DNA of 53,579 bases from Blastococcus sp. MG754426 (GTDB taxonomy: Bacteria > Actinomycetota > Actinomycetes > Mycobacteriales > Geodermatophilaceae): NCBI RefSeq assembly GCF_021699055.1, contig NZ_SSXC01000021.1, positions 1 to 53,579 of the forward strand. Reading direction: 5' to 3'. The notes under the pieces were generated by a model that saw only the letters and a program-made list of their open reading frames with translations, was not told the DNA's origin and searched no databases. Each line of letters opens with the position of its first letter. The first letter of the stretch is position 1. The translations under genes were made by a program, and so were the position numbers. Positions 1-53,579 of this stretch are shown here, one piece after another.

Positions 1-2850
1 GGCGGCGCGGCCGCCCCCGACCCGGACCCGGTGCCGCCCGCGCGCCCGGTCGGCGCGGCGGCCCCGGCGTTCGTCAGCTTCGTGGCGCCGCCCGACGACG
101 CACCGCCGGCGCCCCGTCGGCGCAGCCGCCGCCCGGTGGAGTCGCCCGACCCCGACCCCGACCTCGCCGACGACACGGCCGAGCAGCAGGACGCCGACGA
201 CGCACCCGACGAGGCGCCGCGCTCCCGCCGGAGCCGGTCGCGCCGCCGTGCGGCGGACGACCAGCCCGAGCGGGGCGACGCCGGCGCCGACGACGAGCAG
301 ACCGAGGACGCCGACGACTCCGGCGAGGACCGCGAGGAGGGCGGCTCGTCGGCGAGCCGCCGTCGCCGTCGCGGCCGCCGAGGTCGTGGCCGCGGGCGCA
401 GCGGCGAGGACTCCTCGGACTCCGACGACGACAGTGCCGACGAGCGCCCCCAGAGCGACGACGCCGAGGACGAGGACACCTCGGGCGACACGAGCGAGGG
501 CGACGAGGACGAGAACGACACCGACGACGAGGGCTCGACCGGCTCGGGCACCCGCCGCCGGCGCCGCCGTCGCCGTCGGGGCAGCAGCTCGGGCGCCGAC
601 GACACCGCCGAGGACGCCGACGACGACGACCGCCCCGAGCGGGCCGGCCGCAACGGCCGCACGACCAGTGACGACGACGTCCGCGGCATCACCGGCTCCA
701 CCCGCCTGGAGGCCAAGCGCCAGCGCCGGCGGGACGGTCGCGACACCGGCCGCCGCCGCCAGCCGATCCTCACCGAGGCCGAGTTCCTGGCCCGGCGGGA
801 GGCGGTCGACCGCAAGATGGTCATCCGCCAGCGGGGCGAGCGGACGCAGATCGCCGTCCTCGAGGACGACGTCCTCGTCGAGCACTACGTCACCCAGGCC
901 TCGGCGACGTCGTTCGCGGGCAACGTCTACCTGGGCCGGGTGCAGAACGTGCTCCCGAGCATGGAGGCCGCCTTCGTCGACATCGGCAAGGGGCGCAACG
1001 CCGTCGTCTACGCCGGCGAGGTCAACTGGGACGCCGCCGGTCTCTCGGGCAAGCAGCGCTCGATCGAGCAGGCCTTCAAGTCCGGCGACAAGATCCTGGT
1101 GCAGGTCACCAAGGACCCGATCGGGCACAAGGGCGCCCGGCTGACCCAGCAGATCAACCTGCCCGGCCGGTTCCTGGTCTACGTGCCCGGCGGCTCGATG
1201 ACCGGGATCAGCCGGAAGCTGCCCGACACCGAGCGGCAGCGGCTCAAGGACATCCTCAAGAAGATCGTCCCCGAGGACGCCGGCGTCATCATCCGGACCG
1301 CCGCGGAGGGCGCCTCGGAGGAGGAGCTCACCCGCGACGTCAACCGGCTCAAGGCGCAGTGGGAGGTCATCAAGCAGAAGTCCGAGTCGACGTCGAGCGC
1401 GCCGACGCTGCTGTACGGCGAGCCCGACCTCGCGATCCGGGTCATCCGCGACGTCTTCAACGAGGACTTCAAGGAGCTCGTCGTCCAGGGCGACGACGCC
1501 TGGGACACCGTCGAGGCCTACGTCGCGCACGTCTCGCCCGAGCTGTCCGAGCGGCTGACCCGCTACACCGGTGAGGGCGACGTCTTCCACGACCTGCGGA
1601 TCGACGAGCAGCTCACCAAGGCGCTGGACCGGAAGGTCTGGCTGCCCTCCGGCGGGTCGCTGGTGATCGACCGGACCGAGGCGATGACCGTCGTCGACGT
1701 CAACACCGGCAAGTTCACCGGCTCGGGCGGCAACCTCGAGCAGACGGTGACGCGCAACAACATGGAGGCCGCGGAGGAGATCGTCCGCCAGCTCCGGCTG
1801 CGCGACATCGGCGGCATCATCGTCATCGACTTCATCGACATGGTGCTCGAGAGCAACCGCGACCTGGTGCTGCGGCGGCTGACCGAGTGCCTGGGCCGTG
1901 ACCGCACCAAGCACCAGGTCGCCGAGGTGACCTCCCTGGGCCTGGTCCAGATGACCCGCAAGCGGGTCGGGCAGGGGCTGCTGGAGGTCTTCTCCGAGGC
2001 CTGCGAGCACTGCCGCGGCCGCGGGATCCTCGTGCACACCGACCCGGTCGACGAGAAGCGCCGGGGGAGCGGTTCCGGCGGCAACGGCTCCGCGGCCAAG
2101 GACCCGGGCAGCGGGCGCAACCGCGGCAGCGGGGGTGGCGGCAAGGAGTCGACCGGCAAGGGCGGCAAGGAGTCCTCTGGCAAGGAGTCCTCCGGCAAGG
2201 AGGCGCCGGCCGCCGGTGAGGCCGAGGAGAGCGCCCAGCCGGTCGCCGCCGAGACCACCGCCGGTGACGGCGAGGCCCCCGAGGGCGGGCGCAGCGGCGG
2301 CCGCCGCAGCCGGGGCCGCCGCAACCGCGGGCAGTCGGGCGATGAGCGCGCGGCCGAGGACGCCGCCGTGCTGGCCGGCACCCGCACCGACGACGGCACG
2401 CCCGCCGGCGAGCCCCTCGCCGACGGCTCCGCGGAGACGGTCGAGGACGTCGTGCCGCCCGTGCTGCAGGCGGACCCGCCGGTGCCGGTGCCCGCCGTCC
2501 AGCCGCTTCCCGAGACCGTCCCGGTCCCCGCCGCTCCGGCGGAGACCGAGGCCGACGAGGTCCTCCCCGCCGGTGAGGTCGCCGCCGTGGAGGTCCCGGA
2601 GCAGGACGCGGTGCCGATCACCCCGGCGACCACGGCCGCCGACGTCGTCCCCGGCGGGGTGGCGCACGCCGCCGACGCCGGAGCGCAGCCGCAGGACGCC
2701 CCGCCGGCCCAGGACGTCCCCCGGGGACAGGACGACGCCCCGCAGGTCCCGGAGGCGCAGGCCGCCGGGAACGGTGAGACGCCTGCCGCGGCTCCCCGGC
2801 CTCGGCGCCGCCGGGCGGCCAGCCGGCCGGCCGGCCCCCCGGTCAGCTAG
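1..2850 (+). CDS. rne: Ribonuclease E/G family endoribonuclease (5'-partial at window edge)
   Basis: RNA-processing and decay endonuclease of the RNase E/G family. The frame is open to the left edge, so the true start probably lies outside the window; the first visible GTG is at 31. Counting from that codon, residues 1-250 are low-complexity, alternating acidic runs and Arg-rich runs. An S1-like RNA-binding segment follows (about 295-335, GNVYLGRVQNVLPS). The catalytic core carries VVDVNTGK near 555 and VIDFIDM near 600, which hold the metal-binding aspartates. The zinc-link motif CEHCRGRG lies near 658. A Gly/Ser/Lys-rich and Pro/Ala-rich tail ends in a UAG stop. The core is unmistakable; the disordered flanks are typical of actinobacterial RNase E. 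The gene lies upstream of rplU-rpmA, as in other actinobacteria. Confidence 0.95.
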   Translation, partial: GGAAAPDPDPVPPARPVGAAAPAFVSFVAPPDDAPPAPRRRSRRPVESPDPDPDLADDTAEQQDADDAPDEAPRSRRSRSRRRAADDQPERGDAGADDEQTEDADDSGEDREEGGSSASRRRRRGRRGRGRGRSGEDSSDSDDDSADERPQSDDAEDEDTSGDTSEGDEDENDTDDEGSTGSGTRRRRRRRRRGSSSGADDTAEDADDDDRPERAGRNGRTTSDDDVRGITGSTRLEAKRQRRRDGRDTGRRRQPILTEAEFLARREAVDRKMVIRQRGERTQIAVLEDDVLVEHYVTQASATSFAGNVYLGRVQNVLPSMEAAFVDIGKGRNAVVYAGEVNWDAAGLSGKQRSIEQAFKSGDKILVQVTKDPIGHKGARLTQQINLPGRFLVYVPGGSMTGISRKLPDTERQRLKDILKKIVPEDAGVIIRTAAEGASEEELTRDVNRLKAQWEVIKQKSESTSSAPTLLYGEPDLAIRVIRDVFNEDFKELVVQGDDAWDTVEAYVAHVSPELSERLTRYTGEGDVFHDLRIDEQLTKALDRKVWLPSGGSLVIDRTEAMTVVDVNTGKFTGSGGNLEQTVTRNNMEAAEEIVRQLRLRDIGGIIVIDFIDMVLESNRDLVLRRLTECLGRDRTKHQVAEVTSLGLVQMTRKRVGQGLLEVFSEACEHCRGRGILVHTDPVDEKRRGSGSGGNGSAAKDPGSGRNRGSGGGGKESTGKGGKESSGKESSGKEAPAAGEAEESAQPVAAETTAGDGEAPEGGRSGGRRSRGRRNRGQSGDERAAEDAAVLAGTRTDDGTPAGEPLADGSAETVEDVVPPVLQADPPVPVPAVQPLPETVPVPAAPAETEADEVLPAGEVAAVEVPEQDAVPITPATTAADVVPGGVAHAADAGAQPQDAPPAQDVPRGQDDAPQVPEAQAAGNGETPAAAPRPRRRRAASRPAGPPVS

Positions 2851-2863
2851 GCGGGGACCAGCA

Positions 2864-2905
2864 CCCCGCGGATCGGCGGCCCGGGTGAGGTCGCCGATCC
2901 GGGGG
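2864..2905 (+). terminator. Hairpin after rne
   Basis: GGATCGGCG (2870-2878) pairs with CGCCGATCC (2892-2900), extended by CCCC (2864-2867) against GGGG (2901-2904) across a small bulge. It lies 14 nt after the rne stop and has no U-tract, so it is a probable but unproven terminator. Confidence 0.5.
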
Positions 2906-2961
2906 AACGGGGTCAGCAGGGTCACGACCAGGGCGTGTCGACCGGCCCGGGACGGCTCGGG

Positions 2962-3107
2962 TACGCTGGACGGGTTGCTGCGCCACCGCGCAGGCGCCTC
3001 CGGGCGCCGCCGGGACGGCGTGCGCAGCCCGTCCAAGCACCCGGCGCCCCCCGGTCGTGCGCGCCGGACACAGAGCTCGACGTGAGAAACGCGAACAGGA
3101 GTCAGTG
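2962..3107 (+). promoter_or_regulatory. rplU promoter -10 and structured leader
   Basis: TACGCT at 2962-2967 is a good -10 and implies a leader of about 130 nt before rplU. The leader contains two adjacent small hairpins, CTGCGC/GCGCAG (2978-2993) and GGCGCC/GGCGCC (2993-3008). A ribosomal-protein autoregulatory leader is possible, but I do not recognise a known L21 leader class here. Confidence 0.4.
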
Positions 3108-3419
3108 GTGTACGCAGTGGTGAAGGCTGGCGGGAGCCAGCACAAGGTGGCCGTGGGCGACACGTTCACGATCAACCGTCTCGCCGGTGAGGCTGGCGAC
3201 ACCGTCACCCTGCCGGCCATCCTCCTGGTCGACGGTGAGACCGTCACCAGCGACGCGGCGGCCCTGGCGAAGGTGACCGTGACGGGTGAGATCCTCGCCC
3301 ACGGCAAGGGTCCCAAGATCCACATCCACAAGTTCAAGAACAAGACCGGTTACCACAAGCGTCAGGGGCACCGTCAGCGCCTCACCGACGTCGTGGTCCG
3401 CGACATCACGAAGGGCTGA
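3108..3419 (+). CDS. rplU: 50S ribosomal protein bL21
   Basis: Large-subunit ribosomal protein of 103 residues, the usual length for bL21. It begins [18 protein letters not shown] and ends with the [10 protein letters not shown] region typical of the family. The chosen GTG at 3108 has an AGGAG at 3097-3101, six bases upstream; an adjacent in-frame GTG at 3105 is too close to it. rpmA begins 7 nt downstream, so the two are co-transcribed as in nearly all bacteria. No Zn ligands are expected or seen. Confidence 0.97.
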
Positions 3420-3426
3420 CGCCGAC

Positions 3427-3684
3427 ATGGCACACAAGAAGGGCGCCTCGTCCTCCCGGAACGGCCGCGACTCGAACGCCCAGCGCCTCGGCGTGAAGCG
3501 CTTCGGCGGCCAGGTCGTCAAGGCCGGCGAGATCATCGTCCGCCAGCGCGGTACCCACTTCCACCCGGGCCTGGGTGTCGGCCGCGGTGGCGACGACACG
3601 CTGTTCGCGCTCGCGCCGGGCGCGGTCACCTTCGGCACCCGGCGGGGACGCAAGACCGTCTCCATCACCGCCGTCGAGGCCTGA
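3427..3684 (+). CDS. rpmA: 50S ribosomal protein bL27
   Basis: Large-subunit protein of 85 residues. The N-terminus [16 protein letters not shown] reaches towards the peptidyl-transferase centre in this family, and the conserved GTHFHPG is present. It starts with Met-Ala-His, with no N-terminal extension needing cleavage of the Firmicutes type. ATG at 3427 lies 7 nt after rplU. Strong hairpins follow the gene and separate it from obg. Confidence 0.97.
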
Positions 3685-3691
3685 AGAAGGA

Positions 3692-3742
3692 CCCCGCTGC
3701 CCCCCACCTCCCGCAGGCTCGGGGCGGGGCCGTGCAGCGGGG
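3692..3742 (+). terminator. Hairpin after rpmA
   Basis: CCCCGCTGC (3692-3700) pairs with GCAGCGGGG (3734-3742), closing a C/G-rich loop that can itself fold. It begins 7 nt after the rpmA stop. Confidence 0.5.
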
Positions 3743-3762
3743 CCACCACATTCGTCTCGCCA

Positions 3763-3796
3763 ACGAGCGCACGGGCCGATCGGCCCGTGCGCTCGT
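3763..3796. terminator. Perfect 34-bp palindrome between rpmA and obg
   Basis: The two 17-base arms are exact complements centred on GATC (3778-3781). As RNA it folds into a stem of about 15 bp with a four-base loop. No U-tract follows. The most likely role is terminator or attenuator of rplU-rpmA, but the same symmetry would suit a DNA-binding site. It ends about 20 nt before the obg ribosome binding site. Confidence 0.6.
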
Positions 3797-3828
3797 GGCG
3801 TTCTGAAGCCAGCTAGGAGGTGGCGGGC

Positions 3829-5364
3829 ATGGCCGCTTTCGTCGACCGGGTGACCATCCACGTCGCCGCCGGCAACGGCGGGCACGGCGTGTCGTCGGTG
3901 CACCGGGAGAAGTTCAAGCCGCTCGGGGGGCCCGACGGCGGCAACGGCGGTGACGGCGGCGACGTCGTCCTCGAGGTGGACCCGAGCGTGCACACGCTGC
4001 TGGACTTCCACCACCGCCCGCACCAGAAGGCGGCCAACGGCCGGCCCGGCGCCGGCAGCAACCGGCACGGCGCCCGTGGCGAGGACCGCGTGCTGCGCGT
4101 CCCCGAGGGCACGGTCGTGACCACCCTGGACGGCCGGCAGATCGCCGACATGGTCGGCGCCGGCACCCGGGTGGTGCTCGCGCACGGCGGCAAGGGTGGC
4201 CTCGGGAACGCGGCGCTGGCCAACAACCGCCGCAAGGCGCCCGGCTTCGCGCTGCTCGGCGAGCCCGGTGAGGCGCTCGACGCGGTGCTGGAGCTCAAGA
4301 GCATCGCCGACGTCGGGCTGGTCGGGTACCCGTCGGCGGGGAAGTCCTCGCTGGTCGCCGCCATGTCGGCGGCCCGGCCGAAGATCGCCGACTACCCGTT
4401 CACCACGCTGGTGCCCAACCTCGGCGTGGTGCGTTCCGGCGACACCGTCTACACGATGGCCGACGTGCCGGGCCTGATCCCCGGGGCCTCGGCCGGCAAG
4501 GGCCTGGGCCTGCAGTTCCTGCGGCACGTCGAGCGCTGCGCCGTCCTGGTGCACGTCATCGACATGGCGACCATGGAGCCCGGGCGCGACCCCGAGACCG
4601 ACATCGACGCGCTGGAGCACGAGCTCGCCCGGTACTCCGAGGCGGCGGCCGGCGGCGACGAGCTCGACCTGGTCGGCAGGCTCCGCATCGCGGTGCTCAA
4701 CAAGATCGACGTCCCCGACGGCCGGGAGCTGGTCGACCTGGTCCGCGGCACCCTGGAGGCCCGCGGGCTGCAGGTCTTCCCGATCAGCGCCGTCACCGGT
4801 GAGGGGCTCGCCGCGTTCGGCTACGCACTGGCGGCCGCCGTCGAGGAGCACCGCGCCTCGCTGCCGGCGCCCGAGCCGGCGCGGGTGACGCTGACCCCGC
4901 GGGCCGTCGACGACAGCGGCTTCACCGTGGCGCGCGACCCCGACGACCCGGACTCCTTCGTCGTCCGCGGCGTGAAGCCGGAGCGGTGGGTGCGGCAGAC
5001 CGACTTCACCAACGACGAGGCCGTCGGCTACCTCGCCGACCGGCTGAACCGGCTCGGCGTCGAGGAGGAGCTGGCCAAGGCCGGCGCCCGCGAGGGCGAC
5101 GCCGTCACCATCGGCGACGTCACCTTCGACTGGGCGCCGACGCTGCCCGCCGGCACCCTCACCGCCGAGGAGTCCGCGGGTCTGGGCGGGCGCGGCACCG
5201 ACAACCGGCTCGAGAGCAACGAGCGGATCGGGGCCTCCGAGCGGCTGGCGGCCAAGCGCGCCCGCCGCATGCCCTTCGAGGCCACCGAGGCGGGCTGGAC
5301 CGACGCGGAGCTCGAGGAGCTGGCCGACGACCTGCCCGGTGGGGCCGGCGAGGGGGACCGGTGA
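3829..5364 (+). CDS. obg: GTPase Obg/CgtA (ribosome assembly)
   Basis: Essential ribosome-associated GTPase that acts in 50S maturation and stress signalling; 511 residues. The Gly-rich Obg fold occupies residues 1-158. The G domain begins at GYPSAGKSS (about 166), with DVPGLIPGA near 210, NKIDV near 292 and the G5 SAVTG near 321. A C-terminal OCT domain (about 350-435) and an acidic tail follow, the actinobacterial long form. ATG at 3829 has AGGAGG (3815-3820) eight bases upstream, preferred to the in-frame GTG at 3820. The stop overlaps the proB start in a GTGA (5361-5364). Confidence 0.97.
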
Positions 5365-6485
5365 CCCCGGCCGCCGCCCGCCCCGCGATCGCCGGGGCGG
5401 GCCGGGTCGTGGTGAAGGTCGGCTCCTCCTCGCTCACCACCCTGCCCGGTGGCCTGGACGTCCAGCGGCTGACCGCCCTGGTCGACGCGCTCGCCGCGGT
5501 GCGGGCGTCCGGCCGGGAGGTCGTCCTGGTCTCCTCCGGCGCGATCGCCGCCGGGCTGGCGCCACTCGGCCTCGACGGGCGCCCCCGGGACCTCGCGACC
5601 GCGCAGGCCGCGGCCAGCGTCGGCCAGCTGCGGCTGGTGCAGACCTACGCCGACGCGTTCGCCCGCCACGGGATCACCGTCGGCCAGGTGCTGCTCACCG
5701 CCGACGACCTCACCCGGCGCAGCCACTACCGCAACGCCCGCCGGACCGTCGACCGGCTGCTGGACCTCGGCGTGCTGCCGGTCGTCAACGAGAACGACAC
5801 GGTCGCCACCGACGAGATCCGCTTCGGCGACAACGACCGGCTCGCCGCCCTGGTCGCCCACGTCTCGCAGGCCGAAGCCCTGGTGCTGCTCTCCGACGTC
5901 GACGGCGTGTACGACGGCGACCCGCGGACCGGCCCGGCCCAGCTCGTCGACACCGTGCGCGACCCGGCGGACCTGGCCGCGGTCGTCCTCGGCTCGGCCA
6001 GCCGCAACGGCGTGGGCACCGGGGGGATGGCGACCAAGGTCGAGGCGGCGTTCATCGCCGCGCACGCCGGGGTGCCCGTGGTGGTCACGTCCACCCCGCA
6101 GGCCGGTGGCGCGCTGGCGGGCGAGCGGGTGGGCACCCTGTTCGCGCCGATGGGCAAGCGGCCCAGCGCCCGCCAGTTCTGGCTGCGCTACGCCAGCCGT
6201 CCCCGGGGCCGGCTGCTCCTCGACGACGGCGCGGTCGCCGCGCTCCGCGAGCGGCACGCCTCGCTGCTGGCGGCCGGGATCACCGGGGTCGCGGGTGAGT
6301 TCGTCGCCGACGACCCGGTGGAGCTGGTCGGGCCCGACGGCGTGGTGGTCGCCCGCGGGCTGGTCGCCTACGACGCCCGCGAGATGCCCCGCCTGCTCGG
6401 CCGCAAGACCGGCGATCTCCCGGCCGAGTACCGCCGCGAGGTGGTGCACCGCGACGAGATGGTGCTGGTCGGACGCCTGCGCTGA
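5361..6485 (+). CDS. proB: Glutamate 5-kinase (proline synthesis, step 1)
   Basis: Phosphorylates glutamate with ATP to gamma-glutamyl phosphate, the first and usually feedback-inhibited step of proline synthesis. The 374 residues comprise an amino-acid kinase domain (KVGSSSLT near 20, VSSGAIAAG near 56, NENDTV near 140) and a C-terminal PUA domain (about 280-370). The GTG start overlaps the obg stop. Unusually, its partner proA is not next but about 9 kb away, with def and the zinc island in between. Confidence 0.96.
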
Positions 6486-6515
6486 GCGCCCTGCTCCGGC
6501 TGAGAGACTGACCCG

Positions 6516-6998
6516 GTGACGATCCGCCCCATCCGCGAACTCGGCGACCCGGTTCTGCGCACCCCCTCGGACCCCGTCCGGGCCTTCGACGGCTGGCTGG
6601 CCGCGCTGGTCCGCGACCTGGAGGAGACCGTCGACCACCCCGGCCGGGCCGGGGTCGCGGCGCCGCAGATCGGCGTCAACGTGCGGGCCTTCTCCTACAA
6701 CATCGACGGCGTCATCGGGCACATGGTCAACCCGGTCATCGTCGAGCGCTCCGAGGAGATCCAGGACGGCGACGAGGGCTGCCTGTCGGTGCCGGGGATC
6801 TGGGCACCGACCGTGCGCGCGATGCGCTGCGTCGCGGAGGGCTTCGACGTCGACGGCAAGCCGCTGCGGCTGGAGGGTGAGGGGCTGATGGCCCGCTGCC
6901 TCCAGCACGAGGTCGACCACCTCGACGGCAAGGTCTTCCTGGACCGGCTCACCGGTGACGCCCGGAAGGCCGCCCTGCGGGCGCTGCGCGAGCGCTGA
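6516..6998 (+). CDS. def: Peptide deformylase
   Basis: Metalloenzyme that removes the formyl group from nascent N-terminal Met. At 160 residues it is short but complete. Motif 1 GVAAPQIG lies near 47, motif 2 EGCLSVPG near 87 (its Cys is a metal ligand) and motif 3 QHEVDHLDG near 130 (two His ligands and the catalytic Glu). The GTG start at 6516 follows proB by 30 nt. Deformylases often occur as paralogues, so this may be one of two or more copies. A hairpin follows at 7008-7028. Confidence 0.95.
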   Translation: MTIRPIRELGDPVLRTPSDPVRAFDGWLAALVRDLEETVDHPGRAGVAAPQIGVNVRAFSYNIDGVIGHMVNPVIVERSEEIQDGDEGCLSVPGIWAPTVRAMRCVAEGFDVDGKPLRLEGEGLMARCLQHEVDHLDGKVFLDRLTGDARKAALRALRER

Positions 6999-7007
6999 CG
7001 CGTCCTC

Positions 7008-7028
7008 CGGCCGAGGGCCACCCGGCCG
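7008..7028 (+). terminator. Hairpin after def
   Basis: CGGCC-GA-GGG pairs with CCC-GGCCG around a CCA loop, 9 nt after the def stop. It separates def from the Zur-type unit that follows. Confidence 0.45.
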
Positions 7029-7047
7029 TGGCAGAGTGCTCCGTCGG

Positions 7048-7062
7048 AGAGAACCGTTCTCA
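7048..7062. promoter_or_regulatory. Candidate Zur operator upstream of the permease/DUF1980 unit
   Basis: AGAGAACCGTTCTCA is a near palindrome (GAGAA-N3-TTCTC) that shares 10 of 15 positions with the box at znuA. It lies just upstream of the ribosome binding site GGAG (7070-7073). The position fits an operator only if translation starts at 7079, which is why that start is chosen. Confidence 0.5.
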
Positions 7063-7078
7063 GCCGATCGGAGTGGCC

Positions 7079-8089
7079 GTGCCACCGGTGGTGCGCGACG
7101 ACGTCCCGGCCGGCGGCGTCGACCAGGCCGTGAAGCCGTCGCGGGTGCAGGCCTCCGACGTGCTGCTCGTCCTGCTGCTGGTCGCCATCGGCCTGTACTT
7201 CCTCGCGCCCGGCTGGTTCGGCTTCCCGGCCCTGCAGGCGTGGTCGACGGTGTTCGTCGCCATCTGCCTGCAGGCGCTGCCGTTCCTCGTCCTCGGCGTC
7301 CTGGTCTCCGCCGCGGTGACGGCCCTGGTGCCGCCGTCGTTCTTCGAGCGGCTGCTTCCCCGCAGCCCGGTGGCCGCGGTGCCGGCCGCGGGGGCGGCGG
7401 GTGCGGTCCTGCCCGGCTGCGAGTGCGCCTCGGTGCCGGTGGCCGGCAGCCTCGTGCGCCGGGGGGTGGCACCGGCCGCGGCGCTGGCCTTCCTGCTCTC
7501 CGCACCGGCGATCAACCCCGTGGTCGTGGTCGCCACCGTCGTCGCCTTCCCGGGCGAGCCGATGATGGCGGTCGGCCGGTTCGTCGCCTCGCTGGTCGTC
7601 GCCGTGGTCATGGGCTGGTTGTGGGCGGTCTTCGGGCGGCCGGAGTGGATCCGGCTCCGGCAGCGGGCCGGGGCGCACCCGGAGGCGGGGCGCGCCCGGC
7701 TGTTCGTGGGCACGGCGCAGCACGACTTCACCCACGCCGGCGGGTTCCTCGTGCTGGGGGCGCTCGCGGCGGCGACGCTCAACGTCGTCGTCCCGCGGCC
7801 GTGGCTCGACGCGCTGGCGGAGAACCCCGCCGTCGCAGTCCTCGTCCTCGCGGTGCTCGCCGTCGTGCTCGCCATCTGCTCGGAGGCGGACGCCTTCGTC
7901 GCGGCCAGCCTCACCTCGTTCAGCCTCACGGCGCGCCTGGTGTTCCTGGTCGTCGGTCCGGTGGTGGACGTCAAGCTGATCGCCCTGCAGGCCGGCACCT
8001 TCGGGCCGCGGTTCGCCCTCCGGTTCGCGCCGGTCACGTTCCTGGTCGCCGTCGCGACGGCGCTGCTGGTCGCGTGGGTCCTGCTGTGA
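7079..8089 (+). CDS. Permease of the YraQ/ArsP-like family (PF03773), zinc-island member
   Basis: Integral membrane protein of 336 residues with about eight to ten hydrophobic segments and the family-typical loop PGCECASVPVAGS. The family function is not settled. Homologues pair with DUF1980/TIGR03943 proteins, and in Bacillus the pair ycgR-ycgQ is linked to zinc starvation; here the DUF1980 partner follows directly. The GTG at 7079 has GGAG five bases upstream; an upstream in-frame GTG at 7028 would place the Zur-like palindrome inside the gene. A role in metal or metallochaperone handling under Zur control is inferred from context. Confidence 0.8.
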   Translation: MPPVVRDDVPAGGVDQAVKPSRVQASDVLLVLLLVAIGLYFLAPGWFGFPALQAWSTVFVAICLQALPFLVLGVLVSAAVTALVPPSFFERLLPRSPVAAVPAAGAAGAVLPGCECASVPVAGSLVRRGVAPAAALAFLLSAPAINPVVVVATVVAFPGEPMMAVGRFVASLVVAVVMGWLWAVFGRPEWIRLRQRAGAHPEAGRARLFVGTAQHDFTHAGGFLVLGALAAATLNVVVPRPWLDALAENPAVAVLVLAVLAVVLAICSEADAFVAASLTSFSLTARLVFLVVGPVVDVKLIALQAGTFGPRFALRFAPVTFLVAVATALLVAWVLL

Positions 8090-8099
8090 GGCGGGCTCC

Positions 8100-8855
8100 G
8101 TGGCGCGGGTGATCCAGCAGCTGCTGCTGGTCCTCCTGGGCGGGGTCGTGCTCCGCACCGCGCTGACCGACGCCCACCTGGCCTACGTCCAGCCGGGGTT
8201 CCGGCCGCTGCTCGTCGGGGCCGGTGCGGTGCTGCTGGCGCTCGCCGCTGCCGGGCTGCTGGGCACCCGGCGGCATGCGGACGACGGGCACCACCACGAC
8301 GGGCACCACCACGACGGGCACCACCACGACGGGCACCACCACGACGTGGCCCCGAGCACCTGGCTGCTGGTGCTCCCGGTCGCCGTCCTGCTGCTGGTGG
8401 CCCCGCCCGCTCTCGGGGCGTTCACGGCCGAGCGGCAGGCGCAGCCCATCGCGGTCCCCGCCGGTGCGCGGTCCTCCGCCGCGCTGCTCGGGCCGGACGA
8501 CGAGGGGGCGGACCACCGCACCCTCACGCTGCTCGAGTACGGGATCCACGCCCTCGCCCCGGGGAGCCCGGCGCTGACCGGCCGGTCGGTCCGGTTGCAG
8601 GGGTTCGCGCTGCCGCGGGACGGCGGCGGCTGGTACGTGGCGCGGATCCGGATCGGCTGCTGCGCGGCCGACGCGGTGCCGATCGCCGTCGTCCTGTCCG
8701 GGGCGCCCGAGGACCTCGAGGAGGGGGAGTGGGTCGAGGTGGTGGGTGGGTGGGCGCCCCCGCGCGAGAACGCCGGCGGGGGCTACCCCGAGCCGGTCAT
8801 CGCGGCGCGCTCGGTGCAGCGGATCGAGCCGCCGGCGAACCCGTACGAGGGGTGA
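8100..8855 (+). CDS. TIGR03943/DUF1980 family protein with His-rich repeat
   Basis: A 251-residue protein with two N-terminal membrane segments, then a His-rich stretch of four HHHDG units (about 61-82), a third hydrophobic segment, and a C-terminal domain with IRIGCCAADA, the Cys-Cys signature of DUF1980. This family travels with the preceding permease. The repeated HHHDG is a likely zinc-binding loop, which agrees with the zinc island; the family itself has no proven activity. GTG start at 8100, 10 nt after the permease, so the two are co-expressed. Confidence 0.8.
   Translation: MARVIQQLLLVLLGGVVLRTALTDAHLAYVQPGFRPLLVGAGAVLLALAAAGLLGTRRHADDGHHHDGHHHDGHHHDGHHHDVAPSTWLLVLPVAVLLLVAPPALGAFTAERQAQPIAVPAGARSSAALLGPDDEGADHRTLTLLEYGIHALAPGSPALTGRSVRLQGFALPRDGGGWYVARIRIGCCAADAVPIAVVLSGAPEDLEEGEWVEVVGGWAPPRENAGGGYPEPVIAARSVQRIEPPANPYEG
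8286..8345. repeat. Four perfect 15-bp tandem repeats encoding HHHDG units
   Basis: The unit GGGCACCACCACGAC occurs four times without mismatch inside the DUF1980 gene. Its length is a multiple of three, so copy-number change would lengthen or shorten the His loop without breaking the frame. Confidence 0.95.
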
Positions 8856-8879
8856 GGCGGGCCGCCCGCACGACGCCGG

Positions 8880-9092
8880 TCACCGTCCCCTGGCCGGATG
8901 GGGGAGCAGTGCCATCTCCCGGGCGTTCTCGATGGCCCGCGCCACCTGACGGTGCTGCTGCGGCTCCAACCCGGTGACCCGCCGGCTGCGGATCTTGCCG
9001 CGGTCGGAGATGAACGACCGCAGCACCGGGACGTCGTACCAGCTCACCGGTCCGTCGAGGCGGCGCCCCTTCCGCGCGCGCTGCCCGCTCAC
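8880..9092 (-). CDS. rpsR: 30S ribosomal protein bS18, zinc-independent paralogue
   Basis: A 70-residue bS18 with the conserved core [18 protein letters not shown]. It has no cysteine, so it is the C-minus form that replaces the zinc-binding copy when zinc is scarce. It is the last gene of the minus-strand operon rpmB-rpmG-rpsN-rpsR; the GTG start overlaps the rpsN stop by four bases. The same four-gene C-minus operon is known in mycobacteria under Zur control. Convergent with the DUF1980 gene, with a 24-nt gap. Confidence 0.93.
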
Positions 9093-9391
9093 CAGCTGGA
9101 CTTCCGGATGCCGGGCAGCTCGCCCCGGTGGCCCATCTCGCGGAAGCGGACCCGGGACAGGCCGAACTTCCGCAGGTGGCCTCGCGGCCGGCCGTCGGCG
9201 ACGTCCCGGTTGCGCAGCCGGGTGGGGCTGGCGTCACGGGGCAGCCGCTGCAGCGCCTGCCGGGCGGCGACCCGCTCCTCCGGTGCGGCCGCGGTCCGGG
9301 CCGCCAGCTTGAGCTCCGCCCGGCGCTCGGCGTAGCGGGCCACCACCTCCCGCCGCTGCTGGTCGCGGACGATCTTCGAGGTCTTGGCCAC
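9089..9391 (-). CDS. rpsN: 30S ribosomal protein uS14, long zinc-independent form
   Basis: A 100-residue uS14, the long form without a zinc ribbon (no cysteine), in contrast to the roughly 61-residue zinc form. It begins [10 protein letters not shown] and ends with the family-typical [22 protein letters not shown] start at 9391, one base after the rpmG stop. Part of the Zur-type C-minus ribosomal protein operon. Confidence 0.95.
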
Positions 9392-9392
9392 C

Positions 9393-9560
9393 TCAGCGCT
9401 CCTCGCGGAAGTCGACGTGCTTGCGGACGATCGGGTCGTACTTGCGCAGGACCAGGCGGTCGGGGTCGTTGCGCCGGTTCTTCCTGGTGACGTACGTGTA
9501 GCCCGTGCCGGCGGTGGACTTCAGCCGGACGACGGGTCGGATGTCGGTGCCGCGGGCCAT
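9393..9560 (-). CDS. rpmG: 50S ribosomal protein bL33, zinc-independent paralogue
   Basis: A 55-residue bL33, starting [16 protein letters not shown] and ending [16 protein letters not shown]. It lacks the two CxxC pairs of zinc-binding bL33. ATG at 9560 shares its A with the TGA stop of rpmB, so translation is coupled. Confidence 0.94.
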
Positions 9561-9826
9561 CAGCCGCGCCTCCCCGAACCGAGCCGCCGGCGGACGTCGG
9601 GATCGCTGGCCCGCAGCCGGGCGACGACGGCCTCGATCCCCTGGGCGTCGATGGTCCTGATGCCCTTCGCCGAGACGGTGAGCCGGATCCAGCGGTTCTC
9701 GCCCGGGAGGAAGTACCGCTTGCGCTGCAGGTTGGGGTCGAAGCGGCGGCTGGTGCGCCGGTGGGAGTGGCTCACGTCCTTCCCGAAGCCGGGCCGGCGG
9801 CCGGTCACCTCGCAGTAGGTGGCCAT
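9560..9826 (-). CDS. rpmB: 50S ribosomal protein bL28, zinc-independent paralogue
   Basis: An 88-residue bL28 with [20 protein letters not shown] at its start. A single Cys remains and no CxxC pair, so this is the C-minus type. It is the first gene of the minus-strand operon. The start at 9826 is preceded by GGAGG five bases upstream, and a -10-like TAGGGT (9880-9875) lies next to the Zur-like box at 9883-9897. Confidence 0.94.
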
Positions 9827-9874
9827 GGCACCTCCAGGGTCCTGGGCCCCGGGGCGGTCCCGGGGTACGGCACC

Positions 9875-9911
9875 ACCCTAGATGAAAACGATTCCCGTTA
9901 GCGGTTAGGGT
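9875..9911. promoter_or_regulatory. Divergent promoter with one shared Zur box
   Basis: TGAAAACGATTCCCG (9883-9897) matches 12 of 15 bases of the znuA box. A TAGGGT -10 hexamer lies on each side: on the minus strand at 9880-9875 for rpmB, and on the plus strand at 9906-9911, six bases before the ATG of the COG0523-like gene. One bound repressor would cover both promoters. This is the only AT-rich stretch in the neighbourhood. Confidence 0.7.
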
Positions 9912-9917
9912 GGTCGC

Positions 9918-11189
9918 ATGACGTCCTCCCGCACCCCCCTGGTGATCGTCACCGGCCTCGAGGCCGCCCACACCGGTCGGGCGAGCCGCGCGCTCCTCGG
10001 CCGGGCGGGCAGCGTCGTCGTGCACCACGACGTCCGCCAGCTGGGCCACGGCGTCGTCCTCCGGACCGTCACCCGGCACACCGCCACCGGCCTCGTCGAG
10101 GAGCGGACCGCCGTGGAGCTCGCGCACGGGTGCCTCTCCTGCACCCTGCGGCTGGACCTGCTGCCGCTGCTGCACGCGCTCGGCGCCGAGCCGGACGTCG
10201 TCCGGATCGTGCTCCAGCTGGATCCCGCCCTGGAGCCGGAGAACCTGTGCTGGTCCATCGACCACCTGGTCCTCGACCACGTGCCGGCCGGCCCCGACGG
10301 CACGGCGGCCGACCGGGTCGAGGTGGCCGGCGTGCTGGCAGTCGTCGACGGCCGCACCTGGCTGGAGGACGTGACCGGTGCGGAGGAGCTCGCCGACCGG
10401 GGGCTCGCCGCCACCCCGGACGACGACCGGACGCTCGCCCAGGTGGGTCTGGGTCAGGTCGCCTTCGCCGACGCGGTCCTGCTGGCCGGCGGGCCGGTCG
10501 ACGCCTGGACGGCCGCCCGGCTGGACGCCGTGCTGGACCGGCTGGTCTCCGGCGTGCCGCGGGCCGACGCCGCCGTCGGCCCGGAGCGGCTGCTGGCGGC
10601 GCTCGGCCCGGGGGCCCGCCGGGGCCGGCTCTCCTCGGTGCACGACCCGCTGCTGCCCGGCCGCCCCCCGCTCGGCGAGGACGTCGGCGTGAGCGTCATC
10701 CGGTTCTCGGCGCCGCGGCCCTTCCACCCGGAGCGGTTGCACGAGGCGTTGGACGTGCTGCTCGAGGGCGTCGTCTGCAGCCGGGGCCGCGTCTGGCTCG
10801 CGAGCCAGCACGACCGGGCCCTCTGGATGGAGTCCGCCGGCCAGGGGCTGCGCATGGGGGACGCCGGACCCTGGCTGGCGACGCTGCCCGACGACAGCCC
10901 CGACTGGGCCGACGTCGAGCCGGAGCGCCAGGTCGCCGCGGCGCTGCGGTGGGACCCGGCCCACGGGGACCGGCACACCGAGGTGGTCGTGCTCTCCCAC
11001 CGGCAGCCGGGCGTGGCGGTGATCTCCGCGCTCGACGCCGCGCTGCTGACCGACGACGAGATGGCGGCGGGGCCCGCGGCGTGGGCCGGCCTCCCCGACC
11101 CCTTCGGCTCCTGGCACGAGGACCCGTGCGAGGCGACCCCCGCGCCCGACGACCGGGCGTCGACCACCGACCGAGAGGACCGTTCCTGA
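9918..11189 (+). CDS. COG0523/CobW-like protein without a P-loop (Rv0106-like)
   Basis: A 423-residue member of the CobW/COG0523 group of metallochaperone-like proteins. The N-terminus reads [15 protein letters not shown] where a family member should carry the Walker A GxxGxGKT, so GTP binding is doubtful. The metal motif region survives as [10 protein letters not shown]. The C-terminal half has the CobW_C-like block [13 protein letters not shown] and ends in [10 protein letters not shown]. From memory it resembles mycobacterial Rv0106, which is also zinc-regulated and divergent from rpmB. Probably leaderless (TAGGGT six bases upstream). Its stop overlaps the bL31 start, so it heads a zinc-response operon. 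Confidence 0.8.
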
Positions 11190-11455
11190 TGCGTTCCGGC
11201 ATCCACCCCGAGTACCGCACCGTCGTCTTCCGCGACGCGGCCAGCGGCAGGCTCTACCGCACCCGCTCCACCGTCGCCACGACCCAGACCGTCGAGCTCG
11301 ACGGCGAGGTGCTGCCGCTGGTCGGCGTGGACATCTCCGCCGCCTCGCACCCCTTCTGGACCGGTGACCAGCGGGTCCTCGACACCGCCGGGCGCGTCGA
11401 GCGGTTCCACCAGCGCTACGCGCGGCACCTCGGCGCCCGCCGGACGGAGGGCTGA
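11189..11455 (+). CDS. rpmE2: 50S ribosomal protein bL31 type B (zinc-independent)
   Basis: An 88-residue type B bL31 beginning [16 protein letters not shown], with [10 protein letters not shown] and a C-terminal VERFHQRY. It has no cysteine, so the CxxC zinc site of type A is absent. ATG at 11189 shares its A with the TGA of the preceding gene. In bacteria with both types, type B is made under zinc limitation and displaces the zinc form. Confidence 0.95.
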
Positions 11456-11458
11456 GCC

Positions 11459-11620
11459 GTGGCGGTCCCGAAGCGGCGCACCTCGCGGTCCCGCACCCGG
11501 TCCCGGAAGGCGCAGTGGAAGGCGACGCCGGTGCCCCTCGTGCCGGTCCGCGTCGACGGGGAGGAGCGACTGGTCCCCGCCCGGCTGCAGAAGGCCTACG
11601 AGCGGGGGCTCCTGCCGTGA
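11459..11620 (+). CDS. rpmF: 50S ribosomal protein bL32, zinc-independent paralogue
   Basis: A 53-residue protein starting [20 protein letters not shown], the signature of bL32, then a short Val/Leu-rich and Arg-rich tail. It contains no cysteine, whereas usual bL32 has a zinc ribbon. GTG start 3 nt after rpmE2; its stop overlaps the next GTG start (GTGA, 11617-11620). It is short and hidden under longer spurious frames, and easily missed. Confidence 0.88.
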
Positions 11621-12003
11621 CCGGCCGGCGTCCGGACGTGCCGGGGCCCGTCGTGGCGCTCTGCCTGGGACGCCGCTGCACCTCGACGGGGGCAGCGGCG
11701 GCCGGCTCCGGGCTGTCCGCCGCGGTGCGCGAGACCCGCGGGGCCGTGCTGGTGACCACGGCGTGCCTGGGTCCGTGCGGGCTCGCCTCCGTCGCCGCCG
11801 TGGCCCACCGCGACGGCTCCGGTGGGTGCTCCGGGCCGACTGTCTGGCTGGCCGGGGTGCACGAGGAGGAGCGCGCCGCGGCGCTGGCGGCCTGGGTGCG
11901 GGAGGGCGGACCGGGTGCATCGGGCGAGCCGGACGCGGGGATGCCCGCGACGCTGGTCCCGGCCGCGGCCGGCCTGGGCGTCCCGATGCGCTTCGGAGCC
12001 TGA
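11617..12003 (+). CDS. Thioredoxin-like [2Fe-2S] ferredoxin-type protein
   Basis: A 128-residue protein with the cysteine spacing of thioredoxin-fold [2Fe-2S] proteins: CLGRRC in the first third and CLGPC about 40 residues later. It would carry electrons or act as an iron-sulfur sensor; no partner reductase is visible. Translationally coupled to rpmF and so in the same presumed Zur operon. Its job in zinc starvation is unknown. The stop is one base from the convergent zur gene. Confidence 0.65.
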
Positions 12004-12004
12004 C

Positions 12005-12421
12005 TCAGCCGCGACCGGCGGCGCAGCTCCCGCAGGTGCCGAAGACCTCGAGCTCGTGCTGCACGTCGGCGAAGCCGTGCTCGGCGGCGATCCTGGCCGC
12101 CCACCTCTCCACCGGCGGGTCGGCGACCTCCACCGTGCGCCCGCAGGCTCGGCACACCAGGTGGTGGTGGTGCACCGGTGAGCAGCGGCGGTACGCCGCC
12201 TCGCCCTCGCCGCTGCGCAGGACGTCGACCAGGCCGTCGTCGACCAGCGCCTGCAACGCCCGGTAGACCGTCGCCAGGCCCACCGAGTCGCCGCGCTCGC
12301 GCAGCAGGGCGTGCAGGTCCTGGGCGCTCCGGAAGCCGTCGAGCTCGTCGAGCAGTTCCAGGACCGCGGTGCGCTGGCGGGTCTGCCGGCGGGCGGGGGG
12401 AGCGGTGTCGGGGGAGCTCAC
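12005..12421 (-). CDS. zur: Zinc uptake regulator, Fur family
   Basis: A 138-residue Fur-family repressor. An N-terminal winged helix ([13 protein letters not shown], then [19 protein letters not shown]) is followed by the dimer and metal domain with [11 protein letters not shown] near 84-94 and a C-terminal CGSC, the usual structural zinc site. Assignment to Zur, not Fur, rests on its place as last gene of znuABC and on the zinc-island context. The start overlaps the znuB stop by four bases, so Zur would control its own synthesis through the znuA box. Confidence 0.9.
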
Positions 12422-13446
12422 GGTCGGCCTGCCTTTCCCTCCACCGGTGCCGGCACCGGGTGCTCGCCGTGCTCGTCGTAGTGCACGCCCGTGCCGGTCC
12501 GGTGCGGTGCGTGCAGGTGGCCGTCGTGGTCGTAGTCCACGTGGTCACCGTGCGGGACCGGCCGGTGGCCGCAGCCCTCCCCGTGCTCGTGCGGGTGGGC
12601 GGCGTGCAGGCCGACCTTACGCCGGTGCCGCCGGCGGCCCGTGGCCTCCCGCACGGCGACGGCCAGCGCGACGAGCAGGAACAGGGCGATCGCCAGCAGC
12701 ACGATGGTGCCGCCGGACGGCGTGCCCGTGTAGTAGGAGGCCGTGGTGCCGGCGAGGCTGACGACCAGGCCGATGCCGCAGGCCAGCAGCAGTGCCTGCC
12801 GGAAGCTGCCGGCCAGCAGCTGCGCCACCGCGCTGGGGAGGATCATCAGCGCGCTGATCAGCAGCAGGCCCACCACGCGCATCGACAGCACGACGGTCGA
12901 GGCGACCAGCGCGGCGAGCACCACGTTGAGCGCCAGCACCGGCAGGCCCACCGCGCGGGCGTACTCCTCGTCGTCGCTCACCGCGTACAGCCGCTGCCCG
13001 AGCAGCCACACGACCGAGAGGATCACGACCGTGATGACGCCGAAGGCCGCCAGGTCGCCGGCGCTCGTGGTGGTGATCGCCCCGAACAGGTAGGCGTCGA
13101 GGTTCGTCGCCTGGCCGGACGGCGCCAGGCTGAGCAGCACCACGCCGCCGGCGATGCCCCCGTAGAAGAGGACGGCGAGCGCCACGTCGCCGCTGGTGCG
13201 CCCGCGGGCGCGGACGAGCTCGATGAGCACCGCCCCGGCGATCGCCGCGACGAGGGCCGCCCCGACCGGTGCGGTGGAGGTGAGGACGCCGACGCCGACG
13301 CCGACGAGCGCGACGTGGCCGAGGCCGTCGCCCAGCAGCGACAGCCGCCGCTGCACCAGGAAGATGCCGACCGCCGGAGCCGCCAGCCCCACCATCAGGG
13401 ACGCCAGCAGCGCCCGCTGCATGAACTCGTACTGGAGGATCTCCAC
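12418..13446 (-). CDS. znuB: Zinc ABC transporter permease with His-rich C-terminal tail
   Basis: Membrane component of the high-affinity zinc importer; 342 residues. The first 285 form an ABC-3 type permease of about eight membrane segments (for example [14 protein letters not shown] and [11 protein letters not shown]). Residues about 286-342 are an added hydrophilic tail with about 15 histidines ([22 protein letters not shown]). Such a tail is not part of the family fold and probably binds zinc on the cytoplasmic side. Starts one base after znuC ends. Confidence 0.93.
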
Positions 13447-13447
13447 G

Positions 13448-14299
13448 TCACTGCTCCCCGTCGCGGGCGCGCACCGGGCGGGAGGACGTCCACGGCTGGT
13501 GCTGGCGGTAGCCGGTCGCCGGGTGGTCGTCCGGATCCCCCGGGTGGTGGTGCCCGGCGTCGCCGGCCAGGGGGCCGGCCCCGGCCAGCGGCCCGTCGTA
13601 GCGCACCCGTCCGTGGTCGACGACGACCGCGCGGGTCAGGACGCCGGCGAGCGGACCGGCCTCGTGCGTGACCACCAGCAGGGTCGTCCCGCGCGACGAC
13701 ACCTCGGCCAGGACACCCGCGAGGGCCTGCTGGTTGGCGGCGTCGACACCGGCGGTCGGTTCGTCCATGATCAGCAGCTCGGGTTCGGCGGCCAGCGCCC
13801 GGGCCACGAGCACGCGGCGCTGCTGGCCGCCCGACAGCGACGCAACCGGATCGCGCACGCGGTCCGCGAGCCCCACCGCTTCGATGGCGTCGGCCACGGC
13901 CGCGCGGTCGGCGGCGGTGGGTCGGCCCAGCAGGCCCCGCCGGGCGAGTCGGCCGACGCCGACCACCTCGCGGACGGTGGCCGGCACCGCGCCGCTGACC
14001 GTGTGCCGCTGGGGCACGTAGCCGACCCGACCGCGGTCGCGCAGCCGTCCGACGGGGGCGCCGAGCACGGTGACCTCCCCCCCGAGCACGGACGCCAGGC
14101 CGAGGAGGCCGCGGGCGAGGGTGGTCTTCCCGGAGCCGTTCGACCCGAGGACGGCGAGCGCCTCACCGGGGCGCACCGTCAGGTCCACGCCCTGCACCAC
14201 GGGGACGTCGCCGTAGCCGATGCTCGCGCCGCGGAGCCCGACCGCGAGGTCGCGATCGGGCCCCGGCGGTTGCTGCTCGGCGAGGGTGCGGCCGGTCAC
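13448..14299 (-). CDS. znuC: Zinc ABC transporter ATP-binding protein
   Basis: ATPase of the zinc importer; 283 residues. Walker A GSNGSGKTT, signature LSGGQQRR, Walker B LLIMDEPTAG and switch His in VVTHE are all present. After about residue 245 comes a tail with GHHHPGDPDDH and QHQPW, again rich in histidine. The GTG start overlaps the znuA stop in a GTGA. It belongs to the metal-type (Mn/Zn) ABC ATPases. Confidence 0.94.
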   Translation of the reverse strand: MTGRTLAEQQPPGPDRDLAVGLRGASIGYGDVPVVQGVDLTVRPGEALAVLGSNGSGKTTLARGLLGLASVLGGEVTVLGAPVGRLRDRGRVGYVPQRHTVSGAVPATVREVVGVGRLARRGLLGRPTAADRAAVADAIEAVGLADRVRDPVASLSGGQQRRVLVARALAAEPELLIMDEPTAGVDAANQQALAGVLAEVSSRGTTLLVVTHEAGPLAGVLTRAVVVDHGRVRYDGPLAGAGPLAGDAGHHHPGDPDDHPATGYRQHQPWTSSRPVRARDGEQ

Positions 14300-15306
14300 G
14301 AGCAGTTCTGGCCCTCCTGCAGGGTGGCGAGGTTGGCGCGCATGACCTCGAGGTAGTCCTCACCGGCCGACTCGTCGGTCAGGCCCTCGATCGGGTCGAG
14401 GACGGCGGTCCGCACGCCCGCTTCCGCCGCCACGGTCTCGGCCACCGCCGGGTCGACGAGGGTCTCGGTGTAGACGGTGGTGATGCCGCGGTCGGCCACC
14501 AGCTCGGTGATCTCGGCGAGCTGGGCGGCGCTGGGCTCCTGCGACGGGCTGAGACCGTTGATGCCGACCACCTCGAGACCGTAGCGCTCGCCGAGGTAGC
14601 CGAACGCGTCGTGGCTCGTCACCAGGGTGTCCACGGCGCAGCCCGCGAGCCCGTCGGACATCTCCGCGTCCAGGGCCTCGAGGTCGGCGCGCAGCGCCGC
14701 GGCGTTGTCCGCGTAGGTGTCCGCGCCGTCCGGGTCCAGCTCGGCGAGCCGGTCGGCCATGGCGTCGGCGACGTCGGCCAGGCGGGCGGGGTCCAGCCAG
14801 AAGTGCGGGTCGACCGACTCCTCGCCCTCGGCGTGGGCCTCCTCCTCGGCGTGCGCTTCCTCCTCGGTGTGCGCTTCCTCCTCGGCGTGGGCCTCCTCCT
14901 CGTGGGCGTGGTCGTGCCCGCCGGTGGTGGTCAGCGAGAGGTCGGCGGCCTGGCCCGCGTCCCAGGCGGCGTCGGGGGCCTCGGACGCGACGGCGTCGTC
15001 GAGGCCGGGCTGGAAGCCCTCCAGGTAGAGGACCAGGTCGGCCTCGGAGATCGCGGCGACGTCCCGCGGCGTGAGCTCCAGGTCGTGCGGCTCGCCGCCG
15101 GGCGGGGTGGCCGAGGTGACCGACACGCGATCGCCACCGACCTGCTCGGCGGCCCACTGCAGCGGGTAGAAGCCGGCCAGCACGGACAGCTCGCCCCCGC
15201 CGGTGGCGCCGGACGCCTCCTCCGTCCCGGTGGAGGAGCCGCAACCGGCCAGCAGCAGGCAGGTGGCGGACCCGAGGGTGACGGTGGTGCGGCGCATCGA
15301 CGACAT
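14296..15306 (-). CDS. znuA: Zinc-binding lipoprotein of the ZnuABC importer
   Basis: Cluster A-I substrate-binding lipoprotein. The signal peptide has lipobox LLAGC; metal-ligand regions follow, including GGEPHDLELTPRD and DPHFWLDP, and TSHDAFGYL. Between them lies a long charged His loop (HDHAHEEE, then four HAEEEA-type units) that collects zinc in this family. The open frame begins at GTG 15327, but the Zur box at 15312-15326 overlaps that region, so ATG 15312, 15306 or 15297 is more likely; 15306 is chosen. No ribosome binding site is visible and the mRNA may be leaderless. First gene of znuACB-zur. Confidence 0.9.
   Translation of the reverse strand: MSSMRRTTVTLGSATCLLLAGCGSSTGTEEASGATGGGELSVLAGFYPLQWAAEQVGGDRVSVTSATPPGGEPHDLELTPRDVAAISEADLVLYLEGFQPGLDDAVASEAPDAAWDAGQAADLSLTTTGGHDHAHEEEAHAEEEAHTEEEAHAEEEAHAEGEESVDPHFWLDPARLADVADAMADRLAELDPDGADTYADNAAALRADLEALDAEMSDGLAGCAVDTLVTSHDAFGYLGERYGLEVVGINGLSPSQEPSAAQLAEITELVADRGITTVYTETLVDPAVAETVAAEAGVRTAVLDPIEGLTDESAGEDYLEVMRANLATLQEGQNCS
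14831..14902. repeat. Four 18-bp tandem repeats in znuA
   Basis: Four units of 18 bp (two identical, two slightly diverged) encode the HAEEEA/HTEEEA repeats of the zinc-collecting loop. They are in frame, so slippage would change loop length only. Confidence 0.9.
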
Positions 15307-15311
15307 GTGCA

Positions 15312-15326
15312 TGGGAATCATTCTCA
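15312..15326. promoter_or_regulatory. Zur box at the znuACB-zur start
   Basis: Read on the gene strand: TGAGAATGATTCCCA, palindromic at 13 of 15 positions and of the general Fur/Zur box type. It overlaps the first possible start codons of znuA, so a bound repressor would block the promoter of the whole importer operon including zur. Confidence 0.75.
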
Positions 15327-15386
15327 CACAGCTCCCCGGCGCGGTCGGCGCCCGGTCGCGCGCGCGGACCCGTGCCCGCCCGCGCG

Positions 15387-15392
15387 TAGGAT
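15387..15392 (+). promoter_or_regulatory. proA -10 (leaderless type)
   Basis: TAGGAT ends six bases before the proA GTG, and no ribosome binding site is present. Confidence 0.6.
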
Positions 15393-15398
15393 CTCGGT

Positions 15399-16652
15399 GT
15401 GTCCGACGTCTCCGGCCTGCCGCTGATCGGTGCCGCCGCGCTGCGCGCGAAGGCTGCCTCCCGGGTGCTCCGCACCCTGCCGACGGACACCAAGGACGCC
15501 GCGCTGGCGGCGATGGCCGGGGCGCTGGTCGAGCGCGCCGACGAGATCCTGGCCGCGAATGCGACCGACGTCGCCGCCGCCCGGGCCGACGGCACGCCGG
15601 AGGCGATCGTCGACCGGCTGCGGCTGGACGCGGGCCGGATCGCCGGGGTCGCCGACGCGCTGCGCCGGCTGGTGGCGCTGCCCGACCCGGTCGGCGACGT
15701 CGTCCGCGGGTCGCGGCTGCCCAACGGGCTGGAGCTGAAGCAGGTCCGCGTCCCCCTCGGCGTGGTGGGCATCGTCTACGAGGCCCGCCCCAACGTGACC
15801 GTCGACGCCGCCGGGCTGTGCCTCAAGAGCGGCAACGCGGCGCTGCTGCGCGGCTCGGCGTCGGCGTTCGGCACCAACACCGCGCTGCTCGCCGTCCTCG
15901 CCGAGGCGGGGGAGAAGGCGGGGCTGCCGGCGGGTTTCGTCGAGCTGCTGCCGGCCGACCGCGCATCGGTGGGCGAGCTGCTGAACGCCCGGGGACTGGT
16001 CGACGTCGTCATCCCGCGCGGGGGCGCCTCGCTGATCCAGCGGGTCGTGCGGGAGTCGCGGGTGCCGGTGATCGAGACCGGCGAGGGCAACTGCCACGTC
16101 TACGTCGACGCCTCGGCCGACCCGGAGATCGCCGAGGCGGTCGTGCTCAACTCCAAGACCCACCGGGTCAGCGTCTGCAACAGCGCCGAGACGCTGCTGG
16201 TGCACCGCGACGTGCCGTTCCTGCCGCGGCTGCTGGCCGCGCTGGCCGACGCCGGCGTCGCACTGCACGGCGACGACGCCGCCCGCTCGGCCCACGCCGG
16301 CGTCGTCCCGGCCACCGACGAGGACTGGGGCACCGAGTACCTGTCGATGGACATGGCGGTGCGGGTCGTCGACGACCTGCCGCAGGCCCTCGACCACATC
16401 GCGCGGTGGAGCACCGGCCACACCGAGGCGATCGTCGCCGACTCCGCCCGCGCCATCGCCGAGTTCACCGCCGGTGTCGACGCCGCCGCCGTGCTGGTCA
16501 ACGCCTCGACCCGGTTCACCGACGGGGGCGAGTTCGGCTTCGGTGCCGAGATCGGCATCTCCACCCAGAAGCTGCACGCCCGGGGCCCGCTCGGCCTGCC
16601 CGAGCTCACCTCGACCACCTACGTCGTCACGGGGTCCGGCCACACGCGCTGA
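15399..16652 (+). CDS. proA: Gamma-glutamyl phosphate reductase (proline synthesis, step 2)
   Basis: Reduces gamma-glutamyl phosphate with NADPH to glutamate semialdehyde; 417 residues, the usual length. Recognisable blocks are [16 protein letters not shown] near 118, [12 protein letters not shown] near 137, the catalytic-Cys region [15 protein letters not shown] near 255, and [15 protein letters not shown] near the C-terminus. It carries its own leaderless-type promoter, consistent with its separation from proB by the zinc island. Confidence 0.96.
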
Positions 16653-16676
16653 CCCCGCCCCCTCCCGAGGAGCCGC

Positions 16677-17564
16677 ATGCCCCGCCCGCCGTCGCAGTCC
16701 CCCCACTTCTCCTCGGTCGCGGACGTCAGCAAGCGGCTGTCCACCGCCGGCTACCTGCCCGACGCCCAGATCGCGACGACGGTCTTCCTCGCCGACCGCC
16801 TCGGCAAGCCGCTGCTGGTGGAGGGGCCGGCGGGCACGGGGAAGACGGAGCTGGCCAAGGCGCTGGCCGCCGCCACCGGGTCCGAGCTCATCCGGCTGCA
16901 GTGCTACGAGGGCCTGGACGAGGCCCGCGCGCTCTACGAGTGGAACTACAAGAAGCAGCTGCTGCGCATCCAGGCGTCCCAGGCCGAGGGGGGCGCGGAC
17001 TGGGACACCGTCCACGACGACATCTTCGGCGAGGAGTTCCTGCTCGCCCGCCCGCTGCTGACCGCCATCCGGCGCACGGAGCCCACCGTGCTGCTCATCG
17101 ACGAGACCGACAAGGCCGACGTCGAGGTGGAGGGCCTGCTGCTCGAGGTGCTCAGCGACTTCCAGGTGACGATCCCCGAGCTGGGCACGGTGACCGCGAC
17201 CCGCCGGCCGACCGTCGTCCTCACCTCCAACGCCACCCGCGAGCTCTCCGAGGCGCTCAAGCGGCGCTGCCTGTACCTGGCGCTGGACTACCCGACCGCC
17301 GAGCGGGAGCGGGAGATCGTGCTCTCCCGCGTGCCCGACCTCGCCTCGGGGCTGGCCGACCAGCTGGTCGCGACGGTGCGGGCGCTGCGCGGGCTGGAGC
17401 TGAAGAAGTCGCCGTCGATCTCGGAGACCCTCGACTGGGCGCAGACCCTGCTGGAGCTGGGGCTGGACACCCTCGACGAGCCGGCGATGGCCGCGACGCT
17501 GGGCGTGGTGCTCAAGCACGCCAGCGACCAGACCCGGGCCGCGGCCGAGCTGCGGCTGAACTGA
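16677..17564 (+). CDS. MoxR-family AAA+ ATPase (CoxD-like)
   Basis: A 295-residue MoxR-type AAA+ ATPase: Walker A EGPAGTGKTEL near 51, Walker B LLIDETDKAD near 140, sensor 1 TSNATRELSEALKRR near 185. MoxR ATPases act with VWA-domain partners as chaperones that insert cofactors or mature complexes, and the next gene encodes such a partner. The pair resembles CoxD/CoxE of carbon monoxide dehydrogenase loci, but no cox structural genes are in this window. ATG at 16677 lies 24 nt after proA with a GAGGAG-like site before it. Its stop overlaps the next start. Confidence 0.87.
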   Translation: MPRPPSQSPHFSSVADVSKRLSTAGYLPDAQIATTVFLADRLGKPLLVEGPAGTGKTELAKALAAATGSELIRLQCYEGLDEARALYEWNYKKQLLRIQASQAEGGADWDTVHDDIFGEEFLLARPLLTAIRRTEPTVLLIDETDKADVEVEGLLLEVLSDFQVTIPELGTVTATRRPTVVLTSNATRELSEALKRRCLYLALDYPTAEREREIVLSRVPDLASGLADQLVATVRALRGLELKKSPSISETLDWAQTLLELGLDTLDEPAMAATLGVVLKHASDQTRAAAELRLN

Positions 17565-18985
17565 TGGGGCAGCCGGTCGCGCCGGCCCGGGAGCCCGGCG
17601 GGCTCGCCGGGCACCTGGACGGGTTCGTGCGGGCGGTCCGCGAGGCCGGCATCCCGGTCGGCATCAGCCAGGCGGTCGACGCGGCGGAGATCCTCACCGT
17701 CGTCGACCTGCTCGACCGTGAGCAGCTGCGGCACGGGCTGGCCGCGGTGCTGCTCCAGCGGGCGGCCCAGCGCGATGCCTACGACGTCCTCTTCGACCTG
17801 TGGTGGCCCCTCGGGGACCGCCCGGCGCCCGATCCCGCGGACGGCGAGGCGGGGGAGACGGGGCAGCCCACCCTCGACGTGCCCGACGACGCCGCGCTGG
17901 CCGAGCTGATGCGCGCCCAGCTGCTCGAGCTGCTCGCCGACGGCGACCCCGAGGCGCTGCGCCGGTTCGCGCGGGACGCCGTCGACCTGCTGGGCCAGGG
18001 GCAGCCGACGCCCTCGAGGCAGTCCTACTTCAGCTACCGCGTGATGCGGGCGCTCTCGCCGGACACGCTCGTCGCGCAGCTGCTCGCCGGCCTGCTCGGC
18101 GGCGGGGAGCGCGGGGGGCTGGCCGAGCAGGTCGCCCGGCAGACGGTGCGCGACCGGCTGGCGGCCTTCCGGACGGCGGTCGAGGCCGAGGTGCGCCGGC
18201 GCACGGCCGCGGAGAAGGGGCGGGACCGGGTCGCGAAGAACGCCGTCCGCCCGCTGGCCGACCAGGTCGACTTCCTGCGCGCCCAGTCGGCCGACCTCGC
18301 CGAGCTCCGGCGGTCGGTGGCCCCGCTGGCCCGCCGGCTCGCCGTCCGGCTCTCGGCCCGCCGGAGGATGGGGCGGGAGGGCCGGCTGGACTTCCGCAAG
18401 ACGGTGCGCGCGTCGCTGGGTACCGGCGGGGTCCCCGTCGTCACCCACCACCGGCCGCGCAAGGTGCACAAGCCGGAACTGGTCGTGCTCTGCGACGTCA
18501 GCGGCTCGGTGGCCGGCTTCAGCCACTTCACCCTGATGCTGACGCAGGCGCTGAGGGAGCACTTCACGGGCGTGCGGGCGTTCGCGTTCGTCGACTCCAC
18601 CGACGAGGTGACCCGCTTCTTCACCCCGGGGGTCGACGTCGCCGACGCCATCGCGCGGATGGGCCGGGAGGCGCAGGTGGTGGGTTTCGACGGGCACAGC
18701 GACTACGGCACCGCCCTCGAGGTGTTCGCCGACCGCTGGGCCTCGGCGGTCGGGCCGAAGACGTCGCTGCTGGTGCTCGGCGACGGGCGCACCAACTACC
18801 GGCAGCCGGGGGTACCCGTGCTGGCCGGGCTGGTGGGCAAGGCCCGGTCGGCGCACTGGCTCAACCCCGAGCCGCGCCGGCTGTGGGGCAGCGGCGACTC
18901 GGCGGCGGAGCGGTACGGCGAGGTGATCGACATGGTCGAGTGCCGCAACGCCGCCCAGCTGGCCGACTTCGTCACGACGCTCTGA
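17564..18985 (+). CDS. VWA-domain protein (CoxE-like), partner of the MoxR ATPase
   Basis: A 473-residue protein. The N-terminal 300 residues are mostly helical with a basic linker, and the C-terminal part is a VWA_CoxE-type domain with the metal-ion site CDVSGSVAGFS near 310 and further metal residues in STDEVTRFF and LLVLGDGRTNYR. No membrane segments. ATG at 17564 shares its A with the MoxR stop, so the two are made together. The client complex is not in the window. Confidence 0.85.
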   Translation: MGQPVAPAREPGGLAGHLDGFVRAVREAGIPVGISQAVDAAEILTVVDLLDREQLRHGLAAVLLQRAAQRDAYDVLFDLWWPLGDRPAPDPADGEAGETGQPTLDVPDDAALAELMRAQLLELLADGDPEALRRFARDAVDLLGQGQPTPSRQSYFSYRVMRALSPDTLVAQLLAGLLGGGERGGLAEQVARQTVRDRLAAFRTAVEAEVRRRTAAEKGRDRVAKNAVRPLADQVDFLRAQSADLAELRRSVAPLARRLAVRLSARRRMGREGRLDFRKTVRASLGTGGVPVVTHHRPRKVHKPELVVLCDVSGSVAGFSHFTLMLTQALREHFTGVRAFAFVDSTDEVTRFFTPGVDVADAIARMGREAQVVGFDGHSDYGTALEVFADRWASAVGPKTSLLVLGDGRTNYRQPGVPVLAGLVGKARSAHWLNPEPRRLWGSGDSAAERYGEVIDMVECRNAAQLADFVTTL

Positions 18986-19000
18986 AGGACGACCCCTCCG

Positions 19001-19042
19001 CCCCACCACGCGCGCACTCGTGGGGGGCCCTGCGAAGGGGCC
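19001..19042 (+). terminator. Weak hairpins after the VWA gene
   Basis: CCCCAC (19001-19006) can pair with GTGGGG (19020-19025), and GGCCC with GGGCC just downstream. Low confidence as a terminator. The remainder of the gap up to 19090 shows nothing else. Confidence 0.3.
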
Positions 19043-19090
19043 GTTCCAGCAGGTCACCGGTCCTCGCGGCGCCGCGTCGCAGGACCCGGA

Positions 19091-19096
19091 TACGCT
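19091..19096 (+). promoter_or_regulatory. nadD -10 (leaderless type)
   Basis: TACGCT ends six bases before the nadD GTG, with no ribosome binding site. Confidence 0.6.
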
Positions 19097-19102
19097 CGGC
19101 CG

Positions 19103-19843
19103 GTGGCGGGACGACGAGTCGGCGTGATGGGTGGGACCTTCGACCCCATCCACCACGGGCACCTCGTGGCCGCCAGCGAGGTCGCCGGGTTGTTCGGCCT
19201 CGACGAGGTCGTGTTCGTGCCCACCGGCGAGCCCTGGCAGAAGAGCGACCGGGACGTCAGCCCCGCCGAGGACCGCTACCTCATGACCGTCATCGCGACG
19301 GCGTCCAACCCGCGGTTCTCCGTGAGCCGGGTCGACATCGACCGGGGCGGCCCGACGTACACCTACGACACCCTCACCGACCTCCAGGCCCAGCGCCCGG
19401 GCGACGAGCTCTTCTTCATCACCGGTGCCGACGCCCTCGCCCAGATCATGACCTGGCGCGACGGCGCCCGCTGCTTCGAGCTCGCCCACTTCATCGGCGT
19501 CACGCGGCCGGGGTACACGCTGGCCGACAGCCACCTGCCCGAAGGTGGGGTCAGCCTCGTGGAGATCCCCGCGCTGGCGATCAGCTCCAGCGACTGCCGG
19601 GAGCGGGTGGGCCGCGGGATGCCGGTCTGGTACCTCGTGCCCGACGGCGTCGTCCAGTACATCGAGAAGCGCGGCCTCTACCGGGGCACCGCGCGCAGGC
19701 CGGCCGTGCCCGTGCGCGACGGCCGCCCGGCGGGCGACCGCCCCACCTACGACCGCCCGCCGGCCGGGCCGGGGACCGGCCCCGACGCCTCCGGCGAGCG
19801 CACCCCACCCACGACGTCCCACCTCCAGGAGGTGCCCGAATGA
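19103..19843 (+). CDS. nadD: Nicotinate-nucleotide adenylyltransferase
   Basis: Adenylates nicotinate mononucleotide in NAD synthesis. Of 246 residues, about 195 form the nucleotidyltransferase fold: [11 protein letters not shown] near 10-20 and the C-terminal [12 protein letters not shown] near 160-171. A Pro-rich tail of about 50 residues follows and is probably disordered. GTG start at 19103. Its stop overlaps the rsfS start in ATGA, and rsfS has an AGGAGG (19827-19832) inside nadD. The nadD-rsfS-gpgP order matches mycobacteria. Confidence 0.95.
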
Positions 19844-20271
19844 CCGCCTCGCCCGAGGCCCGGGAGACCGCGCTGCGCGCCGCCCAGGCCGCCGCGGACA
19901 AGCTGGCGACCGACGTCACCATCGTCGACGTCAGCGAGCGGCTGGCCATCACCGATGCGTTCGTCCTCGCGTCGGCCCCCAACGAGCGGCAGGTCCAGGC
20001 GATCGTCGACGAGGTCGAGGAGCGGCTGCGGGCGCACGGCGTGAAGCCGGTGCGCCGCGAGGGCGTCGCCGAGGCCCGCTGGGTGCTGCTGGACTTCGTC
20101 GACGTCGTGGTGCACGTCCAGCACGCGGAGGAGCGGGCCTACTACGCCCTCGAGCGGCTCTGGAAGGACTGCCCGACGATCCCGTTCACCGACGCCGACC
20201 GCCCCGCGGACGGCACGGGTGCTGCGGCCGACCCGGGGTCCGCGTCGGTCGCGGAGACGACCGGCCAGTGA
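19840..20271 (+). CDS. rsfS: Ribosome silencing factor RsfS
   Basis: Binds uL14 and blocks subunit joining when nutrients are scarce. The 143 residues include the conserved [19 protein letters not shown] and [19 protein letters not shown] blocks; the last 25 are a low-complexity tail. ATG at 19840 has a near-perfect Shine-Dalgarno AGGAGG eight bases upstream. Overlaps the next gene by four bases. Confidence 0.95.
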
Positions 20272-21026
20272 CGGCACCGGCCCCGCCCGAGCTGCCGGTG
20301 ACCCGCCTGGTCGTCTGGCGGCACGGGCGGACCGGGTGGAACGCGGCCGGACGGTTCCAGGGGCAGCTCGACCCGCCGCTGGACGAGGTCGGGCGCGCGC
20401 AGGCGGCCCACGCCGCCCCCCACCTCGTCGCGGCCGCCGGGCTCGGGAACCGGTCCACCGCCGTGGTGGCCAGCGACCTCGGCCGCGCGGCGGACACCGC
20501 CCGGGCGCTGACCGCGCTGCTGGGCGTGCCGCTGCAGCTGGACGCGCGGCTCCGCGAGCACGGCATGGGCACCTGGGAGGGGCTCACCCGGGACGAGGTC
20601 GCCGACCGGTACCCCGAGCAGTACGCGGACTGGCTGGCCGGGCGACCGGTGCGCGGCCGCGGCGGCGAGGAGGCCCCGGCGGTCGTCGCCCGGGTGCTCG
20701 CCGCGCTCGCCGACCTGCCGCCGGCCGACGTCGCCGTGGTGGTGACCCACGGGGGCACGAGCGGCCGGATGATCGAGACGCTGCTGGAGCTGGGGCCCGA
20801 CCACCGCCGGGTCTTCGGGCCGCTGGGCAACTGCGCGTGGAGCGAGCTGGCCCGGCAGAGCGGCCGGTGGCGGCTGCTGCGGCACAACGCGTCGGCCGGG
20901 CCGCTCCCCGAGGGGCTCGCCGCGCCCGGGCCGCGGCTCCGTGCCGACCCCGAGCAGGGGGCACCGGGCGCGGCCGGGGACCGGCCGGGCGACGGCCCGG
21001 CCCAGGACGCCGACGCCGCCGGCTGA
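20268..21026 (+). CDS. gpgP: Histidine phosphatase, probable glucosyl-3-phosphoglycerate phosphatase
   Basis: A 252-residue branch-1 histidine phosphatase: VVWRHGRTGWN near 18 (phospho-His site), LREHGMGTWEGL near 92 (catalytic Glu region) and VVTHGGTSG near 160. Its place directly after rsfS matches the mycobacterial gpgP gene, whose product makes glucosylglycerate for methylglucose lipopolysaccharide; that specificity is inferred from synteny, while the phosphatase fold is clear. The last 35 residues are low-complexity. Confidence 0.82.
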   Translation: MTAPAPPELPVTRLVVWRHGRTGWNAAGRFQGQLDPPLDEVGRAQAAHAAPHLVAAAGLGNRSTAVVASDLGRAADTARALTALLGVPLQLDARLREHGMGTWEGLTRDEVADRYPEQYADWLAGRPVRGRGGEEAPAVVARVLAALADLPPADVAVVVTHGGTSGRMIETLLELGPDHRRVFGPLGNCAWSELARQSGRWRLLRHNASAGPLPEGLAAPGPRLRADPEQGAPGAAGDRPGDGPAQDADAAG

Positions 21027-21068
21027 CCGGTCGCGCCACCACGCGCGGCCCGGTGGCACCGGGGCGGT

Positions 21069-21074
21069 TAGCCT
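21069..21074 (+). promoter_or_regulatory. degV -10 (leaderless type)
   Basis: TAGCCT ends six bases before the degV ATG, with no ribosome binding site. Confidence 0.6.
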
Positions 21075-21080
21075 CGCCGG

Positions 21081-21965
21081 ATGCCCGTCGCCGTCCTCAC
21101 CGATTCGACGGCCTACCTGCCGCGCGCGCTCGCCGCCGAGCTGGGCATCCGGGTCGTCCCGCTCTACGTCGTCCTGGCCGGCCGCTCGGGGCGGGAGGGC
21201 GAGGACATCAGCTCCGAGGACGTGGCGCGGGCGCTCTCGGCGCGCGGCCAGCGGGTGTCGACGTCGCGGCCCACGCCCGGGGACTTCGTCGCCGCCTACC
21301 GGGCCGCGCTGGACGCCGGGGCCGACCGTCTCGTGTCGGTCCACCTGTCCGCCGAGCTCTCCGGCACCTGGGACGCCGCCCGCGTCGCCGCCTCCCAGGT
21401 GGGCGAGCACATCGTCTCCGTCGTCGACTCCCGCTCGGCGGCGATGGGCACCGGCTTCGCCGTGCTCGAGGCCGCGCGCGCGGCCGCGGCCGGCGCCGAC
21501 GGCGACACGGTGCAGCGCATCGCGGTGGACGCCGCCGCGCGCACCCGGACGCTGTTCGTGGTGGACACGCTGGAGCACCTGCGGCGCGGCGGGCGGATCG
21601 GCTCGGCCGCCGCGGTCCTCGGGTCGGCGCTCGCGGTCAAGCCGGTGCTGCACGTGGTCGACGGCCGGGTCGTGCCGCTGGAGAAGGTGCGCACCTCGAC
21701 GCGGGCGCTGGCCCGCCTGGTCCAGCACGTCGTGGAGCACGCCGGCGAGCGCGAGGTGTCGCTGGCCGTGCACCACCTGGCGGCGGCCGAGCGCGCCGAC
21801 CGGCTGGTGACCGAGCTGCGGGCACGCGTACCCCGGCTGCGTGACCTGCACGTGAGCGAGCTCGGTGCCGCGATCGGCGCGCACGTGGGCCCCGGCGCGG
21901 TCGGGGTCGTGCTCTGCACGGCTCCGGAGCCGGCGGACGGCGGGGAGGCGGAGGGCGCGGGCTGA
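21081..21965 (+). CDS. DegV family fatty-acid-binding protein
   Basis: A 294-residue DegV protein: VLTDSTAYLPRALAAELGI at the start, TSRPTPGDFVAAY near 72, VSVHLSAELSGTWDAA near 93, then the second domain with VDTLEHLRRGGRIG and KPVLHVVDGRV. DegV proteins bind a fatty acid and, as FakB, present it to the kinase FakA. No fakA is in the window. Synteny with the mycobacterial nadD-comEC block is kept. Ends before a 137-nt gap (21966-22102) that holds only the comEA promoter. Confidence 0.92.
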   Translation: MPVAVLTDSTAYLPRALAAELGIRVVPLYVVLAGRSGREGEDISSEDVARALSARGQRVSTSRPTPGDFVAAYRAALDAGADRLVSVHLSAELSGTWDAARVAASQVGEHIVSVVDSRSAAMGTGFAVLEAARAAAAGADGDTVQRIAVDAAARTRTLFVVDTLEHLRRGGRIGSAAAVLGSALAVKPVLHVVDGRVVPLEKVRTSTRALARLVQHVVEHAGEREVSLAVHHLAAAERADRLVTELRARVPRLRDLHVSELGAAIGAHVGPGAVGVVLCTAPEPADGGEAEGAG

Positions 21966-22089
21966 CCGCGGGCGGGGCTGCACCGGCACAGGCTGCCGCG
22001 AGCCCCGCCGACCGGGCCCCTCGTCGTCCACAGCCGGGGTGCTCCTCCACAGGTCCGGCGTGACCGGGCGCGGCCGCCCTCGGGCTCCC

Positions 22090-22095
22090 TAGCGT
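22090..22095 (+). promoter_or_regulatory. comEA -10 (leaderless type)
   Basis: TAGCGT ends seven bases before the comEA GTG, with no ribosome binding site. Confidence 0.6.
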
Positions 22096-22102
22096 CGCCG
22101 GG

Positions 22103-22930
22103 GTGCGCCTCCTAGCCCGCCGCGACGACGACGCCGACGTCATCCGCGCCCGGCTGCGCGCCGTCCTGGCCGAACCCCGGCCGGCCGCGGATGGCTGGCT
22201 GCCCGACGACGAGGACGGGCCCGGGTGGCCGGCCGACGACCGGATCACGGTGCCGGTGGAGGTCCCCACCCCGGAGACCCGGCCGGCCGGCGGGGGGCGG
22301 CACCGCGCACCCGGCACGACACCGCGCTGGGACGCCGGCCGCGGAGGCAGCCGCGCCGTCTGGACGGCCGCCGCCGTGGCGGTCCTGCTCCTGCTCGCCT
22401 GGACGTGGGCGCAGCGGCCGCAGGTCCAGCCGGCGGCCGCGCCCCTGCCGGTGCCCTCCGCCCCGAGCAGCGCACCGGCCGATGGGCCGCCGGTGGGGGA
22501 GGTGGCCGCCACGACCGCGCCCGTGGTGGTCGCGGTGGTGGGTCTGGTGACGCTGCCGGCCGGTGCGCGGGTAGCGGACGCCGTCGCGGCCGCCGGCGGG
22601 CTGCTGCCGGACGCCGACCCGGCCTCGGTGAACCTGGCCGCACCGCTCTCCGACGGGCAGCAGGTCGCGGTCGGGGTGCCGGGGGCGGCGGCCGGTGGAC
22701 CCCCCGCGTCGGCGGGGTCCGGTGCTGCGGCGCCCGGGGGCCGGTTGGACCTGAACACGGCCGGGGTCGCCGAGCTCGACGCGCTCCCGGGCATCGGACC
22801 GGTCCTCGCGCAGCGGATCGTCGACCACCGCAGCCGCGTCGGGGCCTTCGGCAGCGTCGAGGAGCTCGACGAGGTCCCGGGCATCGGCCCGGCCAAGGCA
22901 GCGGAGCTCGCCGACCTGGTGCAGGTGTGA
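22103..22930 (+). CDS. comEA: ComEA-type DNA-binding protein (SLBB and helix-hairpin-helix)
   Basis: DNA-uptake receptor homologue of 275 residues. A cytoplasmic Pro/Arg-rich stretch (1-88) precedes one membrane segment (about 92-108). Outside lie a Pro/Ala linker, an SLBB-like domain (about 140-195, GARVADAVAAAGG) and a C-terminal helix-hairpin-helix pair (about 213-275, LDALPGIGPVLAQRI and VPGIGPAKAAEL). Overlaps comEC by four bases. Whether the organism is naturally competent cannot be told from this alone. Confidence 0.92.
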   Translation: MRLLARRDDDADVIRARLRAVLAEPRPAADGWLPDDEDGPGWPADDRITVPVEVPTPETRPAGGGRHRAPGTTPRWDAGRGGSRAVWTAAAVAVLLLLAWTWAQRPQVQPAAAPLPVPSAPSSAPADGPPVGEVAATTAPVVVAVVGLVTLPAGARVADAVAAAGGLLPDADPASVNLAAPLSDGQQVAVGVPGAAAGGPPASAGSGAAAPGGRLDLNTAGVAELDALPGIGPVLAQRIVDHRSRVGAFGSVEELDEVPGIGPAKAAELADLVQV

Positions 22931-25776
22931 GCCCCGCGCCCGAGCGCCGGCGGGTGCTGGACCTGCGGCTGTGGCCGCTCGCGGCCGCGGTGTGGGCGAC
23001 GGGCCTCGTGGCGCCCCACCTGCGGTGGCCCGCGCTGGCGCTGGTCGGCGGTGCTGCGCTCGCCGCGGCGGTGCTGCTCGCCCGCGCCCGGGTGGCGACG
23101 GCGACCGTCGTCCTCGTGGTGCTGGCCGGGGTCGCGGTCGGCTCCGGCACGGCGGCCGTGCGGGGAGCCGCCCGCGATGCCTCGCCGCTGCGGGCGGCGG
23201 CCCAGGCCGGCGGGACCGCGGACGTGGTCCTCACCGTGCGGTCCGACCCGCAGGTGCTGGCCGGCGGGGGCCGGCCGCGGGTGCTGCTGGAGGCCGACGT
23301 CACGGCACTGGACCACGGCGGCGTCGGGCACCGCCTGGACGACGCCGTGCTGGTCTTCGCGCCCGCCGGCGGCTGGTCCGGGCTGCTGCCCGGGCAGCAG
23401 CTGCGGGTGCGGGCGGATCTGGCGCCGCCCGGGCCCGGCGACGACGTGGTGGCGGTGCTGTCGGTCCGCGGCCCACCGGAGGCGGTCGGCGCGCCGGGGG
23501 CGGTGCAGCGGGTGGCCGGCGATCTGCGGCACTCGCTGGGTGCCGCGTCGGAACGGGTGCTCGACGACCGGGCGGGCGGCCTGCTGCCGGGTCTGGTGGT
23601 CGGTGACACCAGCCGGATGGACCCGGTGCTGGAGGAGGAGTTCCGGCGGGCGGGCCTCGCCCACCTGACCGCCGTCTCCGGGGCGAACGTGGCGATCGTG
23701 GTCGCCGGGGTGCTCCGGCCGCTGCGGCGCCGGGCGGTCGACCGGCGGGTGCAGGCGCTGGTGGGCGTGCTGGCGCTGGTCGGTTTCGTGGTGCTGGCCC
23801 GGCCGAGCGCGAGCGTGCTCCGGGCGGCCGCCATGGGCACCGTCACGCTGCTCGCCCTCGCGTCGGGCCGGTCGCGCGCGGCGCTGCCGGCGCTCGGCGC
23901 GGCGGTGACCGTGCTGCTCCTGGTCGAACCGGGCCTGGCGAGGGACCCGGGGTTCACGCTGTCGGTGGTGGCGACCGCGGCCATCGTGCTGCTGGCCCCA
24001 CCGTGGTCGCGGCGGCTCCGCGGGCACGGCTGGCCCGCGTGGCCCGCCGACGCGGTGGCCGTGAGCGCGGCCGCCGGGCTCGCGACCGCACCGGTGATCG
24101 CCGGGCTGACCGGCACGGTGAGCCTGGTGTCGCTGCCGGCGAACCTGCTGGCCGCGCCGGCCGTGCCGGCGGCGACGGTCCTCGGGCTGCTGGCCGCCCC
24201 GGCCGGGCTGGTGCTGCCGCGGGCCGGTGACGCGCTGGTCGGGCTCGCCGGGTGGCCGGTGCGCTGGATCGTACTGGTGGCCGAGCGGGCCGCCGCGGTG
24301 CCCGACGCCGTCGCCGGCTGGCCGCCGGGCACGGTGGGCGCCCTGCTGCTCGCGCTCCTCCTGCTGGTCGCCGGGTGCCTGCTGTGGCGCATCCCGCGGG
24401 CGCGGCCGCTCGCGCTGGCGGCCCTGGTCGGGTTGGTCGTGGTGGGCTGGCCGCTGCGCCAGGGCCTCGACGGCTGGCCGCCGGCCGGGGCGCTGCTGGT
24501 GGCCTGCGACGTGGGGCAGGGCGACGGGCTCGTGCTGCCGCTGGGCGCCGGGCAGGGGGTGCTGGTCGACGCCGGCCCGGACCCGGCGCCCATCGACCGC
24601 TGCCTGGACCGGCTGGGCATCGACGCGCTGCCCCTCGTGCTGCTCTCGCACCTGGATGCCGACCACGTCGGGGGGCTCCCCGGCGCGCTCGGCGGCCGCA
24701 CGGTGGGGGTGGTGGCCACCGGCACCCTGTCCCCGGCGGACGACCGCGCACCGGGCGTCGACGCCCTCGTCCGGCGCACCGGAGGCACCCGCGAGGTGCT
24801 GGTCCCGGGCGACCGCCGCGGCGTGGGCGGGGTGGCGGTCGACGTGCTCGCACCCGAGCCGCGTCGGGCCACCGCGGCGGCCGACCCCAACGGGCTGTCC
24901 CTGGTCGCCCGGGTGACCGTCGGTGGGCTCCGGGTGCTGCTCACCGGCGACATCGGCGCCGACGAGGAGGCTGCCCTGCTCCGCGACGGCGCCGACCTGC
25001 GGGCCGACGTGCTGAAGGTGCCCCACCACGGCAGCGGGGACGCCGACCCGGGGTTCCTCGCCGCCACCGGGGCGCGGACCGCGATCGTCTCCGTCGGGGC
25101 CGGCAACGGCTACGGGCACCCGGCGCCGCGGCTGCTGGACTGGCTGGCCGATGCCGGCGCCCGGGTGCACCGCACCGACCGGGACGGCGACGTCGCGGTG
25201 GTCGGCGCGGCCGGTGGCTGGGGGGTGGCCGCCCGCGGCACCGACGCCGGCGGCCAGGCAGCACCGCCCGGGCCCGTGCTCCCGGACACCCTGCCGGACC
25301 CCCTGCCGGACGCCCTCCCGGCGGCCCGGGCGGTGGCCGTGGACCGTCGGTGGCGCGTGGCACCATGCGGGGGTGCCTGCTGCCGCCGTCGAGCCCACGT
25401 CCCGCCTGCGGGTGGTGGTGGGCGAGGAGGAGCTGCTGCGCTCCCGGGCCGTCGCGGCCGTGCGCCGGGCGGTGCTCGCCCGCCACCCCGACGGCGAGGT
25501 GCACGAGCTGGCCGCGATGGGGCTGCCGGTGGGCGAGCTGGCCGACGTGCTGGCGCCGTCGCTGTTCGGCGGTCACCGGCTCGTCGTCGTCACCGGGGTG
25601 CAGGAGGCGGCGTCGGCGCTCGCCGACGCGCTCACCGGTTACGCGAAGGTCCCCGATCCCGACCTGACGCTGGTGGTCGTGCACGCCGGCGGCAAGCGGA
25701 ACGAGGCGCTGGTCAAGGCGTTCAAAGCCGCCGGGGCCGCCGTCGACGAGTGCCCCAAGGTCTCCTCCGTCGGTGA
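22927..25776 (+). CDS. comEC: ComEC/Rec2 DNA-uptake channel; open frame runs into holA
   Basis: Inner-membrane channel for incoming DNA. Order: N-terminal membrane segments and OB-like DUF4131 region (about 1-200), the Competence domain with LTAVSGANVAIVVAGVL near 250 and many membrane segments to about 520, then a metallo-beta-lactamase-like domain (ACDVGQGDG, LSHLDADHVGG, LKVPHHGSGD). The GTG start overlaps comEA. Real similarity ends around residue 775. The frame has no stop until 25776, 404 bases inside holA, giving 949 residues instead of the usual 750-820; the last 130 are low-complexity and mirror holA in another frame. Confidence 0.88.
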   Translation: MSPAPERRRVLDLRLWPLAAAVWATGLVAPHLRWPALALVGGAALAAAVLLARARVATATVVLVVLAGVAVGSGTAAVRGAARDASPLRAAAQAGGTADVVLTVRSDPQVLAGGGRPRVLLEADVTALDHGGVGHRLDDAVLVFAPAGGWSGLLPGQQLRVRADLAPPGPGDDVVAVLSVRGPPEAVGAPGAVQRVAGDLRHSLGAASERVLDDRAGGLLPGLVVGDTSRMDPVLEEEFRRAGLAHLTAVSGANVAIVVAGVLRPLRRRAVDRRVQALVGVLALVGFVVLARPSASVLRAAAMGTVTLLALASGRSRAALPALGAAVTVLLLVEPGLARDPGFTLSVVATAAIVLLAPPWSRRLRGHGWPAWPADAVAVSAAAGLATAPVIAGLTGTVSLVSLPANLLAAPAVPAATVLGLLAAPAGLVLPRAGDALVGLAGWPVRWIVLVAERAAAVPDAVAGWPPGTVGALLLALLLLVAGCLLWRIPRARPLALAALVGLVVVGWPLRQGLDGWPPAGALLVACDVGQGDGLVLPLGAGQGVLVDAGPDPAPIDRCLDRLGIDALPLVLLSHLDADHVGGLPGALGGRTVGVVATGTLSPADDRAPGVDALVRRTGGTREVLVPGDRRGVGGVAVDVLAPEPRRATAAADPNGLSLVARVTVGGLRVLLTGDIGADEEAALLRDGADLRADVLKVPHHGSGDADPGFLAATGARTAIVSVGAGNGYGHPAPRLLDWLADAGARVHRTDRDGDVAVVGAAGGWGVAARGTDAGGQAAPPGPVLPDTLPDPLPDALPAARAVAVDRRWRVAPCGGACCRRRAHVPPAGGGGRGGAAALPGRRGRAPGGARPPPRRRGARAGRDGAAGGRAGRRAGAVAVRRSPARRRHRGAGGGVGARRRAHRLREGPRSRPDAGGRARRRQAERGAGQGVQSRRGRRRRVPQGLLRR

Positions 25777-26374
25777 CCGGATCGCGTTCGTGCGCAACGA
25801 GGTGCGCCAGCTGGGTGGCCGGATCACCCCGGACGCGGTCACGGCGCTGGTCGACGCGATCGGCGCCGACCTGCGGTCGCTCTCGGCCGCCGCCGGCCAG
25901 CTCGTGTCCGACTTCGGCGGGAGCATCGACGCCGACGACGTGGCCCGCTTCCACCGCGGCCAGGCCGAGGTCACCGGCTTCACCGTGGCCGAACGGGTGC
26001 TGACCGGGGACCGCGCCGGTTCCATCGAGATGCTGCGCTGGGCGCTGGAGCGCGGGGTCGCGCACGTGCTCATCGCCGACGCCATCGCCGACGGCGTCCG
26101 CACCGCGGCGCGGGTGGCGTCGCTGAGCTCCAGCAACGTCGGCGACCTCGCCCGCACGCTGAAGATGCCGCCGTGGAAGGTGAAGAAGGCCCAGGCGCAG
26201 GCGCGCGGCTGGAGCATCGAGGGGCTGCAGCAGGCCCTGGGCGTGGCGGCCGACCTCAACGCCGACGTCAAGGGGGTCGCGGCCAGCGCCGACTACGCGC
26301 TCGAGCGGGCGATCCGGCGGATCGTCACCATCCGGGCGGAGACGGGTCGCGGCCGGGTGCGCACCGGCCGCTGA
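25373..26374 (+). CDS. holA: DNA polymerase III subunit delta
   Basis: Clamp-loader delta subunit, 333 residues. The N-terminal RLRVVVGEEELLRSRAV matches the family start, so the GTG at 25373 is needed. KVPDPDLTLVVVHAGGKRN and [14 protein letters not shown] mark the AAA-like and collar regions. No ribosome binding site is seen; CACCAT ends six bases upstream and could be a weak -10. The first 404 bases overlap the open comEC frame. Confidence 0.93.
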   Translation: MPAAAVEPTSRLRVVVGEEELLRSRAVAAVRRAVLARHPDGEVHELAAMGLPVGELADVLAPSLFGGHRLVVVTGVQEAASALADALTGYAKVPDPDLTLVVVHAGGKRNEALVKAFKAAGAAVDECPKVSSVGDRIAFVRNEVRQLGGRITPDAVTALVDAIGADLRSLSAAAGQLVSDFGGSIDADDVARFHRGQAEVTGFTVAERVLTGDRAGSIEMLRWALERGVAHVLIADAIADGVRTAARVASLSSSNVGDLARTLKMPPWKVKKAQAQARGWSIEGLQQALGVAADLNADVKGVAASADYALERAIRRIVTIRAETGRGRVRTGR

Positions 26375-26401
26375 CCGGCGCCGGTCGGCTGGGGGGACTG
26401 C

Positions 26402-26995
26402 TCAGCGGGGGGAGAGGCGGGTCGCCGGGTCCAGGCACCACTGCTCGACGGCGGGCCACCGCCCGTACCCGGCCTCGGGGTCGAGGTGCGCCTGGCCCGG
26501 CAGCAGGTCGGTCTCGACGCCGAGCGCCCCGTAGACGGGCACCGCGCCGGCGCCGGGCCAGTACGGGTCGTCGTCGCTCGCCACCAGGCGCACCGACGCG
26601 GCAGCGTGGCACAGCGCGTCCGCATCGGGGCGGATCGCGGCGAAGGCGGCCACCTCCGGGTGGCCGGCCAGCACCTCGGGCGCCGGCGGGGCCACCAGCA
26701 GCACCCGGTCCACCCGCTCGGCCGGAGCCAGCAGCGAGGCCGTGTGCTGCCACAGCGGCACGGCGAGCGAGTGCGCGACGACGACGCGCTCCCCGTCGCC
26801 CAGCTGGGCCAGCTCGGCACGCAGCAGCTCGCTCCAGGTGGCGAGCACCGGCCGGTCGGGCTCGGGGAACTGCGGGTACAGGACCAGCTCGCCGGCGCGG
26901 CGCAGGGACTCCACCAGCTGCCACTGCCAGTGGTGCGCGGGCCGGTGGTTCTGCCACCCGTGCAGGACGAGGAAGCGGCGGCCGGGGGAGGTCAC
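26402..26995 (-). CDS. Small serine hydrolase of the RBBP9/YdeN family
   Basis: A 197-residue alpha/beta hydrolase. FLVLHGWQNHRPAHHWQWQL forms the start, the nucleophile elbow is VAHSLAV near 72, the acid lies in ASDDDPYWP near 137, and the catalytic His in GQAHLDPEAGYG near 168. The family is compact and its substrates are mostly unknown. Convergent with holA, 27 nt apart; GTG start at 26995. Confidence 0.85.
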   Translation of the reverse strand: MTSPGRRFLVLHGWQNHRPAHHWQWQLVESLRRAGELVLYPQFPEPDRPVLATWSELLRAELAQLGDGERVVVAHSLAVPLWQHTASLLAPAERVDRVLLVAPPAPEVLAGHPEVAAFAAIRPDADALCHAAASVRLVASDDDPYWPGAGAVPVYGALGVETDLLPGQAHLDPEAGYGRWPAVEQWCLDPATRLSPR

Positions 26996-27034
26996 GGGCG
27001 GTCCTTCGGGGCGTGCTGCGGGCGGGCGGGAACG

Positions 27035-27072
27035 CGACGAGCCCCCGTCCCGCGAGGGGAGGGGGCTCGTCG
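27035..27072 (-). terminator. Hairpin after rpsT
   Basis: CGACGAGCCCCC (27035-27046) pairs exactly with GGGGGCTCGTCG (27061-27072) around a 14-nt loop. It lies 32 nt after the rpsT stop on the minus strand. Confidence 0.65.
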
Positions 27073-27104
27073 TCGAGCGGGTGCGCCCGGTGGGCGCGGC
27101 CCGG

Positions 27105-27365
27105 TCAGAGACCGGCGGTGAGCTTCGCCAGACCCGACTTGCGGTTGGCGGCCTGGTTCTTGTGGATGACGCCCTTGCTGGCGGCCTTGTCCAGCTGCTT
27201 GGCGGCGGCCTGGTAGGCGGCGGTCGCGGCCGCGGCGTCCCCCGACTCGGCGGCGGTGCGCACCCGCCGGACGGCCGTCTTCAGGGCGGACTTGACGGCA
27301 ACGTTGCGCTGGCGCGCCTTCTCGTTGGTCTTGATCCGCTTCATCTGGGACTTGATGTTCGCCAC
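27105..27365 (-). CDS. rpsT: 30S ribosomal protein bS20
   Basis: An 86-residue bS20: [20 protein letters not shown] at the start, [18 protein letters not shown] near the end. The GTG at 27365 has GAGG seven bases upstream. The longer upstream open frame is not family sequence. Divergent from lepA, as in other actinobacteria. Confidence 0.96.
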
Positions 27366-27452
27366 GCGTGAGCCTCGGTGTCTCGACAGGAGGGAGTTCT
27401 TCTGACAGTCGTTCGTGCGTCCGGGCGGCGTGCGCCACAGGACCGGCCTGCA

Positions 27453-27458
27453 AAGATA
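27453..27458 (-). promoter_or_regulatory. rpsT promoter -10
   Basis: On the minus strand TATCTT, with an extended TGG before it, lies about 88 nt upstream of rpsT. It implies a leader of roughly 80 nt. Confidence 0.5.
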
Positions 27459-27575
27459 CCAGCGCCCCGTCGGCAGCCCCAACCCGCCGTCCGGCGACGT
27501 CCGGCACATCCGGCACGACGCGGCGGTCCCGCCCGCCTACGACCCGGGGCGCGGACGTGGGACGATGGCGGCACT

Positions 27576-29405
27576 GTGACGACTCCTGCTGCCACCGACC
27601 CGGCCCGCATCCGGAACTTCTGCATCATCGCCCACATCGACCACGGCAAGTCGACGCTGGCCGACCGGATGCTGGAAGTCACCGGGATCATCGAGGCACG
27701 GCAGATGCGCGCCCAGTACCTCGACCGCATGGACATCGAGCGTGAGCGCGGCATCACCATCAAGGCGCAGAACGTCCGCCTGCCGTGGACCGTCGGGGAC
27801 ACCGAGTACGTCCTCGACATGATCGACACCCCGGGGCACGTCGACTTCACCTACGAGGTGTCCCGGTCGCTGGCCGCCTGCGAGGGGGCGGTCCTGCTGG
27901 TCGACGCCGCCCAGGGCATCGAGGCGCAGACGCTGGCCAACCTGTACCTGGCGCTGGAGAACGACCTCACGATCATCCCGGTCCTCAACAAGATCGACCT
28001 GCCCGCGGCGCAGCCCGAGAAGTACGCCGCCGAGATCGCCCACATCATCGGCTGCGACCCGGACGACGTCCTCCGGGTCAGCGGCAAGACCGGTGAGGGC
28101 GTCCCCGCGCTGCTCGACCGCATCGTGCAGGAGATCCCGGCCCCGGTCGGCGACGCCGACGCCCCCGCCCGCGCGATGATCTTCGACTCCGTCTACGACA
28201 TCTACCGCGGCGTCATCACCTACGTCCGGGTGGTCGACGGCAAGATCTCCTCGCGCGAGCGGATCAAGATGATGTCCACCGGTGCCACGCACGAGCTCCT
28301 GGAGATCGGGGTGATCTCGCCCGAGCCGAAGCCGGTCGAGGGCCTCAGCGTCGGCGAGGTGGGCTACTTCATCACCGGGGTGAAGGACGTCCGCCAGTCC
28401 CGGGTCGGTGACACCGTCACCCTGCAGCACAAGCCGGCGGCCGAGCCGATCGGCGGCTACAGCGACCCGAAGCCGATGGTGTACTCCGGCCTCTACCCGA
28501 TCGACGGCAGCGACTACCCGCTGCTGCGCGAGGCGCTGGACAAGCTGCTGCTCAACGACGCCGCGCTCACCTACGAGCCCGAGACGTCGGCGGCCCTGGG
28601 CTTCGGCTTCCGCGTCGGCTTCCTCGGCCTGCTGCACCTGGAGATCGTCCGCGAGCGGCTGGAGCGCGAGGCCGGGATCAGCCTGATCTCCACCGCGCCG
28701 AACGTCGTCTACCGCGTGGTCATGGAGGACCGCTCCGAGATCACGGTGACCAACCCGAGCGACTGGCCCGAGGGCAAGATCGACACCGTCTACGAGCCGA
28801 TCGTCAACGCCACCATCATCGCGCCCAGCGACTACACCGGCGCCATCATGGAGCTCTGCCAGAGCCGGCGCGGCCAGCTCGGCGGGATGGACTACCTGTC
28901 GGAGTCCCGGGTCGAGCTGCGCTACACGCTGCCCCTCGGCGAGATCATCTTCGACTTCTTCGACGCGTTGAAGTCGCGCACCCGCGGCTACGCCTCGCTG
29001 GACTACCAGGAGGCCGGCGAGCAGGAGTCCGCCCTGGTCAAGGTGGACATCCTGCTCCAGGGCGAGGCCGTCGACGCGTTCAGCGCGATCGTGCACAAGG
29101 ACAAGGCCTACAGCTACGGCGTCATGATGGCCGGCAAGCTGCGCGAGCTCATCCCGCGGCAGCAGTTCGAGGTGCCCATCCAGGCCGCCGTCGGCTCGCG
29201 GGTCATCGCCCGCGAGACCGTGCGCGCCATCCGCAAGGACGTCCTCGCCAAGTGCTACGGCGGTGACATCACCCGCAAGCGGAAGCTGCTGGAGAAGCAG
29301 AAGGAGGGCAAGAAGCGGATGAAGATGGTCGGCCGCGTCGAGGTCCCGCAGGAGGCCTTCGTGGCGGCGCTCTCCACGAACGAGTCCACCGCCTCCAAGA
29401 AGTGA
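27576..29405 (+). CDS. lepA: Elongation factor 4 (LepA)
   Basis: Ribosome back-translocating GTPase, 609 residues. [18 protein letters not shown] near 15 is the P-loop, then [10 protein letters not shown] (switch I), DTPGHVDF and NKIDLP. The LepA-specific C-terminal domain ends with [22 protein letters not shown] at 27576 begins a protein of normal length; the 66 codons upstream in the same frame are not family sequence. Confidence 0.97.
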
Positions 29406-29504
29406 CCGCGCGGATCGCCGCCCGGAGCGCCGCCGCGGTGTGACCCCGGCGCGCTAGTGTCCGCCGCGACGGCCGGGGGAGTCCCGCCGCGACGGGAGGA
29501 CGTC

Positions 29505-30209
29505 ATGCTGCTGCGCCGGACGGGCGCGCCGCTGCTGGCGCTGGCCCTGCTGGCCGGTCCCGTGCTCGCCGCCTGCGGCTCCGAGGAGCCCGCCGAGTCG
29601 GCGACCGCCCTGCTCGCGCGGGCCAAGCAGACCCTCGATGGGGCGGAGACCGTGCACTTCGTGCTGGGCAGCGAGGGGGCGCCGAGCACCGGCACCGTGC
29701 TGGTGGGCGGGGAGGGCGACATGGCCCGCCCGGCATCCTTCGACGGCACGCTGCAGGTGCTGGCGGCCGGGGCGAGCCTCGACCTGGAGGTCGTGTCGGT
29801 CGGCGGCACCGTCTACGCGCAGCTGCCCTTCACCAGCGGCTTCAGCGTCATCGACCCGGCGCAGTTCGGCATCGGCGACCCCGGCGCCCTGCTCGACCCG
29901 GAGACCGGCATCTCGCAGCTGCTCGTCGAGGCGGAGGGCGCCGAGCTGGGGGAGGAGCGCCGGGTGGAGGGCGCGGTGGTCCGTGAGGTCACCGCCGAGC
30001 TGCCCGGTGACCTGGTGCAGCAGCTCCTCACCAGCCAGGACCCGGAGCAGCCGGTGCAGGCCCGGTTCTCCGTCGCCACCGACAGCGGCGAGCTGCGCCG
30101 CGCCGAGCTGACCGGCCCGTTCTTCGAGGCCGGTACCGACGCCACCTACATCCTCGAGCTCAGCGACTTCGGGGCCGATGTCGAGATCAGCGCACCGGCC
30201 ACCGGCTGA
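29505..30209 (+). CDS. lprG: LppX/LprAFG-family lipoprotein, LprG-like
   Basis: A 234-residue lipoprotein with signal peptide and lipobox VLAAC (Cys24). The rest matches the LppX_LprAFG fold, a half-barrel that carries lipids across the envelope (AKQTLDGAETVHFVLGSEG, then GGTVYAQLPF, and LELSDFGADVEI at the end). The next gene overlaps by 32 bases and is an MFS transporter, the same pair as mycobacterial lprG-Rv1410c, which exports triacylglycerides. ATG at 29505 has GGGAGGA upstream. The symbol rests on family plus synteny. Confidence 0.82.
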   Translation: MLLRRTGAPLLALALLAGPVLAACGSEEPAESATALLARAKQTLDGAETVHFVLGSEGAPSTGTVLVGGEGDMARPASFDGTLQVLAAGASLDLEVVSVGGTVYAQLPFTSGFSVIDPAQFGIGDPGALLDPETGISQLLVEAEGAELGEERRVEGAVVREVTAELPGDLVQQLLTSQDPEQPVQARFSVATDSGELRRAELTGPFFEAGTDATYILELSDFGADVEISAPATG

Positions 30210-31923
30210 GCCCGGCGCCCGGGCGGTCCCGGGTCTCGCCGCGATCGTCCTCGCCACCCTCGCCGTGCTCGTCACGGCGGCCGACACCTACGTCGTCGTC
30301 CTCGCCCTCCCCGACATCCTCACCGGCGTCGGGGTGGGGCTGGACGAGCTGCAGAGGGCGACGCCCATCGTCGGCGGCTTCCTGCTCGGGTACACCGCGA
30401 CGCTGCCGCTGCTGGGCCGGCTGGCCGACCTGCGCGGGCGGGCCCCGGTGCTCGTCGGCTGCCTGCTGCTGTTCGCCCTCGGCTCGCTGCTGACGGCGAC
30501 GGCGGAGACGCTCGGCCCGGCCGTCGCCGGGCGCGGTCTGCAGGGCATCGGCGCGGGCGGGCTGGTGCCGGCCACGCTGGCGCTGGTCGCCGACCGGTGG
30601 TCACCCGAGCGCCGGGCGGTCCCGCTCGGCGTGGTGGGCGCCGTGCAGGAGGCCGGCGCGGTGCTCGGTCCGCTGGCGGGTGCCGCCGTGCTCGCGGTGG
30701 CGGACTGGCGCGCCATCTTCTGGCTCAACCTGCTGCTCGGGGTGGCGCTGGCGGTGGGCGTCGTCGTCACCGGGCGGGTCCGCCGGCCCGACCCGGTCGG
30801 GCTCGGGCTCGCCGCGCTCACGGTCCTCGCGCTGGGGCTGCTGCTGGCCGAGCCGCCCGCGCTGGCCGAGGACGTCACCCTCGGCCTGCTCTGGGTCCCG
30901 CTGCTGGACCGATCGGCGTGGACGGGGCCCCTGCTGCTGGTCACCGTCGTGCTGGGGGTGCTCCTGGTCGCGCGCAGCCTGGCGCAGCCTGCGGGCGCGG
31001 TGCTGCCGCTGGGCGGGCTCGGCCGGCTGGCGCGGGAGGTGGACGTCGTCGGCTCGCTGCTCGCCGTCGTCGCGCTCGGCGCCCTGGTGTGGGCTTTCGC
31101 CGCCGCCGACCCGGCCCGCGAGGTGGTCGCCCACGGGTGGGTGCTGCTGCCGCTGGCCGCCCTCGCCGGCGTCCTGTTCGTGCTGCACGAGCGGCGCGCC
31201 GTCGCACCGGTGCTGCCGCTCGCCGCGCTCCGGCCGGTGGGGGCGTGGGGGGCGCTGGTGGTGAACCTCTTCGTGGGCGCCGCCCTGGTCGCCGCGCTCG
31301 TCGACGTCCCCCTGTTCGCGCGCGCGACCACGACGCCGGGCGACCAGCTCGGTGCGGCCCTGGTGCTCCTGCGGCTGCTGGTCGCCGTGCCGGTCGGGGC
31401 GGTGACCGGGGGCTGGCTGTGCCGGGTGGTCGCCCCCCGCGTCGTCGCCGGCGCCGGGATGGCCCTGGCGGCGGCCGCCTTCGCCGCGATGACGGGGTGG
31501 GACGAGCGGTCGCTGGACGGGGCGTGGTCGACCGCCGTCCTGGTCGCGGCGGGGCTCGGGTTCGGCCTCGCGATCGCGCCGGTCAACGCGGTGCTGCTGG
31601 CCGTCACCCCGCCGCGGGTGCACGGGAGCGCCAGCTCGCTGGCCGTCGTGGCCCGGACCGTCGGCATGCTGGCCGGCTTGTCGCTGCTGACGGCCGTGGC
31701 GCTGCGCCGGTTCACGGCCGAGGTGGCGGCCATCGGCAGCCCCGTGGAGCTGTGCCCCGCGAGCCCGGCCGACTGCCCGGCGTACGACGCCGCCACCGAG
31801 GCGGCGGTGCTGACCCAGCTGCACACCGTCTTCGCCGGGGCCGCGGTCGCGGCCGCGCTGGCCGCGGCGGCCGCCCTGCTCCTGCTGCGCGGCGCGCCGG
31901 TCAGGAGTCCAGCGCGAGCCTGA
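30178..31923 (+). CDS. MFS transporter, Rv1410c/P55-like
   Basis: A 581-residue membrane protein of the DHA2-like major facilitator type with about 14 hydrophobic segments. The motif A region reads LLGRLADLRGRAP near 80, motif C region LGVVGAVQEAGAVLGPLAG near 147. The ATG at 30178 lies inside the preceding lipoprotein gene (32-base overlap); the next in-frame start would remove the first membrane segment. Together the two probably move lipids to the outer envelope. The C-terminal codons overlap the convergent Clp-N remnant. Confidence 0.85.
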   Translation: MSRSAHRPPAEPGARAVPGLAAIVLATLAVLVTAADTYVVVLALPDILTGVGVGLDELQRATPIVGGFLLGYTATLPLLGRLADLRGRAPVLVGCLLLFALGSLLTATAETLGPAVAGRGLQGIGAGGLVPATLALVADRWSPERRAVPLGVVGAVQEAGAVLGPLAGAAVLAVADWRAIFWLNLLLGVALAVGVVVTGRVRRPDPVGLGLAALTVLALGLLLAEPPALAEDVTLGLLWVPLLDRSAWTGPLLLVTVVLGVLLVARSLAQPAGAVLPLGGLGRLAREVDVVGSLLAVVALGALVWAFAAADPAREVVAHGWVLLPLAALAGVLFVLHERRAVAPVLPLAALRPVGAWGALVVNLFVGAALVAALVDVPLFARATTTPGDQLGAALVLLRLLVAVPVGAVTGGWLCRVVAPRVVAGAGMALAAAAFAAMTGWDERSLDGAWSTAVLVAAGLGFGLAIAPVNAVLLAVTPPRVHGSASSLAVVARTVGMLAGLSLLTAVALRRFTAEVAAIGSPVELCPASPADCPAYDAATEAAVLTQLHTVFAGAAVAAALAAAAALLLLRGAPVRSPARA

Positions 31924-32189
31924 GGTCGTCGCGCAGCGCCGGGACGTCCGCGCCGCGGTCGTGCAGCACTCCATGGCCAGCCCCCTGCCCCTCGCGGATC
32001 GGGCCGAGTGCGATGTGCCCGTCGGTGAGGGTGCGCGACTCGGGGGCGAGAGCCTCGCGCTGCGCGAGCCCCAGCACCTTTTCTGGCCCGCGGGGCGAAG
32101 GGGATGTGCCCGCCGGGTGAGCTGCCTCGTGGGCCGTCGAGCGCGCCGGGTCCGGACTCCTCTCGACCCGGCCCCGGGCGGCGTCCAGG
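31901..32189 (-). pseudogene. Clp N-domain remnant, out of frame with upstream HTH
   Basis: The minus strand encodes a stretch like a Clp amino-terminal repeat (VLGLAQREA, then HIALGPIREGQG and ADVPALRDDLRLAL), with the best possible start a GTG at 32077. In actinobacteria such a domain often follows an HTH domain in one protein. Here the HTH frame stops at 32190 and this part is one base out of phase. Several core positions differ from the usual pattern, so decay is likely. An independent small gene cannot be excluded. Confidence 0.4.
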
Positions 32190-32423
32190 TCAGTCCCTCC
32201 GTCGGAGCGGCCCGCGACCGCCCGCGTGCTTCTTGTGCACCGCCTGGCGGCTGACGCCCAGCTCCTGCGCGATCTGCTCCCACGTCCAGCCCAGGTCGCG
32301 GGCGTTGCCGACCTGGAGCGCCTCGAGCCGCTCGACGAGGACCCGCAGGGAGCGCACCGCGGCGAGCCCCACCGCCGGGTCCTCGCTGCCGGCCGCCGTG
32401 GCCACCTGCGCCGCGTCCGCCAC
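32190..32423 (-). CDS. Helix-turn-helix protein (probably truncated HTH-Clp-N regulator)
   Basis: A 77-residue protein. Residues 10-40 form a helical, Leu-rich stretch, then WTWEQIAQELGVSRQAVHKKH is a clear helix-turn-helix. It ends in a short basic tail. Homologues usually continue into a Clp-N domain, seen out of frame just downstream. GTG at 32423 lies eight bases after TTGGGT and 17 bp further from a TTGACA -35, a plausible leaderless promoter. Confidence 0.6.
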   Translation of the reverse strand: MADAAQVATAAGSEDPAVGLAAVRSLRVLVERLEALQVGNARDLGWTWEQIAQELGVSRQAVHKKHAGGRGPLRRRD

Positions 32424-32454
32424 GGCTGTCGACCCAAGGTGCGCGCGGCCCCGA

Positions 32455-32472
32455 TGTCAACCGCAATTGACA
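32455..32472. promoter_or_regulatory. Inverted repeat between the HTH gene and the guanidine exporter
   Basis: TGTCAA-N6-TTGACA, a perfect 6-bp inverted repeat. The left arm read on the minus strand is the TTGACA -35 of the HTH gene (17 bp from TTGGGT at 32437-32432). It may be the operator of the HTH protein, or simply two back-to-back -35 elements. Confidence 0.5.
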
Positions 32473-32507
32473 CGTGCGATGGTGGAGGGGAGCCGCCTTC
32501 CCGGCTC

Positions 32508-32550
32508 CCGGACGAGCGGTGCCGTACCCGGTGTGCGACAAGACGGCGCC
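32508..32550 (+). promoter_or_regulatory. Guanidine-III riboswitch (ykkC-III class)
   Basis: The segment contains, in order, CCGGACGAG, GCCGTACCCGG and GACAAGACGGC, the conserved blocks of the guanidine-III class, a compact H-type pseudoknot. It ends just before the ribosome binding site GAGGGG (32553-32558 region) of a SugE/Gdx gene at 32564. Ligand binding should expose the site and switch on guanidinium export. Class recognised by sequence match from memory; the neighbouring gene supports it strongly. Confidence 0.9.
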
Positions 32551-32563
32551 AGAGGGGCCCGCG

Positions 32564-32878
32564 ATGTCGTGGTTGGTGCTGGTGCTGTCCGGGGTGCTGG
32601 AGGCGGTGTGGGCGGCGGCGCTCGACCGGTCCCACGGGTTCACCCGGCTGGTGCCCTCGGTGGTCTTCGGTGTCGCCCTGGTCGCGAGCATGGGCGGGCT
32701 CGCCTTCGCCATGCGCGAGCTGCCGCTGGGCACCGCCTACGCGGTGTGGGTGGGCATCGGCGCGGTGCTGACCGTCGCCTACGCGATGGTCACCGGCGTG
32801 GAGCCGGTGTCACTGGTGCGGGTGCTGCTGCTGGCCGGCATCGTCGGCTGCGTCGTCGGCCTCAAGATCGTGCACTGA
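32564..32878 (+). CDS. sugE: Small multidrug resistance protein, SugE/Gdx guanidinium exporter
   Basis: A 104-residue SMR protein with four membrane segments. The essential Glu sits in GVLEAVWAAAL (Glu13); GTAYAVWVGIGAV near 60 is typical of the SugE/Gdx branch, which exports guanidinium in exchange for protons. The guanidine-III riboswitch directly upstream supports that substrate over quaternary ammonium. ATG at 32564 follows GAGGGG by about seven bases. It is a single-gene unit; dual-topology homodimers are usual in this branch. Confidence 0.93.
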   Translation: MSWLVLVLSGVLEAVWAAALDRSHGFTRLVPSVVFGVALVASMGGLAFAMRELPLGTAYAVWVGIGAVLTVAYAMVTGVEPVSLVRVLLLAGIVGCVVGLKIVH

Positions 32879-32941
32879 CGGTGGGCGCCGGCGCGCGGTT
32901 CCCCGCTGGGAACTGCGCGCCCGCGCACACCGCCGCCCGCC

Positions 32942-33907
32942 TCAGAGGGTGAAGACGATCTTCCCGTTGGTGCGGCCCTCGAGCATCCGCGCGAAGCCCT
33001 CCCGGGCGTCGGCCAGCGGCAGCTCGACGTCGATCTGCGGGCGGACGCCGGTGACGGCGCACATCCGGATCAGTGCCTCGAGCTCGGACTTCGTCCCCAT
33101 CGTGGAGCCGATGACCGACAGCTGGGTGAAGAAGACCCGGTTGAGCTCCGCCCCGGGGTTGAAGCCGGTGGTGGCGCCGGAGGTGACGAGCACGCCGCCG
33201 GGCTTGAGCGACTTGATGCTGTGGCCCCAGGTCGCCTCGCCGACGGTCTCCATCACGCCGTCGACCCGCTCGGGCAGCCGCGCGCCGCTCTCGAAGGCCT
33301 GCTCGGCGCCGAGCGCCAGCGCCGCGGCCCGCTTCTCCTCGCTGCGGCCGGTGACCCAGATGCGGTAGCCGGCGGCGCGGCCGAGCACGATGAGCGCCGT
33401 CGCCACCCCGCCGCTGGCGCCCTGCACCAGGACGGTCTGCCCCGGCCGCAGCCCGGACTTCACGAACAGCATCCGGTAGGCGGTCAGCCAGGCGGTGGGC
33501 AGGCAGGCGGCCTCGGCGAAGGAGAGCTCGGCCGGCTTGGGCAGCAGGTTGCGCCGGGGGACGGCGACCTTCTCCGCCATCGAGCCCTGGTGCACCTCCG
33601 ACAGCAGCGACCGCTTCGGGTCGAGGGTCTCGTCGCCCATCCAGTCGGGCGTGGAGATGACGCCGTGGACGACGACCTCGTTGCCGTCCTCGTCGATCCC
33701 CGCGGCGTCGGTGCCGAGGATCATCGGCATCCGCTCGGCGGGCAGCCCGATGCCCTGGAGGCTGAACAGGTCGTGGTGGTTGAGCGACACCGCCTTGACC
33801 TGGATCGTCGTCCAGCCGTCGGGCGCCTCGGGCTCGGGGCGCTCCCCGATCTCCAGCACGGAGAGCGGATCCTTCGGGGCAGGGGTGGAGACGAAGGCAG
33901 CCAGCAT
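32942..33907 (-). CDS. Zinc-type alcohol dehydrogenase/quinone oxidoreductase family (MDR) protein
   Basis: A 321-residue medium-chain reductase. The GroES-like N-terminal half has VSLNHHDLFSLQG and ILGTDAAGI; the Rossmann half has QTVLVQGASGGVATAL and WVTGRSEEKR. Catalytic-zinc Cys ligands are not evident, so it may be a zinc-free quinone-oxidoreductase type. ATG at 33907 has TAGCGT seven bases upstream and no ribosome binding site. Substrate unknown. Confidence 0.85.
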   Translation of the reverse strand: MLAAFVSTPAPKDPLSVLEIGERPEPEAPDGWTTIQVKAVSLNHHDLFSLQGIGLPAERMPMILGTDAAGIDEDGNEVVVHGVISTPDWMGDETLDPKRSLLSEVHQGSMAEKVAVPRRNLLPKPAELSFAEAACLPTAWLTAYRMLFVKSGLRPGQTVLVQGASGGVATALIVLGRAAGYRIWVTGRSEEKRAAALALGAEQAFESGARLPERVDGVMETVGEATWGHSIKSLKPGGVLVTSGATTGFNPGAELNRVFFTQLSVIGSTMGTKSELEALIRMCAVTGVRPQIDVELPLADAREGFARMLEGRTNGKIVFTL

Positions 33908-33914
33908 GATCGGG

Positions 33915-33920
33915 ACGCTA
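33915..33920 (-). promoter_or_regulatory. MDR gene -10 (leaderless type)
   Basis: TAGCGT on the minus strand, seven bases before the ATG at 33907. Confidence 0.55.
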
Positions 33921-33965
33921 TGACATGCCCGAGCCGAGGGCGACACGGACACCCGGCCGGCTGCG

Positions 33966-34559
33966 TCAGCCGCAGACCACCCGTTGCTGGCGCAGTTCGC
34001 TCTCCGCGGGGTCGACGTTGACCAGCCGGCCCACCGCGACGTCGGGCACCACCAGGCGGACCCCACCGGCGACCCGGGCGGCGCGGACGTCGAGGTGCTC
34101 GGTGCACTCGCCCCGGTCGAAGACGTGCCGCGTCACCGGCCCGGTCCCGTGCCAGGCCATGCCCACGACCGCGTAGCCCTCCCGGTCGGGCAGGCCGACG
34201 GGGGAGGAGCAGATGAGGGGCAGGACTCCGCCCGCGCCCGCGGAGCGCAGCCCGTCGAGCCGGGCCCGCACCCGGGCCTCGGTCGTGCACTCGTAGAGGA
34301 CGCCCTCGCCACCGCCGCCGGGCAGCGGGCCGCCCACGAAGAAGTCGGTGACCCCGAACGCCGGTTCGGCCGGCGGGTCGAAGACCTCCAGGACGGCGTG
34401 CAGGGTGCGACCGTTGCGGGGGTCGGTGCCGTCGAGCCCGCTGCTGGCGAAGCCGATCCGCTCCTCGGTCCCGGCCGCGGCCGGTCCCGGCGTCATCAGC
34501 CCCGCCGCGGCCGCCAGCAGCAGAACGCCCAGCCCCCGACGCGACCTCGACGCCCTCAT
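33966..34559 (-). CDS. Secreted protein of unknown function
   Basis: I do not recognise this 197-residue protein. An N-terminal signal peptide (basic MRASRSRRG, hydrophobic core to about 22, likely cut after PAAAG near 30) marks it as exported. The mature part has four cysteines (YECTT, LICSS, GECTE and the penultimate RVVCG), enough for two disulfides, and no membrane anchor. AGGAGG precedes the ATG. The 228-nt gap upstream to selD (34560-34787) holds no other gene that I can see. Confidence 0.65.
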   Translation of the reverse strand: MRASRSRRGLGVLLLAAAAGLMTPGPAAAGTEERIGFASSGLDGTDPRNGRTLHAVLEVFDPPAEPAFGVTDFFVGGPLPGGGGEGVLYECTTEARVRARLDGLRSAGAGGVLPLICSSPVGLPDREGYAVVGMAWHGTGPVTRHVFDRGECTEHLDVRAARVAGGVRLVVPDVAVGRLVNVDPAESELRQQRVVCG

Positions 34560-34787
34560 CCCGGTCCTCCTCGCATGCCGGGCCCGGCTTCTCGGCGCCC
34601 GTCGTGCGCGGGAGCGTGGCAGCGGCGGCCCCGTCGTGCCAGGCCCGCCGGCGCGCCCGGCCCACCGGCGGCGGCGCGTCGCGCGGGACTCGCCGCGGCT
34701 GCCCCAGCGGGCGAGTTCCGGTCCCCTCTGCGCCCCGGCGACGGACCACAGGGCCGCTCGTTGCCCGCTGCGATGCTCCCGGGGCTG

Positions 34788-35795
<1,008 letters not shown>

Positions 35796-35802
35796 GGACC
35801 CG

Positions 35803-35808
35803 AATCTA
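35803..35808 (-). promoter_or_regulatory. selD -10 (leaderless type)
   Basis: TAGATT on the minus strand, seven bases before the selD GTG; it includes the UAG stop of the preceding gene. Confidence 0.55.
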
Positions 35809-36393
35809 GGCCCGGCCACCGCGGAGCACCCGGAGCCGGGGTGGCCCGGGCAGCGGGGGAGGTGCCGCCCGGGGCAGCTTCCGCCCGGCGGGGTGCCCGG
35901 CCGAGGGCGGGGCCGCCACACCGGTCAGGTCGCGCCGCGGCGCCGGCTCCCCGGTGACCTCGGCGGCGCCGATCCGGTCGGCCCGGAACCAGCGCAGCTC
36001 GTGGCGCTCCCGGCACCAGGCCAGGAGGAACTCGTGCGCGCCGGCGCGGACCAGCAGCTGCGGCTCCACGGCCCGCTCCGACGAGCGGCCCTCGCGGTCG
36101 CGGTACCCGAGCACCAGGACCCGCTGCTCGCCGAGCCCCTGCTCCACGCGGCGGCGCACCTCGGCGTCGAGCGCCGCCTCGGCGGCCAGGCGCCGGCTGC
36201 TCGCCAGCAGCCGCGCCCGCTGGGCCGGATCCGGCTCCAGCGCCCCCAGCACCTTCTCCAGCGCGGTCCGGCCGGCGGCCGCGTACGGGCCCTCGGGGTG
36301 GGCGGCCAGCGCGGCGGCGACGGCGGCCGCCTCCTCGGGCGTGAGGGCGACCGGCGGCAGCGTGGCGGGGGTGCGGTGCTCGGTGCGGTTCAC
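35806..36393 (-). CDS. WYL-domain protein lacking an HTH domain
   Basis: About 195 residues (207 if the GTG at 36429 is used). It starts with TLPPVALTPEEAAAVAAAL, the segment that follows the HTH in WYL regulators, and contains a WYL-like domain (PQLLVRAGAHEFLLAWCRERHELRWFRADRI). The normal N-terminal winged helix is missing, and tRNA-Sec starts only 18 bp beyond 36429, so there is no room for it. A Pro/Arg-rich tail ends in UAG. WYL domains sense ligands; whether this one acts on the sel locus is unknown. Confidence 0.7.
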   Translation of the reverse strand: MNRTEHRTPATLPPVALTPEEAAAVAAALAAHPEGPYAAAGRTALEKVLGALEPDPAQRARLLASSRRLAAEAALDAEVRRRVEQGLGEQRVLVLGYRDREGRSSERAVEPQLLVRAGAHEFLLAWCRERHELRWFRADRIGAAEVTGEPAPRRDLTGVAAPPSAGHPAGRKLPRAAPPPLPGPPRLRVLRGGRA

Positions 36394-36433
36394 GCCGCGG
36401 ATGGTGGCAGCGACCTCCGACAGTTCCACCCCG

Positions 36434-36439
36434 TAGGCT
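36434..36439 (+). promoter_or_regulatory. selC promoter -10
   Basis: TAGGCT ends seven bases before the first base of mature tRNA-Sec, so transcription could begin at or next to the mature 5' end. Confidence 0.55.
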
Positions 36440-36446
36440 CACCCGC

Positions 36447-36542
36447 GGAGGCGTCAGGGTGTCTGGTGGCCCCCGCGGCCTCTAAAGCCGACGTGGCCGA
36501 GCATCTCGGCCAGGCGGGTTCGATTCCCGTCCGCCTCCGCCA
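36447..36542 (+). tRNA. selC: tRNA-Sec with anticodon CUA (reads UAG)
   Basis: A 96-nt tRNA with encoded CCA (36540-36542) and discriminator G. The acceptor stem GGAGGCG (36447-36453) pairs with CGCCTCC (36532-36538), and the T arm is GCGGG-TTCGATT-CCCGT. The variable arm is very long, TGGCCGAG/CTCGGCCA (36494-36512, 8 bp), and the D arm is extended with loop TGGT; both are hallmarks of tRNA-Sec. The anticodon stem CGGC/GCCG encloses the loop CTCTAAA, so after U33 the anticodon is CUA instead of UCA. It lies 30 bp before selA. Odd points: mismatches at the eighth acceptor pair and at the top of the anticodon stem. Confidence 0.93.
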
Positions 36543-36558
36543 GCCCCCGCCCCGCACC

Positions 36559-36564
36559 TACGCT
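36559..36564 (+). promoter_or_regulatory. selA -10 (leaderless type)
   Basis: TACGCT ends eight bases before the selA ATG, with no ribosome binding site, so selAB may have its own start separate from the tRNA. Confidence 0.5.
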
Positions 36565-36572
36565 GCGGGGCG

Positions 36573-37889
36573 ATGACGACCGACCAGCGCCGCCAGGTGC
36601 CCCGGACCGACACGCTCCTCGCCGACCCCCGGCTGGCCGGGGCCGGCGAGCGGCTGGGACGCGTCCTGGTCAAGGCTGCCGTGCAGCGTGTCCAGCAGCG
36701 GATCCGGGTGGGCGAGCTCGCACCCGAGGACGCCGTCGACGCCGTCCTCGCCGACCTCCCGCCCGTGGCCGGCAGCCTGCGCCCCGTGCTCAACGCGACC
36801 GGCGTGGTCGTGCACACGAACCTCGGCCGCGCGCCGCTCTCGGCGGCCGCGGTCGAGGCGGTGCTGGCGGCGAGCGGCACCACCGACGTCGAGCTGGACC
36901 TTCGCACCGGCCGCCGCGGCCCGCGGGGGGAGGCGGCGATCGCGGCCCTGCTGGAGGCGGTCCCCGCGGCAGAGGCCGCGCTGGTGGTGAACAACTGCGC
37001 CGCCGCGCTCGCACTGGTGGCCACCGCGCTGGGGCAGGGTCGCGAGCTGGTGCTCGCCCGGGGGGAGCTGGTGGAGATCGGCGACGGCTTCCGCATCCCC
37101 GAGCTGCTCGAGAGCACCGGCGCCCGGCTGCGCGAGGTCGGCACCACCAACCGGGTCGCGCTCGCCGACTACCGCGACGCGCTGGGCCCGGCCACCGGCG
37201 CGGTCCTCAAGGTGCACCCGTCGAACTTCGTCGTGCGCGGGTTCACCCGGGCGGTCGAGGTCGGCGAGCTCGCGCCGGCGCTGCGGGGCACCGGCGTGCC
37301 GCTGGTCGCCGACGTGGGCTCCGGCCTGCTCCGGCCGCACCCGGTGCTCCCCGACGAGCCCGACCTGCAGACGACGCTCGCCGCGGGCGCGGACCTCGTG
37401 CTGGCCAGCGGCGACAAGCTCCTCGGCGGCCCCCAGGCGGGGCTCGTGCTCGGCCGGGCGGAGCTCGTGCAGCGGCTGCGCCGCCACCCGCTCTACCGGG
37501 CCTTCCGGGTGGACAAGACGACGCTGGCCGCGCTGGAGGCGACGCTGCGCGGGCCGCTGCCGCCGGTGCAGCGGATGCTCGCGGCCGACGTCGCCGGCCT
37601 GCGGGAGCGGGCGCGTGCGCTGGCCGCCCGGCTCGTCGCCGCCGGCGTGGCGGCCGCCGCGGTGGACGCCGACTCGCGCGTGGGCGGGGGAGGGGCGCCC
37701 GAGCACCCGCTGCCCGGCGCCGCCGTCTCGCTGCCGCCGGAGTTCGCCGAGCCGCTGCGGCTGGGCGGGACCCCGGTCGTCGGCTACGTCGAGGACGGCC
37801 GCACGCTGCTGAACCTGCGCAGCGTCCCGCCGGACGCCGACGACTCCCTCGCCGACGCCGTGCTGGAGGTGGCGCGCCGGTGGACGTGA
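36573..37889 (+). CDS. selA: L-seryl-tRNA(Sec) selenium transferase
   Basis: PLP enzyme that converts Ser-tRNA-Sec to Sec-tRNA-Sec with selenophosphate; 438 residues. LNATGVVVHTNLGRAPLS near 73, VVNNCAAALAL near 136, VADVGSGLL near 245, and the PLP lysine in LASGDKLLGGPQAG (Lys282). The N-terminal domain (1-65) is the tRNA-Sec binding helix bundle. ATG at 36573; the stop overlaps selB by ten bases, so the two are translated together. Confidence 0.96.
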   Translation: MTTDQRRQVPRTDTLLADPRLAGAGERLGRVLVKAAVQRVQQRIRVGELAPEDAVDAVLADLPPVAGSLRPVLNATGVVVHTNLGRAPLSAAAVEAVLAASGTTDVELDLRTGRRGPRGEAAIAALLEAVPAAEAALVVNNCAAALALVATALGQGRELVLARGELVEIGDGFRIPELLESTGARLREVGTTNRVALADYRDALGPATGAVLKVHPSNFVVRGFTRAVEVGELAPALRGTGVPLVADVGSGLLRPHPVLPDEPDLQTTLAAGADLVLASGDKLLGGPQAGLVLGRAELVQRLRRHPLYRAFRVDKTTLAALEATLRGPLPPVQRMLAADVAGLRERARALAARLVAAGVAAAAVDADSRVGGGGAPEHPLPGAAVSLPPEFAEPLRLGGTPVVGYVEDGRTLLNLRSVPPDADDSLADAVLEVARRWT

Positions 37890-39625
37890 TCGCGACGGCC
37901 GGCCACGTCGACCACGGCAAGTCCGCGCTCGTGCGGGCGCTCACCGGCATGGAGCCCGACCGGTGGGCCGAGGAGCGCCGCCGCGGGCTCACCATCGACC
38001 TGGGCTTCGCGTGGACCACGCTGCCCTCGGGGCGCCGGCTCGCGGTGGTCGACGTCCCCGGGCACGAGCGCTTCGTCGGCAACATGCTCGCCGGCGTCGG
38101 CTCGGCGCCGGCCGCGCTGGTGGTCGTCGCGGCCGGCGACGGCTGGTCGGCGCAGACCGCCGAGCACGTGGGCGTCCTGGACGCGCTGGGGGTGCGGCAC
38201 GCGGTGCTCGCCGTCACCAAGACGGACCTCGCCGACCCGGCACCGGTGCTCGCCGACGTGCGCGAGCGGCTCGCCGCGACGTCGATGGGTGAGGTGACCG
38301 GCATCGCGGTCAGCGCGGTGACCGGGCAGGGCGTGCCCGAGCTGACCGCGGCGCTGGAGCACCTGCTCGGCGGGCTGCCCGCTCCGGACCCGGGCGGGCC
38401 CGTGCGGCTGTGGATCGACCGCGCCTTCACCATCAAGGGCGCCGGCACCGTGGTCACCGGCACGCTCGCCGCCGGCGCCGTCGCGGCCGGCGACCGGTTC
38501 GTCCTGGGCGGCCGCGAGGTGACCGTGCGCGGCGTGCAGTCCCTCGGTGAGCCGGTGGAGCGGGCCGAGGCCACCGCGCGGGTGGCGCTCAACCTGCGCG
38601 GCGTCGCCGTCGAGGAGCTGGCCCGGGGCGACGCGCTGCTCACGCCCGGGGCCTTCCGGCTGACCGACGTCGTCGACGTGACCCTGACGGCGGTGCCCGA
38701 CGACCGGCTGCCCGCCGGCCCGGTCGTGCACGTCGGCTCGGCCACCGTGGGTGCCCGGCTGCGCCCGCTCGACGGCGCGGCGGTGCGCCTGCGCCTGGCC
38801 TCGCCGCTGCCGCTGCGGATCGGTGACCGGCTGCTGCTGCGCGACCCGGGGGCCCGGCGGGTGCTCGGCGCCGACGTGCGCGACGTCGACCCGCCCGAGC
38901 TGCGGCGCCGGGGTGCCGCGCGCCGGCGGGCCGCCGAGCTCGTCGCCCAGCCGGACGGGGCGGACGGCGCCTCCGCCGCCCTGGCCCGACGCCGCATCGT
39001 GCGCGCCGCCGACTTCGCCGCGATGGGCTGGCCGGTCCCGGCCGGGGCGACGCGGCACGGGCCGTGGTTGCTGGCCGCCGGGCTCGCCGACGAGCTGGCC
39101 GCCCGGGTGCCCGAGATCGTGACGCGCTACCGGCGCCTCCGGCCGCTGGAGCCCGGGCCGCCGGCCGAGGTGGTGCGGCGGGCGCTGGACGTGCCCGACG
39201 CGGAGCTGGTGCCGGCGCTCGTCCGCGAACCGCTGGTGCTGCGCGAGGGCCGGGTCGTCGACGGTGCGGCCGAGCTGCCGGCGGAGGTGCAGCGGGCGGT
39301 CGACGCCGTCCGCGCGCGGCTCACCGCCGACCCCTTCGCGGCGCCGGAGGCCCCGGAGCTGGTGGCTGCCGGGCTGGGCAGCCGGGAGCTCGCCGCCGCG
39401 GTGCGCAGCGGGCAGCTGGTGCGCGTGGGCGAGGGCGTCTACCTGGCGCCCGGTGTCGAGGCGGTGGCGCGGGAGCGGCTGGCGGCGGTGCCGCAGCCGT
39501 TCACGCTCAGCCAGGCCCGCCAAGCGTGGGGCACCAGCCGCCGGGTCGCCGTCCCGCTCATGGAGTGGCTGGACGGCCGGGGCGTCACCCAGCGGCTGCC
39601 CGACAACACCCGCCGCCTCCGGTAG
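37880..39625 (+). CDS. selB: Selenocysteine-specific elongation factor SelB
   Basis: Delivers Sec-tRNA-Sec to the ribosome at a recoded codon by binding the SECIS hairpin; 581 residues. EF-Tu-like G domain: TAGHVDHGKSALVRALTG near 5, DVPGHERFVGNM near 57, TKTDLAD near 113. Domains II and III follow, then winged-helix repeats (about 350-581) that bind SECIS RNA. The gene itself ends in UAG, followed after about 15 nt by a terminator-like hairpin. GTG start within the selA stop region. Confidence 0.95.
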   Translation: MDVIATAGHVDHGKSALVRALTGMEPDRWAEERRRGLTIDLGFAWTTLPSGRRLAVVDVPGHERFVGNMLAGVGSAPAALVVVAAGDGWSAQTAEHVGVLDALGVRHAVLAVTKTDLADPAPVLADVRERLAATSMGEVTGIAVSAVTGQGVPELTAALEHLLGGLPAPDPGGPVRLWIDRAFTIKGAGTVVTGTLAAGAVAAGDRFVLGGREVTVRGVQSLGEPVERAEATARVALNLRGVAVEELARGDALLTPGAFRLTDVVDVTLTAVPDDRLPAGPVVHVGSATVGARLRPLDGAAVRLRLASPLPLRIGDRLLLRDPGARRVLGADVRDVDPPELRRRGAARRRAAELVAQPDGADGASAALARRRIVRAADFAAMGWPVPAGATRHGPWLLAAGLADELAARVPEIVTRYRRLRPLEPGPPAEVVRRALDVPDAELVPALVREPLVLREGRVVDGAAELPAEVQRAVDAVRARLTADPFAAPEAPELVAAGLGSRELAAAVRSGQLVRVGEGVYLAPGVEAVARERLAAVPQPFTLSQARQAWGTSRRVAVPLMEWLDGRGVTQRLPDNTRRLR

Positions 39626-39640
39626 GTGCACCTCGGCCGG

Positions 39641-39678
39641 GCTCTGCCTCTGGGTGCCAGGGAACTCAGAGGCAGAGC
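39641..39678 (+). terminator. Hairpin after selB
   Basis: GCTCTGCCTCTG (39641-39652) pairs perfectly with CAGAGGCAGAGC (39667-39678) around a 14-nt loop. Probable terminator of selAB, again without a U-tract. Confidence 0.65.
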
Positions 39679-39773
39679 GTCCGGGGACGGAGGCCTCGGC
39701 CCGCTGCGTGAACCGCCTCCACCAGCACCGGCACCGACCGGCGTGTGACCCGGACCCGCGCCCCACGGCGGCC

Positions 39774-39779
39774 TACCGT
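39774..39779 (+). promoter_or_regulatory. PH-domain gene -10 (leaderless type)
   Basis: TACCGT ends six bases before the GTG at 39786. Confidence 0.55.
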
Positions 39780-39785
39780 GCCCCG

Positions 39786-40160
39786 GTGATCGACTTCTCC
39801 AACGGTTCCGTCTTCAAGCTCAACGTCGCCGACCCCCAGGACATCGGCCCGGCTGTGGCGCCGCTGCTCATCCACGGTGAGCAGATCGTGGCCTGCTTCA
39901 AGGCCGTCCGTGACTTCGTGGTCTTCACCGACAAGCGGCTCATCGCCGTCAACGTGCAGGGGATGACCGGCAAGAAGCGTGACTTCACCTCGCTGCCCTA
40001 CAGCAAGGTGCAGGCCTTCTCGATCGAGACGGCCGGCACGTTCGACCTCGATGCCGAACTGGACCTCTGGTTCAGCGGTCTCGGCAAGGTGCGCCTGGAG
40101 TTCAAGGGCGACGCCGACATCCGGCGGCTCGGCCAGATGATCGCGACCTACGTCCTCTGA
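39786..40160 (+). CDS. Bacterial PH-domain protein (bPH_1-like)
   Basis: A 124-residue soluble protein that is essentially a single PH-like domain: LIHGEQIVACFKAVRDFVVFTDKR, then SLPYSKVQAFSIETAG and LWFSGLGKVRLEF. It resembles the bPH_1/DUF1696 family, widespread and without a firm function. Own leaderless-type promoter and terminator on both sides, so it is monocistronic. Confidence 0.8.
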   Translation: MIDFSNGSVFKLNVADPQDIGPAVAPLLIHGEQIVACFKAVRDFVVFTDKRLIAVNVQGMTGKKRDFTSLPYSKVQAFSIETAGTFDLDAELDLWFSGLGKVRLEFKGDADIRRLGQMIATYVL

Positions 40161-40179
40161 CGGTCCCGCGCCCGGCGAC

Positions 40180-40215
40180 CTCGTGCCCTGCCCGCCACCC
40201 TGGGCAGGGCACGAG
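40180..40215. terminator. Perfect 14-bp hairpin between convergent genes
   Basis: CTCGTGCCCTGCCC (40180-40193) pairs exactly with 40202-40215 around an 8-nt loop. It lies between the PH gene and the minus-strand hydratase and could serve both. The rest of this gap, to 40303, shows nothing further. Confidence 0.7.
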
Positions 40216-40303
40216 CGCTGCGGGGGCCGGCCCGCTCCTGCCGAACCCACCGGTGTGCGACCTGCCTGCAGTCGTGCTGTGCCCACCCGGGGAGGGCAGA
40301 GCC

Positions 40304-41101
40304 CTACCGGCCCGGGATCGGGTCGTCCGCGGCCGGCACCCAGCGGGCGGGGCGCTTCTCGCGGAACGCCGCGATCCCCTCCTGGCCCTCCTCGCCGGCG
40401 AAGAAGCGCGCCGAGAGGTCGAGCAGCGGCTCGAAGGAGAGCCCCGGCTGGCGCGCCCGCAGCAGCCGCTTGGTCTCGGCGAGGGCGGCCGGGGCGCCGG
40501 CGGTCAGGGCGGTGAGCTGCCCGGCGAGCACCACGTCGAGGTCGTCGTCGTCGGCCACCAGGTCGACCAGCCCGCCGGCGGCGGCGGTCGCGGCGTCGAA
40601 GACCTCCCCGCTGAGCATCAGCCGGTGCGCCACGTGCGTCGTCATCCGCGGCAGGACGACGGCGGAGATCACCGCCGGCACCAGGCCCAGGCGCACCTCG
40701 GAGAAACCGAAGGTGGCCGAGGACGCCGCGACGACGACGTCGCAGGCGGCCAGCAACCCGACCCCGCCGGCGCGGGCCGGGCCGCGCACCACCGCGACGA
40801 CGGGCTTGGGCGCCGACCACAGCAGCTCCAGCAGCTCCGGGAACTCCCGCACCCCCTGGCTCTCCGACGGGCCGCCGGCGGCCTCGGAGAGGTCCATCCC
40901 CGAGCAGAAGACCCGGCCGGTGTGGTCGAGGACGACCACCCGCGCCGCGTCGTCGGCCAGCGCGTCGGCCAGCGCCTCCTGCAGCTGCGCCCGCATCGCG
41001 CGGGAGAGCGCGTTGCGGTTGGCGGGGGAGTCCAGCGTCAGGGTGGCGACGCCGCGCGAGAGGGACACCTGGAGCACTCGGTCGGAGGTCACGCCCGGCA
41101 T
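40304..41101 (-). CDS. Enoyl-CoA hydratase/isomerase family protein
   Basis: A 265-residue crotonase-fold protein: LDSPANRNALSRAMRAQL near 22, VFCSGMDLSEAAGG near 68 (first oxyanion-hole region), GPARAGGVGLLAACDVVVA near 108 and the C-terminal IAAFREKRPARW. Substrate cannot be told. ATG 41101 is preferred; GTG 41092 is possible. The stop is UAG. Divergent from hemW with 40 nt between. Confidence 0.88.
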   Translation of the reverse strand: MPGVTSDRVLQVSLSRGVATLTLDSPANRNALSRAMRAQLQEALADALADDAARVVVLDHTGRVFCSGMDLSEAAGGPSESQGVREFPELLELLWSAPKPVVAVVRGPARAGGVGLLAACDVVVAASSATFGFSEVRLGLVPAVISAVVLPRMTTHVAHRLMLSGEVFDAATAAAGGLVDLVADDDDLDVVLAGQLTALTAGAPAALAETKRLLRARQPGLSFEPLLDLSARFFAGEEGQEGIAAFREKRPARWVPAADDPIPGR

Positions 41102-41141
41102 CCTGCCGCCCCCGCGGGCCGGCGCGGCACACTGGGAGCAG

Positions 41142-42380
41142 ATGAACACCGTCCTGCCGCTGATCGACGACGCCGGCCCGCTCCCCGGTTCGCCCGGCCC
41201 CGACCGGCTCCCCGCCGGCGCCCGCGAGGGGCTCGCGACCACGCCGTTCGGCCTCTACGTGCACGTCCCCTTCTGCGCGACCCGCTGCGGCTACTGCGAC
41301 TTCAACACCTACACCTCCGAGGAGCTCGGGCCGGGCGCCAACCGCAGCCAGTACGCCGGCACCGCGATCGCCGAGCTGCAGCGCGCCGCCCGCACCCTCG
41401 GCCCGGACCTCCCGACGGTGTCGACCGTGTTCGTCGGCGGGGGCACGCCCACGCTGCTGCCCGCGGACGACCTCGCCGCGGTGCTCGCCGCCGTCCGGGC
41501 GCTCTTCCCCGTCGCCGACGACGTCGAGGTGACCACCGAGGCCAACCCCGAGACGGTGTCCCCGGCGTCGCTGGCCCGGCTGCGCGAGGCCGGTTTCACC
41601 CGCGTGAGCCTCGGCATGCAGTCGGCCGCAGCGCACGTGCTCGCCGCCCTGGACCGGCGGCACACCCCCGGCCGCGCGGTCGAGGCGGCGCACGAGGCCC
41701 GCGCGGCCGGCTTCGAGCACGTCAACCTCGACCTGATCTACGGCACGCCGGGGGAGACCGACGCCGACTGGGCGGCCTCGCTCGCCGCCGTCCTGGCCTC
41801 GCCGGTCGACCACGTCAGCGCCTACGCCCTCATCGTGGAGGAGGGCACCAAGCTCGCCCGCCGGGTGAAGCGCGGGGAGCTGCCCATGCCCGACGACGAC
41901 GTGCTCGCCGACCGGTACGAGCAGGCCGACGCGACCCTGCGCCGCGCCGGCTTCGAGTGGTACGAGGTGTCCAACTGGGCCACCTCCGCGGCAGCGCGCT
42001 GCCGGCACAACGAGCTGTACTGGGCCAACGCGAACTGGTGGGGGGTCGGGCCGGGCGCGCACAGCCACGTCGGTGGTGTGCGCTGGTGGAACGTCAAGCA
42101 CCCCGCGGCCTACGCCGACCGGCTGGCCCGCGGCGAGAGCCCGGCGCAGGACGCCGAGGTGCTCGACGACGCCGACCGGGCCCTCGAGGCGGTGATGCTC
42201 GGGCTGCGCCTGCGCGACGGGCTGCCGCTGAGCGCCCTCACCGCCTCCGGGCGGACCCGGGCCGCGGCGGCCGTCGCCGGCGGGCTGCTCGAGCCCGGTG
42301 CCCACGCCGCGGGGCGCGCCGTGCTGACCGACCGCGGCCGGCTGCTCGCCGACGCGGTCGTCCGCGACCTCACCGATTGA
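41142..42380 (+). CDS. hemW: Radical SAM protein HemW (heme chaperone, HemN-like)
   Basis: A 412-residue HemW-type protein: FGLYVHVPFCATRCGYCDF near 36-54 with the CxxxCxxC iron-sulfur motif, VFVGGGTPTLLPADDL near 96, and GLRLRDGLPLSALTA near the end. HemW has CxxxCxxC without the extra Cys of true HemN and acts as a heme carrier, not as coproporphyrinogen dehydrogenase. ATG at 41142 follows GGGAG. A strong hairpin follows. Confidence 0.93.
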   Translation: MNTVLPLIDDAGPLPGSPGPDRLPAGAREGLATTPFGLYVHVPFCATRCGYCDFNTYTSEELGPGANRSQYAGTAIAELQRAARTLGPDLPTVSTVFVGGGTPTLLPADDLAAVLAAVRALFPVADDVEVTTEANPETVSPASLARLREAGFTRVSLGMQSAAAHVLAALDRRHTPGRAVEAAHEARAAGFEHVNLDLIYGTPGETDADWAASLAAVLASPVDHVSAYALIVEEGTKLARRVKRGELPMPDDDVLADRYEQADATLRRAGFEWYEVSNWATSAAARCRHNELYWANANWWGVGPGAHSHVGGVRWWNVKHPAAYADRLARGESPAQDAEVLDDADRALEAVMLGLRLRDGLPLSALTASGRTRAAAAVAGGLLEPGAHAAGRAVLTDRGRLLADAVVRDLTD

Positions 42381-42387
42381 GGGAGGA

Positions 42388-42436
42388 CCCCGTCCCCTCA
42401 TCCCGCGCGAGCCCGGGACGAGCCACGGGGACGGGG
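42388..42436 (+). terminator. Nested hairpin after hemW
   Basis: CCCCGTCCCC (42388-42397) pairs with GGGGACGGGG (42427-42436), and an inner TCCCG/CGGGA stem lies between. It starts 8 nt after the stop. Confidence 0.65.
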
Positions 42437-42511
42437 CCGCTCGAGGGCTCCCGGGGAGCGGCTGCGGAACCGATCACCCGAAAGGGTGCGATGCGAGACG
42501 CGATCGTCGGT

Positions 42512-42517
42512 TATGGT
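42512..42517 (+). promoter_or_regulatory. -10 upstream of the small ORF
   Basis: TATGGT with a preceding T, about 45 nt before the GTG at 42562. It marks the likely promoter for the small ORF and possibly for the DksA-like gene. Confidence 0.4.
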
Positions 42518-42561
42518 GCCCGTTCCGGCAACGAGGCCGGGTGGCACGGAGGGGGGCGTCG

Positions 42562-42717
42562 GTGTCCGCACCAGCAGCGCACCCCTCCGTGCACCCGCCC
42601 TTCACCCTGTCCGGCGGTGCGCGGCTCGCCCTCGCGATGAACCGCCGCGCCCGCGGCCTCCGGGGCCTCGACGTCCTCCGCCGCAGCCAGGACCGCGCCC
42701 CGCCGCGCCGCTCCTGA
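42562..42717 (+). CDS. Possible small basic protein (51 residues)
   Basis: A short frame starting GTG, preceded by an AGGGGGG-type ribosome binding site (about 42549-42555) and a TATGGT -10. The product would be Arg-rich in its second half (ALAMNRRARGLRGLDVLRR) and have no cysteine or membrane segment. I do not recognise it. Support is only the promoter plus ribosome binding site; codon composition in this GC range is not decisive. Confidence 0.35.
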   Translation: MSAPAAHPSVHPPFTLSGGARLALAMNRRARGLRGLDVLRRSQDRAPPRRS

Positions 42718-42806
42718 CCCGCCCGCCGGGTCACGACCGCCCGTCCCCGACGCGCCACCGACCCGGTGACCGCGTCCTCCAGCGTTCCCCCGAAGGAGAT
42801 GCACGC

Positions 42807-43121
42807 ATGTCCGCCAGCATCGACGACCCGACCGCCGCCCCGGCCGACCGCTTCCGCCTCCTCCTGGAGGAGCAGCGCGCCGAGGCCGTCCAGCAGCGCG
42901 AGGAGGCGCTCGCCGAGTGCGCCACCTCGGTGCCCGATCCGGTCGCCCAGCGCCGCAGCGCCGACCTGCAGCGCACCATCGAGGAGATCGACGCCGCGCT
43001 GGCCCGCATCGAGGACGGCAGCTACGGCCGCTGCACCGGCTGCGGCACCGCGATCCCGGAGGAGCGGCTGGAGCTGCGCCCGTTCGCGCGCACCTGCGTC
43101 GCCTGCACCCCCGCCGCCTGA
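42807..43121 (+). CDS. DksA/TraR-type C4 zinc-finger protein
   Basis: A 104-residue protein. Residues 15-65 form a long helical coiled-coil hairpin (RFRLLLEEQRAEAVQQREE, IEEIDAALARIEDG), followed by a zinc finger with CTGC and CVAC. Such proteins bind RNA polymerase through its secondary channel. ATG at 42807 has GAAGGAGA upstream. A perfect 18-bp hairpin follows the gene. Note that, unlike the ribosomal proteins of the zinc island, this one keeps all four cysteines. Confidence 0.85.
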   Translation: MSASIDDPTAAPADRFRLLLEEQRAEAVQQREEALAECATSVPDPVAQRRSADLQRTIEEIDAALARIEDGSYGRCTGCGTAIPEERLELRPFARTCVACTPAA

Positions 43122-43140
43122 GCCTCGTCACCTGAGCCTG

Positions 43141-43180
43141 TCGCCGGCCGCGTCTGACGGATGTCAGACGCGGCCGGCGA
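43141..43180. terminator. Perfect 18-bp hairpin after the DksA-like gene
   Basis: Arms 43141-43158 and 43163-43180 are exact complements around a GGAT loop, 19 nt after the stop. No U-tract. The longest perfect stem in the window. Confidence 0.75.
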
Positions 43181-43226
43181 CGTCCGGCACTACTCCGGCA
43201 GGCGGCCCGCGGAGCAGGCTCGGCGC

Positions 43227-44155
43227 ATGCCTCCAGCACCCGCCCTCGACATCCGCGGGCTCACCGTCCGCTACGGCGACGCGGTCGCCGTCGACTCCCT
43301 CGACCTGACCATCCCGCGCGGTCAGACCGTCGCCCTGCTCGGGCCCAACGGGGCCGGCAAGTCCACCACGGTGAACGCCGTCCTCGGCCTGCTCGATCCC
43401 GCGGCCGGCGAGGTGCGGGTGCTCGGCCGCACCCCGCGCGACGCCGTCCGGGCCGGGAGCATCGGGGCGATGCTGCAGCACGGCGGCCTGCCCACCGAGA
43501 CCCGCGTCGGCGAGGTGCTGCACCTGGTGCGGCGGAGCTTCGGGCGGGCGGCGGGGGAGGGCACCTGGCCGCTCGGGGACCTGGTCGCGACCGCCGGCAT
43601 CGACGGCCTGCTCGACCGGCCGGTGGAGGCGCTCTCCGGCGGGCAGCGCCAGCGCGTGCTGCTGGCTCTGGCGCTCGTCGGCGCTCCGCCGCTGCTGCTC
43701 CTGGACGAGCCGACCTCGGCCATGGACGTCGAGGCCCGCCGTGCCTTCTGGACCACGATGCGCGGCCTGGCCGGGCGCGGGCACACCGTCGTCTTCGCCA
43801 CCCACCACCTCGACGAGGCCGACGCCGTCGCCGACCGGGTGGTGGTCGTTTCGTGGCCGGTGGCCGCGTCGTCGCCGACGGCACGGCGGCCGAGATCAAG
43901 GCCGGCGCCGGCGGGCGCACGGTCTCCTTCACCGCCGCCCCCGCGCGGCGGTTCGACGACGTCCCCGGGGTCAGCGCGGTGACCTGGCAGGGCAGCACCG
44001 TCCGGCTGGCGACCACGGACGCCGACGCCACCCTGCGCACCCTGCTCGCCGACGGCGGGCTGCCCGACCTCGAGGTGCGCGGCGCCTCCCTCGAGGACGC
44101 CGTCCTCTCCCTGCTCCCCGCCCGCCGGCAGACCTCGATCGGAGCGACCCGGTGA
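43227..44155 (+). pseudogene. ABC exporter ATP-binding protein with apparent frameshift
   Basis: The first part (to about 43850) is a complete drug/lipid-type ABC ATPase: Walker A LLGPNGAGKSTT, LSGGQRQRV, LLLLDEPTSAMD, switch region TTHHLDEAD-like. After ADRVVVV the frame loses similarity, but one base back the expected continuation appears (AGGRVVADGTAAEIKA) and runs to the TGA at 44155. The slip point is near GTCGTTTCG (43845-43853). Possible causes are a real mutation, a missing base in the sequence, or programmed -1 slippage. ATG 43227 is chosen because the earlier start at 43161 lies in a hairpin loop. It heads an operon with permease, kinase and regulator. Confidence 0.75.
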
Positions 44156-44898
44156 ACCCGCTCCTCGCCTTCCAGCTGCGCCGGGTGGCGCGCAACAAGC
44201 AGTTCGTCTTCTTCACCGTGCTGCTGCCGGCGCTGTTCACGATCTTCCTGACCAGGATCATCGGCGGGCAGATGCCGGGGATGGCCGAGCGTCAGGAGAT
44301 CTCGGCGTCGATCATGGTCTCGATGATGGCCTACGGGGCCATCGGGGCCTCCCTGGGCGCGACCATCCGCATCTCGTTCGACCGCGCCTCCGGCTGGCTG
44401 CGCCAGCTCCGGGTCACGCCGGTGCCGCAGACGCAGGTGTTCGCCGTCGACGTCGTCGTCGGCGTGCTGCTGGCCCTGCCGAGCCTGCTGGTGGTCGCGT
44501 TCGTCGGGCGGGTAGTCAACGGGGTGCAGCTGCCCGCCGGGACCTGGCTGGCGCTGCTGGCGGTCCTGTGGGCCGGGTCCGCGGCCTTCGTGGCGCTGGG
44601 GCTGCTGGTCGGGCTGGCGCTGGACGAGAAGGCCGCCGGGGGGGCGATCGGCATCCTGGGCGTCGTGCTGGCGGCCCTCGGCGGGCTGTGGTGGCCGGTG
44701 GAGATGCTGCCCGAGGCGATGCGCGGGCTGGCCTACACGCTGCCCTCCTACTGGTACGCCGAGCTCGGCCGCGGCGTGGCCACCGGGGGCTGGCCGGCGG
44801 CCGGGGCGGTCCTGGCGATGGCCGGCTTCACGGCCGCCTTCGGGTTCGTGGCGGTCTCCGTCGCGCGGAAGCGGCCGCTGCACGCGGTCGCGGGCTGA
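44152..44898 (+). CDS. ABC-2 type exporter permease
   Basis: A 248-residue permease with six hydrophobic segments: FFTVLLPALFTIFL at the start and LGGLWWPVEMLPEAMRGLAY near 175, a typical ABC-2 signature. The GTG overlaps the ATPase stop in GTGA, so its translation depends on ribosomes finishing the ATPase frame. Substrate unknown; such pairs with DesKR systems often handle lipids or antimicrobials. Confidence 0.9.
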   Translation: MNPLLAFQLRRVARNKQFVFFTVLLPALFTIFLTRIIGGQMPGMAERQEISASIMVSMMAYGAIGASLGATIRISFDRASGWLRQLRVTPVPQTQVFAVDVVVGVLLALPSLLVVAFVGRVVNGVQLPAGTWLALLAVLWAGSAAFVALGLLVGLALDEKAAGGAIGILGVVLAALGGLWWPVEMLPEAMRGLAYTLPSYWYAELGRGVATGGWPAAGAVLAMAGFTAAFGFVAVSVARKRPLHAVAG

Positions 44899-44905
44899 GC
44901 CCGGC

Positions 44906-44911
44906 TACCGT
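44906..44911 (+). promoter_or_regulatory. Histidine kinase -10 (leaderless type)
   Basis: TACCGT ends seven bases before the GTG at 44919. Confidence 0.5.
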
Positions 44912-44918
44912 GCGCGTC

Positions 44919-46031
44919 GTGGGCCCTCCGAACCGCTGGCAGCGCCTGGGTTGGGCCGTGCCCTGGCTGCTGTTCCAGGTCTTCCCGGTCGCCGACCTGC
45001 TCAGCACGCCCCGGCCGCTGCCGGTCCAGCTGGTGGCGGCCGGGGGCCTGGTCGCCTTCACCGTCGTCTACCTGGGCATCTTCGAGGGCGCCTTCGGCGA
45101 GCGCCGCGACTGGCCCCGCGTGCCGCTGGCGGTCGTCGCCGTCCTCGGCGTCGGGCTGGCCGTCTGGCTGGGTCCCGCCTGGGCGGGGCTGCTGATCTAC
45201 GTCTCCGCCGCGGCCTCGGTCGGGCTGCCCCAGCGGTGGGTCTGGCCGGCGGTCCTGGGCGCCGGCGGCGTCTGCGCCGGGGTGCTGGCCGCCCACGGCG
45301 TCCTGGGTGAGGTCTTCATCCTGCCGGTGATGTGCCTGCTCACCGCGTTCGCGCTCCGCGGGATGCGGCAGCTGATCTCGGTGAACGGCGAGCTGGTGGA
45401 GGCCCGCGAGGAGCTGGCCCGCAACGCCGTCGCCGAGGAGCGGCTGCGGTTCGCCCGCGACCTGCACGACCTGCTCGGGCACAGCCTGTCCCTGATCGCG
45501 CTCAAGAGCGAGCTGGCCGGGCGGCTGGCCGAGCGCGACCCGGCGCGCGCCCGCCAGGAGATGGCCGACGTCGAGGCGGCGGCGCGGCGGGCGCTCGCCG
45601 AGGTGCGCGACGCCGTGAGCGGCTACCGCCAGGTGAACCTCGCCCAGGCGCTGGCCGAGGCGCGCTCCGCGCTGTCGGCGGCCGGCATCGCGCTCCGGGC
45701 CCCGGCGCCGGGGCGGCCGCTGCCCGGCCCCGTGGACGCCGTGCTCGGCTGGGTGGTGCGCGAGGCGACGACGAACGTGCTGCGGCACAGCGGGGCCCGG
45801 TCGGTGACGGTGACCCTGCGGACCGCGGAGGACGCCGCCGAGCTGACCGTCGCCGACGACGGCCGCGGCGGGGAGGCCCCGGCCGGCGCCGGGCTGTCCG
45901 GGCTCGCCGAGCGCGTCGCCGCCGTGGGGGGCCGGCTGGACCACGGCCCGGGGGAGGGTGCCGGCTTCCGGCTCACCGCGTCGGTGCCGCTGACCAGCCC
46001 GGTCGCGGCCTCGCCGGTGGCGGCGTCGTGA
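44919..46031 (+). CDS. DesK-type sensor histidine kinase
   Basis: A 370-residue kinase. About five membrane segments occupy residues 10-150, then a HisKA_3 dimerisation helix with the phospho-His in RFARDLHDLLGHSLSLIALK near 180-200, and a short HATPase domain (REATTNVLRHSGA, VADDGRGG, GLSGLAERV). The family senses membrane state or envelope stress. The stop overlaps the response regulator start. With the adjacent exporter it forms a sense-and-export unit. Confidence 0.92.
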   Translation: MGPPNRWQRLGWAVPWLLFQVFPVADLLSTPRPLPVQLVAAGGLVAFTVVYLGIFEGAFGERRDWPRVPLAVVAVLGVGLAVWLGPAWAGLLIYVSAAASVGLPQRWVWPAVLGAGGVCAGVLAAHGVLGEVFILPVMCLLTAFALRGMRQLISVNGELVEAREELARNAVAEERLRFARDLHDLLGHSLSLIALKSELAGRLAERDPARARQEMADVEAAARRALAEVRDAVSGYRQVNLAQALAEARSALSAAGIALRAPAPGRPLPGPVDAVLGWVVREATTNVLRHSGARSVTVTLRTAEDAAELTVADDGRGGEAPAGAGLSGLAERVAAVGGRLDHGPGEGAGFRLTASVPLTSPVAASPVAAS

Positions 46032-46633
46032 TCCGGGTGCTCATCGCCGAGGACCAGACGATGGTCCGCGGGGCGCTCCGGGCGCTGCTGGAGCTGGAGG
46101 ACGACATCGAGGTGGTGGCCGAGGTGGGCCGGGGCGACGCCGTGGTGGCGGCCGCCGTCGAGCACCGTCCCGACGTGGCGCTGCTGGACATCGAGATGCC
46201 CGGTGCCGACGGCCTGACCGCGGCCCGGGAGCTGGCCACCGCGCTGCCGGGGTGCCGCGCCGTCATCCTCACCACGTTCGGGCGGCCGGGTTTCCTGCGG
46301 CGGGCCATGGAGGTCGGCGCCGCCGGGTTCCTGGTCAAGGACGCGCCGGTGAGCGAGCTCGCCCAGGGCATCCGGGCCGTCATGGCCGGGGAGCGGGTCA
46401 TCGACCGCGACCTGGCCGCCGCGGCGCTGGCGATCGGGGCGACGCCGCTGTCGGCGCGGGAGGCGGACGTGCTGCGGGCCGCGGCCGACGGCGCGACCGT
46501 GGCCGACATCGCCGGCCGGCTCTTCCTGTCCGAGGGGACCGTGCGCAACTACCTCTCCTCCGCGATCGGCAAGACAGGCGCCCGCACCCGGGTGGAGGCG
46601 GCCCGCGTCGCGGAGGAGAAGGGCTGGCTGTAG
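46028..46633 (+). CDS. LuxR-type response regulator (NarL/DesR family)
   Basis: A 201-residue regulator: receiver domain with RVLIAEDQTMVRGAL at the start, phospho-Asp in VALLDIEMPGADG near 55 and conserved Lys in FLVKDAPV near 104, then a LuxR helix-turn-helix (TPLSAREADVLRAAADG, LSEGTVRNYLSSAIGK). GTG start within the kinase stop. Ends in UAG. Probably controls the exporter genes upstream. Confidence 0.94.
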   Translation: MIRVLIAEDQTMVRGALRALLELEDDIEVVAEVGRGDAVVAAAVEHRPDVALLDIEMPGADGLTAARELATALPGCRAVILTTFGRPGFLRRAMEVGAAGFLVKDAPVSELAQGIRAVMAGERVIDRDLAAAALAIGATPLSAREADVLRAAADGATVADIAGRLFLSEGTVRNYLSSAIGKTGARTRVEAARVAEEKGWL

Positions 46634-46636
46634 CCG

Positions 46637-47053
46637 TCAGCGGCCGCGCGGGCCGGGGACCGGGGGCTGCGCGGGCAGGGAGGCGGTGCTCGGCCCCTCG
46701 GGTGCCCGCACCGGGGGGAGCGCGTCGAGGTCGAGCACCCGCACGTGGATGACGTTGCGCTGCTGCAGCGCCGCCCGCAGCGCCCGGTGCAGCCCGTCCT
46801 CCAGGTAGAGCTCCCCGTGCCACTGGACCGCGTGCGGGAAGAGGTCGCCGTAGAAGGTCGAGTCGTCGGCGAGCAGCGCGTCGAGGGCCAGTTCGCGCTT
46901 GGTGGTGGTGAGCGTGTCCAGCCGGACCTGGCGCGGGGGGATCATCGCCCAGTCGCGCGCGGAGAGCCCGTGGTCGGGGTAGGGGCGCCCGTTGCGCACG
47001 CCTTTGAAGATCAGGGGACCGACCTCCCGCTCTCCGCCCCCGGCCAGGGGCAC
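46637..47053 (-). CDS. Conserved protein, Rv2375-like (ParB N-terminal-like)
   Basis: About 138 residues. The core (LSARDWAMIPPRQVRLDTLTT, then STFYGDLFPHAVQWHGELYLEDGLHRALRA) resembles a small conserved actinobacterial protein found beside hrcA, as Rv2375 in Mycobacterium; the DGLHRALRA block looks like a ParB/Srx nucleotide motif. Function unknown. The C-terminus is Pro-rich. The GTG at 47053 is a guess; a TAGGGT lies 11 bases before it and an internal GTG downstream is possible. Confidence 0.6.
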   Translation of the reverse strand: MPLAGGGEREVGPLIFKGVRNGRPYPDHGLSARDWAMIPPRQVRLDTLTTTKRELALDALLADDSTFYGDLFPHAVQWHGELYLEDGLHRALRAALQQRNVIHVRVLDLDALPPVRAPEGPSTASLPAQPPVPGPRGR

Positions 47054-47163
47054 CGACCGGTCCCACCCTAGCCGCCGGGACGACGCCGCGCCCCGATCCG
47101 GCCGGTCCCTCCCGGGGCTCGCCGCGGGCCCGCGAGCGCCTGAGGCGGACGGCGTCCGAGGCG

Positions 47164-47169
47164 TATGCT
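47164..47169 (+). promoter_or_regulatory. hrcA promoter -10
   Basis: TATGCT ends four bases before the CIRCE element, which therefore covers the predicted transcription start. Confidence 0.6.
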
Positions 47170-47172
47170 GGC

Positions 47173-47199
47173 CTGGCACTCTGTCCGTGCGAGTGCCAG
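47173..47199. promoter_or_regulatory. CIRCE element (HrcA operator)
   Basis: CTGGCACTC, nine bases, then GAGTGCCAG: a perfect inverted repeat with the exact 9-9-9 geometry of CIRCE. HrcA, encoded directly downstream, should bind here and repress its own operon. Confidence 0.93.
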
Positions 47200-47281
47200 A
47201 CCGGGCACGCCCGGGGCCGGCGGCGGCCTCGCGCCCCGGGGGTGCGGCACGGCACGTCGACCGGTACGGGGAGGTGTCACC

Positions 47282-48304
47282 GTGGCGCACGACGAACGCC
47301 GCCTGGAGGTCCTCCGGGCCATCGTCCAGGACTTCGTCTCCACCAACGACCCGGTGGGCAGCAAGGCCCTCGCCGAGCGGCACGACCTCGGGGTCTCCCC
47401 GGCGACCATCCGCAACGACATGGCGGTGCTGGAGGAGCAGGGGTACATCACCCAGCCGCACACCAGCGCCGGCCGGGTGCCCACCGACAAGGGCTACCGG
47501 CTCTTCGTCGACCGGCTCTCGGCGGTGAAGCCGCTGTCGTCCGCGGAGCGCCGGGCGATCGAGCGCTTCCTCGACGGCGCCGTCGACCTGCACGACGTGC
47601 TCGGCCGCACCGTGCGGCTGCTCGCGCAGCTGACCCGGCAGGTGGCGGTCGTCCAGTACCCGACGTTGTCGCGCAGCGCCGTCCGGCACCTCGAGGTGGT
47701 GCAGGTGGCGGTCGGCCGGTTGCTCTTGGTCCTGATCACCGACACCGGCCGGGTCGAGCAGCGCGTCGTCGACTGCCCGCCCGACGTCGACGCCGCCGCC
47801 GTCCCCGAGCTGCGGGCGCTGCTGAACTCGGCGTTCGCCGGGGTGAAGCTCGGCGAGGCCGGTGACAAGGTGCCGGGCCTGCTGGAGACCGCGCCGCCGC
47901 ACCTGCGGGGGCTCGTCGCCGCCGTCAGCGCCACCCTCGTCGAGACCCTCGTCGAGCCCAGCGAGGACCGGCTGGTCATCGGCGGGACGGCGAACCTCGC
48001 CCGCGGAGCGGGCACCGACTTCTCCGGGACGCTGCGACCGCTGCTGGAGGCGCTCGAGGAGCAGGTCGTCGTCCTGCGCCTGATGAGCGAGGTCGACGCC
48101 GGCACCGTGCTGGTGCGCATCGGCGAGGAGAACGCGCACGAGGCGCTGACGGGGGCCTCGCTGGTCACCGTCGGGTACGGCTCGGGCGACCGCGCGCTCG
48201 GTGGCCTCGGGGTCGTCGGGCCGACGCGCATGGACTACCCAGGGAACATGGCCGCGGTGCGAGCCGTGGCCCGCTACGTCGGCCACCTGCTGGCCGAGAG
48301 CTGA
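47282..48304 (+). CDS. hrcA: Heat-inducible transcription repressor HrcA
   Basis: A 340-residue repressor: winged helix with [21 protein letters not shown] and [16 protein letters not shown], followed by [20 protein letters not shown], then the GAF-like dimer domain. GTG at 47282 has GGGGAGG upstream. With the CIRCE it is autoregulated; dnaJ2 follows 16 nt downstream. Confidence 0.96.
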
Positions 48305-48320
48305 GGACGAGACTCTTTCG

Positions 48321-49451
48321 ATGGCGACCGACTACTACGGCGTGCTGGGCCTCGCCCAGGGCGCGACCGACCAGGACATCAAGCGCGCCTACCGGCGGCT
48401 GGCCCGCGACCTGCACCCGGACGTCAACCCCGACCCGGAGGCCAAGGAGCGCTTCCAGGAGGTCACCCGCGCCTACGAGGCGCTGACCGACCCGGAGAAG
48501 CGCCGGATCGTGGACCTCGGCGGGGACCCCTTCGACGCGGGGTCGGGAGGTGCCGGCGGGTTCGGCGGCGCCGGGTTCGGCGGCCTGGGCGACATCATGG
48601 ACGCCTTCTTCGGCGGTGCGGCCACCCGCGGGCCGCGCAGCCGCACGCGGGCCGGCCGCGACGCGCTCATCCCGGTGGAGCTGGAGCTCGACGAGAGCGT
48701 CTTCGGCACCACCAAGGACATCACCGTCGACACCGCCGTCCTCTGCGACGCCTGCACCGGCGCCGGCACCGCGCCCGGCACCCACCCGGCGACCTGCGGC
48801 ACCTGCTCCGGGCGCGGCGAGGTGCAGAGCGTGCAGCGCGGCTTCCTCGGCCAGGTGGTCTCCAGCCGCACCTGCCCGACCTGCTCGGGCACCGGCCAGG
48901 TCATCCCGCAGCCCTGCCCGAAGTGCGGCGGCGACGGCCGGGTGCGGGCCCGCCGCACCCTGTCGGTGAAGGTGCCGGCCGGCGTTGAGGACGGGATGCG
49001 CATCCGGCTCACCGGCCAGGGCGAGGTCGGCCCCGGCGGCGGGCCGGCCGGCGACCTCTACGTCGAGGTGCACGAGCGCCCGCACGAGGTGTTCACCCGC
49101 GACGGCGAGGACCTGCACTGCCGGGTGACCCTCCCGATGACGGCGGCGGCGCTGGGCACCACGCTGAACCTCAAGACGCTCGACGGCGAGGAGGAGCTGG
49201 ACATCCGCCCGGGCACCCAGTCGGGCAGCGTGCTCACCCTGCGCGCGCACGGGGCGCCGCGGCTGCGGGCGACCGGGCGCGGCGACCTGCTGGTGCACGT
49301 CGAGGTGCAGACGCCGACGCGGCTCGACGGCGAGCAGGAGAAGCTGCTGCGCGAGCTCGCCGCGTTGCGGGGCGAGGACCAGCCCGGCGGCGACCGCGAG
49401 GCGCAGGGCGGCCTCTTCTCCCGGGTCCGCGACGCGTTCCACGGGCGCTGA
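48321..49451 (+). CDS. dnaJ: Chaperone DnaJ (second type, DnaJ2)
   Basis: Co-chaperone of DnaK, 376 residues: J domain with DLHPDVNPD near 32, a Gly-rich stretch, four zinc-finger repeats ([32 protein letters not shown]) and the substrate-binding C-terminal domains. Position after hrcA is that of mycobacterial dnaJ2. ATG at 48321. Expression is expected to rise with heat through CIRCE. Confidence 0.95.
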
Positions 49452-49454
49452 CCG

Positions 49455-50204
49455 GTGACCGAGGCCCCCGAGCTCGACGGCGCCCCGCTGTTCCTGCTCG
49501 ACCCGCTGCCCGACGACGAGGAGCTGCTCGTCGCCGGGCAGGAGGGCCGGCACGCGGTCGACGTGCTGCGCCTGCAGCCCGGCGAGCGGGTGCACGTGGG
49601 GGACGGCGCCGGGACGGTCGCCGAGGGTGAGGTCGTCGCCGCCGGCCCCGCGGGCCTGCGCGTCGCCGTCCGGAACCGGTTCGAGGTGCCCGCGCCCGAC
49701 CCGGAGTTCGTGCTCGTGCAGGCGCTGCCCAAGGGCGACCGGGGCCCGCTGGCGGTCGACCTGGCCACCGAGCTCGGCGTCGACCGGATCGTGCCGTGGC
49801 AGGCCGCCCGCTGCGTGACCCGCTGGCGGGACGACCGGGTGGAGAAGGGCGTCGCGAAGTGGCGGGCCGCGGCCCGGGCGGCGAGCAAGCAGTCGCGCCG
49901 GCCGCGGCTGCCGGAGGTCACCGCGCCCATGAGCACCCGCGAGGTCGCGGGCATGCTCGCCGAGGCCGACCTCGCCGTCGTCCTGCACGAGCAGGCCCGT
50001 CTGCCGCTGGCCGGGCTCGCGGTGCCGGCCTCGGGGACGGTGGTGGTCGTCGTCGGCCCGGAGGGTGGGCTCTCCGACGGCGAGGTGGTGGCGTTCCGCG
50101 CGGCCGGGGCGGAGGCCGTGCGGCTGGGCCCCGAGGTGCTGCGCACCTCCACGGCCGGCGCCGCGGCCCTCGCCGCCCTGTCCGCCCGCACCCGCTGGCT
50201 CTGA
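49455..50204 (+). CDS. rsmE: 16S rRNA (uracil-1498-N3)-methyltransferase
   Basis: SPOUT-class methyltransferase of 249 residues. An N-terminal PUA-like domain (AGQEGRHAVDVLRLQPGERV) precedes the knot with KGDRGPLAVDLATELGVDRI, then VVVVGPEGGLSDGEV near 198 and LGPEVLRTSTAGAAALA at the end. GTG at 49455, 3 nt after dnaJ2; hrcA-dnaJ2-rsmE is a common actinobacterial operon. Confidence 0.95.
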   Translation: MTEAPELDGAPLFLLDPLPDDEELLVAGQEGRHAVDVLRLQPGERVHVGDGAGTVAEGEVVAAGPAGLRVAVRNRFEVPAPDPEFVLVQALPKGDRGPLAVDLATELGVDRIVPWQAARCVTRWRDDRVEKGVAKWRAAARAASKQSRRPRLPEVTAPMSTREVAGMLAEADLAVVLHEQARLPLAGLAVPASGTVVVVVGPEGGLSDGEVVAFRAAGAEAVRLGPEVLRTSTAGAAALAALSARTRWL

Positions 50205-50207
50205 CAC

Positions 50208-50226
50208 TGCGGTCCTCCGGACCGCA
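50208..50226 (+). terminator. Hairpin after rsmE
   Basis: TGCGGTCC, loop TCC, GGACCGCA, starting 3 nt after the rsmE stop. A second short stem (GCCCTGC/GCAGGGC, 50311-50330) includes the phnE stop on the other strand. Confidence 0.55.
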
Positions 50227-50318
50227 CCACGGCCACGTGCCGACCCCCTGCTGCGACGAGTGCGTCCGCGGATCCGTGCCGCGGAGCCTCCGGCCCCCGC
50301 GCCACGGCCCGCCCTGCC

Positions 50319-51929
50319 TCAGCGCAGGGCGGCGCGGGCCTGGGCGCCCACCAGGTCGACGGCGACGGTGAGCAGCACGATCGCGATCAGCACCGTGGTG
50401 ACCGCGGGCCAGTCGAACGACGACGTCGCCGCGGAGAGCAGGACGCCGATCCCGCCGGCGCCCAGCAGGCCGACCAGCACCGTGTCCCGCACGACGACCT
50501 CCCACCGGTAGAGCGCCAGCGCCAGCACCGGCCCGGCCAGCGCGGGCGCACCTCCGTACAGCCACCGGGTGGCCGGTGAGGCCCCGGCCGCCCGGAGCGC
50601 CTCCGCCGGGCGCCGGTCGGCCTCCTCGACCGCCTCGCCGACCAGCCGGCCCAGCACGCCGAGGGTGTAGACGCCGAGCGCGACCGCCCCGGGCAGCGCT
50701 CCCGGGAGCAGGACGAACAGCAGCACCAGCGCCCACACCGGCGGGGGGACGGCGCGCAGCAGGAGCAGCCCGGTGCGGGTGAGCCCCCCGAGCGCGGCGC
50801 GCCCGGGCCGCACCGGGCGTCCCGGGCGCGCCGCCAGGCCCGCCAGCGCCACCGCCCCCGCGGTCGCGAACGCCACCGCGAGCACCGACATCCGCAGGGT
50901 CTCCACCGACGCCCACCACACCGCCGGCAGCAGGTCGCCGTCGGTCGCCGGCGGCCACGCGGCCGAGGCGACCCAGACCACCTGCTCGCGGGTGCGGTCG
51001 GAGACCAGCGCGGCGGGGGAGAGCGCCAGGTACCAGACCGCCCAGCCGGCGAGCGCGACGACCGCCAGCACGGCGCCGGTGAGCACCGGGTCCCGCCGCG
51101 GCCCGGGTCGCGGTGCGGCGGCGCGGCGGCGCACGGCCCGGCCGGCGACGTCGGCGAGCAGGCACAGCAGGGCCAGCGCGTAGACCGTCGTCCACACCTG
51201 CGCCCAGCGCAACGAGGTGAAGGAGAGCGCGAGCTGGTAGCCCAGCCCGCCGGCGCCGATCAGGCCGAGGACGACGGCGGAGCGCACCGCGCACTCCAGC
51301 CGGTAGAAGGAGTAGGAGAGCAGCCCACCGGCGGCCGGGGGGAGCAGGCCGTAGAGCGCCGCCGTCCCGCGACCGGCCCCGGCGGCGAGCAGCGCCCGGT
51401 ACGCCCCGCGCGGGGCCTCGTCGAGCAGGTCGGCGAAGACCTTGGCGGTGATCGCGCCGTAGGGCACGGCGATCGCCAGCACCCCGACCCACGGGTCGAG
51501 GCCCAGCACGTTCACCAGCAGCAGGCCCCACACGGCCTCGTGCAGGCCGCGGGGCAGCGCCAGCCCGCCGCGGGTGAGCAGCCAGCCGGTGCGCCGCCGT
51601 CCCCACGTCGTGCGGGACGCCGGGACCGCACCCAGCGCACCGATCAGCACGGCCAGCCCGGCGCCGAGCACGGCGTACGCGACGGTGACCAGCGTGGAGC
51701 CCGCGACGACCCGGAGGAACTCCGCGCCGAGCTCCGGGCGGACGGCGGCGGCGAGGAAGCGGCCGACCTGCCCGGTGCCGGCCGGGTTGAGCACCGGCCC
51801 GGAGAGCAGGCCGCTGCTGGCCAGCGCCCAGCCCAGAAGGGCCAGGGCGCCCAGCCCCCAGGCCCAGCGCCGGCGGTCACGGTCCAGCCGCGGAGCCGGC
51901 GGCGCGGGCCGCTCCACGACGGCCGTCAC
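50319..51929 (-). CDS. Fused PhnE-type ABC importer permease (two permease domains)
   Basis: A 536-residue permease in which two BPD_transp_1 units are joined: residues about 1-260 and 280-536, about 12 hydrophobic segments in all. Each half has an EAA-type loop (VFADLLDEAPRGAYRALLAAGAG and VGEAVEEADRRPAEALRAAGAS). PhnE is normally one unit, so this fusion supplies both halves of the channel. GTG start overlaps the ATPase stop. Substrate group: phosphonate, phosphite or selenate (see the binding protein). Confidence 0.88.
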   Translation of the reverse strand: MTAVVERPAPPAPRLDRDRRRWAWGLGALALLGWALASSGLLSGPVLNPAGTGQVGRFLAAAVRPELGAEFLRVVAGSTLVTVAYAVLGAGLAVLIGALGAVPASRTTWGRRRTGWLLTRGGLALPRGLHEAVWGLLLVNVLGLDPWVGVLAIAVPYGAITAKVFADLLDEAPRGAYRALLAAGAGRGTAALYGLLPPAAGGLLSYSFYRLECAVRSAVVLGLIGAGGLGYQLALSFTSLRWAQVWTTVYALALLCLLADVAGRAVRRRAAAPRPGPRRDPVLTGAVLAVVALAGWAVWYLALSPAALVSDRTREQVVWVASAAWPPATDGDLLPAVWWASVETLRMSVLAVAFATAGAVALAGLAARPGRPVRPGRAALGGLTRTGLLLLRAVPPPVWALVLLFVLLPGALPGAVALGVYTLGVLGRLVGEAVEEADRRPAEALRAAGASPATRWLYGGAPALAGPVLALALYRWEVVVRDTVLVGLLGAGGIGVLLSAATSSFDWPAVTTVLIAIVLLTVAVDLVGAQARAALR

Positions 51930-52672
51930 CGGCTCACCCCGTAGAAGCCCTCCAGCGCCGCCACCGTCAGGGCGCGGGCCGGGGCGTCGAGCACCACCCG
52001 TCCGGCGGCCAGACCGACGACCCGGTCGCAGTGCCGCAGCGCCAGGGCCGGGTCGTGCAGGCAGGCGAGCAGCGCGCCGCCGCGGCCGGTCGCCAGCTCG
52101 CCGAGCAGGCCGAGCGCCTGGTCGGCCAGCGCCGGGTCCAGCGCCGACGCCGGCTCGTCGGCGAGCACGAGCTCGGGCCGCTGCACCAGCAGCCGGGCCA
52201 GGGCCACCCGCTGCCGCTGCCCGCCGGAGAGCCGGTCGGTGCGCTCGTACGCCCGGTCGGCCAGCCCCACGCGGGCCAGCGCACCCAGCACGTCGCCGGT
52301 GCCCTGCGGCCGGACCAGCGACCAGGCGGCGCGGGCCGCCGACCAGGAGCCCAGCCGCCCGGCGTTGACGTTGTGCACCACGCGCAGCTGCCCGGCGAGC
52401 TCCAGGTGCTGGTGGACCGTGCCGGTGCGCGCCCGCAGCCGGCGCAGCTCGCGCCCGCGCAGGGCTGCCGGGTCCTGGCCGAGCACCCGCACCGATCCGG
52501 CCGTCGGCGGCACCGAGCCGTTGAGCACCCCGAGCAGCGTCGACTTGCCCGCACCCGAGGCGCCGACGACGGCGACCCGCTCACCCGCGGCCACCGCGAG
52601 GTCCACCCCGGCGAGGGCGGGGGTGCCGCCGAAGCGGACCTCGACACCGGTGAGCCGGACGGCCTCGCTCAG
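51926..52672 (-). CDS. PhnC-type ABC importer ATP-binding protein
   Basis: A 248-residue ATPase: Walker A GASGAGKSTLLG near 37, LSGGQRQRVALARL near 147, Walker B LVLADEPASALD near 168. The family's first strand (VRLTGVEVRFGGTPALAG) needs a start at about 52672, where only CTG is available, overlapping the binding-protein stop as CTGA. The next GTG, at 52606, would remove 22 residues of the conserved start. Confidence 0.88.
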   Translation of the reverse strand: MSEAVRLTGVEVRFGGTPALAGVDLAVAAGERVAVVGASGAGKSTLLGVLNGSVPPTAGSVRVLGQDPAALRGRELRRLRARTGTVHQHLELAGQLRVVHNVNAGRLGSWSAARAAWSLVRPQGTGDVLGALARVGLADRAYERTDRLSGGQRQRVALARLLVQRPELVLADEPASALDPALADQALGLLGELATGRGGALLACLHDPALALRHCDRVVGLAAGRVVLDAPARALTVAALEGFYGVSR

Positions 52673-53547
52673 CTGACCAGCCCGAGGTCGCGGCCGATCT
52701 CCTCGATCTGCCGGTAGTTCGCCGCCTCGGTCGGGATGAAGGAGCCCGCGCCGAACAGCTCGAGCACCTCGGCGTCGTCCGGGTCGTCGGCGGACAGCCC
52801 GGTGAACCAGCCGGTGAGCCGCCCGGCCAGGTCGTCGCCGAAGCGCTCGACGGCACCGGGACCGAGCAGCCAGTGGTAGTCGTGGTAGGCCGGGGTGCGG
52901 GCGTAGGCGGTCACCGCGGGGTCCACCTCGCCGCCCTCCGACCGGGACCGCCACACCTGCTCGTTGAGCACACCGGCCTGGTAGGTCCCCGAGGCGACGA
53001 GGGCGATCGTCGCGTCGTGCGAGCCGGAGAAGCCGGGCCCGCCGGGGAAGCCCTCGGGGTCCACGCCGGCCTCGCGCAGGTGGTAGGCGGGCATGAGCCG
53101 CCCGGAGGTCGAGGTCTCGCTGCCGTAGGTGAAGCGCAGCCCGGCCAGCGGGCGCAGGTCGTCGGCCGGCGCGAGCCCGGTGGCGGTGTTGACGACGAAG
53201 ACCGAGTGGAACTCCTCGTCGATGTCGCGCTGGGCGATCGGGACGGCGCCGCGGGTCTGCAGCCGGGCCTGGACGCCGGTGAGCCCGCCGAACCACACCA
53301 GGTCCAGGTCGCCGGTGCGGAACAGCGACACGGCGGCGGCGTAGTCGGTGACCGGCCGGTACCCGGTGTCGAGGCCGAGGGCCGCGGCGAGGGAGTCGGC
53401 GACCGTGCCGAACTGCCGCTGCAGGACCTCGGGGTCCTGGTCGGGGATGGCGCCGATGCGCAGCGGGCCGGGCGAACCGGGTGCGGCGGTCGAGGTGCCG
53501 GAGCAGCCGGCGAGCACGGCGGCGACGGTGTGGAGCTTGGTGCGCAT
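52669..53547 (-). CDS. PhnD-type substrate-binding lipoprotein, putative selenate importer component
   Basis: A 292-residue lipoprotein with lipobox VLAGC (Cys15), then a type 2 periplasmic binding fold: LRIGAIPDQDPEVLQRQF, DLDLVWFGGLTGVQARL, EEFHSVFVV, TYGSETSTSGRLMPAYHL, FSGSHDATIALVASG. WFGGLTGVQAR and STSGRLMP resemble, from memory, the TIGR04553 group named putative selenate binding proteins, which co-occurs with selenium genes; ordinary phosphonate or phosphite binding remains possible. Start ATG at 53547 with GGGAGA upstream. The gene leads phnD-phnC-phnE. Confidence 0.85.
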   Translation of the reverse strand: MRTKLHTVAAVLAGCSGTSTAAPGSPGPLRIGAIPDQDPEVLQRQFGTVADSLAAALGLDTGYRPVTDYAAAVSLFRTGDLDLVWFGGLTGVQARLQTRGAVPIAQRDIDEEFHSVFVVNTATGLAPADDLRPLAGLRFTYGSETSTSGRLMPAYHLREAGVDPEGFPGGPGFSGSHDATIALVASGTYQAGVLNEQVWRSRSEGGEVDPAVTAYARTPAYHDYHWLLGPGAVERFGDDLAGRLTGWFTGLSADDPDDAEVLELFGAGSFIPTEAANYRQIEEIGRDLGLVS

Positions 53548-53579
53548 GTCTCTCCCTTGTCGAGAACGACGACCGGCCG

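Follow-up and report, generated by a model that had tools for sequence, protein, structure and literature searches.

A tRNA-Sec with anticodon CUA in Blastococcus sp. MG754426 and the probable use of UAG as a selenocysteine codon in Geodermatophilaceae

The tRNA-Sec gene and its sel neighbors

The window analyzed here is a stretch of 53,579 nucleotides of Blastococcus sp. MG754426 (contig NZ_SSXC01000021.1). At 36447-36542 it contains a gene for selenocysteine (Sec) tRNA, selC, whose anticodon is CUA and which lies beside selD, selA, and selB. The features of this locus are:

34788..35921, minus strand: selD, selenide water dikinase, above the NCBIfam cut-off and without internal stop
35806..36429, minus strand: gene of a WYL-domain protein, adjoining selC; it overlaps the first part of selD as listed
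36447..36542, plus strand: selC, tRNA-Sec, with anticodon CUA at 36482-36484, G73, and an encoded CCA
36573..37889, plus strand: selA, L-seryl-tRNA(Sec) selenium transferase, above the NCBIfam cut-off, 30 bases downstream of selC
37880..39625, plus strand: selB, Sec-specific elongation factor, above the NCBIfam cut-off, with the stop codon TAG (39623-39625)

Searched with cmscan, selC matches the tRNA-Sec model RF01852 at 36447-36538 with 67.7 bits (gathering score 47, E 9.8e-12), spanning model positions 1-91 of 91. The alignment to this model displays G73, a long variable arm, and a six-pair D stem, which are hallmarks of tRNA-Sec, with some of the pairs being non-standard. ARAGORN finds a tRNA at 36447-36542 on the plus strand and reads its anticodon as cta, with the label tRNA-Pyl; in the sequence, the anticodon arm is ...GCGGC CTCTAAA GCCGA..., with CTCTAAA as the loop. 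CUA thus replaces UCA, the usual anticodon of tRNA-Sec, which is not required since variants have been published. The folding energy of selC is below that of all 200 dinucleotide shuffles (z -3.76), and its unconstrained minimum-energy fold differs from the cloverleaf. The original prediction, made from the letters of the window, was of a tRNA-Sec with all the hallmarks of this class, linked to selA, selB, and selD; this is borne out by the NCBIfam scores of the three proteins and by the full-length RF01852 match, the Infernal check that it had proposed, and its reading of the anticodon and its position proved exact both by ARAGORN and by sequence.

SelD reads GGCACKI close to its start, which we take to be the catalytic-Cys form. 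Its HMM profile match begins at residue 48-51, and the true start of selD is therefore probably within the listed ORF. The closest SelA among the fetched loci is that of Blastococcus sp. LR1. Elsewhere in the window, cmscan identifies a Guanidine-III riboswitch (32487-32552, 63.7 bits) upstream of a small ORF that presumably encodes an SMR-type exporter.

The MG754426 genome (4,709,512 bases, 224 contigs, 99.99% complete) has nine RF01852 matches at E <=0.001, two of which, selC and a match on contig C26, are above the cut-off. The latter was rejected as a second tRNA-Sec because ARAGORN reads it as tRNA-Ser(tga). Seven of the eight matches other than selC were checked and are tRNAs for Ser (three), Tyr, Leu, and Met (two); the one left unchecked has 30.6 bits, a score equal to that of the two Met tRNAs. 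A second tRNA-Sec with anticodon UCA, which had been named as a finding that would speak against decoding of UAG, is therefore absent among the eight of nine matches identified.

TAG at selenocysteine sites and the hairpin behind it

We searched the MG754426 genome for three families, formate dehydrogenase (FDH), UGSC, and AhpC-TSA, and found TAG at the Sec site of five genes (two FDH, two UGSC-family, and one AhpC-like). The FDH model has 13 matches, 11 without a stop and two with one in-frame TAG each, in ENQARI-U-HSATVPGLG and ENQARI-U-HSSTVPGLG respectively. Both UGSC matches carry TAG at the U of UGSC. One of the 16 AhpC-TSA matches has TAG, in RGDW-U-PYCC (the match spans model positions 27-119 out of 124), the other 15 being without a stop. 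Selenoprotein genes with an in-frame TAG had been anticipated from the anticodon, and TGA in place of TAG at Sec sites was to count against it; no in-frame TGA was reported in the searches of these three families in MG754426, where every in-frame stop is TAG.

The same codon recurs across the family. In a census of 112 Geodermatophilaceae genomes from 12 genera, 100 genomes have FDH matches at E <=1e-20 (121 matches), 118 of which have a single in-frame stop, a TAG; the remaining three (two in G079 and one in G033) miss the site. TAG-bearing FDH matches are present in 98 genomes, and in all 81 FDH sequences compared (the two of MG754426 and 79 fetched, of 118) the TAG occupies the Sec site itself. 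The 12 genomes without an FDH match at this threshold comprise nine from the three genera with UCA tRNA-Sec described below and three CUA genomes (G034, G094, and G096) that are 67-81% complete. UGSC matches were found in 54 of the 112 genomes; among 95 matches, 72 have one TAG, 23 are without a stop (including all three in UCA genomes, two in G066 and one in G072), and none has TGA. Sec is thus absent from some UGSC homologs, and neither the FDH nor the UGSC search points to a use of Sec in the UCA genomes.

Starting 11 bases past the FDH TAG, a 7-bp stem closing a GGUCU loop (AGUCU in one gene) is possible, with all seven pairs standard in 78 of the 81 FDH genes. The middle pair of this stem links the third position of a Val codon with that of a Gly codon and is standard in 81 of 81 genes, being G-U in 48, C-G in 25, U-A in four, and G-C in four. 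Among distinct sequences, this pair is standard in 42 of 42, against a mean of 19.7 in shuffles that ignore the relatedness of the sequences, with 0 of 10,000 shuffles as high. Among 22 FDH sequences, 20 (all but L176 and L177) have the inner stem in their minimum-energy fold, and among 22 UGSC sequences (of 72), 20 (all but L182 and L183) show a stem with a three-base loop in theirs. Judged from this pattern of substitutions, the hairpin after the FDH TAG covaries. The SECIS-like hairpin that was to be expected behind a Sec codon is accordingly recognized by complementarity and covariation in the 81 FDH genes. The folding energy of the one MG754426 FDH hairpin examined is unremarkable given its base composition (z -1.08, with 24 of 200 shuffles folding equally well or better). 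As a separate observation, the segment that would contain the Sec codon and the hairpin is missing from both FDH copies of G079 (L283 and L284), which continue from a common point, due either to assembly dropout at the hairpin or to real Sec loss.

UAG is also found at the ends of genes. SelB has a shared C-terminus in the window and 27 named relatives, and its gene ends in TAG in seven of these 28 and in TGA in 21 (in this count L085 has no row and L069 and L071 repeat counted genomes; G038, with TGA, was counted separately). Of 35 window genes picked heuristically, some of them doubtful ORFs, five end in TAG and 30 in TGA. As UAG still ends genes, selB included, its recoding depends on context.

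CUA and UCA tRNA-Sec within and outside the family

A tRNA-Sec above the RF01852 cut-off is present in 108 of the 112 family genomes; the four without one (G067, G071, G097, and G098) are 72-82% complete. The CUA anticodon-arm pattern occurs in 101 genomes belonging to nine of the 12 genera, with two matches each in G036 and G095. Seven genomes from three genera have a UCA tRNA-Sec instead (G066, G068, and G069; G070; G072, G073, and G074), with 2.5-3.7 Mb in 190-550 contigs. We also examined a set of named selA loci, the best 80 of 544 selA relatives, of which 28 are Geodermatophilaceae by kinship and 52 are not; this set may share species with the census. ARAGORN reads cta at 28 of the 28 family loci. 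With 101 of 112 genomes carrying the CUA arm and with cta at all of these loci, the anticodon is not a chance base change.

Outside the family, the 52 named selA loci have 36 tRNA-Sec nearby, all with UCA (36/36), while ARAGORN found none in 16 stretches; FDH Sec sites in these loci are TGA in 15 of 15. In a sample of 396 genomes of the phylum (the named and unnamed sets may share species), the FDH-site pattern was found at 88 places in 84 genomes, with TGA at 86 of them; the two TAG sites are MG754426's own. The codon preceding the Sec TAG is ATA in 81 of 81 family FDH genes (ATA-TAG-CAC, e.g., L017:1916-1918), ATA being one of 257 Ile codons in the heuristic set of window genes, and UGA-type FDH sites in the named loci read ATT-TGA in 15 of 15. 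The possibility that ATA changed together with TAG was rejected, as ATA precedes TGA in 57 of the 86 phylum matches (other Actinomycetota). One locus counted among the 28 by kinship, L084, is titled Bacillus sp. AZ43 (marked unverified) and has a Blastococcus-like sel locus with a CUA tRNA-Sec; this record is probably mislabelled.

The CUA and UCA tRNA-Sec of the family align with few differences, namely the anticodon, the pair closing the anticodon stem, and scattered others. The closing pair is C31-G39 in each of the 50 CUA tRNAs counted and throughout the letters matched by the census pattern. Among 44 UCA tRNAs, 39 are readable by the pattern, with U31-A39 in 38 and U-G in one; of the five that the pattern does not read, U-A is visible in the alignment for two. 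Pair 31-39 is a candidate for what must change besides the anticodon. In a midpoint-rooted SelA tree of 81 rows (five of the 80 named loci left out because their translations contained a stop, five of the seven UCA family genomes included), the 28 CUA rows, window included, form one group with support 100/100, and the UCA genus g5 is next to it (99/93). The UCA genera g6 and g7 fall beyond that branch among non-family rows, at an exact place with weak support (82/33), and since they lie apart from g5 the family's UCA rows do not cluster together in SelA. This single gene tree suggests that UCA probably gave way to CUA in a single event, on the stem leading to the main Geodermatophilaceae clade. 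The before and after of a code change thus seem to coexist in the family, with UCA genera, a large CUA clade, and one strain with both tRNAs.

This strain, the Geodermatophilus genome G058, has a CUA tRNA-Sec on contig C11 and a divergent UCA tRNA-Sec (81.8 bits) on contig C17, 1.2 kb from the contig's end:

L053:1169-2157 (contig C17): UCA tRNA-Sec and a CMD/AhpD-like gene with an in-frame TGA

The gene belongs to the CMD family (PF02627), codes for 192 residues, starts about 0.3 kb from the tRNA, and has its TGA in CFY-U-MESH. The accessible part of a 2026 review (PMC13188914) counts TIGR01926, an AhpD-like CxxU family, among the selenoproteins. Each of the 12 listed matches to the G058 gene at E <=1e-20 (10 of the 396 phylum genomes) has one TGA; in the loci read, it lies at the CxxU site in nine of 10, L218 having none by motif. 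The folding energy for the G058 gene has a z of -0.44. FDH and UGSC matches of G058 carry TAG. A selB query has a single strong match, at 82%; a second, at 36% across 256 residues, is of a type common to G000 and G038 that was taken for another GTPase.

The GC content of C17 in 2-kb windows is 0.68 at the contig start, 0.60-0.63 at 1 to 6 kb, and 0.70-0.76 past 6 kb. One side of the UCA locus holds a transposase of the IS110 type (Pfam) together with an ORF that has a transposase-type helix-turn-helix; the ORF at the start of C17 may encode a transposase as well. Contamination is an unlikely source of the UCA tRNA. A 4-kb flank on C17 has matches in all 26 genomes of the genus, but in genomes other than G058 the matches listed are mostly pieces of tens to hundreds of bases with 65-98% identity; the longest among them extend over 2.2 kb, with 92% identity on another G058 contig and 87% in G039, and resemble a mobile repeat. 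Searching plasmids with the CMD gene returned 327 records, none of which reaches 60% identity. On balance, we lean slightly toward the view that G058, a UAG-Sec bacterium, took in a UGA-Sec gene with its own tRNA and uses two Sec codons at once. The one SelB ortholog found would then serve both codons, presuming that the second tRNA is accepted by SelB and by SelA. If true, the tRNA alone would determine which codon means Sec, and gene transfer could layer one Sec code on another; G058 makes it testable whether one SelB serves two Sec codons in one cell.

Proposed decoding of UAG, alternatives, and known systems

In the proposed system, tRNA-Sec(CUA) would be charged with serine, SelA would convert the seryl-tRNA-Sec using selenophosphate supplied by SelD, and SelB would bring the tRNA to UAG codons that have a SECIS hairpin behind them, while UAG without the hairpin would still be the end of a gene. 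Charging, delivery by SelB, and Sec in the protein are predicted here from known Sec biology. The tRNA, its linkage, TAG at Sec sites, the hairpin covariation, and the restriction to this family in the sets searched are seen in the sequence. Taken together, we consider it very likely (probability about 0.95) that this Geodermatophilaceae bacterium has a Sec system that inserts Sec at UAG in a hairpin-dependent manner, with UAG otherwise a stop and a probable single switch from UCA to CUA. The claim of the original prediction that the organism inserts Sec at UAG is supported by the tRNA, the linkage, and the TAG sites, and is to be narrowed to a few UAG codons in context, UAG still ending genes.

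This narrowing bears on a stronger version, in which UAG is wholly reassigned to Sec and has lost its stop role. TAG is indeed a minority stop in the window (five of 35 heuristic genes vs. 30 with TGA), but the window selB itself ends in TAG at the shared C-terminus, as in seven of 28 genomes, and we regard whole reassignment as very unlikely. It is extremely improbable that the tRNA is a pyrrolysine tRNA and UAG means pyrrolysine: the anticodon CUA and the tRNA-Pyl label given by ARAGORN would fit, whereas the full-length RF01852 match with a long variable arm, the adjacent selA, selB, and selD, and the occurrence of TAG where FDH, UGSC, and AhpC-like genes have their Sec sites would not.

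Two further alternatives were weighed. MG754426 is a draft assembly in 224 contigs, and a sequencing error or a decayed tRNA could disguise a gene that is truly UCA or functionless; given that 101 of 112 family genomes share this anticodon arm and that 118 FDH matches have TAG, the chance of this is practically negligible. The TAG could also be a leaky stop read by near-cognate tRNAs without Sec, a reading to which the prediction of Sec in the protein from nucleotide data leaves some room. The 118 FDH matches reaching the site, each with one TAG and no other stop, the covarying hairpin, and the match of the codon to the tRNA anticodon argue against it, and we give it hardly any weight. Insertion of Sec at UAG in context is the reading that we retain. 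Under the standard code, selenoprotein genes of this family, FDH among them, are read as ending early, and a tRNA finder can label tRNA-Sec(CUA) as pyrrolysine.

The UAG-Sec trait of the window is already published for Geodermatophilaceae, and the original prediction was right that this may be a known type there. The accessible text of Santesmasses et al. (2017; PMC5330540) describes tRNASec-CUA in three genomes of Geodermatophilaceae, following Mukai et al. (2016), with TAG Sec sites in FDH, in UGSC-motif proteins, and, in Blastococcus saxobsidens DD2, in AhpC, the same three kinds as in MG754426; in the parts available, later papers (PMC10778597, PMC8124441) also give UAG as a Sec codon alternative to UGA. 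A 2013 pyrrolysine survey lists and then excludes Geodermatophilus obscurus in the available portion (PMC3639795), and may have met its tRNASec-CUA. Our literature search, with most subscription journals outside it, returned nothing on UCA genomes in this family, on a genome with two Sec codons, or on a 31-39 pair differing with the anticodon; G058, with its possible two Sec codons, is the new lead.

Compared with the published UAG-Sec system of this family, the window shows no difference in kind, having the same CUA and TAG at Sec sites; the 112-genome census, the UCA family genomes, the 31-39 pair, and the genome with both tRNAs go beyond it. The canonical tRNASec(UCA)/UGA-Sec system is alike in the tRNA body, sel linkage, the hairpin behind the codon, and selenoprotein families, whereas the window system has CUA, C31-G39 instead of U31-A39, and the codon TAG. 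tRNA-Pyl has the anticodon CUA in common with the window tRNA, but its variable arm is three nucleotides according to the accessible part of PMC7609411, in contrast to the long arm here. In Aeromonas salmonicida, as far as the available text of two papers goes (PMC10778597, PMC5756416), the anticodon of tRNASec and the Sec codon similarly changed together, although that tRNA reads a Cys sense codon, whereas the window tRNA reads a stop codon.
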